Shown here: one piece after another, positions 1 through 51,812 of the stretch
Layout: each line of letters starts with the position of its first letter
How positions within the stretch are numbered: position 1 is the first letter of the stretch
Source of the DNA: Candidatus Woesearchaeota archaeon CG1_02_57_44
GTDB taxonomy: Archaea > Nanobdellota > Nanobdellia > Woesearchaeales > CG1-02-57-44
NCBI GenBank assembly: GCA_001871415.1
Contig: MNWW01000020.1
Span: forward strand, 1 to 51,812
Reading direction: 5' to 3'
Length of the DNA stretch: 51,812 bases
Position numbers and translations under genes: made by a program
Notes under the pieces: generated by a model
What the model saw: only the letters and a program-made list of their open reading frames with translations
What the model was told of the DNA's origin: nothing
The model's database searches: none

Positions 1-246
1 TCCGCCGCATTTTGCTCTCTGTTCAAGTTCTTCTGGTGTGGTGGATTTGGATGGAGAGAATACCGTGTCTGATGCTTCGATCGTAGGGTGCAGCTCGACT
101 CCTGCTCTTGCCAATTCAAGGTTGACGATCTCGATGACATTGCCCAGCGTTCGCTCATATCGCGGATAGCGTTGCCGGAATTTTGGGTCTGCGACGCACA
201 GCACGCTCAGCTCGCAGACTTCTCCCAGTGGAACAGAACTCTTCAT
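1..246 (-). CDS. Hypothetical protein, 3' end cut off by window edge
   Basis: Open frame from ATG at 246 to the window edge (MKSSVPLGEVCELSVLCVADPKFRQRYPRYERTLGNVIEIVNLE...), not in the ORF track because it has no stop; AT-rich promoter-like DNA upstream. Confidence 0.4.
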   Translation of the reverse strand, partial: MKSSVPLGEVCELSVLCVADPKFRQRYPRYERTLGNVIEIVNLELARAGVELHPTIEASDTVFSPSKSTTPEELEQRAKCGG

Positions 247-380
247 GGGCCCCGAAAACAAACGCGACCTTATTAATGTTGCCCTTATTAAGTAGTGTCA
301 TCTTGCATCTCGCTACCTGTTGCCTCTCGCTGTGACCTCCATCGCAACCTTTTTCAACACTCGCGCCTCCCGCCATACAG

Positions 381-689
381 GTGACTATGATGGAAGAAGA
401 TGACAAGAATATCGATGTGCCAGAAGGCCAACGCCTGATACAATTCTCCGGCCGCGAGTGTGTGCACTGCAAGGAGATGGATCCTATCGTCGAGCAGCTG
501 CAAAAGGACACCGGGCTGAGGATAACGCATCTGGAGTGCTGGCATGACGAGAAGAACCTCGCGCTCTTTGAGAAGTATGATCAGGGCAGATGCCAGGGCG
601 TGCCCTTCTTCTACAATGAGAAGACCACGAAGTGGATCTGCGGCAACTGCGACTACGACGCGCTCAAGAAGTGGGCCATGGGGGAATGA
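381..689 (+). CDS. Thioredoxin/glutaredoxin-like small protein with CxxC
   Basis: FSGRECVHCKEMDPIVEQLQ...GVPFFYNEKT: CxxC followed by a GVPFF-type cis-Pro motif. Confidence 0.7.
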   Translation: MTMMEEDDKNIDVPEGQRLIQFSGRECVHCKEMDPIVEQLQKDTGLRITHLECWHDEKNLALFEKYDQGRCQGVPFFYNEKTTKWICGNCDYDALKKWAMGE

Positions 690-753
690 GCTGACGAAGT
701 GTTTCGGATCTCTACTATTTTCTTTATTATATATCCCTTCTGTCTGAGGTCCC

Positions 754-3264
754 TCACATCCGGAAGAACTCGGCATTGGGCGTGTACTCGCGCAGCGCCC
801 GCATCAGTGCCTGTCCTCGCTGCCTGCTCAGCGCCCTTCCATGGTGGCTGATGCCAAAGGTGTTCAGGGCACGCTCATGCCCTGTCTGGAACGATGCTGT
901 GTCGATGGTGCACCCCGCGTTGTAGATGGCCTGCACCTGCACCAGCGCGCAGCCGGGAAGGTCCTCGGCCGTGGTGCTCAGGGTGCTGCGCTCATCATTA
1001 TGGCTGATCGAGACATCGAGCAGCTGCAGGCTCGGCAAGGCCCTTTTCTTGGCTTCAAGCATCTCGATGGCAGGTGTGGTCCGTTCACGCGCCGCGAGAT
1101 AGGTGTTGGTGAATCGTTCGACCGCAGCGCCCTCGAGCGCGCTGCCATGCTTGGACAGGTTGAGCGCGTCGATGGCAGAGCCGTTCCAGTCCGCGATATA
1201 GGCGTCGTGGATATTGAATGCCTCAAGGTAGCAGGAGAAGATGATGTCGCGAAGGCGGCCCGTGACATCCGTGTCGAGGATGACGAGCTCAGTGTATGCG
1301 GGATGGATCTTCGAGGGATTGATGGTGTGCGAGGCGTACACGACAGGGGTATGCTCCAGGTTCCCTAGCAGGGCCGTGACCTCCGGGTCCGTGAATCTGC
1401 TGAGCAGATCAAGGCCGGTCTCTGACAGCACGGCTCGCACGTCATCTGCCGGGACATTGCGTGCGCGGGAGATGGCGCTCACGCTGCGCTCGACGCGGGG
1501 GCTGCGGGGATTCCTGCCCATGATAGCGCGGAATACGTCAAGCTGCCGCTCTTGGGTGAGCGCGTCAGGCGCATACTCATTGAGGGGCTCCCATCCGGCC
1601 CGGGTCATCAGTTCCAGGCCTTCGACGATCATGGCTTGGGGCGCCACGCCAGGACCCATGTGCTCGCGCGCGTGCGTGGCGGCCTCATCGGTGACATCAC
1701 CGTACCGGAGCAGCACTTCCCGGGGCAGATGGTGATGGCGTACCAGGGAGCCGACCACCGCGGTGTAGGACGCGTCATAGCCGAGGCGGGAGAGCAGGTC
1801 CTTCACCATGGCTTCTCCTCGTTCAGTGTGACCGTTCAGGCCCTGCGCGATAGCTATGTTGCTGCACAGGGTGGCCCAGGCCAGCTGGCTGCGATGCAGC
1901 GCCGTGGTCTCTCTGGCGCGGTAGTTGTTGGCCGAGTGCTCGGGGCTGTCCTGGTGGAAGAACCAGCTTGAACCTTCCATGAGACGGGAGAGCTCATCAA
2001 GCTTCTGCACGGCCACATACCCGACAGTCCGGTTGAGCCCCGAGACCGTGTATGGTTGGTGGAACATCGCGACGACCTCAGGCAACTGGTGCTCGAGGAA
2101 CGGATGCAGCAGGTCAAAGACCTCGGCGAGGTTGGGGTGCGCCATGAGCGAGGTGAGCACTTGCGTATCCGGGGACTGCAGGGGGTCATAGGAGGTCTGT
2201 ATCCTGGTCGCTCCGGTTGCAGCGGCACTGAGGACTGCGGCAAGGTAGTTGTCGGTGATGGTGCTGTCTCTTTTCCATCGCCTGCCTTGATTGTCCGGCA
2301 GGCGTATGCCCTGCTCATTGATCCGGTCGATGGTGCGCAGCACATAGGTGTCGATGGTCTGCGCCGCCTTGACTACCTTGGCGACCAGCTGGTGCATGTT
2401 GTCATGGCCCAGCGCTGGCGCGGAGGCTGGTGAGAATTCGGTCAGGTGCGCTGACCTGCATCGTGTCCGCAGGTCCAGCAGCAGGCCTGCGGCTTCCTGC
2501 ACATCGGTCGGATAGGGCAGCTGCGCGCCGGTCTGGCGCGCATACGCCCGTCGCAGGTCAAGCGTCATGCCCAGCCATTTCAGGCCGCCCCAATGCTCCT
2601 TGAGGTGGGCTGGGTACAGGGCACGCTGTGTCTCGCGCAGCTGGGTCATGTCATGTCCATGCAGCTGGCATGCTGCCTTTCCGTCGATGAGCTCCTCGAT
2701 GACCGAGGGGACCGAGAAGGATGCATGCCACTCCCGCATGACCATCATATGCTCAAGATAACCATTGTCCAGCACGGATACCGGCTCATGCGCGCCAAGC
2801 TCGAGCAGCGCTTCATTGCCCACCCGTCCAAGGCTCATGACATCGATGAATGACACATTCCAGGGTATGCTCAGGGCGCCTGCCTGCAGAGGCGGTGTCT
2901 CATCGAAATGGCATTGTAGCTGTGTCCTGATCTCGCGCGCCTCAGGGTCACGCTGCACCTGTTCGTAGTCCATGTAGACCTGCACGTCCAGGTCCCCGGG
3001 GACCCATCCTCGCTGCAGGCTGCCGGAGAGTCCTACGCCATAGAGCCATGATAACTGATGCTCCTGCAGGAATCGCGCTACTTTGAAACGGGCAAATGCT
3101 TCGGGTATCTGCGTCATAGCGTGCAGCTTGATGGCTTCGCCAAGCTCAAAGGCGCTTGCGTGCCCGGTCTCATAGCGCGCCACCAGCGAGTCCAGGTCGG
3201 CCTGTCTGCTTCGCTGGCCCGGGGATGTCCTGTGCCGTCTGGCGTGGTCTTTACTATCTGTCAC
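754..3264 (-). CDS. GlnD-like multidomain protein: nucleotidyltransferase, degenerate HD, two ACT-like regions
   Basis: NTase motif GLSGSLQRGWVPGDLDVQV; helical GGLK...LDLRTRCRSAHL region like GlnD; FHQPYTVSGLNRT vs GlnD YHxYTVDEHT; CSNIAIAQGLNGHTERGEAM...LVRHHHLPREVLLRYGDVTDEA vs GlnD FHDIAKGRGGDHSELGA...LVxxHLxMSxxAxxRDIxDxxV; ACT-like LDTDVTGRLRDIIFSCYLEAFNIHDAYIADWNGSAIDALNLS and TTAEDLPGCALVQVQAIYNAGCTIDTASFQT. Confidence 0.7.
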   Translation of the reverse strand: MTDSKDHARRHRTSPGQRSRQADLDSLVARYETGHASAFELGEAIKLHAMTQIPEAFARFKVARFLQEHQLSWLYGVGLSGSLQRGWVPGDLDVQVYMDYEQVQRDPEAREIRTQLQCHFDETPPLQAGALSIPWNVSFIDVMSLGRVGNEALLELGAHEPVSVLDNGYLEHMMVMREWHASFSVPSVIEELIDGKAACQLHGHDMTQLRETQRALYPAHLKEHWGGLKWLGMTLDLRRAYARQTGAQLPYPTDVQEAAGLLLDLRTRCRSAHLTEFSPASAPALGHDNMHQLVAKVVKAAQTIDTYVLRTIDRINEQGIRLPDNQGRRWKRDSTITDNYLAAVLSAAATGATRIQTSYDPLQSPDTQVLTSLMAHPNLAEVFDLLHPFLEHQLPEVVAMFHQPYTVSGLNRTVGYVAVQKLDELSRLMEGSSWFFHQDSPEHSANNYRARETTALHRSQLAWATLCSNIAIAQGLNGHTERGEAMVKDLLSRLGYDASYTAVVGSLVRHHHLPREVLLRYGDVTDEAATHAREHMGPGVAPQAMIVEGLELMTRAGWEPLNEYAPDALTQERQLDVFRAIMGRNPRSPRVERSVSAISRARNVPADDVRAVLSETGLDLLSRFTDPEVTALLGNLEHTPVVYASHTINPSKIHPAYTELVILDTDVTGRLRDIIFSCYLEAFNIHDAYIADWNGSAIDALNLSKHGSALEGAAVERFTNTYLAARERTTPAIEMLEAKKRALPSLQLLDVSISHNDERSTLSTTAEDLPGCALVQVQAIYNAGCTIDTASFQTGHERALNTFGISHHGRALSRQRGQALMRALREYTPNAEFFRM

Positions 3265-3503
3265 GATTCCCGCAAATTATTCCGTGATTATGAATCTTAC
3301 CCCCCCACGCATACGAAATACGTAATCGTTACGATTGCTCCCCTTGTTTTCACAACACCCCTTAAAGGAAAAACTATATAACCATCTGTCTTTTCGGCAG
3401 ACAGGGTCGATGCAGCTGCACGGTGCTGGCTTTCGCGTCCATTATGTCCGCCGCAAGGCGAGGACGAGCAAGCCAAGGCGCGTGTCGTCCCGGGGGTAAT
3501 CAT

Positions 3504-4559
3504 ATGCCACGAAAGACGCTCGCAAGCTTCAAGGTCGAATATCAGCAGCTCATGAACGAGAAGGGAGATGTCGACGAGAAAGTTGCCGCTATCGATCCAG
3601 AATTCGCCAAGCGCTGCTATGAGCTAATGACACTCGTCAGGGTCTTTGACGCCAAGGCCGTGGCCATGCAGCGCCAGGGCCGCATCGGCACTTACGCGTC
3701 CGTGCTCGGTCAGGAGGCGGCGCAGGTAGGTTCTGCGCTCGCGTTGCAGGAGTCAGACTACCTGCTTCCGACTTACCGGGAGGCAGGAGCGCTCATCGCG
3801 CGCGACAGCCCCATGCATCAGCTGCTCCAGTATTTCGGCGGCGATGAGCGCGGCAGCGCGTACGAGGAAGGCATCAATAATTTTCCCATCGCGATTCCCA
3901 TCAGCAGCCAGATTCCGCACGCGACCGGCATCGGCTGGGCCATGCGCCTGAAGGGCCACAAGGCCGCTGCCTTGGTCTATTTCGGCGACGGCGCGTCCAG
4001 CCGCGGGGACTTTCATGAGGCCATCAACATCGCCGCGGTCATGAAGGCGAATGCCGTGTTCTTCTGCCAGAACAATCAGTATGCTATCTCCCTGCCGCGT
4101 GAGCGCCAGACGCTCGCCGAGTCCATCGCACAGAAGGCCATCAGCTATGGCGTTGAGGGCCTGCAGGTGGACGGCAATGATGTGCTGGGAGTGCATAAGG
4201 CGGTGAGCGACGCGCTGCAGAAGGCCTACACAGGCAAGGGCCCGACCCTGATAGAGGCCTACACCTTCCGCCTGGGGGACCATACGACAAGCGATGACGC
4301 AAAGAAGTATCGCGACCCCAAGCTCGTGGAGCAATGGCAGAAGCGTGACCCGCTCGCGCGCCTGCGCGTCTATCTCAGGCAGAAGATGCTCTGGGACGAG
4401 GACTACGAGAAGTCATTGCTCGAGCGCTGCGCAAAAAAGGTCGAGGACGCCGTGGTCAGGTATGAGTCCACGCCTGCCGCTCCGCTGACCGACATGTTCG
4501 ACTATCACTACGCCCAGCTGCCCCAGAACCTTGCTGAGCAGCGCAGGGAGGTGATGTGA
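3504..4559 (+). CDS. pdhA: Pyruvate/2-oxoacid dehydrogenase E1 alpha subunit
   Basis: TPP-binding GDGASSRGDFHEAINIAAVMKANAVFFCQNNQYAIS; start placed at MPRKTLASF (the listed ORF starts at 3423). Confidence 0.93.
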   Translation: MPRKTLASFKVEYQQLMNEKGDVDEKVAAIDPEFAKRCYELMTLVRVFDAKAVAMQRQGRIGTYASVLGQEAAQVGSALALQESDYLLPTYREAGALIARDSPMHQLLQYFGGDERGSAYEEGINNFPIAIPISSQIPHATGIGWAMRLKGHKAAALVYFGDGASSRGDFHEAINIAAVMKANAVFFCQNNQYAISLPRERQTLAESIAQKAISYGVEGLQVDGNDVLGVHKAVSDALQKAYTGKGPTLIEAYTFRLGDHTTSDDAKKYRDPKLVEQWQKRDPLARLRVYLRQKMLWDEDYEKSLLERCAKKVEDAVVRYESTPAAPLTDMFDYHYAQLPQNLAEQRREVM

Positions 4560-5531
4560 ATGACCGTCATGAACATCCTCGAGGCGGTGCGAGATGGCCT
4601 GCGACAGGAGCTTAAGGCGGATCCTGATGTGGTGCTCTTCGGCGAGGACATCGGCAGAAATGGCGGCGTGTTTCGCACGACCGACGGCCTCTTCGACGAG
4701 TTTCCCGGCAGGGTCATCGACACGCCGTTGGCGGAGCTGGGCATCGTCGCCTCAGCAGTGGGCATGGCCGCCTATGGCATGCGCCCGGTCGTGGAGATAC
4801 AGTTCTCCGGCTTTGTCTATGGCGCCATGGAGCAGCTCATCAGCCACGCCGCGCGCCTCAGGAACCGCACGCGGGGCAAGTTCACCTGCCCGATGGTCCT
4901 GCGCGCGCCCTACAGCGGCGGCATCCGCGCGCTGGAGCATCACAGCGAGTCAATGGAAGCGTTCTATGTGCACACGCAGGGGCTCAAGGTCGTCATCCCC
5001 AGCAATCCCTATGACGCCAAAGGACTGCTCATCGCCGCCATCCGCGACCCTGATCCGGTCATCTTCCTGGAGCCAAAGCGTATCTATCGCGCGGTCAAAG
5101 CAGAGGTTCCAGATGGCTCGTATGTGGTGCCACTGGGTCGCGCGTCCATACTGCGCGAGGGCACCGATATCACCGTGGTCTCGTGGGGGAGCATGATGAA
5201 GTCTGTGCTCGACGCAGCGACCGAGCTGCAGGGAAAGGCGAGCATCGAGGTGCTGGACCTGCGCACGCTCTCTCCGATGGATACGGCGTCGATAATCGCG
5301 AGCGTGGAGAAGACCGGGAGGTTGCTGGTGGTCAGCGAGGAGCCAAGGACGTGCAGTGTCGCTGGCGAGATACTGGCGCAGGTGGCCGAGCGCGCGATGC
5401 TCAGCCTGCAGGCGCCACCGCGGCGCGTGACGGGCTTTGACACCATCATGCCGCTCTACAAGATGGAGAATGATTATATCCCCAGCAAGGACAAGATAAT
5501 GAAGGCGATACTGGACGTGGTGAGCTACTGA
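4560..5531 (+). CDS. pdhB: Pyruvate/2-oxoacid dehydrogenase E1 beta subunit
   Basis: FGEDIGRNGGVFRTTDGL...DTPLAELGIVASAVGMA; directly abuts E1 alpha. Confidence 0.93.
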   Translation: MTVMNILEAVRDGLRQELKADPDVVLFGEDIGRNGGVFRTTDGLFDEFPGRVIDTPLAELGIVASAVGMAAYGMRPVVEIQFSGFVYGAMEQLISHAARLRNRTRGKFTCPMVLRAPYSGGIRALEHHSESMEAFYVHTQGLKVVIPSNPYDAKGLLIAAIRDPDPVIFLEPKRIYRAVKAEVPDGSYVVPLGRASILREGTDITVVSWGSMMKSVLDAATELQGKASIEVLDLRTLSPMDTASIIASVEKTGRLLVVSEEPRTCSVAGEILAQVAERAMLSLQAPPRRVTGFDTIMPLYKMENDYIPSKDKIMKAILDVVSY

Positions 5532-7060
5532 TGGCGTATGAATTCGTGTTCCCGGACGTCGGTGAGGGCATCCCTGAGGGGATGCTCAAGGAATGGAAAG
5601 TCAATGTAGGAGACAAGGTCTCGGCTGATGAGACGCTCTGCATGGTCGAGACCGACAAGGCGGTGGTGGAGATGCCCAGCCCCCGGGCAGGTGTGATACT
5701 CAAGGTATTCCATGCCGCTGGCGAGATAATCAAGGTCGGCGAGATACTGGCCATCATCGGCGAGGAAGGTGAATCGGTCCAGAGCGCCACGGGCGAGAGG
5801 AGCGCGTCGACCGCTTCAGCGACAGCAACCGCGACAGCAACCGTGGCCAAGGACGCGAAGGGACCGCGATCCGAGGACGCGGCGTCTGCAGGAAAACCTG
5901 GTGCTGGCGAAGCAGAGCATTACACCGGAAGCGTCGTCGGCAAGCTCGAGGAAGCGTCTGAATCCATGAAGGACGTGCCGCGCGACGCGCAGCAGTCATC
6001 GGCTCCGGCAGACGGCGTGAAGGCGACCCTGCTCGTGCGAAAGCTCGCGCAGGCCATGGGCGTCGATATCAGCAAGGTCAAGGGCACAGGTCCGCAGGGG
6101 CGCATCACTGAGGATGATGTGAAGGCCGCAGTCGGCAGGGAGCCGACACCTGGCGGGCCATCCTCGTCAAGCGCGGCATCGCCAGCAGCGGCTTCGCCGT
6201 CGACCTCCGTAGCTTCTTCAGCGTCGGCGTCCGCAGCATCCGTCTCCGCGTCAGCGTCTGCAGCGACGCAGCCCGCCAAGCCCGCAATCAAGCGCAAGTA
6301 TGATATGTGGGGCTATATCGACCGTCAGCCGTTCAAGGGCATCCGCAAGACCATAGCGACGCGTATGCTCCAGAGCCAGAGCGAGAACGCGCCCGTGACC
6401 TACCATGTCAGTGTCAATGCGGGCAACCTGGTCCTGCTGCGCGAGAAGGAGAAGAAGAGGGCGGCGGAGCAGGGCATCAAGCTCACGTATCTCGCCTACA
6501 TCGTCAAGGCCGTGGCCCTTGCGGTGCTTGGCCATACCGCGGTCAACAGCAGTCTGGTCGACGATGAGATACTACTCAAGAAATATGCCAACGTCGGCAT
6601 CGCGGTTGATACTGAACACGGCCTGTATGTCCCGGTGATAAAGCGCGCAGAGACGCAGGACGTGCTCGCGATAGCCAAGGAGATATCGCGTCTCGCGGAC
6701 GCGGTCAAGGACAATAAGCTTAATCCCATGGACCTGAAGGGCGGCAGCATCAGCATAACGAACCTTGGCAGCGTCGGGGTAGAGTACTTCACGCCCGTCA
6801 TCAACCCCGGCGAGTGCAGCGTGCTGGGTGTGGGCAGGATGAAGGATGCGCCCGTGCTCGAGCAGGCGGCTGACGGCAAGGGCTCAGGACCAAAGGTGGT
6901 TCCCGGGAGGATATTGCCGCTCTCGCTGACCGCGGACCATCGCATTGTCGACGGCGCTGAGGCGGCGCGCTTCCTCAACGATGTCAAGCGCATGCTTGAG
7001 GATCCAGGCGACGGCTCAGGAAATCCCGACGACTGGCCTGCGAAGAAGGTTGCGGTGTGA
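5531..7060 (+). CDS. pdhC: Dihydrolipoamide acyltransferase E2 (lipoyl domain, peripheral-subunit-binding domain, catalytic domain)
   Basis: Lipoyl ETDKAVVEMPSP; PSBD VRKLAQAMGVDISKVKGTGPQGRITEDDV; Ala/Ser linker; catalytic SLTADHRIVDGAEAARFLND. Confidence 0.95.
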   Translation: MAYEFVFPDVGEGIPEGMLKEWKVNVGDKVSADETLCMVETDKAVVEMPSPRAGVILKVFHAAGEIIKVGEILAIIGEEGESVQSATGERSASTASATATATATVAKDAKGPRSEDAASAGKPGAGEAEHYTGSVVGKLEEASESMKDVPRDAQQSSAPADGVKATLLVRKLAQAMGVDISKVKGTGPQGRITEDDVKAAVGREPTPGGPSSSSAASPAAASPSTSVASSASASAASVSASASAATQPAKPAIKRKYDMWGYIDRQPFKGIRKTIATRMLQSQSENAPVTYHVSVNAGNLVLLREKEKKRAAEQGIKLTYLAYIVKAVALAVLGHTAVNSSLVDDEILLKKYANVGIAVDTEHGLYVPVIKRAETQDVLAIAKEISRLADAVKDNKLNPMDLKGGSISITNLGSVGVEYFTPVINPGECSVLGVGRMKDAPVLEQAADGKGSGPKVVPGRILPLSLTADHRIVDGAEAARFLNDVKRMLEDPGDGSGNPDDWPAKKVAV

Positions 7061-7061
7061 G

Positions 7062-7514
7062 TCACATATAGGCAATCGCGCTTCTGATCTCCGCGATGAT
7101 GTGCTTGTCTGCCAGGATTGCTTGGCTCTCCAGCAACACCTCTCGGCACAGCGCCAGGCGCGGACCGGTGGATTGTGATCCTATATCACGTGTATGATAC
7201 TGTGCATTGATGCGTGACCTGAAAGCGCTATGGATGCTCCTTTTCGTCCTTGCAGGATAAGGGACTGCATGGTCCATCGCCGCGAGTGTGCATTGATGTA
7301 TCTCGCTCTTGATGTCTGCTGCAACCAGCACAGCGGTCAATGAGTAATAACAGCAATAGTAGGTGATGGTGGCCTGCCAGAGCGGACTCCTCACACAGGT
7401 GAGGTCATCAAGGGAGATGTGTGCCATGCTCAGGAACCCGCGTGCCTGCGGCATATCAGCTTTGACGACGCGGATGCCCTTTTCCTGTTGTCTGCACCAT
7501 TCAATCAAAACCAT
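7062..7514 (-). CDS. HEPN domain protein (putative toxin of a HEPN-MNT pair)
   Basis: Helical protein with FRSRINAQYHTRD (R-x4-6-H); start at MVLIEWCRQQ overlaps the upstream NTase gene by 14 nt. Confidence 0.7.
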   Translation of the reverse strand: MVLIEWCRQQEKGIRVVKADMPQARGFLSMAHISLDDLTCVRSPLWQATITYYCCYYSLTAVLVAADIKSEIHQCTLAAMDHAVPYPARTKRSIHSAFRSRINAQYHTRDIGSQSTGPRLALCREVLLESQAILADKHIIAEIRSAIAYM

Positions 7515-8076
7515 ACCAATGCCTCCAGGCCAGGCGCGTGTAGCGCTCTGCCCCGGAGAGGATGATGTGGTTAATGAGTATTCCTGCTGCGAATCTGTCT
7601 TTCTTCTGGAGCATGCGGACATATTCCGGCTCGCTCAGCGAGATGGGATGGAGAGGTATGCCCATGATGTGTTCGGGCATCTTTTCCCTGCTCCCGATTA
7701 TCAGAATGTCGAGATCGGATTGTCTTGTCTGTTCTGCCTTGGCATAGCTGCCATGCAGCACACACATCCCGGATGTCGCGCTCAACGGGCGAGCAAACAG
7801 ATGTTCATCGAGGAATCGCAGCTTGCGTCCCATCTCTGCGATGGCCAGCAGGTCAGGGACCGATGTGTTGTGCCTATTGAGCATATACTGCTTGATGGTT
7901 CCTTTCGGTTCACTGACGAGAACGTGTAGGTCTTCAAGTTCCCTGAGGGAGAGCGCTATCGCCTTCTGGCTCAAGGGGATGGTTGATGTGAGTTCCCTGC
8001 CATGGACGCGGCGCTCGTAGTCCTCGAGGAACTGTTCGAGCAGTAGCGCATACTTATTGAGTATCATTTTACTCAT
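7501..8076 (-). CDS. MNT-type nucleotidyltransferase with N-terminal winged HTH (putative antitoxin)
   Basis: LHGSYAKAEQTRQSDLDILIIG (GSxx10DxD); wHTH IPLSQKAIALSLRELEDLHVLVSEPKGTIKQYMLN; start placed at MSKMILNKY next to a TATA-like ATTATATAT. Confidence 0.8.
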   Translation of the reverse strand: MSKMILNKYALLLEQFLEDYERRVHGRELTSTIPLSQKAIALSLRELEDLHVLVSEPKGTIKQYMLNRHNTSVPDLLAIAEMGRKLRFLDEHLFARPLSATSGMCVLHGSYAKAEQTRQSDLDILIIGSREKMPEHIMGIPLHPISLSEPEYVRMLQKKDRFAAGILINHIILSGAERYTRLAWRHWYGFD

Positions 8077-8085
8077 GTGAGTAAA
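8068..8085. promoter_or_regulatory. Palindromic operator candidate over the start codon of the MNT-HEPN operon
   Basis: TTTACTCA-TG-TGAGTAAA, perfect 8-bp arms, overlapping ATG at 8076. Confidence 0.5.
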
Positions 8086-8423
8086 TACGTGCTCATATAT
8101 AATGCTTCTGCGTGCCGCAGGTATATCATCTTTTTCATCTGATGCTGTTTCTTTGGCTTTCACAACCCCATTCCTTCTTTTTTTCCTCCCTATTGCAACG
8201 CTTATTAATCCCCTGCGCCGTGGCATGTTCTCTCGTAAAGCAAGACAGCGACTATCAGTCGGGGCGAAGCCCCGGGTGACCCTACAAACGAGCAACAAGG
8301 AATCGCACGCAGGCACAGCCTGACCGTATGCCCGGCATCCAGCCGATGCATCAGTAAGCGAATCCGAAAGCTCGCTGCTTTCTATCAAGCTCCTCTATGC
8401 GATAACGGAGGGAGGTGTGAACA

Positions 8424-8495
8424 ATGCCAGCGCAACCAGTCAAGCAACCAGCCAAGCCGGCCGCCAAGCCAGCACAGCCAGCAAAGAAGAAATAA
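8424..8495 (+). CDS. Tiny Ala/Pro/Lys-rich peptide MPAQPVKQPAKPAAKPAQPAKKK
   Basis: Strong SD GGAGGGAGGTG just upstream of ATG; 23 aa then TAA. Confidence 0.45.
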   Translation: MPAQPVKQPAKPAAKPAQPAKKK

Positions 8496-8683
8496 GGCAC
8501 AGTCTCAGACGGATGCTATCATCCGTGGCGCAAACCCGCGGGGCGAAATAGGCAGCGATGCCGTATCGCCCTGCGCGATGTGCCCCCTCTATCACTGACG
8601 ACATGATCGACGACAGAGAACAGTGTCCACGATCAACCACGACAGATGCGCAACGCGATACCCCCGAGAGGGAGGTGACCATC

Positions 8684-8755
8684 ATGGCAAAGAAACAGCA
8701 GCCGGCCAAGAAGAAGCAGTCCCAGCCGATGGATGAAGACGAAGAGGACTACTAG
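8684..8755 (+). CDS. Tiny charged peptide MAKKQQPAKKKQSQPMDEDEEDY
   Basis: Strong SD GGGAGGTGACC upstream of ATG; 23 aa then TAG; in tandem with the preceding tiny ORF. Confidence 0.5.
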   Translation: MAKKQQPAKKKQSQPMDEDEEDY

Positions 8756-8796
8756 TCCATCAACGATAGACCTGTCACTCCTCATTTTTCTTTTTC

Positions 8797-8935
8797 TTAT
8801 TGCAAAGCACGTGGGTTGAATACCCTGTCCTTCAGGACGTGCTATGCAATTCAAAAATCCGCCTGCAATGACGAGGCGTGGCAATACAGCGGCCTTCAGG
8901 CCGCGGTTAGCGCCGAGTGGCGGATTTTTGTTATT
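8797..8935 (+). repeat. Structured dispersed repeat, copy 1
   Basis: Near-identical to 51652-51789; ATTGCAAAGCAC...GTGCTATGCAAT and AAAAATCCGCC...GGCGGATTTTT stems with internal CCTTCAGG hairpins. Confidence 0.85.
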
Positions 8936-9008
8936 ATGTTCGCGATGATATTTTTTATACACGAGGCAACTCCCACTGCGGATGACAGGTGGCGGCTACG
9001 AGGAATCC

Positions 9009-9779
9009 ATGCGGCGCATGCCGTGGCTCAGGCCACAGGACTATTTTGTCGCAGAGCTTCGTGCGCGCCCGGAAGCGGTCTTTGAGGCACGTACTACCCT
9101 CTCCTGGATAATGTGTCGTGGGGTCTACCAGGGCCGGCGTCTGGCAGACCTGGTGCTCGTGCACGAGGATGGCATGGCGACCGCGGTGGAGGTGCTGCCT
9201 GACAGGACCGATAAACAGGCAGCCGTTGAGCATCTGCACCAGACCCGTGATTTCATCGCAGCAGAATTGGGCATCACCGACACGTTGCTCAAAGTGGCCT
9301 ACTATGATGGTGATGTGTTCTCTTATGACATCGTGCCTAACGGGACCATCGGCAACGCCGAAGCGATATGCACTGGTATGCACGCCGGCTACCGCAACGG
9401 CATGCGTCGATACACCACCGGACGGGACATGACCACGCATGCTGAATACCTCGAGGCGTTGGTGACTCGTCTCGACGCTGTCGATGTACAGGACGAAAAG
9501 TGGATAATGCAGGATGGCGTCTGGTTCGAGGAAGGTAGCGTGCATCAGCGCCGGCTGGCGGATCTCGTAGTGGTGCATAAGGACGATTCCGCGACCGCGC
9601 TGGAACTCAAGGGTTCAGGGAAGAAGAACCAGAAAGCGCGCGTGCAATTATTGGACACACAAGAGTTCATACAGGAGCAGTTGGGGCTGAGAGATGTAAC
9701 ACTTCGCATCGTGCACTATCAGCCAAAGGGTCAGTACACCTGGTTCGATGTTGGACTCGACGATACTAGTGAACCCTGA
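9009..9779 (+). CDS. Tandem-duplicated PD-(D/E)XK nuclease-like protein
   Basis: Repeat 1 GRRLADLVLVHEDGMATAVEVLPD; repeat 2 QRRLADLVVVHKDDSATALELKGSGKKNQKARVQLLDTQEFI (D...ExK). ORF track begins at 8982; the internal ATG at 9009 is also possible. Confidence 0.6.
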   Translation: MRRMPWLRPQDYFVAELRARPEAVFEARTTLSWIMCRGVYQGRRLADLVLVHEDGMATAVEVLPDRTDKQAAVEHLHQTRDFIAAELGITDTLLKVAYYDGDVFSYDIVPNGTIGNAEAICTGMHAGYRNGMRRYTTGRDMTTHAEYLEALVTRLDAVDVQDEKWIMQDGVWFEEGSVHQRRLADLVVVHKDDSATALELKGSGKKNQKARVQLLDTQEFIQEQLGLRDVTLRIVHYQPKGQYTWFDVGLDDTSEP

Positions 9780-9785
9780 CGCGCG

Positions 9786-12700
9786 CTAGCGGATCCGCAG
9801 CGTCGCGCTCTTTCCGCTCCCTTCACGCGTCAGCTTTCCCGCCTTCTCGAGCGAGACCACCGCGTCATGCACCTGTCTCTTCGCTGCGGCGGTGGCAGTC
9901 CTGCCGTAGATGCCAGCAATAACATCGCGTGCAAGGTCCTCTTCGGTCATGCTCATGTTGATGGACAATACATCCTGCACAGCCAGTGCGAGCTCTTCTT
10001 TGGGCACCCATTTGAACGCGCGCTGCTGTTCCGTCGACACTCGTACAACCGGCGCGGTGTCGCCGCGCAGCCATACAGAGTGTCCCGAGCGTTGCGCGCC
10101 CATGCGCCGGAGCGTATCCTTGAGCGCTGCCCGCGCAACCTGCGTATTCGCGACGCCAAAGGCACCTCGCACGCGGGAGAGCAGATATTCCTCGTGCACG
10201 ATTCCCTCAGTTTCCAGCACCTGACGCATCACCGCTCCAGACCGTTCAGCAAATCGTGCTTTACCATATCGGGGCAACCTGGCTTGCTGATAGGAGCTGT
10301 AGCGCTCGCGAAGAGGGATCTCCGAGAAGGTCTTGACACTGCGAACCTTCGCGAAGCCGTCCTTGCCAGTGGGGTGTTCTGCTGCATCATCTTTCGATGC
10401 CTCGGCGGTCTGCCGTCTGCCTAAGGATTCCTTGACGCTATCCATCACATGCTCGCGCGAGACGATCCAGTCCTCGCTGTACACGCGGTATAGCGTCCAA
10501 CCCAGCGAGAGCAGCAGCTCATGCCTGACCTTGTCGCGGTCCCGCGCCAATGGCGCAGCGCGGTAGAAGCTGCCATCGCACTCCACGCCAAGAACGTAGC
10601 TGTCGCCTTTCTTATCCTTGAGCGCGAAGTCCAGCCGGTAGCCGCTGCGCCCGACGAGCGTGTCGATCTGATACTGCCTGCGCAGAGCATCATGCACGCT
10701 CTGCTGGAAGTCGTCGAGCAGGAGCGTATCGTCAGTTCTTACACCGTCTCCACGCGTATGCGTCGCTATGCGCTGATGCGCAGCGACTGCACCTCCATGC
10801 CTGACCTGATGCGCGTACGCGAGATAATCATGCAGCACCTTCGGGCCTTGTCCTTTGGCGTGCGCGAGATCCTGCGGCGAAAGCCCGGTGACCATGATGG
10901 TCTTGACCCGCGCCCTGGTCACGGCGACATTCAGCCGCTTGTAGCCGCCTTCCTGATTGAGGGGTCCGAAGTTGAGCGTCAATCGTCCTGCCGCGTCATG
11001 AGCGTAGCCTACGCTGATGATGATGATGTCGCGCTCATCGCCTTGTACCGTCTCCAGGTTCTTGATGAAGGGCTCTTCCGACGATGGATCGATGCTCTCA
11101 TCAAGCGTGACGCCCCTTGCCTCAAGAGCTTCTCGTATCGCGCGTTCCTGCTGTACCGAGAACGCGATGAGGCCGATGCTTGCGTTCTTCTTGCGCTCCT
11201 CGATGAACAGCTCTGCCACCTTCTCGGCTTCCCTGAGGTTCATGCGTGAGCCGCCGCGTTCATACGCGCCTTTCACGTGTACCACAGACACTCCGCCTGC
11301 GCCGCCGCACTGCGGGAACGTGATGAGGCGGCTGTTGTAGAACTGTTGGTTGGAGAACGCGATGAGCCGCTCGTCTCTGCTGCGATAGTGCCAGAGCAAG
11401 GAGAATTCAGGAAATGTCGTCGTGGCTTCGGCCAGGAAGCTGTCCAGGTCATCGATGATTTCTGTCGCGCTGCCAGAACCTGCTCCCGTCGCTATGGTGT
11501 CTTCGTTATCCTTCTGGAAGAAGCTTGTCGGCGGCAGCTGCTGTGTATCCCCCATGATGATGGCTTGCTTTGCCCGCATGAGCGCGGGCAGCGCGTCCTC
11601 AGGCATTATCTGCGAGGCCTCGTCGAAGATGACCATGTCGAACTGTATCTTCTCCGGGTCGATGTACTGGCTGACCGTCAACGGTGACATCATGAAGCAG
11701 GGCTTGAGCGCGAACGCGAGATTGGGCATGCTGGAGAGAAGCGAGCGTATGGGCTTGAGCTTGCGCTTCTTCTCGTGCTCGCGCTTGAGGATAGCCACTT
11801 CAGAGGTGCCGCCGCTGGTGTGATAGTGTTGCTTTGGCTGTGCGGCTTCAATTGTGGCCATGATGCGATAGCGATGCATGTCCCTGACTTTGTGGTCCTC
11901 CTTACGGTAGCGTTCGGCGAGCTCCTTGGGAGCGTTACGCGCGTTTGTGCGCATGACCTGCGCTAGTGCCTGATGATGGTACGCTTTGACAAAGCATGCG
12001 GCGGTCCCTTTTCCAGAAGTGTCTGCTGCCGCGGCATTGACAAACCCTGAAACTTCCGCATCCAGCTTGCCGTAGGTGTCGCGAAACGCGATGCAGTCCG
12101 TCAAGGTGCCAAGCAGGTTCTGGAGCTGGCCAAGTGCAGAACCTGCCGATTTCACGGTAACCAGCGGAAATACTTCTTTGGAAAAGAACCAGTTGACATC
12201 TCCCGCTTTCTGGCGGAATTCACCGACGATGTCCGCGTTCGCCTTGGCAAGGTGCTGGAGGATGGCGTCAGCGCTGCCGAGCGCGCTTGCCTGCTCCCGC
12301 AGGGCTCCTGCCTTCTCCGCCATGCGATGGTACTTGCCGACGACAGAGGCGCTGGTCGCCTGATAGTGCCTGCTCTTCGCGGACTCCTTGCTGATGTCCT
12401 TCTCGATCTGTCGGTGTTCTTCGAGCAGCGAGAACGCGCGTATCCAGGAGCCGTGGCTCATGCGGCGGATAGCGAATGGTCGCAGAGCCGCGCGGGCTGT
12501 CCGGTACTCGGACGAGAACAGTCTGCGCCACCACGGGCATCGCAGGCCGGAGGGCATCTGCTGTGACAGGAATCGCGTGGTCACCATGCTCAGCAGCGAG
12601 GAGCGTAGCGCGGCCTTGCGCTCGTGCAGGGCGTGTAGTCGCGCCAGCCGTGGCTGCTCGTCAGAAATGTTGGTCAGCAGCCAATGCGGTGCCCGTAGGG

Positions 12701-14273
12701 CCTGTAGCTCTCTGCTGATGGACGCGAGCGCCTCCAGTTGGGCAAACGTCGTCGCTTTGCAGGGTAGCCCCTCAATGAACGTGGCAAGCGAACGAAGCGC
12801 CTGTGCAGCGGACGCGAGCGCGTGCTGCATACCGCTCTCGATGCCGCGTCCGCCTTTCTTGAAATGCCAGTAGGGGTTTTCGAATGGGACGCCGATCCGC
12901 TGCATGATCTCGTCGAGCAAGCGCACCTGCTCGAGCATCTGGGCGAATCCGGAAGCGTCGAGTTTGAGCGTACTGGTGAGTGGCTGCTCGATAAGATGGA
13001 CGTGTTCGCGTACCGCGAGGGATCCTCGGAGCTCATAGACCGAGATGTTCCAAGGTTTGCGTGGCTCGCACAGCCACTGGTAGTATTCATTCAGTTCCTT
13101 GGCGAGCCCTTCGTAGGGCGCGAAGGAGTAGCGCATGGCATCATCAGGTATCCTCGGTGACGTGAGCAGCTCCTGCATGAGCTGCTCGATGACGGTCTTT
13201 TTCTGCTCCTTGTAGTTGTGCAGGTTCAGGCAATAGCGTCCCAGCCCTGCCTGTTCCAGGCGCTGGTGCACGACATTAAGCGCCGCCATCTTCTGGCTGA
13301 CAAAGAGGACCTTCTTGCCTTGCAGCATGCTGGCGGCGATGATGTTGGCGACAGTCTGGCTCTTGCCTGTGCCAGGAGGTCCTTGCAGGACGAAGGACAA
13401 TCCTGCTTTGGCCATCTCGATGGCGTGCTTCTGGCTGCTGTCTGCCGGTAGCAGATCGATGCTCTCATCGCGCACCAATGGCTGCTTTTGTTCAAGGCCT
13501 TCTCCTGCGAAGGCCCTGACCAACGGATTCTTCGCGGCGAGTTGCGCGTGCGTGGTGAGGTCGTCGACCATGATGTGCTTCTGGTAGCTGAAGATGTCGA
13601 TGAGCACGCTCTGCTCGAGCGTGCCGTCCAGCGGCGCTATGGCCTTGGCTACAGCGTCGAGATACGCGACCGGGCCGTCGCCCTGCTGCGGCGCATAGGC
13701 GGGCAAGGTGATGCGATGCTCATGGTGGAGTTTCTCACGCAGCGCTGGATTCAGGCCAAGCTCCTCGACAGGCGTGAAGCTGATATCGATGCTATCCTTC
13801 TCGGGGCTACCGCGCGAAAGTTCCAGGGGCTGCAGCAGCACAGGCATCTGCTGCTCTTTGATGGTCACCATGCCGACAGCCGCGAAGCACGTTGAGAGGC
13901 CTTGCTCCTGGAAGTGATCACGTGCTTTCAGGTACAGCCTGGAGACGCGCTTGCGAAGCGCTGCTTGAGCAGGATCATCTGTGTCCTCATTCGTCCGCCT
14001 GTCACCAGAGGATTCCCCTGTTCTTGCTGTCTCCTGCACGACCCATCGTCTGGCCTTGCGCCTTTGCGCGACGCGGATAGGTGTCTCCTGCTCCAGCTCT
14101 TTGATGGCGCCTGCGAGATCAGGGCTGCTGATGCGAAGCGTGCGGGACGTCTCGTGGTAATTGACCAGGTTGTTCCTGCCAGATAGGTCAAGCAGCCGCC
14201 GTTTCCAGTGCTCCAGCTTCTGCGCTGTCTGCGTACTCTGTCCACTGTGCGTGCCCTGCATAACGTGACCCAT
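9786..14273 (-). CDS. Large SF1-type helicase with N-terminal DUF4011-like region and C-terminal Vsr/MTES_1575-like endonuclease domain
   Basis: N-term LEHWKRRLLDLSGRNNLVNYHET; Walker A LQGPPGTGKSQTVANII; IFDEASQIMPEDALPALMRAKQAIIMGDTQQLPP; NVAVTRARVKTIMVTG; C-term LDFALKDKKGDSYVLGVECDGSFYRAAPLARDRDKVRHELLLSLGWTLYRVYSEDW. Confidence 0.9.
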   Translation of the reverse strand: MGHVMQGTHSGQSTQTAQKLEHWKRRLLDLSGRNNLVNYHETSRTLRISSPDLAGAIKELEQETPIRVAQRRKARRWVVQETARTGESSGDRRTNEDTDDPAQAALRKRVSRLYLKARDHFQEQGLSTCFAAVGMVTIKEQQMPVLLQPLELSRGSPEKDSIDISFTPVEELGLNPALREKLHHEHRITLPAYAPQQGDGPVAYLDAVAKAIAPLDGTLEQSVLIDIFSYQKHIMVDDLTTHAQLAAKNPLVRAFAGEGLEQKQPLVRDESIDLLPADSSQKHAIEMAKAGLSFVLQGPPGTGKSQTVANIIAASMLQGKKVLFVSQKMAALNVVHQRLEQAGLGRYCLNLHNYKEQKKTVIEQLMQELLTSPRIPDDAMRYSFAPYEGLAKELNEYYQWLCEPRKPWNISVYELRGSLAVREHVHLIEQPLTSTLKLDASGFAQMLEQVRLLDEIMQRIGVPFENPYWHFKKGGRGIESGMQHALASAAQALRSLATFIEGLPCKATTFAQLEALASISRELQALRAPHWLLTNISDEQPRLARLHALHERKAALRSSLLSMVTTRFLSQQMPSGLRCPWWRRLFSSEYRTARAALRPFAIRRMSHGSWIRAFSLLEEHRQIEKDISKESAKSRHYQATSASVVGKYHRMAEKAGALREQASALGSADAILQHLAKANADIVGEFRQKAGDVNWFFSKEVFPLVTVKSAGSALGQLQNLLGTLTDCIAFRDTYGKLDAEVSGFVNAAAADTSGKGTAACFVKAYHHQALAQVMRTNARNAPKELAERYRKEDHKVRDMHRYRIMATIEAAQPKQHYHTSGGTSEVAILKREHEKKRKLKPIRSLLSSMPNLAFALKPCFMMSPLTVSQYIDPEKIQFDMVIFDEASQIMPEDALPALMRAKQAIIMGDTQQLPPTSFFQKDNEDTIATGAGSGSATEIIDDLDSFLAEATTTFPEFSLLWHYRSRDERLIAFSNQQFYNSRLITFPQCGGAGGVSVVHVKGAYERGGSRMNLREAEKVAELFIEERKKNASIGLIAFSVQQERAIREALEARGVTLDESIDPSSEEPFIKNLETVQGDERDIIIISVGYAHDAAGRLTLNFGPLNQEGGYKRLNVAVTRARVKTIMVTGLSPQDLAHAKGQGPKVLHDYLAYAHQVRHGGAVAAHQRIATHTRGDGVRTDDTLLLDDFQQSVHDALRRQYQIDTLVGRSGYRLDFALKDKKGDSYVLGVECDGSFYRAAPLARDRDKVRHELLLSLGWTLYRVYSEDWIVSREHVMDSVKESLGRRQTAEASKDDAAEHPTGKDGFAKVRSVKTFSEIPLRERYSSYQQARLPRYGKARFAERSGAVMRQVLETEGIVHEEYLLSRVRGAFGVANTQVARAALKDTLRRMGAQRSGHSVWLRGDTAPVVRVSTEQQRAFKWVPKEELALAVQDVLSINMSMTEEDLARDVIAGIYGRTATAAAKRQVHDAVVSLEKAGKLTREGSGKSATLRIR

Positions 14274-14282
14274 GGCGCACTC

Positions 14283-14651
14283 TTATTTATGCTTTTGCTG
14301 CTGCCTGTCGAGCCACACGCGCTTGAACCACGGGAGGCTGGTGGTGCTGAGCAGATACGCCGCCGCAGGCACCAGGCTGCTCAGATACGGCGTAGGGAGT
14401 TTTGCTGCGAGAAAGAAGCTGACCACGACAAGGTAGGTCATGGCAGTGACCATCAGCCGTCGCAGTCCTGAAGTCTCCCATGCCTTGTCGAGCTCAACCC
14501 GCGTGTTGCGCTCCTTGATATGCGCGATGTCCTGCTCAAGAAGCCGTAGGCGGGTTTGCTGCTGTTGCGTTGATGCTATCGGGGCCTGCTGCTGTTTTGT
14601 TGGCGCTGCTGATGCGTGTTGAGGGTGTTGTGTTGGTGAAGGTGTTTTCAT
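14283..14651 (-). CDS. Small coiled-coil plus two-TM membrane protein
   Basis: RLLEQDIAHIKERNTRVELDKAWETS followed by hydrophobic MVTAMTYLVVVSFFLA and YLSSLVPAAAYLLSTTSLP; 9 bp upstream of the helicase gene. Confidence 0.7.
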   Translation of the reverse strand: MKTPSPTQHPQHASAAPTKQQQAPIASTQQQQTRLRLLEQDIAHIKERNTRVELDKAWETSGLRRLMVTAMTYLVVVSFFLAAKLPTPYLSSLVPAAAYLLSTTSLPWFKRVWLDRQQQKHK

Positions 14652-14660
14652 GGTGTTCGC

Positions 14661-15422
14661 TTATAGGTTTTCTTTTGTCATTTTATTTACTATAACTCTC
14701 TTAGTGACCAGATAGGCAATGAATGTGCCCACGAGGGCGCTGGCGAAATGTACTACTATCGCCGGTTGGTATATGTCAGGCCGGAACATGACCGGCGGGG
14801 CGATGAGCGCAATGGTGTAGACTAGTCTGCCTGCCTTGCCTTTTGGGGTCCAGGACTGTATCTGCGGCAGTCGTGATGCGAGGGCGATAAATCCTGCGGC
14901 AACTATCCATAATGCCAGAGTGCGATGCCACGCTGAGAGTACCAGCAATCCCAGCAGGAAGCTTGCCGTGAGATACAGGACAAAGAACATCAGCGCAAGG
15001 GTGCCACCCGTGCCGGCGTACGCGACCGTGGCCCAGAACCAGCCTGCAAGGAATCCGGAACTTCCCACACCCAAGGGTATATCCGCAAGAGCGAAGGGGG
15101 GGAACAACATAAAGGTGGTGATGGGCACGAGCGCGATGATGAGGATGTTTCCGATGAGCATGTGCCTGCCGATGCCGAGCTCTCTGGCGAGCAGGAACTG
15201 CAGGATGCCCAGGATGATGAATAAAAAGGCGTTGCGCAGGTAGTGATCTGTGCGAAAGTGCGTGACGCTGGCAGTATAGGCTTTTACTAGACGGGGATTA
15301 TCGGCATCAAGGGCCAACTGCTCGCGTGTGCTCAGGGGCAATAGGAACACGACGCCGATGAGTAGCCAGATGACGATGATGGGGATCATCCCCAGCAGCG
15401 CGTTTTTAGTGTTGATATCCAT
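14661..15422 (-). CDS. Rhomboid-family-like membrane protein
   Basis: Multi-TM; THFRTDHYLRNAFLFIILG; GVGSSGFLAG (GxSG serine); last TM AIVVHFASALVGTFIAYLV (His). Confidence 0.6.
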   Translation of the reverse strand: MDINTKNALLGMIPIIVIWLLIGVVFLLPLSTREQLALDADNPRLVKAYTASVTHFRTDHYLRNAFLFIILGILQFLLARELGIGRHMLIGNILIIALVPITTFMLFPPFALADIPLGVGSSGFLAGWFWATVAYAGTGGTLALMFFVLYLTASFLLGLLVLSAWHRTLALWIVAAGFIALASRLPQIQSWTPKGKAGRLVYTIALIAPPVMFRPDIYQPAIVVHFASALVGTFIAYLVTKRVIVNKMTKENL

Positions 15423-15429
15423 GTCAGGT

Positions 15430-16245
15430 TCATCTCGAGAAATTCCATCCCCTGTCGCGGTAGCGTGACTTCGCCAGCGCTTCTGCCCGCGAGAGCTCTT
15501 GCGCTGTCCACGAACCTATCTGGCATTGCTTGTCTCGCGTCAGTCCTATCAGCAAGGCTCGGGTCACATCCTCTCTGCTGACCGCATCCACGTCGATATG
15601 GTCAAGCACGCGCGTGACGCGTTTCTTGACTGAGGTGATGAGCTTGTCCGCTATCTTCTCCTGCCCGACGCGCAGCAGCGAGAACATCCTGTCCACATCG
15701 ACGTCGTAGAGGAGGGTGCCATGCTGCAGCAGCACGCCGCCGCGACGTGTCTGCGCGTTGCCCGATATCTTCTTGTCCCCGACCATGATGTCATTGATGG
15801 GAGAGAACTGAGCGCTGATGCCCAGCTCTGCAAGACCATCGATGACCCATCCGCAGATGAGCTGGTAGGATTCTGTGATGCCGGAGAACCACGACGATGG
15901 CGCGATGACGCTGTAGGTTATCTCGCCGTCATGGTCGTGGTACACAGCGCCGCCGCCGGTGCGCCGTCGCACATAGTCGACGCCGAGCGCGTCGCAGCGT
16001 TCAGTGGCGATCTCTGCGCGCATGCTCTGGAAGCATCCGATGCTGACCGCGCTGGGCTGCCAGCGATAGAGACGGATGGTCGCGATGCCTCCTGCCGCGA
16101 CCTGTTCGCTGCAGGCTTCATCAAGCGCCATGTTCAGGAACGCGTCATGGGTCTCCAGTGGTATGATACGCCAGGGTCCGCTGCTCATGGCGGAGGTCAC
16201 GTCCTGGGAGTCATGCGATCGTGGGTTGTGTTCTAGAGCGTTCAT
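15430..16245 (-). CDS. lplA: Lipoate-protein ligase A, N-terminal catalytic part
   Basis: RLYRWQPSAVSIGCFQS; RRRTGGGAVYHDHDGEITYSV; GDKKISGNAQTRRGGVLLQHGTLL. Confidence 0.9.
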   Translation of the reverse strand: MNALEHNPRSHDSQDVTSAMSSGPWRIIPLETHDAFLNMALDEACSEQVAAGGIATIRLYRWQPSAVSIGCFQSMRAEIATERCDALGVDYVRRRTGGGAVYHDHDGEITYSVIAPSSWFSGITESYQLICGWVIDGLAELGISAQFSPINDIMVGDKKISGNAQTRRGGVLLQHGTLLYDVDVDRMFSLLRVGQEKIADKLITSVKKRVTRVLDHIDVDAVSREDVTRALLIGLTRDKQCQIGSWTAQELSRAEALAKSRYRDRGWNFSR

Positions 16246-16613
16246 CAGAAATCCTCCTTCGCGTGCGCAGCGCCGTGCGCATGGTTTCCGCTGGCATCGT
16301 CTATCGACGCCAGCACGAACCACTCAGCGATGGCTTCAGGAGTGATGCCTACCATGGTGATGTTCTCCTCTTGGGCTATGCGGGCAAGCGACGCCCTGAT
16401 GGGTGCGACAGCGTCTGAGGAGATGGCGCTATGACCCTTGTCGTGTGCGTCAACCAGAATCGTGCTGAGAGCGTCCTCCAGCAAGGGCAGCTTCTCTTCA
16501 GGGTGCAGGAAGAAATCTCCTGTGATAATCGCTCTGCCCTGCTCGATCGTCACCGTCAGCAGCTTGCCGCCAGGAACCTTACGGGTATGCTGTCCCATGC
16601 AGGGGGATGCCAC
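16245..16613 (-). CDS. lplB: Lipoate-protein ligase accessory subunit (LplB-like)
   Basis: KVPGGKLLTVTIEQGRAIITGDFFLHPEEKLPLLEDALS; TGATG overlap with lplA. Confidence 0.85.
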   Translation of the reverse strand: MASPCMGQHTRKVPGGKLLTVTIEQGRAIITGDFFLHPEEKLPLLEDALSTILVDAHDKGHSAISSDAVAPIRASLARIAQEENITMVGITPEAIAEWFVLASIDDASGNHAHGAAHAKEDF

Positions 16614-16737
16614 GACGACGCTTATTAATGTTTCTGGCGACGATGGCAGAGGGTATGGACGGCGACGATGGGAGGGCGTCCACCGGACAGTCCTAGACGA
16701 TCAGCACCTGTGCTCTGCCAGGAAGCGGTGTAAGCGA

Positions 16738-17763
16738 TTATACGACGAGAATCTGTTTTGACAAGGATTTATGCACATACACGGTCTCATTGACCTTGAC
16801 GTTCAGGCCTGCTTTCTTGGCGATAAGATGCGCTCTCGCCCAGTCTGGCAGCAGCAGCGCTGCGCGCCGGTAGCGCGATGTGGCGAGCCTGCGGAAGAAC
16901 TCAAGGTAGAGCTCTTCAGGTTGCATGGTGACTCTGGTGCTCTGGCCGAAAGGAAACTCGGACGCGATGAAATCATCATACGTCCTGTTGAGCGCATCCT
17001 GCTGTGTGACCGTCACGCTGGTGTTGCGCAGGTTCTGTCGCGCCTTGTCCAGCATGCGCGTATCGATGTCGCTGCCTTCAGCGCGAAAGCCCGCGAGGAT
17101 GGCTTCCAGCAGGATGCCTCCCGTGCCGCAGAAGGGATCGACGATGAGCTGATTGTGCTTGGCGCCCGTCAGGTTGACAAGGCAGCGAAGCAGTTTCGCG
17201 TCCGACGAGACAGGTGCGAAGCCGGAGCGCAAGGAGGGGTGCCTGGCAGCGAACCCATCTCCGGTCGTCTCGGGTTGCTTGAAGGTCTCAACGCCGATGG
17301 TGCACATGCGGCCCTGGATGATGAACGTCAGGATGCGACCGTCGCGGGCCAGTGTGGAATCAACGTGCTTGAGCAGGTCCGCGGTAGTAGGCTCTCTGAT
17401 GGGCGCGTTGCGCATTGCCCGCTCAGGCTGCCTCAGCCTTGCGGCCGTGCGGCTCTTTGGCGCTGCCGGGGGATCCGCTGCAGGGCTCGCGATGCCTCCA
17501 AGCTTTTCCACCCACACAGGTCCTTTGACTTTGATAGTGCCAAGCTGCGCTAGTGGCCGTCGTCCGAGCACCTGAAATCCTCGCAGGGTATAAGCCAGGC
17601 GCTGCAGGATCTCTGGTCGTATCGGTGTTTCTGTGAGCGCGAGGCGTCCATCGCGATGGACTTCTTGTCCGCTGGCCGCGTGCAGCTCAGCTGCCGCGAG
17701 CATAGGGTGAGATCCGCTGAGCCAGTAGGCGTGCAGGCCTCGGGGTTTGGGAGCAGGGCGCAT
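16738..17763 (-). CDS. Trm11/Trm-G10-like SAM-dependent RNA methyltransferase
   Basis: IVDPFCGTGGILLEAILAGFRAEGSDIDTRMLDKARQNL; start placed at MRPAPKPRG. Confidence 0.75.
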   Translation of the reverse strand: MRPAPKPRGLHAYWLSGSHPMLAAAELHAASGQEVHRDGRLALTETPIRPEILQRLAYTLRGFQVLGRRPLAQLGTIKVKGPVWVEKLGGIASPAADPPAAPKSRTAARLRQPERAMRNAPIREPTTADLLKHVDSTLARDGRILTFIIQGRMCTIGVETFKQPETTGDGFAARHPSLRSGFAPVSSDAKLLRCLVNLTGAKHNQLIVDPFCGTGGILLEAILAGFRAEGSDIDTRMLDKARQNLRNTSVTVTQQDALNRTYDDFIASEFPFGQSTRVTMQPEELYLEFFRRLATSRYRRAALLLPDWARAHLIAKKAGLNVKVNETVYVHKSLSKQILVV

Positions 17764-17905
17764 GGATAGTGCATGTTCCTTGGTTACGGGACTCCTTGGA
17801 GCCTGCGTGATGCGACTCGGGATGATGGTCATAGGTCTAGGAATGATGCCGATGCTGTTAAAGCTTGCCAAAACATTTATGAATCTGTCCGGCCGCCTTT
17901 TTCAG

Positions 17906-18310
17906 ATGCGTGGAAGGCCAAGACGAAGCGTCATCAGGCAGAACATGGTGGACATGCTGGCGCAGTTGGGCTCAGCGCATGGCTACGCGCTGTGGCGTGA
18001 GTATTGCAAGCAGTATCCAAAGGTCTCCCAGCGCTCCATCTATTATCATTTGCAAAGAGGGCTGGAAACAGGTGAGTTCCGTATAGCATCGGTCAAGGAG
18101 GAGGAAGGGGACTACACCTGGGGCGCGAGTGCCAAGCGCACCTACTTCGCGCTGGGGGTGCGCGCAGAGCCCATGCCTCTGCCATTCAGCAAGCAGCAAG
18201 GCAAGCGCGCCAAATCGTCTGCCGAGGAAGTGCAGGCGGGGGCTTCTGAGGGGCGCAGCGCGGCAGCGTCCGGAAGGCAGCGGGTGCGGAGCGACGGTGA
18301 TGCGCCATGA
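17906..18310 (+). CDS. PadR-like HTH regulator
   Basis: VDMLAQLGSAHGYALWREYCKQYPKVSQRSIYYHLQRGLETGEF...YFALG. Confidence 0.55.
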   Translation: MRGRPRRSVIRQNMVDMLAQLGSAHGYALWREYCKQYPKVSQRSIYYHLQRGLETGEFRIASVKEEEGDYTWGASAKRTYFALGVRAEPMPLPFSKQQGKRAKSSAEEVQAGASEGRSAAASGRQRVRSDGDAP

Positions 18311-19116
18311 CGCATCCATCCGGCGCCTACTACGACGCTACTGCGGCGAGCTATGATTATGACTATAGTACCCCCTACTGGCAGCTCTACTACGACCTGA
18401 CCTGGCGCAATATGCGCGAGCACATGCCCGCGTCTGGCAGGATCCTTGATGCTGGTGGCGGCACTGGCATATTCGCGCTGCGCATGGCGAAAGCCGGCTA
18501 TGACGTGACGCTTGTCGACGTGAGTGACGGCATGCTGGACGTGGCGCGCCGCAAGGCCAAGGACCAGAGCATCCGTGTGCGTATCCTGCGCCAGGACGTC
18601 TGCTCTATGGATGCGCTGCAGGACAATGCCTATGACGTCATCATCTGTCAAGGCGACGTGCTCTCCTATTGCGGCGATCATGGCAAGGCCATCGCCGAGC
18701 TGGTGCGTGTGGCCAGGCCTGGCGCGGTCATCATCGCGTCAGTCGACAACATCTATCCCAGTATCAGGCATGCCCTGGAGACCTGCAATGGGGCGGGCCT
18801 TGATGACGTGCGTCTGCTCCTCGAGAAAGGCATGACGTCATATTTTGGCAGATTCCCTGTCAAGACCTTCCACGCCGACGAGCTGCGTGACTGCTTTCGC
18901 AAAGCAGGGTGTACGGTCAAGTCCCTCATCGGCAAGCCCGTGCTGCTCGGGTTCATGAAGCGCAAGGACGCGGACAACATGCTCCTGGACCAGCGCTTCT
19001 ATGAGCAGATGCTCGCCTTGGAGCTGGAGTACTGCCGCAGGGAGCCCTACAACCTGTTCGGCGGTCACCTGGAGATCGTCGCGATGAAAGAAGGGACGCT
19101 GCGCGGGTTCCTGTGA
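18307..19116 (+). CDS. Class I SAM-dependent methyltransferase
   Basis: ILDAGGGTGIFALRMAKAGYDVTLVDVSDGMLDVARRKA. Confidence 0.85.
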   Translation: MTHPSGAYYDATAASYDYDYSTPYWQLYYDLTWRNMREHMPASGRILDAGGGTGIFALRMAKAGYDVTLVDVSDGMLDVARRKAKDQSIRVRILRQDVCSMDALQDNAYDVIICQGDVLSYCGDHGKAIAELVRVARPGAVIIASVDNIYPSIRHALETCNGAGLDDVRLLLEKGMTSYFGRFPVKTFHADELRDCFRKAGCTVKSLIGKPVLLGFMKRKDADNMLLDQRFYEQMLALELEYCRREPYNLFGGHLEIVAMKEGTLRGFL

Positions 19117-19164
19117 ATCCGTAGGTGTCGGTGAATCGTATGGATCACTATCGTTGTATTCTTT

Positions 19165-19929
19165 TTATCGTTCTATTCTTTTCTGCTCGTCTGCGCGGTT
19201 CGCTTCGGTGTCCTTCTTCAGTGTCGTTGTGTCCTTTCCGAGCTCTTTAATCAACCCGAAGAATAAGGCCAGTTCCCTGCCGCTCATGCGTCCTACTGCT
19301 CGGTGGAGCACCTGCAGGTGCTGCGTCTGCTTGGGTGCTGGCAGGTCAAGAGCGCCGACGCGTGCTTCTGCCAGTGCCATGAACGCGTCCTTCTCCTTCC
19401 TGCCTGCTGGTCGCGCATCCCCTCGTTTATCTGCCGACGCTGCCTTGAGGCGCGACCCATGGGTCGCTTGATAGAGCACGATGGCCACGGCATGCGACAG
19501 GTTGAGCGCAGCGTACGCGGCGGTGGGTATGGTCAGGATCATATCTGCCTGCGCGAGCTCCTCATTGCTCAGGCCATCGCCTTCCCGGCCGAAGACCAAT
19601 GTGCATCCGGGTGGCGCTGAGAACGCGGGCAGCAGCACCGGGGTCCTGGTGATGTTGTAGTCCGTGCCGATTTTGCTGGTGGTGGCGACGAGCATGTCCA
19701 TCGCGAAGACATCAGCGACACCGACGATGCGCGCCTTCTCGAGGATATGCTGCGCGTGGCAGGCGACCTTGCGCGCCTCGATGCTGAGATGATCGCACCG
19801 GGGGCTGGCGATGATAAGCGAATGGACGCCGAAGTTTGCCATGCTGCGGGCAACAGCTCCGATATTCTCTGGTGTCTGCGGCTCGATGAGCGCGACGCTG
19901 ATGTCGGGGGGAAGGGAATGGGCTCGCAT
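19165..19929 (-). CDS. TrmH/TrmJ-family SPOUT RNA methyltransferase
   Basis: VALIEPQTPENIGAVARSMANFGV; LVFGREGDGLSNEELAQADMILTIPT; LNLSHAVAIVLYQ. Confidence 0.9.
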   Translation of the reverse strand: MRAHSLPPDISVALIEPQTPENIGAVARSMANFGVHSLIIASPRCDHLSIEARKVACHAQHILEKARIVGVADVFAMDMLVATTSKIGTDYNITRTPVLLPAFSAPPGCTLVFGREGDGLSNEELAQADMILTIPTAAYAALNLSHAVAIVLYQATHGSRLKAASADKRGDARPAGRKEKDAFMALAEARVGALDLPAPKQTQHLQVLHRAVGRMSGRELALFFGLIKELGKDTTTLKKDTEANRADEQKRIER

Positions 19930-20153
19930 GCAACGCAGGAATCCGCAGGGGTATATATAGAAATCCTGCGAAGCGGCAAGTGTGCTCGCCCTCCGCTCCT
20001 CGGGGTATGCTTCGGTTCAGTGGAGGGGTATCATGGGCTGCCTGCAGCTGATTGCCGCCCCCAAACGATAATTTTTTTATACTACTGCTAAATACTAACA
20101 CTATGGGTGGAGTGGCTCAGGAGTATGTCTAGGCATCTGCGGTCCTGTTCGCG

Positions 20154-20555
20154 TTGCATGGTAATTACGACCCGGTGCTTGACGCCTTGTACAATAGGAT
20201 TGTGCAGGGGCCGGGTGGCAGGGGCATTTTGGCTGATACCGGGGTGGAACATTACGAGAAGCCAAGGTGCTCGGAGCTTGTCCCTGATTTCGGCGGCCCG
20301 ACACAGGCCCTCGCGTGGTATGATCGCATCCCTCCCCACTTGACCCTTCCAGCCACGCCCGATCGTATCTTCTTCTATACTTCCCTTTATTGCCTGGAGG
20401 ACGAGGGTATCTATTGCAATGCGGGAGAGACCGCGATTATCGTGCATAATCCAAGGATTCCTCAACTCGCGAATATGGTGGAGAAAGCGCTGGGTGAGCA
20501 AGGACCACTTTTTTCGCGCTCAGACATTCTCATAAGAACGCGAACGCGAGATTGA
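20154..20555 (+). CDS. Hypothetical protein; same frame extends 5' to ATG 20103 through a TAG codon
   Basis: Protein-like composition (PPHLTLPATPDRIFFYTSLYCLEDEGIYCNAGETAIIVHNPRIP); TATA-like TTTTTTTATA at ~20072 is ~25 nt upstream of in-frame ATG 20103; TAG at 20130-20132. Confidence 0.4.
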   Translation: MHGNYDPVLDALYNRIVQGPGGRGILADTGVEHYEKPRCSELVPDFGGPTQALAWYDRIPPHLTLPATPDRIFFYTSLYCLEDEGIYCNAGETAIIVHNPRIPQLANMVEKALGEQGPLFSRSDILIRTRTRD

Positions 20556-21717
20556 CGAGCAGCAGCAGCAGGAAGAACATGCTGATGCCCTTCCAGACTT
20601 TCATCCCTTTTTTCTTGCCAAGGAGTCGCTCGCAGCTGACGAGCATCATGCGCCCGCCGTCGATGGGGCCCAATGGCAGCAGGTTGAAGAGCCCGATGCC
20701 AAGGCTCAGCACCGCGATGGTGAGCAGCAGTCGTACTATCCAGTCATAGACCGGCAATATGGTCTTGCTGGAACCTGCGAGGCCTCCGGTCAGCGTGCGC
20801 GCCTGCTCGACGAACACGCCGAGGTATGCCATGCTCTCATTGTCGGGATTGCTGCCGAGCGTGAGCGTATAGGTCTTCTCATTCGTGGTGATGCTGAGTT
20901 CATCCCCTGGCTTCTTGCCGTCGAGGACAGTGATGAATTCCTCCAGCGTCACCGTGCTTACTCCATTGACGCTGAGGATGCGCTCGCCCGTGCGCAGGCC
21001 TGCTGCCTCTGCCGCCAACGGTGGGTCATGCGCATGCAATCCCTGGATGAGCACGCCGGTCGGTTGTATCAGCGCGTTATCTATGGGGGGAAGTGCAAAC
21101 AGCAGGACCAGATAGAGCGCAGCGAATAACAGTATGTTCGCGAACGGCCCTGCCGCGAAGACGCCGAGCTGCTCGCGCGCCTTGCGCTTGGTTATCTGCT
21201 TCTCATCCGGCTCCACGAACGCGGCAGGCACGATGGGGATGAGGATGTTAAGGAACGCGATGCCGCTGGAGAGCACGCGTATCTTGTGTGCCCGCGCGAC
21301 AACGCCGTGGGCGTACTCGTGGATGGCAGCAATCACGAAGATGCTGATTATCCAGTAGAAGAACGGGACATAAAAGACTCCTGCTGCCTTTATCGGCAGC
21401 ACAGGCATGACCCCAGGCGGGGTTCCTGGTATGAAGATGAGCTTGCGCAGGTTATCAATCAGCAGATAGGTGATGAATCCCATGCCAAGAAAGCCGATGA
21501 CAATGCCCATGTCCGCTAGCAGCTTGATGCCTTTAGGGTGCTTCTTGCCCAGCTGGTCCATCCAGGCGAGTCCCCACTTGGTGCGATACATCATGAAGTA
21601 GAGGAAGGGGAAGAAGATGTTCTGGATGTCTATCTGCTTGCGCTTGGTGTACCAGAACCAGAGCATCAGGCCAAGGAAGATGATTAGGGCGATATTGTCG
21701 ATACTCAAGCAGGGCAC
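20530..21717 (-). CDS. Site-2 protease (M50) membrane metalloprotease with PDZ domain
   Basis: AAIHEYAHGVVARA (HExxH); ERILSVNGVSTVTLEEFITVLDGKKPGDELSI PDZ; GLFNLLPLGPIDGGRM. Confidence 0.92.
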   Translation of the reverse strand: MPCLSIDNIALIIFLGLMLWFWYTKRKQIDIQNIFFPFLYFMMYRTKWGLAWMDQLGKKHPKGIKLLADMGIVIGFLGMGFITYLLIDNLRKLIFIPGTPPGVMPVLPIKAAGVFYVPFFYWIISIFVIAAIHEYAHGVVARAHKIRVLSSGIAFLNILIPIVPAAFVEPDEKQITKRKAREQLGVFAAGPFANILLFAALYLVLLFALPPIDNALIQPTGVLIQGLHAHDPPLAAEAAGLRTGERILSVNGVSTVTLEEFITVLDGKKPGDELSITTNEKTYTLTLGSNPDNESMAYLGVFVEQARTLTGGLAGSSKTILPVYDWIVRLLLTIAVLSLGIGLFNLLPLGPIDGGRMMLVSCERLLGKKKGMKVWKGISMFFLLLLLVNLAFAFL

Positions 21718-21762
21718 CTCTTACTAAATCGCTTTGCGCCCCCGGGGTTTATAATACTTGCG

Positions 21763-23295
21763 TCAATGATGAGTTGCCAGGAACTCCACCGCTGCCTTCC
21801 ACTGCGGGAACAGTGCGAACCCAAGGGTCTGCTTGGCGCTCTCATAGATGCTGTATGATTCAGGATCAGCATGGTACCATTGCGCGACCTTGCAGGGTGT
21901 GAGCTCTTGCATGACCCGGACTTCTGGGGTCTGATTACCGTACGAGCTGCTGAGCCAGTCACCATGCATAGGCCGGAATTTTCCCTGGAACTCCAAATCA
22001 TGGGATCTCACGAATGGATTTGGTTCTGCCTCATGCAACCGCTGTTGCACAGCGGAGTAGTCGCAGCCGAGATAGCTGAGGAATGCATCCAAGACCAGGT
22101 TGTTGCGTCGCGCCCATGAGTCCGTATTGAGTCCAAAGACGCTCCCTATGAGCTCATATTGTGCAGTCTGTTCCATGGTCTCGATAGCGAGCGCGTCTAG
22201 TTCATCTGCTATCTGGGCAAGGCAGGTGTGTGCAGGGCTATTGGCCCGGTACGCAGTGGCAGACAGGATGCGCGCGATGCGTGGGATGTGCTGGCAGTAA
22301 TCGTCATAGAAGGGGATGTCTGAGGTATTGCTGAACTGTCCAAGACGCAGCGCGAATGCCTGGACAGGGACCATATGTAACCTCCTCACCAGCGGCTCCG
22401 GAAACGCGGTGTAGTTGCTCGTGGCGATGGTGAACACATGCTCTGTTCCCTCGCCCCCGCTGATGAGCGTCTTGAGCGTGGTGATGAGCGCCTGGCCGAC
22501 AGGGTCGACGACGAATCTGTCCTCTCTATCCCTGGTGGTGGTCGATGATCCACTGCGCTCGCCATAACGCTCGTGCGTCTCTTCCCTGCTGTGCGTGTGC
22601 CGCTCCAGGTGCTCATTGACCAGCGTGTCGAACTCATCGAGCAACAGGATAGCTGTTCTGCTCTCACGCCTGGCGATGTCCTCAAGCTCCCGATACACCT
22701 GCGTGAGCCGTTTGCCTCTGCTCTCGCTCTCGCGGATAGCGCTGATATCAGCGACGTAGAAGAGCGCGGCATCGCCGAGCACCCCTTTCAGATGGCTGGC
22801 GTATTCAGTCTTGCCTGTTCCTGCGCGCTCGCCGCAAAGCAGCAGTCCATTCCAGGGCATGCGCGTGATGGGTGTTCCCGTGGCCAGATGTCTGACCAGT
22901 TCTGGATGGATATCTTTCAGCTCAGGAGGCAGCACATAGGCATGATCATCGAGAGCAAGTTCAATAGGGCGATACAGGCCTGCTGCAGAAGACGACGCGC
23001 CCGAAGGCAAGCTTCCCGCGAGCGTTGCCACCTGCTCGAGGCGCTGTTGCGCAGAGGTGAGCGCACCAGTGGTCTGCCCAGCAAGCAGCTGGTTGAGCAG
23101 CTCAGGATCCATGACGGAGAGCGCGTGTATCTCTGCGAGCGTGCGAAGCAGCGCTTCCAGGTCGTCTGGTTTGCTATCTGTCACAATGTCAGGCAATCTT
23201 CGTGCGCTATAAAATGATTGTTGCAGAAGAACGCCGATTCGCAGCAGGTTATCAGCGCTCTCGCTGTACATTTCAGACCAGAAAAAACAGGTCAT
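21763..23295 (-). CDS. Divergent AAA+ ATPase
   Basis: Walker A LCGERAGTGKTEYASHL; Walker B AILLLDEFDTL; sensor TIATSNYTAFPEPLVRR. Confidence 0.75.
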   Translation of the reverse strand: MTCFFWSEMYSESADNLLRIGVLLQQSFYSARRLPDIVTDSKPDDLEALLRTLAEIHALSVMDPELLNQLLAGQTTGALTSAQQRLEQVATLAGSLPSGASSSAAGLYRPIELALDDHAYVLPPELKDIHPELVRHLATGTPITRMPWNGLLLCGERAGTGKTEYASHLKGVLGDAALFYVADISAIRESESRGKRLTQVYRELEDIARRESRTAILLLDEFDTLVNEHLERHTHSREETHERYGERSGSSTTTRDREDRFVVDPVGQALITTLKTLISGGEGTEHVFTIATSNYTAFPEPLVRRLHMVPVQAFALRLGQFSNTSDIPFYDDYCQHIPRIARILSATAYRANSPAHTCLAQIADELDALAIETMEQTAQYELIGSVFGLNTDSWARRNNLVLDAFLSYLGCDYSAVQQRLHEAEPNPFVRSHDLEFQGKFRPMHGDWLSSSYGNQTPEVRVMQELTPCKVAQWYHADPESYSIYESAKQTLGFALFPQWKAAVEFLATHH

Positions 23296-23299
23296 TCCC

Positions 23300-23461
23300 T
23301 TATTTCTTCCTGACAGGTCGCAGCGCGGCTGAGCCGCAGCGTCCGCACGACGCCTTGCCCGCTGACACTTTCAGACCAGAGACTCGCGTCTTGCGCTTGC
23401 AGGCCCTGCAGACAAAGACATTCTTGAAAAGCCGGAATTCTGCTTCAGGGAATTTCGTCAT
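23300..23461 (-). CDS. rpl40e: Ribosomal protein L40e
   Basis: MTKFPEAEFRLFKNVFVCRACKRKTRVSGLKVSAGKASCGRCGSAALRPVRKK, read by eye (too short for the ORF track). Confidence 0.8.
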   Translation of the reverse strand: MTKFPEAEFRLFKNVFVCRACKRKTRVSGLKVSAGKASCGRCGSAALRPVRKK

Positions 23462-23857
23462 TTACTCACCTTTCAACTGCTTAAGGACCCTTCTGCCCAT
23501 AATCTGCCAGAACAGGACAGTCTGGCCTTCTGTGAGTTGGTCCTTGAACTCATCCGGTACATCAAGCTCGAACTGCTCAAAGCTCTCCATGTCCATGACA
23601 CTGACTTTTTCGCTCATGACCGCAAGTACTTGCGCATTGCGTTTCTCAAGGATTGGGACGTCGACACTGTCGTGGCCTGGCATGACCAGATCACGCTTCT
23701 TATCGTCAAAAAGACCCACAGCCTCGATGCGTATTTTCGCGTGTCCATGCTTGCCGGGTCTGGAAACAGAAAGATTGGAAACCTTGCTTGGCTCGCCGTC
23801 AATGACCACATAACTGCCTTTCTTGAGATACGATGCGGAAACGGGCTTTGTGCTCAT
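23462..23857 (-). CDS. eif5a: Translation initiation factor aIF5A
   Basis: LKKGSYVVIDGEPSKVSNLSVSRPGKHGHAKIRIEAVGLFDDKKRDLVMPG. Confidence 0.97.
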   Translation of the reverse strand: MSTKPVSASYLKKGSYVVIDGEPSKVSNLSVSRPGKHGHAKIRIEAVGLFDDKKRDLVMPGHDSVDVPILEKRNAQVLAVMSEKVSVMDMESFEQFELDVPDEFKDQLTEGQTVLFWQIMGRRVLKQLKGE

Positions 23858-24081
23858 GATATCACCGAGTTCTACGGAAACCGGGTCGGTTTATAAAGGT
23901 TGTTGCTGGTGTTCAAGAAGCTGGAGGTGTCATCTTCCCATGCCCGCAGGGTTTTCAGGAGCATGCGGCATACCCGTAAGTGTGCCTGTCGCGGACCATA
24001 ATCCGGCAATATCACTGACTATATTACTATTCAGTCCACAACACCACAAACTATATTACTGTTCAGCCCAGAAGTCCCGGA

Positions 24082-25158
24082 ATGATCAGGACGGTGCGCA
24101 TCGCAGGATCCGGCCCCTCAGGCATGTCAGCGGCGATAACGCTCGCCAAAGCTGGTCATACTGTCGAAGTGCACGAACGCAACGCTGACGCCGGTATGCG
24201 TTTCCATGGTGATCTGCAGGGCCTGGAGAACTGGTCTGAGGACACTGACGTCCTTGACTCGCTGCGAAGCATGGGTATTAGCGTCAATTTTGACACCACG
24301 CCATTCAAGGATATCGCAGTGACTGATGGTTCGACCATCTGGCCCATATCCTGCAGCAGACCAGGGTTCTATCTGGTCAAGCGGGGCAATGTCGCTGGTT
24401 CAATCGACCAGGGGCTCAGGGAACAGGCACTCGCGGCAGGTGTCCGAATACGCTACAAGAGCGCCCTTACAGAGCAGGACACAGATATCATCGCTACCGG
24501 ACCGCGGATGGGTGAGGTTCCGGCAATCGCCAAGGGTATTGTCTTTGAGACCTCCTTGCCTGATATGGCGCTGGGCATGTTCAATGATAAGGCGGCTCAT
24601 CTCGCCTATGCGTATCTGCTGGTCACTGGCGGATATGGCTGCCTGTGCTCCATGGTCTGCAAGGACCTGCGTCTCATCAATCCCTGCTTTGAGGAGGCAA
24701 AGCGCCTCTTCGCGACCTTGGTGGATCTTGACATCCGCCAGCCACGCAATGTCGGCGGCGTCGGCAGTATCAGCGCAGTGCCGGAATTCCGTCGCGGGCA
24801 TGCGCTGCTGGTCGGCGAAGCAGCAGGGTTGCAGGACCTGATGTGGGGCTTTGGGATGAGGAACGCGCTGCTCTCCGGCCATCTGGCCGCGCAGTCCATC
24901 ATACAGGGCGCCTCGTATGAACGGCTTGCCTCTCCAGTCTTCACCCCGCGCCTCAAGGCGGGTGTGGTCAATCGCTATATCTGGGAGCGTTGGGCCAGCA
25001 AAGGCTACGCGAATGTGCTGCGCGGCAAGGTGCTTGAGCGCAAAGGGGATCCTCTCCCTATACTGAATAAGATGTATACTTACAGAGGCATGCATCCGCT
25101 TATCTATCCCTTCGCGAAGCGATATATCCGGAAGCAATATCCTATGATCCGATGGTGA
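24082..25158 (+). CDS. FAD-dependent oxidoreductase, geranylgeranyl-reductase-like
   Basis: VRIAGSGPSGMSAAITLAKAGHTVEVHER; HALLVGEAAGLQDLMWGFGMRNALLSGHLAAQSI. Confidence 0.8.
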   Translation: MIRTVRIAGSGPSGMSAAITLAKAGHTVEVHERNADAGMRFHGDLQGLENWSEDTDVLDSLRSMGISVNFDTTPFKDIAVTDGSTIWPISCSRPGFYLVKRGNVAGSIDQGLREQALAAGVRIRYKSALTEQDTDIIATGPRMGEVPAIAKGIVFETSLPDMALGMFNDKAAHLAYAYLLVTGGYGCLCSMVCKDLRLINPCFEEAKRLFATLVDLDIRQPRNVGGVGSISAVPEFRRGHALLVGEAAGLQDLMWGFGMRNALLSGHLAAQSIIQGASYERLASPVFTPRLKAGVVNRYIWERWASKGYANVLRGKVLERKGDPLPILNKMYTYRGMHPLIYPFAKRYIRKQYPMIRW

Positions 25159-25176
25159 CATGCTTGCGCATCCTGC

Positions 25177-25668
25177 TCACCCATCGAGAGGATCGACCAG
25201 TCGCCGTGTCTTGGACAGATAGTTCTGGACGCTGCCTTCTTTCACACGACCGCAGCCGAGCACGATGCCATCGTAGCGCAGGATGACGAATCCTGAGCAG
25301 TCCTTCAGAGCGTCCTGGCCAGCAGTCCCTTCGCCGAAGCTGAGATCTTCGCCCTCGAACCACGCTTTGCGCATCGACCTATCGACATCGATGACGTTTT
25401 TCGTCGCATGCGCTCCGATGGTCTGGGCTCCTTCGATCGACAACCGCAGTCCGATAGGTGATTGTTCGGCGAAATAGCAGCCGAGGCTGCTGATTTTCCT
25501 GCGCTGATCCTCGTCAGCAAGATCACCCGTGAACAAGTAGTAGCGGTTCTTGTTATTGGCCAGATACTGCCCTTCAGGTAATGGCGCGTCCCATTGCTCT
25601 TGGATTTCCTGTCCCAGCCGCTTTTTTTCTCTGCTGGTGAGAAACTTGATTTCCTGCATGCGAAGCAC
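25177..25668 (-). CDS. PUA-domain RNA-binding protein (NIP7 / Nol1-Nop2 C-terminal like)
   Basis: CSGFVILRYDGIVLGCGRVKEGSVQNYLSKTRRLV. Confidence 0.6.
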   Translation of the reverse strand: MLRMQEIKFLTSREKKRLGQEIQEQWDAPLPEGQYLANNKNRYYLFTGDLADEDQRRKISSLGCYFAEQSPIGLRLSIEGAQTIGAHATKNVIDVDRSMRKAWFEGEDLSFGEGTAGQDALKDCSGFVILRYDGIVLGCGRVKEGSVQNYLSKTRRLVDPLDG

Positions 25669-25813
25669 GATTTATCTGGTATATTTAAAAACTAACCATA
25701 ATTCACCACAGGTTGTTGATGCGAAGTAATCGGTTCGCGTCGATTCCCTGTCCAAAAGGCGAGGCAGGGCTGCAAAGCCCGGCTCTTGTGATCGACCGTT
25801 TTGGAAAAGGTCG

Positions 25814-25891
25814 GGGGCTGTAGTGTAGCCTGGTCTATCATCTTAGGTTTGGGACCTGAGGACCCCGGTTCAAATCCGGGCAGCCCCACCA
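25814..25891 (+). tRNA. tRNA-Pro (TGG), CCA encoded
   Basis: GGGGCTG...TTAGG-TTTGGGA-CCTGA...CCCGGTTCAAATCCGGG-CAGCCCC-A-CCA cloverleaf. Confidence 0.95.
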
Positions 25892-26075
25892 TTCTATTCC
25901 TGCTGTTCGCTGTAGCTATTCTTGCGCTTGGTGGCTTCCGGGTCCAGGAATCCTGCAGAGGATTTTTTGTCTGTCCAGGCAACCGCACTTCTCTCTTCGG
26001 ATCTCATCATCTTGGACATTATAAATGACCTGGCAAATCATTATATTGTCTGGATCATCCCAACAATGATATGAT

Positions 26076-26209
26076 TTCTTGCGATGGGTCCATACCCTGC
26101 CCTTGAGGGCGCACCATCGCAAGGACCAGAAATCCGCGTGCAGCAGCGAGGCGCGTCATACCGCGGCCTTCAGGCCGCGGTCAGCGTCGAGCAGCGGATT
26201 TCTGATTCC
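26076..26209 (+). repeat. Structured dispersed repeat, copy 2 (diverged)
   Basis: CTTGCGATGG...CCATCGCAAG stem, GCCCTTGAGGGC hairpin, AGAAATCCGC...GCGGATTTCT stem, CCGCGGCCTTCAGGCCGCGG hairpin. Confidence 0.75.
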
Positions 26210-26383
26210 GACAGTATTACCTGGCCTTGAATCAAGACTTGAGCTGACGTATCATGGCGATTCTTCGGGCGTCGTGACCCAGGCGTCACTGGGGGGCTTC
26301 CGATCGAGTTTCTGGTCATACCATCACTGCAGCCTCGTAGGTTCCGCATCAAGCTGCATGATGACGCCTGCAATATCCAGACC

Positions 26384-27283
26384 GTGGAGGGAGCGACAGA
26401 CTACGAAGAGCGATGCCCGACTGTGCCGGGCTTCTTCTGGGAGTTCCCTGACCCGACGTCCATGTCGCCTGTGGTCATTGCTGTGTGCAAGGCGTCCCGA
26501 CATATGCACGTTCCTGTCGTCTACTCTGGTGATCCTGAGCAGGACCCTGCTGTCCAGGACATGTTGGACGCGTCCGGCGCCCAAAGCGCGCTTGACCTGT
26601 TCGGTGAGCGGCGCCATCTAGATGGCAAGGTATTGATTGAGCTGACTCCTAATTATGACGGAACGTTCATCCATCGCACAGTGGAACGTAGGCGGCGTAG
26701 CAATCCGTATCACATCGCGGCGCTGCACGTTCCTTATGCGCGCCAACGTTCAGAGGTGGCGGATGTCGTCAACGGCCTTATCCAAGAGCTGGATGCGAGC
26801 AATATCTATTTTCCAAGAACGTTGTTTGATGAACGCCCTCAGCAAACATGTGTCCATTCAGGTGCTATTATCTGCTATGTATCGCACACTAAGCTCAAGG
26901 CTGCTCTGCAGAGCGGTGACGCGCCGTGGACGCATGTGACGCATGCTGCCCTCTATGAGAATCGCAGCCGTGACAAGAATATGCTGCTAGCAGTATTGCT
27001 TGGGAAATCTGTGCACGAATGGGGTGCGCGGCCTGAAAGTTACACCGGGCAGGCAGCGAGTGTTCCCCTCACAGGAAACTGCACCCCTGCTGAGCTCGCT
27101 GCAGAGGAATTGTACGTAAAAAGCGTCGTCAATCCAGCGATGGCGTTCATGCAGGCCGATGCTTCTGCGATAAGCCAGTGGGCTTATGGCGGTAAAAGCG
27201 GTTATGAAGCATTGCCCGGTATCTTGCAGCATGCGAGGGAACACGCGCAATCGGTTTTTTCCCCTGCAGGTCAAAGCAGGTGA
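26384..27283 (+). CDS. Protein of unknown function; 5' end uncertain and possibly disrupted
   Basis: Open frame begins after TGA at 26240 with no ATG/GTG/TTG until GTG 26384, yet the translation upstream of the GTG looks protein-like (PIEFLVIPSLQPRRFRIKLHDDACNIQT). Confidence 0.55.
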   Translation: MEGATDYEERCPTVPGFFWEFPDPTSMSPVVIAVCKASRHMHVPVVYSGDPEQDPAVQDMLDASGAQSALDLFGERRHLDGKVLIELTPNYDGTFIHRTVERRRRSNPYHIAALHVPYARQRSEVADVVNGLIQELDASNIYFPRTLFDERPQQTCVHSGAIICYVSHTKLKAALQSGDAPWTHVTHAALYENRSRDKNMLLAVLLGKSVHEWGARPESYTGQAASVPLTGNCTPAELAAEELYVKSVVNPAMAFMQADASAISQWAYGGKSGYEALPGILQHAREHAQSVFSPAGQSR

Positions 27284-27400
27284 ACATCGTTTCTTTCAGG
27301 TGTTGATGTATCGCGTCATTGCTCATTCCCTCGTGGTTTCAGCAGGGATATCATTGTCAACCCGATATCTTTATAAACACCTCTTAAAATCCTCCATACT

Positions 27401-27667
27401 ATGACTTCAGGTGCCATCAAGCGCTACGGGAGCCGTTACGGTCGCAAGACCCGCCACCGCCTTGACGCAGTGGAGACTCTCCAGAAGGCCAAGTACGAGT
27501 GCCCGGCGTGCAATCAGATAGCTGCCAAGCGCGTATCTGCGGGTATTTGGGAGTGCCGCAAGTGTCAGACCAAGTTCGCTGGCGGCGCCTACCAGGTAAA
27601 GAAAGTGCAGGTCGTGATGGAGCAAGCCGGTAAGGCGTACCTGGAGTCCTTTGAGATGGAGGAGTAG
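27401..27667 (+). CDS. rpl37ae: Ribosomal protein L37Ae
   Basis: YGSRYGRKTRHRLDAVE...YECPACNQIAAKRVSAGIWECRKCQTKFAGGAY; TATA TTTATAAA upstream. Confidence 0.95.
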   Translation: MTSGAIKRYGSRYGRKTRHRLDAVETLQKAKYECPACNQIAAKRVSAGIWECRKCQTKFAGGAYQVKKVQVVMEQAGKAYLESFEMEE

Positions 27668-27805
27668 ATGGTCACCTACCGCTGCTTTAACTGCAACAAG
27701 GAAATCGAGGATACCACGCTTCGCAAGAAGGTCCTGTGCAGGTACTGCGGCTCCAAGATTCTTTTCAAGCCACGGCAGACCCTGACCAAGGTTGTGGGAA
27801 GGTAG
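27668..27805 (+). CDS. rpoP: RNA polymerase subunit P (RPC12-like)
   Basis: MVTYRCFNCNKEIEDTTLRKKVLCRYCGSKILFKPRQTLTKVVGR, read by eye between L37Ae and prefoldin. Confidence 0.88.
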   Translation: MVTYRCFNCNKEIEDTTLRKKVLCRYCGSKILFKPRQTLTKVVGR

Positions 27806-27807
27806 CG

Positions 27808-28119
27808 ATGGCTGACGTTGAGCAGCTGCAGGCGATTGAGCAGAACCTTCAGAACCTTCGCTCGCAACGCCAGCAGGTGCAGATGCAGCTGATGGAAACC
27901 GATTCTGCCCTGGAGGAGCTTGACAAGTCAGGAAAAGCCTACCGCATCGTCGGGGGCATCATGGTCGCAGTTGATAAGGATTCATTGCGCGCGGAACTGG
28001 AAAAGAAAAAAGAGCTCTTGCAGGTCCGCAGCAAGACCATAGAAAAGCAGGAAGGCCTTCTGAAGGAGCGCGGCAAGTCATTGCAGGCAGAATTCCTCAA
28101 AGGCATGAAGAAGGAGTGA
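27808..28119 (+). CDS. pfdB: Prefoldin beta subunit
   Basis: MADVEQLQAIEQNLQNLRSQRQQVQMQLMETDSALEELDKSGKAYRIVGGIMV. Confidence 0.9.
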   Translation: MADVEQLQAIEQNLQNLRSQRQQVQMQLMETDSALEELDKSGKAYRIVGGIMVAVDKDSLRAELEKKKELLQVRSKTIEKQEGLLKERGKSLQAEFLKGMKKE

Positions 28120-28376
28120 TGCTCATGGACATCATTGAAGGCGTTATTCACGCCCTGGCGGAGTTGGCTGATGACACAAGCGTTCCAAAGAACGTGCGCG
28201 AGAAAGTCAACGCGGCTAGGGGATTTCTGGGCGAAAAGGATACTGAGCTATCTATCAAGGTCAACAAGGCGCTGGCTGAGCTTGAGGAAGTCAGCGAGGA
28301 TATCAATATCCAGACCTACACGCGAACGCAGCTCTGGAACATCGCGAGCATGCTCGAGAAGGCGCTGCTCAAGTAG
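28116..28376 (+). CDS. UPF0147 family protein
   Basis: LAELADDTSVPKNVREKVNAARGFLGEKDTELSIKVNKALAELEEVSEDINIQTYTRTQLWNIASMLE. Confidence 0.88.
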   Translation: MMLMDIIEGVIHALAELADDTSVPKNVREKVNAARGFLGEKDTELSIKVNKALAELEEVSEDINIQTYTRTQLWNIASMLEKALLK

Positions 28377-28462
28377 AAGTCGTGTTGCAGCAACGGACGC
28401 GGTGCTTGCTGAAGTCTTATTGCAGCAAGAATTTCTGCTATCCTATGTTCCTGATGCCGACC

Positions 28463-29023
28463 CTACTTTTTCTTCGGCTTGATCTTTATGACTTCAGTTC
28501 GCAGCAGGTGCGCGTTGGGGATGCTGATTAAATCATCCCCTGACGTACGCAGGATGACCTCGGTCATGGTGCGCTGCTCGACGATGCCCTCGATACCGCG
28601 CAGGCGTATGCGATCCCCGATAGTGACGAACTTTCGTGAACCCAGCAACAACCCTGCGAAGAAATTCGGCACATAATCCTTGATGGCCAGCAGGATGGAG
28701 AGTACCAGCACAGCGACGACGAGTGTGCCGATGCTGTAGAGCACGGCGGTCGTCACTTTCAGCTGGTTGAGCGCGAGGATGACGCTGGCGAAATAGCCGA
28801 GGTACGTGATGATGTTGCCGATGATGGGCTCCATGGGCATGCCAAAGCCGATGCGCGACAGGCCCTTGTCAAAGTCCAGCTCGAACAGGATGCGCTGCAC
28901 GGACCTGCCGATGATCTTGGCCAGGATGAAACCGACGAGCAGGATGATGACCGAGAGCACGAGATCAGCGACAAATCCACTGAAGACCTCCTGCACAAAG
29001 TCTGTTGCCTGCGAGAGTTGCAT
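28463..29023 (-). CDS. MscS-like small-conductance mechanosensitive channel
   Basis: Three TM segments then FFAGLLLGSRKFVTIGDRIRLRGIEGIVEQRTMTEVILRTSGDDLISIPNAHL. Confidence 0.9.
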   Translation of the reverse strand: MQLSQATDFVQEVFSGFVADLVLSVIILLVGFILAKIIGRSVQRILFELDFDKGLSRIGFGMPMEPIIGNIITYLGYFASVILALNQLKVTTAVLYSIGTLVVAVLVLSILLAIKDYVPNFFAGLLLGSRKFVTIGDRIRLRGIEGIVEQRTMTEVILRTSGDDLISIPNAHLLRTEVIKIKPKKK

Positions 29024-29144
29024 GCTGCGAAAGAGCCCGGGTTGGTATATAAATCTTGTGCGGTGCCTGGCGCGGGTGAAGTGCGCGGGAAGAACCGCTG
29101 CGATCGCTGTTCACGGCAGGAGTTGCGCGAGATTCCCTGCATGT

Positions 29145-30377
29145 TCAGGCTGCGGAGTCGAAACGCTCAGCCACAACCTTCACCGCGTCTGCTCTCGCCG
29201 CAGTCGCGGTGCGCTTGAGCCAGTCGAACAATTCCTGGTCCAGGAAACGTATCGGTCTTACTAGTCCCAGATAGTCGCAGGCCTGCGTGTATGCCTTGAT
29301 GAATTGCCGATGGTGGTGTATGCCTTGCAGTTCCTTGAGCGTGTCTGAGAATACGTCAGGTTCCAGGCCTGCGAGCGAGACCGTGAGATTCTCCCGCAGG
29401 TATGCTCCTATGCTCCTGTTATCCAGCCAGCGCTGCTCAGGCGACAGTGAGCGGATACTCACATTGTGAAGCTGTCTGGCGAGTCCGATGGTGTAGCACA
29501 TGAGCCTTCCGAGATAGTACGTTCCATCTTGGCTGGTCGGGGTGAATTCCTTATCGCTCATCTTCTCGGCGCGTCCCGCGTCAGTCTCGCGTGCGATAGC
29601 GCAGAGCGTGCCATACATGGTCTTGAGTCTAGGCTGCTCGATGCTGAAGCTCTCTCGATGCTGCGTCTCCGCGAACATGGCGACGCCCTCGGTGTAGGTG
29701 TCGCAGAAGATGGTGTACAATGGCGCCATGCAGCCGAGCCAATTGTTGCCGTCGCGTTCCATCCACTGCTCGATGCGGTCCTGCATGGCATACTCTCGAT
29801 TGTAGAGCCCGCGTTTGTGCTCGACCTGATGCTCGAGCTCGTGCGAGAGGGTGCGCAGAAAGAAGCTCGCGTCGAAGCGTCCGGTGAGCAGCCACGGCAC
29901 GTACATCCTGCCTAGCAGCGTCTGCCCGGATATCCAGAGCCAGACATGGTCCGGGGTGGAGATGATCTCGTCATGGTAGGCCAATAGGTCCTTCTTGATG
30001 CCGTCGACGACCTTGACCGTGAAGACCACCTTCTCCTCACCGTCCAGCACGCCGCGCATATCGCCGGCGAGAAGGTGATCGAGCATCTGCAGGAAGAGCT
30101 TGGCCGTGACGGTGCAGAACTCATCGAAGCTGTGCCGTGGGAGGCCGCCGCGTCGGGCGAGACCCTCGGTGATATCGTCCCGCTTGTAGATATGATAGAG
30201 GTTGCGGCTCAGGTACGCGTGCTCCGCCTGTTCTGCCTCACTCAGTTCTGCGCCCGTGTTTATCTTGAGCAGCAGCTGCAGAAAGTGTGCGTATTTCACG
30301 GCGCGGAACTGCAGGAAGTCCATGGAGACCTCGGCAATGGTTCCGCCGAAATCCAATGATAGGCGTGTTGTTGGCAC
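29145..30377 (-). CDS. Putative gluzincin-type metallopeptidase of unassigned family
   Basis: LRTLSHELEHQVEHKRGLY (HExxH) followed by DTYTEGVAMFAETQH (possible third ligand Glu). Confidence 0.55.
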   Translation of the reverse strand: MPTTRLSLDFGGTIAEVSMDFLQFRAVKYAHFLQLLLKINTGAELSEAEQAEHAYLSRNLYHIYKRDDITEGLARRGGLPRHSFDEFCTVTAKLFLQMLDHLLAGDMRGVLDGEEKVVFTVKVVDGIKKDLLAYHDEIISTPDHVWLWISGQTLLGRMYVPWLLTGRFDASFFLRTLSHELEHQVEHKRGLYNREYAMQDRIEQWMERDGNNWLGCMAPLYTIFCDTYTEGVAMFAETQHRESFSIEQPRLKTMYGTLCAIARETDAGRAEKMSDKEFTPTSQDGTYYLGRLMCYTIGLARQLHNVSIRSLSPEQRWLDNRSIGAYLRENLTVSLAGLEPDVFSDTLKELQGIHHHRQFIKAYTQACDYLGLVRPIRFLDQELFDWLKRTATAARADAVKVVAERFDSAA

Positions 30378-30502
30378 AACCGCGACCAGGGATTGAGAGT
30401 TAATAAATGTTCTTGCCCATATACGACTCGGTGCAGACTGTTGGACGATGCGTCGCTTTCGACCCAGAAACCTTTATTAAATCACCACGGTTTCAGCAAC
30501 CC

Positions 30503-31609
30503 ATGGCTGAACAGTTGTCCGCGGCCCAGCGCCACAAGCTCAAGCGTTTCATCGAGGTACTGGAAAAGCCGCGCGGCCGCAACACGGAGTTGGTCACGGT
30601 CTATGTGCCTGCGGGCTACGAGCTTACCAAAGTCATCCAGCAGCTCGCGCAGGAGCAGGGGACAGCGACCAATATCAAGAGCACGACCACGAGAAAGAAT
30701 GTCCTCTCCGGCCTCGAGCGCATGATCCAGCACCTGCGCCTCTACGACAAGACACCACCGCATGGCCTCGCTGCCTTTTCTGGTAATGTCGCGGAGCAGG
30801 AAGGGCAGCAGGATGTCGGTGTCTGGAGCATTGAGCCTCCGATGGAGCTCAAGATCCGCATATACCGCTGCGACAAGCAATTCATCCTTGAGCCCTTGCA
30901 GGAGATGCTTGAGGTGCACGAGCTCTATGGCCTGATAGTCATGGACCGTCGCGACGCTTCGTTGGCGACCCTCAAGGGCAAGCTCATCACCACGTTGGTC
31001 GAGACGCGCTCGAGCGTCCCCGGAAAGTTCAAGGCGGGCGGTCAGTCGGCGGCGAGGTTCGCGCGCATCAGGGAAGGCGAGGCATTGGCCTTCTACAAGA
31101 AGGTCGCGGATTACGCGAAAGACCAGTTTTTGCATCTTAATCTCAAGGGTCTGCTCATCGGCGGTCCTGGCCCGAATAAGCATGAGTTTGTCGACGGTGG
31201 TTTCCTGACGGGTGATCTGGCCAAGAAAGTCATTGCCGTCAAAGACCTCAGCTATACCGGCGACTTCGGACTGCAGGAGCTGCTCGAGCGCTGTCAGGAT
31301 GTGTTGGCCGCGGAAGAGGTGGCGAAGGAAAAAGTCCTGGTCAATGATTTTCTCAAGCGTCTGGCGACGAGTCCTGGCTCTGCCTGCTACGGTAAGGATG
31401 AGACATTGCGCCTGCTCAAGATGGGCACGATTGATATCGTCCTGCTCAGTGAGAGCACAGACGATAAACTCATCGACGAGTTCGAGGCCATCGCCGTGCA
31501 GTTCGGCACCCGCGTCGAGCTCATCAGCGCGGACACGCGCGAAGGCGCGCAGCTCCAGCAGATAGGGGGCATCGCGGGCATGCTGCGCTATGAGGTGCAG
31601 GATGCCTGA
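30503..31609 (+). CDS. prf1: Peptide chain release factor aRF1
   Basis: GTATNIKSTTTRKNV (NIKS), GGQSAARFARIREGEALAFYKKVADYA (GGQ); start at MAEQLSAAQRHK. Confidence 0.97.
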   Translation: MAEQLSAAQRHKLKRFIEVLEKPRGRNTELVTVYVPAGYELTKVIQQLAQEQGTATNIKSTTTRKNVLSGLERMIQHLRLYDKTPPHGLAAFSGNVAEQEGQQDVGVWSIEPPMELKIRIYRCDKQFILEPLQEMLEVHELYGLIVMDRRDASLATLKGKLITTLVETRSSVPGKFKAGGQSAARFARIREGEALAFYKKVADYAKDQFLHLNLKGLLIGGPGPNKHEFVDGGFLTGDLAKKVIAVKDLSYTGDFGLQELLERCQDVLAAEEVAKEKVLVNDFLKRLATSPGSACYGKDETLRLLKMGTIDIVLLSESTDDKLIDEFEAIAVQFGTRVELISADTREGAQLQQIGGIAGMLRYEVQDA

Positions 31610-32255
31610 TCTTGTGGCAGAGGCGTATGAGCACCTGATGCAAAAGCCTTGCCCCTACGAGACAAAGCTCACTTATTCCGGCAGGTTCAAGTCATACAAC
31701 GCGCATCTGAGGCGCACATGGAAACTGCTTGAAGTCAGAGCGTCAAGAGAGTGGGAGGATATCGACCGCGACATCCAACGGGGACTCATCCAGAGTCTGC
31801 TATCTCGTTTCTACAAGTCTGCTCCCAGGACATCATACATCGACCTCTATGACGCTTTCATCCGCAACCTGCACAAGGCGATAATCAACCACGTGCAGGA
31901 CCCGTTGCTCAAGGCGTCTTTTGAGCGCGTCAACGAGCGGATGCTCGACGGCATGCTGGGCGAGTGCAACCTCAAGTGGTCTGGCTCGTCGGCAAGGGTG
32001 CTGGGCACCTACGAGTACGCGTCCGATACCATCCGCATCAGCAAAGCAGTCGCGCATGACCTGGAGCTGCTCGACTATGTCATGTACCACGAGATGCTCC
32101 ACAAGAAGCATAAGTTCTATACTGCGGGACGTCGGACCTTCCATCATACGCGCGCGTTCCTGCGTGATGAAAAAAAGTTTCCAGGCCGTGACGCGCTCGA
32201 GCGTCGTCTCAGCTACCTGTGCCGCCGCCGAGGACTGCGTCGGGATGGTAGCTGA
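31590..32255 (+). CDS. SprT-like / M48-like metallopeptidase domain protein
   Basis: SDTIRISKAVAHDLELLDYVMYHEMLHKKHKF (HExxH). Confidence 0.75.
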   Translation: MRCRMPDLVAEAYEHLMQKPCPYETKLTYSGRFKSYNAHLRRTWKLLEVRASREWEDIDRDIQRGLIQSLLSRFYKSAPRTSYIDLYDAFIRNLHKAIINHVQDPLLKASFERVNERMLDGMLGECNLKWSGSSARVLGTYEYASDTIRISKAVAHDLELLDYVMYHEMLHKKHKFYTAGRRTFHHTRAFLRDEKKFPGRDALERRLSYLCRRRGLRRDGS

Positions 32256-32871
32256 GCTGTCTCGCGGCGATGATGTCACCATCCTGCATCGGATACAGTC
32301 CATGCAGGAACGTGCGCAGCGCCGCGAGATCAGCGTCACGCATGGTGATGGAGAGCGGAAGCACGCCTGCGAGATGGCGCAGGTAGATGCCTTGGGGGTT
32401 GTCCAGGTTGTCCGGGACGACGGGGGGGAGCGTATGCACCAGGACGCCCTGTTCGAACGCGTGGTTGTACGCGTAGCCTCTGGCGTGCAGGTCTGCTAGC
32501 ACATGGTAGGTCTTTTGCGCTGTGGTGCCGCAGTCCAGTCGAGCGGAGATATCTTCCAAGCATGAAAGGCCGGATATCTCTCGTTCGGCGTAGAATTTAT
32601 CGCTGACCCTGGTGATGCTGGTATACGGGCTTCTGCCTTGCTCGCCCTGCAGGCCGAACAATGTTTTGACAAGCTCTCGTTCATGGGGCTTGTCACCGTC
32701 GCGGGTGGAGAATGAGCGCACGATGAACGCCTGGGTTGTGGCGGCGCCAGCAGATTCGAGCACCACGCGCGAATAGAGCTCACGCTGGTGCGGGTTGAGC
32801 GTGAGGGTCTCATAGGACAGGAGTCTGCCCGAAAGCCCCAGCTCGCTCAATGCTTCTTGGATGTCGATCAT
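32209..32871 (-). CDS. Third gene of the Rel-like operon; degenerate protein-kinase/APH-fold-like protein
   Basis: AFIVRSFSTRDGDKPHERELVKTLF...YHVLADLHARGYAYNHAFEQGVLVHTLPPVVPDNLDN resembles the kinase LHxxGxxHxDxxxxN...D layout without clear catalytic residues; ATGA overlap with upstream gene. Confidence 0.4.
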   Translation of the reverse strand: MIDIQEALSELGLSGRLLSYETLTLNPHQRELYSRVVLESAGAATTQAFIVRSFSTRDGDKPHERELVKTLFGLQGEQGRSPYTSITRVSDKFYAEREISGLSCLEDISARLDCGTTAQKTYHVLADLHARGYAYNHAFEQGVLVHTLPPVVPDNLDNPQGIYLRHLAGVLPLSITMRDADLAALRTFLHGLYPMQDGDIIAARQLSYHPDAVLGGGTGS

Positions 32872-34397
32872 GGTGTATCACCTATCGCTGCAAGTATATT
32901 GTTGCGGGATGGACGCAGGTTCTCGATGATGGCGCCCATGACGATGAGTTCTGAGAGGTTCGGGCCTCGTCCGTCGCCAAGGGTTACCTGGTGCGCCGCG
33001 CGCATGACATCGACACGGTTGGAATCCTTGTACACATGGTGGCTGACCACTGGGTCCTGATATTGCTGGCGGATATGCTGGTCACGCTGGACCAGCTGCA
33101 GCTCCAGACGCAGTCCGCCAGGGGTCTGGACAGCATAGTGGATGGCCTCGTAGTAGGAGGTGTTGCCCTCACCGTCGATGCGCTCACGGCGGAAGCGGCC
33201 TGTGCGGTTGTCTATCTCGATGAGATACGGCATGCCTGGGGTGGGGATGTGATGTGCGCTTTGGATGATGTACTTGTCCGCGTCGACCATGGTGCCTGAA
33301 TACCTGTCAAGGGCATGAGTATTGTGGTCGTAGTGGTCGGGGTTGAACCGGAACAGCTCCCGGACGGTATTATCGATAAGGTAGGTCAGTCCAGGATAAT
33401 GCGCTTCATGGACCACGATTCGCATGGCGCCAAGATCAGAGAACGCGTCCACATCGAAGGCAGGCGTCACAGCATACTGCACGAGCTTGATGAAGAAATC
33501 TTGCTTCGTCCTGCTGCTTAGGTCGAAGGCATAGGGGCGCAGGTCCGCGTGTGATGGAGAAGAAGGGTTCTGGCGCATCTCTTCAAGCGTCTGCTGGAGT
33601 GGGCCTATGAGGTATCCCATATTCATGCGCCTGGAGCGCTCCCCGCGTCTGCGGTCGACCCGTGAGAGGTGGTGCGCTGATATATCCTCATCCGTCAGAT
33701 GCTGGGCGGCGGCGAAGATGGGATGTCCCTGGCCGAAATAGCCGTTCTGTGCGAGCAGGTGGACAAGATCGGTCTGTATGGTGGCCCTGTCCCTCGGCAA
33801 GTCGGGGTCGGATTTGGCGATGACCGATGCAAAGACGCGCCGGCAGATCTCCTGCTCGATGCTGCTCCAATCGTGCGCGCATGGCCTGAATCGTTCACGT
33901 CTGCCCACGAGGACGGCGTTGCTCTGCTGATGACTGCCAGCGACGACCCTGCTCGATTCTACGCGGAGCTGCTCGCAGTGCTTCCCCTGATGGAAATAGA
34001 GGTCGGTGTAGAGCAGCGCTTCGGTGCCTGGGAGGGTGTCCTGCCCGAAGGGGATGATGGCCTTGCCGAGTTCCAGAGGGCCTTCCTCGGTATCGGCCAC
34101 GGGTCTTATGGTATGATACAGCGCCCTTGATGATTGATGTCCAAGGAGTGCCTGCAGACCTCCAGGGGCGCTGGCCATCATGCTGGTGGTGTCTTCCAGC
34201 GCGCTGGTGTGGCGGGCGAGGAAGTCCTGCACGCCCAGGTGCGCCTGCGCGGCCTCATCGTCGCGGAGGATGGTGCCCCACAGTCCGAGGGTCCCGTCCT
34301 CCGGGACAAGCTCCTGCCAGTCGAGGTCTGCGTATGGGTGCGCTAGTTCGAGCGCCGTGTCGTAGACTTCGCCAGGGCTGTTGAACCGGATGCTCAT
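32868..34397 (-). CDS. RelA/SpoT synthetase-domain-like protein
   Basis: SSRTKQDFFIKLVQYAVTPAFDVDAFSDLGAMRIVV vs GRxKxxYSIxxKM...IxDLxAxRxIV; TSYYEAIHYAVQTPGGLRLELQLVQRDQHI vs GYQSLHTxVxGPxGxxVEIQIRTxxMH; VVSHHVYK vs GxAAHWxYK. Start MSIRFNSPGE chosen for the ATGA overlap (ORF track starts at 34472). Confidence 0.75.
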   Translation of the reverse strand: MSIRFNSPGEVYDTALELAHPYADLDWQELVPEDGTLGLWGTILRDDEAAQAHLGVQDFLARHTSALEDTTSMMASAPGGLQALLGHQSSRALYHTIRPVADTEEGPLELGKAIIPFGQDTLPGTEALLYTDLYFHQGKHCEQLRVESSRVVAGSHQQSNAVLVGRRERFRPCAHDWSSIEQEICRRVFASVIAKSDPDLPRDRATIQTDLVHLLAQNGYFGQGHPIFAAAQHLTDEDISAHHLSRVDRRRGERSRRMNMGYLIGPLQQTLEEMRQNPSSPSHADLRPYAFDLSSRTKQDFFIKLVQYAVTPAFDVDAFSDLGAMRIVVHEAHYPGLTYLIDNTVRELFRFNPDHYDHNTHALDRYSGTMVDADKYIIQSAHHIPTPGMPYLIEIDNRTGRFRRERIDGEGNTSYYEAIHYAVQTPGGLRLELQLVQRDQHIRQQYQDPVVSHHVYKDSNRVDVMRAAHQVTLGDGRGPNLSELIVMGAIIENLRPSRNNILAAIGDTP

Positions 34398-35884
34398 TGT
34401 GTGCGCCCCGTATCGATGTACTGTTTCATGGTGCGAAGATAGTCCAGGGTCAGTAGTCTCCCTGCGCGCCATGGCTTGCCGTGCAGCTGCGCATGAAGGT
34501 CTAGCGACCCATAGGTGTGCAGCGCGGCCATCTGGGTGCTTTCGGCGCCATAGGCGGTGTCAGGGCGTGACACGATGCGGGTGCGTTCCAGGTGCAGGTT
34601 GCGCCCGGACTCAAGGACCAGCGCAGCGTAGGCGGTGTCGAGCAGGTCTTGTGTCCCCGGCGGTCGTTCTTTCATGACGCTCCAGACTTCATCGCCTATC
34701 AGCGATGCCTTGGTGGTGACTTTGCGCCTGGCGCGAGGGTCATCTCCGACAGTGCGCAGATTGCTCGTGATGTCGCATGCTGCTTTTGCGATGAGTCCTG
34801 TGGCGTAATCTTCGCGGCCTGCCCGCAACGCGAGTATGGCCTGGTTGCCCAGGTTGCGAAGGTACCCCTCCTTGTAGTGGTACAACCGTATGGCATTGAG
34901 CAGGTTGGGATCATCCAGGGGTGAGTAGCCGGCGAAATATTCTGTCGGATGCGCCTGCCAGGAGTTCCAGAGTGCCAGGCGATCGTCCAGGGTGGGGTGT
35001 GGGATTTCTGGTTGATACTCTGGTCGTTCATGCTCTACGATGTCTTCTGTCCGAAGGGGATTGCCTGGTCCGATGTCTTGCCATCGGTCAGTGCCTTCAG
35101 CATATGCCGTGACGAACGCGCCGACGTTTGCTTGCATCTCTCTGAAGTGTTCTGGGACCTGGATGTGCGACAGGGTGTCGAGCACCAGCTGCGCCCGGTC
35201 AGCGCGGTCCATCTGCGCGAGCATGCCTCTGACACGATGGGGGCGGGGAGCCCACGACGCTTTCTGGTGGGCTCTGTTTGTCAGGCTCCCGGTGATGTTG
35301 CGCACCAAAATGGAGCTGAAATCCGTGAGCGCCCAGACCTGGTCGGCCACATCGGGGCCGCTCATCTCGCCGATGGCGGCTATCCAGGAGAGGGCGTCAT
35401 CCCAGTTGTTGCTGAGGTCCTCGACAGCGTCATGGACCATGGTTATCTTCCGCAGCTCCGGGGACACATATTGTCTCCTGGCGACAGCAAGCTCCTCGAG
35501 GCGGCGCGCGCGAAAGGTGCAGTCGAGCGGATGCGAGGCTGCGGACACAGCGGTGAACTGGCGTTGCGTGTGGAGGAACTTGCCCATGATGAACGCGTAT
35601 TCCTGCTCAAGTCCAGCACCGATGGTGCCTCGCATTTCCAGGTAGGGGACCCAACGATGGTATTTGTTGATCTCCATCTCGAAAGGGTCTGTTCCCGCGT
35701 ACCTCATCAGGTCTGTAGCGTCATGCATGTGCGCGTAGGCCGCGAATCCCATGTCCGCCTCCATGCGGTGCCGATAGAGCTGACGCTCGAGAAGGCCAAG
35801 ATGCCGGTCTGTCAGCAAGTGGATGCGAGGCGTCAACGAGACCAGCGAATGCTTCGTACGCAATAACCTGCCCAGAGGGTCCAT
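34394..35884 (-). CDS. HD protein like the RelA/SpoT (p)ppGpp hydrolase domain
   Basis: HPLDCTFRARRLEELAVARRQYVSPELRKITMVHDAVEDLSNNWDDALSWI vs RSH HP...AALLHDxVEDTxxTxExI; GMLAQMDRADRAQLVLDTLSHI vs MLxAMxxDxRVxLxKLADRLHN; start MDPLGRLLRT with TTATAAA box ~25 nt upstream. Confidence 0.72.
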   Translation of the reverse strand: MDPLGRLLRTKHSLVSLTPRIHLLTDRHLGLLERQLYRHRMEADMGFAAYAHMHDATDLMRYAGTDPFEMEINKYHRWVPYLEMRGTIGAGLEQEYAFIMGKFLHTQRQFTAVSAASHPLDCTFRARRLEELAVARRQYVSPELRKITMVHDAVEDLSNNWDDALSWIAAIGEMSGPDVADQVWALTDFSSILVRNITGSLTNRAHQKASWAPRPHRVRGMLAQMDRADRAQLVLDTLSHIQVPEHFREMQANVGAFVTAYAEGTDRWQDIGPGNPLRTEDIVEHERPEYQPEIPHPTLDDRLALWNSWQAHPTEYFAGYSPLDDPNLLNAIRLYHYKEGYLRNLGNQAILALRAGREDYATGLIAKAACDITSNLRTVGDDPRARRKVTTKASLIGDEVWSVMKERPPGTQDLLDTAYAALVLESGRNLHLERTRIVSRPDTAYGAESTQMAALHTYGSLDLHAQLHGKPWRAGRLLTLDYLRTMKQYIDTGRTQ

Positions 35885-36017
35885 TCCATCCGCAGCACCT
35901 CTTTCCCATTTATAAGCTTTTCTATTTGTTGTTACTTTATAGTTAATACTTTGAAGGTTGGGGGACTCTGCCAACCTCCCGCAAACCTTTTTATAGCCGC
36001 TACATTCCTCTCGTCTC

Positions 36018-36245
36018 ATGGCTGAACAATCCAAGAATGAACAATCCCGCGCTGAGCGCGTCGGCTTTCACAAGGGGGCGCTATCGACACTGGCAAAAGA
36101 GCGCCAGGAGCTTGGTCGCATTCTCGGCATCGTAGAGCAACTCATGCAGGCGCATGTGCAGTCCCTCAAGGAACTGGGCGTCGATCTCGTGGCAGAAGCC
36201 GAGAAGGCAAAGAAGCAAAAGCCCATAGAGGACATGATCAATTAG
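36018..36245 (+). CDS. Small helical protein of unknown function, divergent from the Rel-like operon
   Basis: 75-aa ORF MAEQSKNEQSRAERVGFHKGALSTLAKERQELGRILGIVEQLM; TATA TTTTTATA upstream. Confidence 0.7.
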   Translation: MAEQSKNEQSRAERVGFHKGALSTLAKERQELGRILGIVEQLMQAHVQSLKELGVDLVAEAEKAKKQKPIEDMIN

Positions 36246-36254
36246 TGTGAGTGC

Positions 36255-36842
36255 ATGCGTAAATCCTCTGCCCCCATTGCTGTCCACCATATGACTCCTG
36301 TGCAGGCCAGGACATATCCTTCTGTTCAGGCCAATGCGTCTTCTCCTGTGAGCTTTACTTGCAAAGGGCACCCGAACATCAGGGCTGCCCACGCGAGCAC
36401 CATTGAGTTCACTAGGGACGAAACGCTGACAACACAAGGCGACTGCATCATCGGTATTGCCTGTGATTTCACGTCTGAGCACTGCCGCTCGCTGCCGCAG
36501 GGTCGCGCGCGTATAATGCTTCAGCTGCAGACAGAATCCGCAGATGGCGTCAGTTCCGCAGAACAATTGCGTGATTCCTTCACCTCAGAGATAATCGAAG
36601 GATTCAACCATCATGAGATGGTCTTTCGGCGCAGCGTGTTCCACAGTGAGCGTACGGCAGGCATCCGCGCTGACAAGGCCGCGTGCAACATCAATCGCAG
36701 CATTATCTACGCGCTGCAGAATCCTGATACGAGGATGACGGTCACGATCGCACCCGCTGACGAGGAGATCTCCACGCATGCTGTCCATCCAATGAAGATT
36801 CCAAAACAACGGCAAGCGCCTATCGGAGGAACCAGGCAATGA
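36255..36842 (+). CDS. DUF371 family protein
   Basis: FTCKGHPNIRAAHASTIEFTRDETLTTQGDCIIGIACDF. Confidence 0.9.
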   Translation: MRKSSAPIAVHHMTPVQARTYPSVQANASSPVSFTCKGHPNIRAAHASTIEFTRDETLTTQGDCIIGIACDFTSEHCRSLPQGRARIMLQLQTESADGVSSAEQLRDSFTSEIIEGFNHHEMVFRRSVFHSERTAGIRADKAACNINRSIIYALQNPDTRMTVTIAPADEEISTHAVHPMKIPKQRQAPIGGTRQ

Positions 36843-37321
36843 AGCGAAAGCAACTGAGCAAACGCGACATCAGGGAGCTGACAGCCAGGATACAGCAGAC
36901 CTTTGGCGATGCGGCGGTCGCGACGTTGCCGAAAGATGTCATCGCGTTGCAGGACAGCGATCTTTGTGTCTACGCGTCCACCGGCGGATCAGCCAAGTCT
37001 CTCTTCTTCGAGCGCGACAGCAGCATCTATCCGACCATCACCACCGCTGCGACTATCCTTCCCAAAGTCGCAATTGACTTGGGCGCAATCAAGTTCGTGC
37101 TCAAGGGAGCGGACCTCATGCGCCCGGGAGTCACGGGCATCAAAGAGGAATTCCACGAGAACAGCCCTGTGGCGATCATCGCCGGTGAAGGATTGTGCGT
37201 CGCCGTCGGCATCGCGTTGCAGTCCTCGGATATCATGCGCGGCTCCTCGTCGGGAAAATGCGTGCAGATAATCCACCGTGGCGCTGATGTGATAGACAAG
37301 GCGCTTGAAAGTCCGCAGTGA
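36839..37321 (+). CDS. PUA-domain RNA-binding protein (MCT-1/DUF1947-like)
   Basis: YPTITTAATILPKVAIDLGAIKFVLKGADLMRPGVTGIKEEFHENSPVAIIAGEGLCVAVGIALQSSDIM. Confidence 0.85.
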   Translation: MKRKQLSKRDIRELTARIQQTFGDAAVATLPKDVIALQDSDLCVYASTGGSAKSLFFERDSSIYPTITTAATILPKVAIDLGAIKFVLKGADLMRPGVTGIKEEFHENSPVAIIAGEGLCVAVGIALQSSDIMRGSSSGKCVQIIHRGADVIDKALESPQ

Positions 37322-37402
37322 TTCAGGAATCCTGCAGGCGCAGGAATTGTTGTTGCAATGGCGCAGAGCTGTCTCTTCACGATACATAGGTCGTCAGTGC
37401 AT

Positions 37403-38509
37403 CTATCGCAGATGCACTTCCAGGATATCGCCGTCCGCGAGCAGGTGCTTGAGCAGGAACTTCTGTCCTGGAAATTTCGCGCTCCTGCCCCATACACGAG
37501 CGAACCGGAATTTCGCGAGAAAATCTTTGTGGATCTTCCTGCAGGTCTCCTCGATGCTGGGTTGGTGCCTGATGATGAGCGGCTCGTCCATGTCAGGTTT
37601 CTTACCGATCTCTTTCAGGTAGATGCGGTAGAAGTTCAGTTGCTCATAGATGGCATCGCGGATGGCCGGAAGATTCGAGCCAACGGACGCAGACACAGGA
37701 ACGATTCTCGTGCGCGGAAGGACTGACCTGATGTATTTGACCGCTGCGTCCTGCACCTTCTTGTCAGCGAGGTCTATCTTGTTGAGCGCGACCAGGCTGG
37801 GCAAGTACACCCTGTTGCCCAGGATGCCATCGATGAGACGATCGATGGAGAGCTCCTCGCCGAGCCGCACTTCAGCGTTGTTGACCTTGTTCTCGCGAAG
37901 GATTGCGAGGATGGTCCCCTGGTCGAGCTCCTGTGGTACAATGTCGATGATGCTGATGCCGCCGCGCTCCTTGTTGATGACGCGCACCTTCGGCGGCGAG
38001 TCGTCCAGGCGTAGTCCCGCTGCCTGCAGCTCAGTGGCGAGAGCGAGCAGCTCGTGGGGTACTCGCACATCAATGACAAAGATGGCGAGATCAGCAGTTC
38101 TTACCACGGCGATGACTTCCTTGCCCCTGCCTGTGCCGTCGGCGGCGCCGCTGACGAGTCCAGGCACATCCAGCAGCTGGATGCTCGCATGCTTGTGCAC
38201 CAGCATGCCAGGGATGACTTCAAGCGTGGTGAACGCGTATTCAGCGGTCTTTGATTCCGCGGAGGTGAGCTGGTTGATGAGCGTGCTCTTGCCGACAGAG
38301 GGAAATCCGACAAGCACCGCTGTGGCGTCGCCCGTCTTCTTGACTGAGTAGCCAGTGGTCTTGCCCTTGCCGCGGGAACGGCTGACCTGCGATTCTTTGA
38401 GCTTGGCTATCTTTGCCTTGACCAGGCCGATATGGTGCTGCGTACGCTTGTTGTACTTGGTCTTTGTCAGCTCCTCCTCAAGCTCTATTATCTTTGCCTG
38501 GATATCGTC
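37403..38509 (-). CDS. drg: DRG/Obg-family GTPase
   Basis: VLVGFPSVGKSTLINQLTSAESKTAEYAFTTLEVIPGMLVHKHASIQLLDVPGLVSGAADGTGRGKEV. Confidence 0.95.
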   Translation of the reverse strand, partial: DDIQAKIIELEEELTKTKYNKRTQHHIGLVKAKIAKLKESQVSRSRGKGKTTGYSVKKTGDATAVLVGFPSVGKSTLINQLTSAESKTAEYAFTTLEVIPGMLVHKHASIQLLDVPGLVSGAADGTGRGKEVIAVVRTADLAIFVIDVRVPHELLALATELQAAGLRLDDSPPKVRVINKERGGISIIDIVPQELDQGTILAILRENKVNNAEVRLGEELSIDRLIDGILGNRVYLPSLVALNKIDLADKKVQDAAVKYIRSVLPRTRIVPVSASVGSNLPAIRDAIYEQLNFYRIYLKEIGKKPDMDEPLIIRHQPSIEETCRKIHKDFLAKFRFARVWGRSAKFPGQKFLLKHLLADGDILEVHLR

Positions 38510-38590
38510 CATCGGGCAATGGTTTGCGCGGGATGCATTAAAAGGTTTGCCCATGGTAACCTATTTAAACTCCCTCAGTACCGCAGCGTG

Positions 38591-38849
38591 TATGCCTGCA
38601 GCATTTCCGGATGGGATAATCAACTGCCCGCGATGCGTCCGTCTGTGGCGCGGCGCGCCCATGCGAAAGCTGGCGCATCCAGCAGGCGTCACCCTTGATG
38701 TGTGCGACCGCTGCGGTGGCATGTGGGTCGATGGTGATGAGGTGCAGGCGCTCTTTGGCAAGGCAAAGGCGGGCAAGACAACGGGCGCGAAAGCATCCAC
38801 CACGCGCAGGAATCCGCGCGCGAAAAAGCAGGGACTGAGCAGGGACTGA
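38591..38849 (+). CDS. zf-TFIIB-type zinc-ribbon protein
   Basis: CPRCVRLWRGAPMRKLAHPAGVTLDVCDRCGGMWVDGDEV; start uncertain. Confidence 0.7.
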
Positions 38850-38916
38850 TACGTGACTGTTTGCGTGTCAATGCAGCAGGTGATTCGTTTCAACAAGCAA
38901 GTATTGGAGGGAGACC

Positions 38917-39510
38917 ATGGCAAGATCCAGCAAAGAGAAAAAGCCCCGTATGGGCCTGATAGTGACGGGCGTCGTGTTGATTATCGTCCTCTTGGGCATC
39001 TTTATGACCATAGGCGTCTACAACAGCGTCGTTCGTCTGGACGAGCAGGTGCAGACCTCCTGGGCGCAGGTGGAGAATCAGTTCCAGCGTCGTGTCGACC
39101 TCATCCCCAATCTGGTGGCGACCGTGCAGGGGGCGGCCGACTTTGAGAAGAGCACGCTGACAGAGATAACCGCGCTGCGCAGCCAGTGGCAGACCGCATC
39201 GACCATCGATGAGAAGGCGCAGGCCGCGACAGGCATTGAGCGTGTGCTCTCGCGCCTGCTGGTGGTCGCGGAGAACTATCCGACCCTGAAGTCCAACCAG
39301 AATTTCCTGGCATTGCAGGACGAGCTTGCCAATACCGAGAACAAGATAGCGGTCGAGCGCGGAAGATATAATGACGCGGTGCGCGCGTTCAACACCAAGA
39401 TGCGCACGTTCCCGACCAATATCATCGCGGGCAACATGGGCTTTGCGGCAAAGCAGTATTTTGAGGCAGCGCCAGGCGCTGATGTGGCGCCGACTGTCGC
39501 GTTCACCTGA
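38917..39510 (+). CDS. lemA: LemA family membrane protein
   Basis: YNSVVRLDEQVQTSWAQVENQFQRRVDLIPNLVATVQGAADFEKSTLTEITALR. Confidence 0.95.
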   Translation: MARSSKEKKPRMGLIVTGVVLIIVLLGIFMTIGVYNSVVRLDEQVQTSWAQVENQFQRRVDLIPNLVATVQGAADFEKSTLTEITALRSQWQTASTIDEKAQAATGIERVLSRLLVVAENYPTLKSNQNFLALQDELANTENKIAVERGRYNDAVRAFNTKMRTFPTNIIAGNMGFAAKQYFEAAPGADVAPTVAFT

Positions 39511-39520
39511 GGTGCTGGTG

Positions 39521-40411
39521 ATGCGTGTGTTGCGGGAACCCGGAAGGCACTCCAGATTCCGCGCTGCCATTTCATCTTCTTTTTCTTCTTCTCCTTTTTC
39601 TTCCTTTTCTGTCGCTCCCCTCTCTTCATCCCTCCTCATCGCATCGATCATCATCATGGCGCTCTTGTTGGCGTCATCGTTGACGCAGGCTGTGCGCGCA
39701 GAGCTTCCGCCGGCAGAGCGGATCGATGATTATGTCATTGACCACGCGGGTGTCTTTTCCACGGCTCAAGCCGACGAGCTCGCTGCACACTTGCGAGGTC
39801 TTGACCAGGCGACAGGCATGCAGTTCGTGGTGTTCACAGAAGAGCGCATCCCTGAGGGGACGACGCTGGAGGAGCGTTCGTTGGCCATTGCCGAGCAGAA
39901 CAAACTTGGACAGAAAGGAAAAGACAACGGTCTGCTCTTTTATCTTGTGACGGCCGACAGGCAGTTCCGCTGGGAAGTGGGCTATGGTCTTGAGGGCGAC
40001 CTGAGCGCGGGTTGGCTTGGCCGGATGAGCAGGGCTGTGATGGTGCCCGCGTTCCAGTCGGGCGATTTTGCCCACGGCATCACCGCGGGTGTCGCAGAGG
40101 TAGAGGCAAAGGCGGGCATCAACGCGACTATCGTCCCTGTCACCTATGGCGCTGCAAGCTACAGTTCAGGCGACGTCGATCCCAAAGTCATCTACTGGGC
40201 GCTCGCGATCGTCATCGCGCTGGCGTTCATCATCGCCATCGCGACGCCAGGCGCGAAGAAACGTGATGACGCCCCCTACATCGCGGCTGGCTGGATGCTC
40301 TATGGCAGGCCGCCGCGCGGCGGCATAGGCGGCTTTGGCGGCGGAGGGTTCGGTGGATTCTCCGGAGGTGGCGGCGGCTTTGGTGGAGGCGGCTTTTCCG
40401 GCAGGTTCTGA
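39521..40411 (+). CDS. TPM-domain (YgcG-like) protein with Gly/Phe-rich tail
   Basis: VIDHAGVFSTAQADELAAHLRGLDQATGMQFVVFTEERIPEGTTLEERSLAIAEQNKLG...RWEVGYGLEG; GGFGGGGFGGFSGGGGGFGGGGFSGRF. Confidence 0.93.
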   Translation: MRVLREPGRHSRFRAAISSSFSSSPFSSFSVAPLSSSLLIASIIIMALLLASSLTQAVRAELPPAERIDDYVIDHAGVFSTAQADELAAHLRGLDQATGMQFVVFTEERIPEGTTLEERSLAIAEQNKLGQKGKDNGLLFYLVTADRQFRWEVGYGLEGDLSAGWLGRMSRAVMVPAFQSGDFAHGITAGVAEVEAKAGINATIVPVTYGAASYSSGDVDPKVIYWALAIVIALAFIIAIATPGAKKRDDAPYIAAGWMLYGRPPRGGIGGFGGGGFGGFSGGGGGFGGGGFSGRF

Positions 40412-40499
40412 ATGTGGGCTGCCTGTACGTCCTGCACCATACCATCTCTCGTCATGGGAGCTGATACTGTCTTTTGTCACCCTGTTCTCTGTGAGCGCG

Positions 40500-41438
40500 C
40501 TATCCTATCGCGTTCAGCAGATATCCTGATAGCATGATGCCGACTGCGACGATGGCGAAGAACCAGGCGATGGCGCGCAGCTTGATTGCTTTGCGCAGGA
40601 GTATCGCCTCGGGCAGGCTGAGCGCGACCGTCGCCATCATGAACGCGGTAGCTGTTCCCACAGGGACGCCCTTATCCAGCAGCACGATGGCGATGGGCAG
40701 TATGGCAGCGCAGCTGGCGTAGAACGGGATGCCCAGCAATACGGCCAGCGGGACGACGAACACGCCGCCAGCCGACAACAATGTCTGTACGCTCTGCTGC
40801 GGCACGTAGTTGTGGATGAGCGCGCCGAGGGCGACGCTGCCAGCGACCCAGAGCCAGAGCTTGCGGATGATGCTGGACGCTTCCTGCCAGCCAAAGGCCA
40901 GCCGTTCTCTGAACGCCATTGTCTTCGTGCGGCTCTTCTGTTTTTTGGGCGCGAAGTCTGCTTCGATATCGTTCTCCAGGCCCATGGTGCCAAGCGCTAT
41001 CCCACCGAGCACGCCGAGCACGATGCCTATAACAAGATACGCGACCGTCACCTTCCAGCCGAGGGTGATGGCCATGACCGTGAGCAGGTACTCATTGACC
41101 AGAGGCGAGGTGATAAGGAAGCTGAACGCCACGCCCACAGGGACACCCGCGGAGAGGAACCCCATGAAGATGGGGATGCTCGAGCAGCTGCAGAACGGTG
41201 TCGCGACGCCGAACAACGCGGCGTACAGGTGCGCGCCTTTGCGCTTGGCGAGCCATTGCTTGACCTTCTCCGTCGGGATGTAGGTGCGCAAAACACCCAT
41301 CAGGAAGATGAGCGTTCCGAGCAGTAGCAGTATCTTGATGGTGTCGTACAGGAAGAAGCTGAGCGGCTCCTGCCAGGAGGATCCTGCAGGCAGCAACTTG
41401 CCGACCATCCACGCGATCACTTCTTCGAGCATGAGCAT
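40500..41438 (-). CDS. DUF318/ArsP-like permease
   Basis: Multi-TM; FGVATPFCSCSSIPIFMGFLSAGVPVGVAFSFLITSPLVNEYLL. Confidence 0.88.
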   Translation of the reverse strand: MLMLEEVIAWMVGKLLPAGSSWQEPLSFFLYDTIKILLLLGTLIFLMGVLRTYIPTEKVKQWLAKRKGAHLYAALFGVATPFCSCSSIPIFMGFLSAGVPVGVAFSFLITSPLVNEYLLTVMAITLGWKVTVAYLVIGIVLGVLGGIALGTMGLENDIEADFAPKKQKSRTKTMAFRERLAFGWQEASSIIRKLWLWVAGSVALGALIHNYVPQQSVQTLLSAGGVFVVPLAVLLGIPFYASCAAILPIAIVLLDKGVPVGTATAFMMATVALSLPEAILLRKAIKLRAIAWFFAIVAVGIMLSGYLLNAIG

Positions 41439-41515
41439 TCACAACTGCACGTCTTTGCCTGCTTCGCTTTCTTCTTGAGTTTCTCGTCTATCTTCTTCGC
41501 GATGCTTTCAAACAT
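41417..41515 (-). CDS. 32-aa Cys-rich miniprotein MFESIAKKIDEKLKKKAKQAKTCSCECSCSKK
   Basis: Overlaps both the ArsR gene 3' end and the permease gene 5' end; CxCxCxC tail. Confidence 0.6.
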   Translation of the reverse strand: MFESIAKKIDEKLKKKAKQAKTCSCECSCSKK

Positions 41516-41838
41516 GGTGGTTCCTCCAGATGTTTTTTCGCTCCGGGCGCTATCCTGCAGAGCAGGTATGGCCCATCTTTTCGTGTCAGTACGAGTCCCG
41601 CGGCTTCCAGCATCCTGATGTGTCTGTAGGCGACGGACTGGTCCCTTCCCAGGCTGTGCGCGATGTCGCAGATGCACTGCTCGCCCTGCTGCGCGAGCTG
41701 GCGCAGGATGGCCAGGCGCTGCTCATCGCCAAGGGCCTTGTAGAAGGCAGCGAGCATGCGCGGGCTGTGCCGCGCGGATGCGAGGGTCTGCTTCGGTGTC
41801 TGCTTCGCTGACATTTGCATGTGTGTGCAAACGAGCAA
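41488..41838 (-). CDS. ArsR-family HTH regulator
   Basis: YKALGDEQRLAILRQLAQQGEQCICDIAHSLGRDQSVAYRHIRMLEAAGLVLTRKDGPYLLCRI. Confidence 0.92.
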   Translation of the reverse strand: MLVCTHMQMSAKQTPKQTLASARHSPRMLAAFYKALGDEQRLAILRQLAQQGEQCICDIAHSLGRDQSVAYRHIRMLEAAGLVLTRKDGPYLLCRIAPGAKKHLEEPPCLKASRRR

Positions 41839-41871
41839 GTATAAGAATGTTTCGTCATCCAGTGCCGGGAC

Positions 41872-43623
41872 CTACAATCCCCACAGCGGGTTCTCCTGGC
41901 GCATCATGTCCGCGTATTCCTGCAGGACCTGCTTCTCTTTCCCTGTCAAAAACTGCTTGAACTTCTTGAGCTCGCGGAACTCATCGTCATTGATGGCCGT
42001 GTAGAGAAAATCATTGGCGTCTATCTGCCTGCCGACCGTGAATCCCTCGATGCTGGCTGCTACCTGGCTGCCTTCTTTCGCCTCGGTCACGTTCTCCTTG
42101 TTCTCCTGCAGGCCTTTGAGCTTGCCGAAATTCTTGCCGTCCTTGGTCACTTTATTGCCCGAGCGAAGATCGCCCATCAGGATATCGACGCCCACGACTG
42201 CAGGGTTGCTCTGCCGGAAGATGTAGCCGTTCATGACCTGGAACTTGCAGGGTCTGCTGATATGCTCCAGGCTGGCAGCTTCCTCGTGCGCTTTCACCTC
42301 TGCTATCCAGATGTCATAGTCATCGATGAGTCGGTAGATGACATTGCTGCTGATGACTTTTGTTCCTGAGTCCCGGCAGAGCGCGGTGGCGTCGTCCGTC
42401 ATGCCGACGCTGAACGCGAGCACTGCGCGATGGGTCGGCTCTTTGGCCGCTTCCGCGTCAGTCAGGTCCTTCTTGGTGACCGCGCCGATGGCGACGCTTC
42501 TCACAGGGATCTTATGGCCCGAGAGCAGCTTGTGTACGGCTTCAAGGCTGCCGAGGCTGTCAGCTTTCACGAGCACGCCATGCGCGTCAGTATCCAGCAG
42601 CACGGACGCTATCTCTTTCTTGATGTCCTCAGCGCCGCTCGCAGCATCGCCCGTCCGTATGGGCATACCACCCAGTGCGCCTTCGATGCCTGGTGCGGCA
42701 ATCCTGACGCCTGCCGCGGCAGTGACTTGCAATGCGCTGGAGAATTTTGTCTTTGCGTCGCGCATCTCGCCCAATTCCTTTGGCGTGAAGAGCGCCTTGG
42801 CTTTGGTGATGATGGGCTCCCCGGTCGTTCCGATGATGAGCGTATCGCCCGCGTGGATGGTGCCATCATAGATGATGACATCCATGCACGAGCCCAGCCC
42901 CTTCTGTTCTTTGACTTCAAGAATTGTACCGCGCGCAGGGCCTGCAGCATTGACCTTCAGGTTCTTCTCAAGGTAGCGCTGCGCGAGTCCCGCGATGAGC
43001 ATCAGCATCTCCGGAATGCCGTCGCCCGTGATGCCTGAGACAGGGACGATACCGATTTCCTTGGTGTAGTCAGTGACCCTGTCAAAGCGATCAGCGTTCA
43101 TGCCGAACTCGCCGAGCTTGGCGACTATCCGGTAGAGCTGGGTGTCCAGCTTCTCCTGCGTCGCCTGCGGAAGGGCGTTGATGGTCTGCAGCAGGCCGCC
43201 TTTCGCTTTCCATCCCTGGAGAAGGTCTATCTTGGTGGCCGCGACGATGAAAGGCGTCTTGAATCCTTTGAGGATCTCCAGCGCCTCCTGTGTCTGTGGC
43301 ATGAATCCGTCATTGATGTCGACGACCAGTATCGCGATGTCCGCGAGGCCTCCTCCCCTGCGCCTATGGCCCGTGAACGCCGCGTGCCCGGGGGTGTCGA
43401 TGGTGAGGATGCCGGGGATGGTGAAATCCATGCCCATGCTCTTGAGCAATGGTCCGCAGCACTGGGCGATGCGCTTCATCGGTATGAACGACGCGCCGAT
43501 GTGCTGGGTGATGCCTCCTGCCTCTGCCTTGACGATGCTGGTCTGGCGTATCTGGTCGAGCAGCGTGCTCTTGCCGTGGTCGACATGACCGACGACCGTG
43601 CAGATTGGTGAGCGAAGGGCCAT
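41872..43623 (-). CDS. infB: Translation initiation factor aIF5B
   Basis: [67 protein letters not shown]; start [10 protein letters not shown]. Confidence 0.96.
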
Positions 43624-43757
43624 GCTTGATAGAAGGTTCAGGGCTTTTATAACCTTATCGGGGCTGCGGTCGGGCCCATGGGAAGGCCAGGCGACCTGCG
43701 ATTTTCGCAACGCGGCAGGGCAAGGTTAAAGTACTATCCCGTAATCATTATGACAGC

Positions 43758-44240
43758 ATGACCTACCTTGGCGTGACACTCGACCAGGTGCTGGCGGCAA
43801 AGCCCGACCGCTGGGAGACCGCGCTTGCGTACATGGATGCGCCAGATGGTGGCAGTCCAGGAACATGGGTGCTGAAGGGCGATGTCTGGGTGCAGAAGGA
43901 AGACGACCATGGAAGCGTGGCAAATGATTTTCGCCTGCCGTATCATCCTGAAGGGCAGTATTTTGTCGCGACACAATTACAGACCCCTCATGACGTAGAT
44001 GCGTTGCATCGATTGCTATATACTGATGCGGGAGATCCTATCGACAGGTTGCACGAGTTGGTCATCGCAGATGCCTACCGTCCGGCAGAACAGCGGATGC
44101 CTGTCGTGGAATTGAGGTTCCTGGCGAAAGAGGTGCCGCAACGCGCTGCTTTGTTGTCATCCAATGGCATCCCGGAATCCATCCGTCAGCACTTCAACAC
44201 CAAGCTTCGAGGTGCTGGGGGCCTGCGTCCGGTCGATTAG
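43758..44240 (+). CDS. Hypothetical protein
   Basis: 160-aa ORF, divergent from aIF5B and codirectional with trm1; no family recognised. Confidence 0.5.
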   Translation: MTYLGVTLDQVLAAKPDRWETALAYMDAPDGGSPGTWVLKGDVWVQKEDDHGSVANDFRLPYHPEGQYFVATQLQTPHDVDALHRLLYTDAGDPIDRLHELVIADAYRPAEQRMPVVELRFLAKEVPQRAALLSSNGIPESIRQHFNTKLRGAGGLRPVD

Positions 44241-44278
44241 CCGAAACCTTTTTGTGCTGCCGCCTCATCGCCTTCTCC

Positions 44279-45316
44279 ATGCCGACCGAAGCGGGTATAG
44301 TGTTCAATGTCCCAGAGGGAGTCTTCTATAATCCGCTCCAGCGCCTCAACCGCGATATCGCGCTCGTCATGCTCTCCTCGCAGCCGAAAGAACAGCTGCA
44401 GATAGCCGATGTTATGGCAGGTTCAGGCATCCGCGCGATACGTATAGCCAAAGCCATGCCCGGGCGCATCCGCGCGCTGCATGCCAATGACGCAAGTCCT
44501 GAAGCAGTAGCGATAATCAAGGCAAATGCTGAAAAAAACAATGTCGCGCTCGAGGTTCATAACCTTGACGCGCAGACCTTCCTATACAACTCGACGGGCT
44601 TTGATTATATCGACATCGATCCGTTCGGAACGCCTGTTCCGTTCCTTGACGCGGCCTGCTGTCGCATCGCCCGCGATGGCATACTGGCCGTCACTGCTAC
44701 TGATGTGCAGGCGCTCTCCGGTGTGAATCCCAAGGCCTGCCTGAGAAAATATCTTGGTATGCCACTACGCAACGAGCTCATGCACGAGGTGGCTTTGCGT
44801 CTGCTCATCCGTCGCGTGCAGGTCGCCGGGGCAGCGCATGACCGCGCGATGATTCCCGTCTACTGCCACAGCACCTTGCATTACATCCGCTGTTATTTTC
44901 GGGCGGAGAAAGGCAAGCAGAAGGTGGACGCTGTAATGGCGCAGCAGGGCTGGCTGGGCTTTGATGAGAAGACGCGAAACTTCTGGGCGTCGCAGCAAGT
45001 CGCTGTCGCTGGTCCCCTGTGGCTGGGCCCCCTGTTCGATCCGGACGTCGCGGCAAAGGCGATGCAGACAGAGCTGCCCATCAGCACCGAGACGCGCCGC
45101 CTGCTGACTATCATCGCTGAAGAATCGAGCGTCCCTGCTATCGGCTTCTTTGACCTGCATCGCATCTGCCCAGCCAATGGTCTGGAATTACGTCGCAAGA
45201 TGGATGTCATCAGGCGCCTGCAGCAGCAGGGAAGCAAGGCAGCGTCGACGCACATCCGCGATACAGCTATCAGGACTACCGCGTCATTTGAGCAGGTAAT
45301 GGAGGCAGTGCGATGA
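44279..45316 (+). CDS. trm1: tRNA (guanine26-N2)-dimethyltransferase Trm1
   Basis: VFNVPEGVFYNPLQRLNRDIAL; DVMAGSGIRAIRIAK; YIDIDPFGTPVPFLDAA; LAVTATDVQALSG. Confidence 0.95.
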   Translation: MPTEAGIVFNVPEGVFYNPLQRLNRDIALVMLSSQPKEQLQIADVMAGSGIRAIRIAKAMPGRIRALHANDASPEAVAIIKANAEKNNVALEVHNLDAQTFLYNSTGFDYIDIDPFGTPVPFLDAACCRIARDGILAVTATDVQALSGVNPKACLRKYLGMPLRNELMHEVALRLLIRRVQVAGAAHDRAMIPVYCHSTLHYIRCYFRAEKGKQKVDAVMAQQGWLGFDEKTRNFWASQQVAVAGPLWLGPLFDPDVAAKAMQTELPISTETRRLLTIIAEESSVPAIGFFDLHRICPANGLELRRKMDVIRRLQQQGSKAASTHIRDTAIRTTASFEQVMEAVR

Positions 45317-46056
45317 ACACCACCGATGCGATAGTGAAGGTGACCGAAGCGCTCGCGTCGGCCCAGACGATAATTTTCAGCGCGTCCTGCCAGATCCGCT
45401 ATTCCGGCCGCGCGGAGTCCTATCTTCCCCTGGGTGACCGTATCATCCTTATCAAGCCGGACGGGACCCTGCTCGTGCATCAGCCGACCGGCAGCAATCC
45501 GGTAAACTACATGAAGGCAGGAACCGTCCATGATGTCCATAAGGATGAGGGCGTGATGCTGCGCTCCAGCAACATCCCGGCAAAGGAATTCATGGATATC
45601 GAGATACTGTATTTTCACTTCGTGCAGACAGCGTCATTGCAGGACAGCGCGAAGCTCCAGCTCCAAGGCACCGAGAAGGATATGGCGGACATGATAATGA
45701 AGACTCCTGAGGTCATCGAGGAAGGCTTTCGGCCGCTCAGCCAGGAGGAGCAGACCAAGTTCGGATTCATCGACGTGCTCGGAAAGGACAAGGACGGGAA
45801 CCTTGTGGTGGTCGAGTGCAAGCGTTATGGCGCGGACTTTTCGGCTGTCTCGCAGCTGGCCCGCTACGTCGAGCGTATCAAGGCCTCAAAGGGTGTGGGT
45901 AATGTGCGTGGTATCTTGGCCAGCCCGCGCATCAGCGACAATGCCAAGGCGATGCTGCAGGAGCGCGGCTTCTCCTGGGTCATGGTCGTGCCGCCGATGT
46001 ATATGGAGCGCTTTTCCGCCAGCCAGCGTGGGCTTTTCGATTTCACCGGAACCTGA
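45313..46056 (+). CDS. nucS: Endonuclease NucS/EndoMS
   Basis: CQIRYSGRAESYLPLGDRIILIKPDGTLLVHQPTGSNPVNYM; FGFIDVLGKDKDGNLVVVECKRYGADFSAVSQLARYVE. Confidence 0.96.
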   Translation: MNTTDAIVKVTEALASAQTIIFSASCQIRYSGRAESYLPLGDRIILIKPDGTLLVHQPTGSNPVNYMKAGTVHDVHKDEGVMLRSSNIPAKEFMDIEILYFHFVQTASLQDSAKLQLQGTEKDMADMIMKTPEVIEEGFRPLSQEEQTKFGFIDVLGKDKDGNLVVVECKRYGADFSAVSQLARYVERIKASKGVGNVRGILASPRISDNAKAMLQERGFSWVMVVPPMYMERFSASQRGLFDFTGT

Positions 46057-46067
46057 GCGGTTTTTTC

Positions 46068-46361
46068 TTGCATACGCATATGAAGGTGCGAAGCGTCGAT
46101 GTAGTCATGACGTCCCTGCTATTGCTCATCAGAAAAGATGGTCGTATGCTCGTGCGCGAGGCGCACTGGCGCGAGGTCGCAGGGCTCTTGGAATCTATGC
46201 AGCAGAAGGGCGTGGCAGGGCTGATGGCCGTATCGCCAGAGAACCCTGACGCTGCCGAATACATCCTGCTCGACCTGGACGCGCGCCTTCTCGTCTCCTG
46301 CCAGGATTGCCTGTCGCTTGAGGAGCTGGCGCTGCCAGGGTATCATGTGTGCGTGCTGTGA
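46068..46361 (+). CDS. Hypothetical small protein
   Basis: 97-aa ORF in a gap between recognised genes; no family recognised. Confidence 0.4.
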   Translation: MHTHMKVRSVDVVMTSLLLLIRKDGRMLVREAHWREVAGLLESMQQKGVAGLMAVSPENPDAAEYILLDLDARLLVSCQDCLSLEELALPGYHVCVL

Positions 46362-46410
46362 TCAAGATGGATGTCCAGAACGAACATCATTCGCAACCCT
46401 TAAGTAGTTT

Positions 46411-46429
46411 ACTTACTTTCAAAGTAAGT
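46411..46429. promoter_or_regulatory. Palindromic operator candidate 3 nt before the MNT start
   Basis: ACTTACTTT-C-AAAGTAAGT, perfect 9-bp arms. Confidence 0.55.
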
Positions 46430-46432
46430 AGG

Positions 46433-46984
46433 ATGGCGCGAGCGAGCAAGGAGCGGGAGCTGATGGGATGCTTCTTCAATGAACCTTCTCGTCACTGGCA
46501 TTTCACAGACCTGCGGCAGGCAACAGGTCTGCCGGATCATCGGCTGGTTGTCTGGCTGGAGCGATTTCATGAGCAAAACCTGGTCCGGCGGGTGAAGCTC
46601 GAAGGCCAACGGTCATACTATCGAGCTTTGTCCGAGTCTCCTGACTATAGGATGCGAAAGAGGGCATTTGCATTTGAGGACATGCGAGCGAGTGGGCTGC
46701 TCGCCTATCTTGCGTCACTGCCTGCTGAGGCGGTGGTGCTCTTTGGCAGCATGGCGCGCTCTGACTGGCATACTGACAGTGATATTGATGTATTTGTGTT
46801 GGGCTCTTCTGCACAGATACGAAAGCACCGGTTTGAGAAACGTATGCGCAGGGACATCCAGCTCTTCACCTACTCCGACAGGAGGACGCTCGCGAGCGTT
46901 GATGGAGCCTTGCTCCGGAGCATTGCTGAGGGCATGCTGCTTCGCGGCGACTTGGGATTTCTGCAGGTGCGCGCTGATGGTTGA
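46433..46984 (+). CDS. MNT-type nucleotidyltransferase with N-terminal HTH (putative antitoxin)
   Basis: HWHFTDLRQATGLPDHRLVVWLERFHEQNLVRRVKLEGQRSYYRAL; VVLFGSMARSDWHTDSDIDVFVLG. Confidence 0.85.
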   Translation: MARASKERELMGCFFNEPSRHWHFTDLRQATGLPDHRLVVWLERFHEQNLVRRVKLEGQRSYYRALSESPDYRMRKRAFAFEDMRASGLLAYLASLPAEAVVLFGSMARSDWHTDSDIDVFVLGSSAQIRKHRFEKRMRRDIQLFTYSDRRTLASVDGALLRSIAEGMLLRGDLGFLQVRADG

Positions 46985-47426
46985 GTCTGCGCTCGTGTCA
47001 GAAGCTTTCAGGCAGTGCGAGACAGACGGCATGTACCTGACGCTGGAATCAGTGCCAAAAGGCAGGGTGCGTGCCATGGTGCGGGTCGCGCAGGAGGATA
47101 TTGCAGCATTGTCCTTGCTGGAGGGCGCAGGACTGCACAACACCATGTTCAAGATAGCCTATGATGCCTTGCATACATTGGCAGGAGCACTGTTGCTTGC
47201 GCAGAAAATAAAACCAAAGAATCATCAGTGCCTATTTGCCTATGTCTGCAGCAAGTTTCCTGCGTTGCGCATTGATTGGGGCATCTGCGAGCAGATGCGC
47301 AGTAAGAGAAACAAGTTGCATTATTATGGTTCAGTCGTCAGGAGCGCTGAATGGAAGGGTCTTGAAGTGCAGATGCTCCTGTATGCTGAAGCACTATGCT
47401 CAGAGATCGCAGGGCTGTTGGACTGA
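46977..47426 (+). CDS. HEPN-domain protein (putative toxin)
   Basis: HEPN-like helices with EQMRSKRNKLHYYG; overlaps the MNT gene by 8 nt. Confidence 0.8.
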   Translation: MVESALVSEAFRQCETDGMYLTLESVPKGRVRAMVRVAQEDIAALSLLEGAGLHNTMFKIAYDALHTLAGALLLAQKIKPKNHQCLFAYVCSKFPALRIDWGICEQMRSKRNKLHYYGSVVRSAEWKGLEVQMLLYAEALCSEIAGLLD

Positions 47427-47428
47427 TG

Positions 47429-47704
47429 CTACCCGATAGTCCTTCGGACATCAGTCGTCTCGCAGGAAGCGACGCCATCAAGTTCGCGGATCTTGCTTTC
47501 CAGCTCATCCGTGCCGCCGCCTGCTTCGTCTGCGACAAACGTGAGGCTCAGGGACTTGACGCCGAACGCGACAGGTTCTATCTTCTCCTGGGTGCCGTCG
47601 CCGCCAAAAGCCGTGATGAGCTCCTGCGCCTTGGCAGAGATCCCTTCAAGGTCGCCGGGGATGTCGCTGGGCATAATCTTCAGTGTGATGACGACGTTAG
47701 CCAT
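47429..47704 (-). CDS. ef1b: Elongation factor 1-beta
   Basis: ANVVITLKIMPSDIPGDLEGISAKAQELI...VAFGVKSLSLTFVADEAGGGTDELESKIRELDGVAS. Confidence 0.93.
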   Translation of the reverse strand: MANVVITLKIMPSDIPGDLEGISAKAQELITAFGGDGTQEKIEPVAFGVKSLSLTFVADEAGGGTDELESKIRELDGVASCETTDVRRTIG

Positions 47705-47725
47705 AAAATCACCTCTTCAAAAAAG

Positions 47726-47890
47726 CTAATTGGGCCCGGTGAACCCGCACTTCGGGCAGGTGTAGCGTGCCGCGATGGCGCGCGCCTTGCCGGAGCGCAC
47801 AATCTCCTCATTGCACTGTGGGCAGGGGAAATTGACACTGCCTTCGATGTTCGTGATAGGGACCTTGGTGGTTACGCAGACCTTTTCCAT
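47726..47890 (-). CDS. Zinc-ribbon protein (DUF1610/HVO_2753-like)
   Basis: MEKVCVTTKVPITNIEGSVNFPCPQCNEEIVRSGKARAIAARYTCPKCGFTGPN, read by eye directly upstream of EF-1 beta. Confidence 0.85.
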   Translation of the reverse strand: MEKVCVTTKVPITNIEGSVNFPCPQCNEEIVRSGKARAIAARYTCPKCGFTGPN

Positions 47891-48001
47891 GGCACTGCCG
47901 GAACAGGGGGCGTTTTATAAAGGTTTCCCTGCGGATTCTGGAAACTCCGCCCCGCAAACTATTTAAACCCTCCGGGATTCAACACTTGTGGGGGGTATAT
48001 T

Positions 48002-50725
48002 TTGAACACGACACTGCCTCCTCCGCTTCCGCCGGAGGAGCTACTCAAACGGCTGAAGCAGGACCAGCCTCGGCTGGGTACGATCAAGGATGATCTGGCC
48101 AAGATGGGCCAGTTGCTCGACCGTATCAAGGAACTCGATTCTAAGGTTGCGGGCCTTGCCACGCATCAGAAGGAGCAGGCCGTCAATGCGCACGCTGAGC
48201 ATCTCTCGCAGACACTTTCTGAGCTCAACAAGGCGATAGCCAATGAGAAAAAGACGCTCACCAAGGTACAGAATTCAGTAGCGACCAAGCAGAGCGTGAT
48301 GGGTCGCGTGCTCAAGAGCAAGGCGCAGCGAGTGGCTGCTGAGACAGAAGAGCTCGAGCGCGTGCGCCAGCACGCGGCGCAGGAGCAGGCAAAGCTTGAG
48401 GCAGGCATCAAGGCGCTCAAGCAGCGCAAGGAATCATTGTCAGAGGAGTTGCGCGGCTTTGACCGGCAGCTGAGAGAGGCGCAGCAGAAGCATCAGCAGG
48501 CTATGGCGCAGATGGCTGCTGAGGAGAAGCAGGCCGCGGCGAGGCTCGCGGCAGAGCAGCGTCAGCTGGAAAAAGTCGACAAGCTCGCGATAGCAAAGGC
48601 GCAGAAGGCGCAGGAGCAGGAGAAGGCGCTGCAGCTTCTGGAGAAGGCGCTGGAGGAGCAGAAGGCAGAACTGGACGAGGCCGAGCATATGCTCAGGGCC
48701 GGCAACCTGACCTTGCAGAAGGATCGCAGGAAGTGGGTGCGCAAGCTTGAGCAGCTTAAGGTCGATCTGGCCAAGACGCAGTCGGCTCGCGACAAGGCGG
48801 CCGAGGACGTGCGCGAGAAGCGCGATGAGATGCTCGGGCGCGAGCGCGCCATCGCGGCCAAGGAGCACGAGCTCACGAGGCGTGAGCAGGCGCTTGCGGA
48901 CGAGGTCTCGGGCAGGAAGACGCGGGAGCAGGAAGTGGCCCAGAAGGAGTCTGCGCTGTCTCAGTTAGAGGATCAGCTCGAGCGTCAGCAGGAGAAATAT
49001 GCTGCTTGGGAAAAGGAGCTCGCCAAGCGCGAGACCACCGTCGCCGCGCGCGAGCATGAAGCGGCTGAGGCATTGCAGAAGCTGTCCGGCAGGAAGCAGG
49101 ATATCATCGACGACCTGAGTCAGGGCATCGCGGACAGGGAAGCAGAACTCCGGGAGCGCGAAGCGGAGCTCAAAGACGATCTCAAGGAACTCAAGACCCA
49201 GCAGAAGCAGCTGGCTGACCAGGAGTCTGATCTGCGAAACCTCGAAGCGGAGCTGCAGGGCCAGGAGGATCACATCAAGGAGCGCGAGGACGCGCTCGAG
49301 CACAAGGTTGCTGGCATGCTGGCCAAGGAGAAGAGTCTCTCCCAGTTGCAAAAGGATATCGAGATGGCAAAGCAGAAGCTGGACGCGCGCGAGCAGGCGC
49401 TCAGGCAGGCAGCAGAGCAGGAGAAGCACTTCCTGCAGCTGAAAAAAGAAGCAGAGCAGCAGCGCCAGGACATGCTCAAGAACGAGGAGCTCTTGCAGCG
49501 CAGCCTGGAGACGTTGGCTGCGCGTGAGCAGGACCTGAAAGCGCGTGAGTCTGAGCTGGCATCGTTGGACAACCAAGTGCTTATGCACCAGAAGCTGTTG
49601 GACGCGCGCGAGAAGGAGCTTGAGGAATCCGAGCAGCGCATGCAGGCCATGCTGCAGAAGGTTGAGCAGGCGACAGCGGGGGTCGCGGCGCAGGAGGCGG
49701 CGCTCAAGAAAAAAGAGCAGGATCTGCAGGGCATCGAGAAGAAGAAGGACGCTCTGGATACTACTATCAAGACTGAGGAAGGAAAGCTCAAGGCCATGGC
49801 CTCGCAGCTGGCCGACAAGGAAGCAACGCTGCAAAAGGAGCGAAGGGCGCTTGCCGACCTGCGCCTGGAGCTTGACGAGCGTCAGCGCGTGCTCGACGGA
49901 CGCGACAATGCGTTGGCAGAGAAGGACGCTGAAGTCACCAGGGTGCAGCTGGATATCGACGGCAAGCTCAAGGAGGCGCTCGAGCTTGAGGAGTCGGTCA
50001 AGGCGCGTGTGGAGCAGCGCAAAGCGGACGCGGAGCGCGAGATGTCCAGAAAGCTTGATGAGGTCGCGCGTCTGGAGTCAGTGCTGAAAAAAGAGCTTGA
50101 CGATGTCGAGGCGCGCGAGCGCAAGGTGCAAAGGGCGAAGGAAGCCATCATGGACATAGAGAAGCTCGAGGCCGACCTGAAGCGCCTTGATACTATCTAC
50201 CAGAACAAGTCCAAGGAGCTTGAGCTGCTCGACAGCCACGTCAAGGCGAGGCAGGAGGACTTTAGGGCGCGCGAGGAGCGCATGGCCGCGCGCGAGCAGG
50301 AGCTTGAGCGGCAGCTGAATCTGGTGCTAGGCATCCGCGACCAGCTCAAGCCCGCGCACATACCGGATACGCCGGCCGTGAAGATGGGCGAGGCCAGGAG
50401 CGCAGCCAGAAGAGCGCACACCAAGCAGCATCGTGATGGCTCATCTCCTGCTGCATCATCAGAGGGTCCTGTCGTGTCCCATTCCCATCCATCCCGGCCA
50501 GCCCTGAGCAAGTCCCTGCGCGGCCAAGCCAAGAGCATCCAGGCAATGCTCGAGCAGTGCGAGGACTACGTGCGCCTGGGCAAGCTCGAGGACGCGCGCG
50601 ACCTCTATGAGCGCGTGAGCGCGGTGCTTGACACGGCGAGGATAAACAAGGCGCAGAAGCGCGAATTCTTCGTGCAGGCCAGCGAGCTCTACAATGAAAT
50701 CCACATGGGCATGATGGGGGAGTGA
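48002..50725 (+). CDS. Very long coiled-coil protein
   Basis: 907 aa, TTG start, Pro-rich N-term (TLPPPLPPEELLKRLK), about 750 aa of E/K/Q/A-rich heptads, C-terminal helical module IQAMLEQCEDYVRLGKLEDARDLYERVSAVLD. Confidence 0.85.
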   Translation: MNTTLPPPLPPEELLKRLKQDQPRLGTIKDDLAKMGQLLDRIKELDSKVAGLATHQKEQAVNAHAEHLSQTLSELNKAIANEKKTLTKVQNSVATKQSVMGRVLKSKAQRVAAETEELERVRQHAAQEQAKLEAGIKALKQRKESLSEELRGFDRQLREAQQKHQQAMAQMAAEEKQAAARLAAEQRQLEKVDKLAIAKAQKAQEQEKALQLLEKALEEQKAELDEAEHMLRAGNLTLQKDRRKWVRKLEQLKVDLAKTQSARDKAAEDVREKRDEMLGRERAIAAKEHELTRREQALADEVSGRKTREQEVAQKESALSQLEDQLERQQEKYAAWEKELAKRETTVAAREHEAAEALQKLSGRKQDIIDDLSQGIADREAELREREAELKDDLKELKTQQKQLADQESDLRNLEAELQGQEDHIKEREDALEHKVAGMLAKEKSLSQLQKDIEMAKQKLDAREQALRQAAEQEKHFLQLKKEAEQQRQDMLKNEELLQRSLETLAAREQDLKARESELASLDNQVLMHQKLLDAREKELEESEQRMQAMLQKVEQATAGVAAQEAALKKKEQDLQGIEKKKDALDTTIKTEEGKLKAMASQLADKEATLQKERRALADLRLELDERQRVLDGRDNALAEKDAEVTRVQLDIDGKLKEALELEESVKARVEQRKADAEREMSRKLDEVARLESVLKKELDDVEARERKVQRAKEAIMDIEKLEADLKRLDTIYQNKSKELELLDSHVKARQEDFRAREERMAAREQELERQLNLVLGIRDQLKPAHIPDTPAVKMGEARSAARRAHTKQHRDGSSPAASSEGPVVSHSHPSRPALSKSLRGQAKSIQAMLEQCEDYVRLGKLEDARDLYERVSAVLDTARINKAQKREFFVQASELYNEIHMGMMGE

Positions 50726-50727
50726 TG

Positions 50728-51141
50728 TTACTGTAGAAGCGTAAGCGCTTTTCCCGTGGTGATGATGGGGATTCCATGGTATGCTTGCAATGATAGCAGG
50801 TCGGTGTCGCCGCTGACGATGTAATCTGCGTCTGCAGCTTGCGCGCACTCAAGGAACTTGTTGTCCTCAGGGTCTCTGCACTCGTGTATTGTGATATTCG
50901 GGGTGATTACATCGGATAGGAGTATGACCTTGGCAAGAAGCATGGCCTGGGTGATGTTCGTGCGAGAGATAGCATCAGAGAACTTAGCCCTTTGCAGGAC
51001 GCTGGCCACTTCTATCATGATGTCCTGGCTGGTGCAGATGGTGATGGCGCCTTGCTCTGCTTTCCGGAGCAAGGTTGCCTCGTTCCCGTCCCAGAGAAGT
51101 CCCGAGATGATGGTGTTCGTATCAAGCACAAGCCTAGGCAC
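50728..51141 (-). CDS. PIN-domain toxin (VapC-like)
   Basis: RLVLDTNTIISGLLW; IHECRDPEDNKFLECAQAADADYIVSGDTDLL. Confidence 0.93.
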   Translation of the reverse strand: MPRLVLDTNTIISGLLWDGNEATLLRKAEQGAITICTSQDIMIEVASVLQRAKFSDAISRTNITQAMLLAKVILLSDVITPNITIHECRDPEDNKFLECAQAADADYIVSGDTDLLSLQAYHGIPIITTGKALTLLQ

Positions 51142-51394
51142 CTTTCCTCACATCCTTCACAGCTTTGCGCACCTCAGCTCTGGTGACGCCAAGGTCTTTC
51201 GCTGCTCTGCGCAGAGGTCTTGCCAGCTCATCAAGGCTCTGCTTCAGGGCCTCAGGATCAAGCTTCTTGAGTATAACGGTGCCCTCTTCGCCAAAGACCA
51301 GGAACTGGTCGGATCTCTTTATGCCCATCGCTTTGCGCAGCGATGACGGTATGACGACCTGTCCTTTCTCGGATATGCGTGTCAGTTGTATGTG
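51134..51394 (-). CDS. AbrB/SpoVT-type antitoxin
   Basis: TRISEKGQVVIPSSLRKAMGIKRSDQFLVFGEEGTVILKKL; overlaps the PIN gene. Confidence 0.92.
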   Translation of the reverse strand, partial: HIQLTRISEKGQVVIPSSLRKAMGIKRSDQFLVFGEEGTVILKKLDPEALKQSLDELARPLRRAAKDLGVTRAEVRKAVKDVRKGA

Positions 51395-51415
51395 CATACG
51401 AGCATCACCTGTAGG

Positions 51416-51439
51416 ATAAGTAAACTGTATCTTACTTAT
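51416..51439. promoter_or_regulatory. Inverted-repeat operator candidate upstream of the AbrB-PIN operon
   Basis: ATAAGTAA-ACTGTATC-TTACTTAT, perfect 8-bp arms with an 8-bp spacer. Confidence 0.45.
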
Positions 51440-51651
51440 TAATGTTGTGCCTGCTGTCATCCCTTTGGCAGGGTATTGGTGGCATGGCGGGTGCAATCGC
51501 ATGACGCCCGTTCAAGTGCCGCTCCTTAATGTGATTGCTGTAGAATTTTCCGCAAGATGTGCGGATAGGAAGCATATGACCTACTGGTTATATCGCCGGT
51601 CATGACAGCGCCTTGCATCGGCAAGGGTATTGGCCACGATTCTCATCAACG

Positions 51652-51789
51652 TTATTGCAAAGCACGGGGTTGAATACCCCGTCCTTCAGGACGTGCTTTG
51701 CAATTCAAAAATCCGCCTGCAATGACGAGGCGCGGTAATACCGCGGCCTTCAGGCCGCGGTTAGCGCCGAGTGGTGGATTTTTGTTATT
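51652..51789 (+). repeat. Structured dispersed repeat, copy 3
   Basis: ATTGCAAAGCAC-GGGGTTGAATACCCC-GTCCTTCAGGAC-GTGCTTTGCAAT (perfect 12-bp stem with two inner hairpins), then AAAAATCCGCC...GGTGGATTTTT. Confidence 0.88.
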
Positions 51790-51812
51790 CTGATACTATT
51801 CGGTAAATTTGG

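Follow-up and report, generated by a model that had tools for sequence, protein, structure and literature searches.

IS608 of Helicobacter pylori, a member of the IS200/IS605 family, carries tnpA and tnpB, has plain hairpin ends with a guide tetranucleotide 5' of the hairpin, and inserts 3' of a tetranucleotide (CL TTAC with GL AAAG; right site TCAA with guide GAAT; PMC5934647). In its crystal structure A+16 pairs with T-3 and A+17 with T-4, A+18 being the next base, and its TnpA disfavours purines at +1 (PMC5934647). The PATEs of Haloquadratum walsbyi are too short for a transposase, have near-terminal palindromes akin to IS605-type ends and neither terminal inverted repeats nor target duplication, and form homogeneous high-copy families, some of them only fused ends (PMC3119063). 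REPs and REPINs, which are likewise small, palindromic and multicopy and are linked to a Y1 enzyme, the RAYT (TnpA_REP), are defined by a conserved GTAG or CGTC tag.

Here we analyse an element of which three copies lie on a 51,812-nucleotide stretch of DNA from Candidatus Woesearchaeota archaeon CG1_02_57_44 (the window, by which we mean this whole stretch). It shares the listed features with the PATEs, probably including the lack of target duplication as judged from its flanks, but each of its ends is enclosed by a long outer stem to give a three-way junction, its fused left and right ends make up a nearly constant unit of ~135 bases found order-wide, and its guides and cleavage sites show a directly readable switching between TTAT, TTAC and TGAT. 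Like IS608 it has a guide 5' of the hairpin, and the TTAC/AAAG pair of IS608 is that of one of its subfamilies; unlike IS608 it has neither tnpA nor tnpB, adds the outer stems, and usually has left and right sites that are alike. The GTAG or CGTC tag is absent, and we have for this reason dropped the label 'REP-like' used in a preliminary description of this DNA.

Judging from sequence, we give a probability of roughly 0.87 to reading the element as a minimal, non-autonomous single-strand transposable element of the IS200/IS605 type (a PATE) whose two ends are fused. The preliminary description had likewise proposed a non-autonomous, PATE-like element of single-stranded DNA with IS200/IS605-type ends, and this proposal is now strongly backed by guide/site covariation, by matching transposase-bearing elements in the order and by recent near-identical copies. 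We found no earlier description of the element in the open literature, which is no proof of absence. If the reading is right, the family offers more than a hundred natural elements with repeatedly switched DNA-guided target choice, it would make the IS608 pairing rule, so far drawn from crystals and engineering, readable from evolution, and it is apparently widespread in a poorly known order of small-genome archaea, probably DPANN and, from its small genomes and very many families, Woesearchaeales-like.

Copies in the window and their dispersal in the source genome

All three copies lie where the preliminary description had placed them; its bounds were slightly off, and the mobile unit is best delimited as in Table 1. 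Across 138 bases copies 1 and 3 have 95% identity, beyond which they are unrelated; copy 2 shares 74% identity with these two. The cleavage tetranucleotide (TTAT, TGAT and TTAT in copies 1, 2 and 3) is found directly left of each unit and again at its right end, and the units, with their 131-134 bases, are too small for a transposase gene.

Table 1. Features of the three copies, in window positions.
Feature	Position	Strand	Basis
Copy 1, TTAT/AATA subfamily, body and right cleavage tetranucleotide	8801-8934	+	95% identity to copy 3; covariance model R1, 140 bits
Copy 1 left cleavage tetranucleotide TTAT	8797-8800	+	sequence
Copy 1 left-end guide AATA, fits TTAT under IS608 scheme	8819-8822	+	sequence and guide/site code
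Copy 1 right-end guide AATA	8883-8886	+	sequence and guide/site code
Copy 1 right cleavage tetranucleotide TTAT	8931-8934	+	sequence
Copy 2, divergent TGAT/CATA subfamily	26076-26206	+	sequence; R1, 94.6 bits
Copy 2 cleavage tetranucleotides TGAT	left 26072-26075, right 26203-26206	+	sequence
Copy 2 left-end guide CATA; C at guide position 1 fits G of TGAT	26091-26094	+	sequence
Copy 2 right-end guide CATA	26157-26160	+	sequence
Copy 3, TTAT/AATA subfamily	51656-51788	+	sequence; identical or near-identical copies elsewhere in bin
Copy 3 cleavage tetranucleotides TTAT	left 51652-51655, right 51785-51788	+	sequence
Copy 3 domain 1, putative left end	51654-51704	+	folding, covariation
Copy 3 domain 1 outer stem ATTGCAAAGCAC/GTGCTTTGCAAT	within 51654-51704	+	folding, covariation
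Copy 3 domain 1 helper hairpin, guide AATA in loop	guide 51673-51676	+	folding, covariation
Copy 3 domain 1 hairpin GTCCTTCAGGAC	51681-51692	+	folding, covariation
Copy 3 domain 2, putative right end	51706-51784	+	folding, covariation
Copy 3 domain 2 outer stem CAAAAATCCGCC/GGTGGATTTTTG, inner stem GGCGC/GCGCC	within 51706-51784	+	folding, covariation
Copy 3 domain 2 guide AATA	51737-51740	+	folding, covariation
Copy 3 domain 2 hairpin ACCGCGGCC-TTCA-GGCCGCGGT	within 51706-51784	+	folding, covariation

The preliminary description had expected further copies. Indeed, a DNA search of the source bin (1.53 Mb in 77 contigs, 82% complete) found the element at about 40 places with E < 1e-43, the number of distinct sites being smaller because some contigs overlap (e.g. 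C76 and C15). Most copies in the bin are 97-100% identical and have flanks unlike one another, pointing to recent spread. Many sit at contig ends, as expected since repeats break assembly. The flanks part sharply just 3' of the right-end TTAT and 5' of the left-end TTAT; across the subfamilies, left flanks end in TTAT, TTAC or TGAT, and the right ends close with that same tetranucleotide. In the 22 distinct right flanks of the source genome (31 sources counted), the position following the right cleavage site holds T 15 times, C 7 times and never a purine, and a pyrimidine at +1 in all 22 is what an IS608-like enzyme would prefer; this preference is weaker when all genomes are pooled. No exact empty site was found in congeners, where synteny was too poor, and at the one orthologous place that lacks the element the surroundings differ too. 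The subfamily of copy 2 has more copies in the bin and in a relative (G017).

Guides, cleavage sites and a proposed mechanism

What weighs decisively for the fused-end reading is a guide/site code. The tetranucleotide before each hairpin goes with the one at the terminus: AATA and AAAA with TTAT, AAAG with TTAC and CAAA with TGAT. When 37 aligned elements are placed side by side, those bounded by TTAT carry AATA or AAAA and those bounded by TTAC carry AAAG. At the right end of 120 copies we counted 43 AATA-TTAT, 39 AAAA-TTAT, 16 AAAG-TTAC and 7 CAAA-TGAT combinations; several of the remaining ones proved on inspection to be register shifts, e.g. those of window copy 2 and its relatives in G017, which have CATA with TGAT at both ends. 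Of 16 position pairs, guide 4 with site 4 has the highest mutual information (0.47 bits) and guide 1 with site 2 the next highest (0.32 bits), related copies among those counted being non-independent; both pairs stay on top after collapse by genome and by family. Taking A+16 of IS608 as guide position 1, one expects guide1-site2 and guide2-site1 to pair, the latter being nearly invariant at the right end. The guide4-site4 pair presumably corresponds to that of G with C-1 in IS608. TTAC with AAAG is found in seven families, and the switch thus recurs. Two elements of one genome (G055) have the left site ATAC; in one of them it stands opposite the guide ATAG, with a right site TTAC opposite AAAG, and in the other the guide has lost the match. 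The guide/site covariation read from these sequences is in agreement with the IS608 pairing scheme.

For the fused-end element we propose the following course. Domain 1 would serve as left end and domain 2 as right end, with no gene in between. With a Y1 HUH transposase (TnpA) provided in trans and bound to both hairpins of the top strand in its single-stranded form, the guide 5' of each hairpin would pair with the terminal tetranucleotide that serves as cleavage site, and the cut would fall 3' of TTAT (of TTAC or TGAT in the other subfamilies). The element would leave, presumably as a single-strand circle, after which the left guide would select a new TTAT, preferably with a pyrimidine next to it, and the lagging-strand template would probably be used. 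Against this course, the left cleavage site and the outer stem share two bases, so that the stem would have to open. Speculatively, the outer stems that form the three-way junctions may keep the site close to the guide, or aid hairpin extrusion.

Fold, relatives and competing explanations

Copy 3 folds into two linked three-way junctions, the first of them without an unpaired base, and the hairpins of the element are of the CCTTSAGG type, both as previously described. Compared with dinucleotide shuffles, the single strands of copies 1-3 fold with z of -6.1, -5.6 and -7.9, none of 200 shuffles being as good. An alignment of 36 distinct sequences (about 30 genomes) has 95.4% paired cells, and 44 of its 48 base pairs are altered on both sides (22.8 in shuffles, at most 16 in controls with slid pairing), covariation counts that are inflated by the fitting of this alignment to the structure. 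A structure-free alignment of seven sequences gave 18 pairs altered on both sides, compared with 10.3 when shuffled and at most 4 when slid. G.T exceeds A.C in stem cells by 139 to 61, which points to selection on the given strand, whether as RNA or as single-strand DNA, the asymmetry leaving these two undistinguished.

Among 61 genomes searched at the DNA level, G017 has full-length copies of 72-73% identity and four further genomes have partial matches; all of these genomes belong to other families of the same order. Searching relatives with a covariance model, as the preliminary description had suggested, gave matches in at least 154 of the 362 genomes of the order (model built from seven sequences, matches accepted to E 0.01), a lower bound because the best candidates alone were scored. 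When the phylum was sampled, hits fell inside the order or in six genomes assigned to other orders of the class. Neither viral contigs, searched with three patterns, two of them exact, nor a pattern scan of the genome-contig collection yielded a match. The near-constant unit size over many families may point to an old lineage and not to repeated fresh deletions.

The absence of tnpA and tnpB, noted before for the window, holds bin-wide: neither a Y1 TnpA (PF01797) nor a TnpB zinc-ribbon domain was found in the 82% complete bin. Y1 TnpA (PF01797) is present in G017 and G025, and over the order as a whole 65 of the 154 genomes with the element and 65 of the remaining 208 have it (odds ratio 1.6, p 0.036; p 0.064 among high-quality genomes), a weak link; it is absent from 89 of the 154 positive genomes. 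Where 99% identical copies occur in an assembly without a Y1 gene, as in G245, the gene is either missing from an incomplete assembly, lost or transient, or another enzyme takes its place. In G025, two identical TnpA elements (L066/L067) lie at unrelated sites with TTAT at both sides, AATACC as guide on the left and an outer stem at either end, and other Y1 elements of the order combine TCAT with GATA, TTAT with AATA, and TTAA with AATT. Like the fused-end element, the IS200-like TnpA elements of the order (e.g. L066/L067 in G025, L144 in G352, L141 in G169) have a guide RATA that is followed by CC and a hairpin, and TTAT or TCAT cleavage under the same code, with outer stems in G025; unlike it, they encode a Y1 transposase and differ in their hairpin sequences. 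As to the matching transposase sought in the preliminary description, Y1 elements of the order follow the same code and none of those found has near-identical ends. An automated test on 88 transposase-locus ends recovered the predicted site at 55 of them, compared with 42 for shuffled guides (p 0.002); it is noisy since the hairpin is often misassigned, and the named cases therefore weigh more. A second, divergent Y1 transposase of G017 (L068, G017:C17) has downstream of it a palindrome, CACGGGTCGAGCTCAGAGCGAGACCCGTG, that resembles the domain 2 outer stem and lacks a guide.

The strong covariation, the strand-asymmetric wobble tolerance and the wide distribution, with positive genomes that lack a Y1 transposase, would also suit a family of structured non-coding RNAs (or a mobile RNA gene) whose transcript, with two three-way junctions, acts in the host. 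We consider this quite improbable, because the unpaired guide covaries with a terminal tetranucleotide outside the folded core, as cleavage predicts and an RNA role does not, because there are many copies, recent ones at sites unrelated to each other, and because Rfam holds no match: a scan of the window at gathering threshold gave a tRNA as its sole hit and none on the element, and membership in an Rfam family was rejected. Of the multicopy structured RNA that the preliminary description had offered as an alternative, the covarying structure stands, and an RNA role, though conceivable, is unneeded. Very improbable, in our judgement, is a repeat of the REP/REPIN type that a domesticated RAYT has spread and that serves the host, e.g. 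in transcription termination or mRNA stabilisation. Such a repeat would be short, palindromic and high in copy number, as the element is, and the copies lie mostly near gene ends and have a terminal stem followed by TTTTT, but the hairpin foot carries no GTAG/CGTC and its tags (AATA, AAAA, AAAG, CAAA, CATA) vary with the cleavage site, no transposase gene lies regularly alongside, and the orientation of copies relative to neighbouring genes follows no clear rule.

IS605-type right ends carry hairpins resembling those of the element, as would be expected of an orphan omega-RNA or the right end of a TnpB (IS605/IS1341) element. The probability of this origin is close to nil, however, as the zinc-ribbon domain (PF07282) was found in none of six element-bearing genomes (the source bin and five relatives) and a left end is present besides the right, each with its own guide. 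A classical MITE moved by a DDE transposase was rejected: the element has subterminal imperfect palindromes, terminal inverted repeats are absent, and TTAT or TGAT recurs at both ends in direct orientation. Returning to the fused-end IS200/IS605-type element, it seems on the whole unlikely that the unit, instead of being a by-product of IS deletion, is a long-lived transposon lineage across the order that switches guide and target together and that, in the many genomes without an annotated Y1 transposase, owes its movement to some other enzyme.

Surroundings of the copies

One member of the copy-2 subfamily (L269, G000:C53:81265-81457) has a 57-base insert with two short palindromes between its left and right ends, and L051 (G032) has comparable strings of short palindromes after its domain 1. 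At ten contig ends (L031-L040: C74, C66, C63, C52, C49, C37, C34, C9, C62, C17) an identical stretch of 105 bases lies directly upstream of the element. These bases are the end of an ORF (closing with GAMVLSPETQAEFQRLVEGHRRLLEAIGKL and a stop) whose body is nowhere in the bin and whose 34-residue end belongs to no Pfam family and matches a plasmid by chance only; perhaps it marks a high-copy, unbinned carrier of the element. The contig pairs L003/L005, L006/L028, L018/L025, L010/L026 and L019/L024 have a common right flank and unlike left flanks, probably as overlapping chimeric contig ends, which is the simpler reading, and possibly through recombination at the element.

The window also carries genes for aRF-1 and archaeal IF-2, which mark it as archaeal, and at 9786-14273 it encodes a protein of 1495 residues that combines DUF4011 with helicase and MTES_1575 nuclease domains and is likely involved in defence or nucleic-acid processing. 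A dehydrogenase E1 (3423-7060) and a lipoyl E2 (15430-16323), with a lipoate ligase close by, are genes of a 2-oxoacid dehydrogenase complex, which is notable given the small genome.
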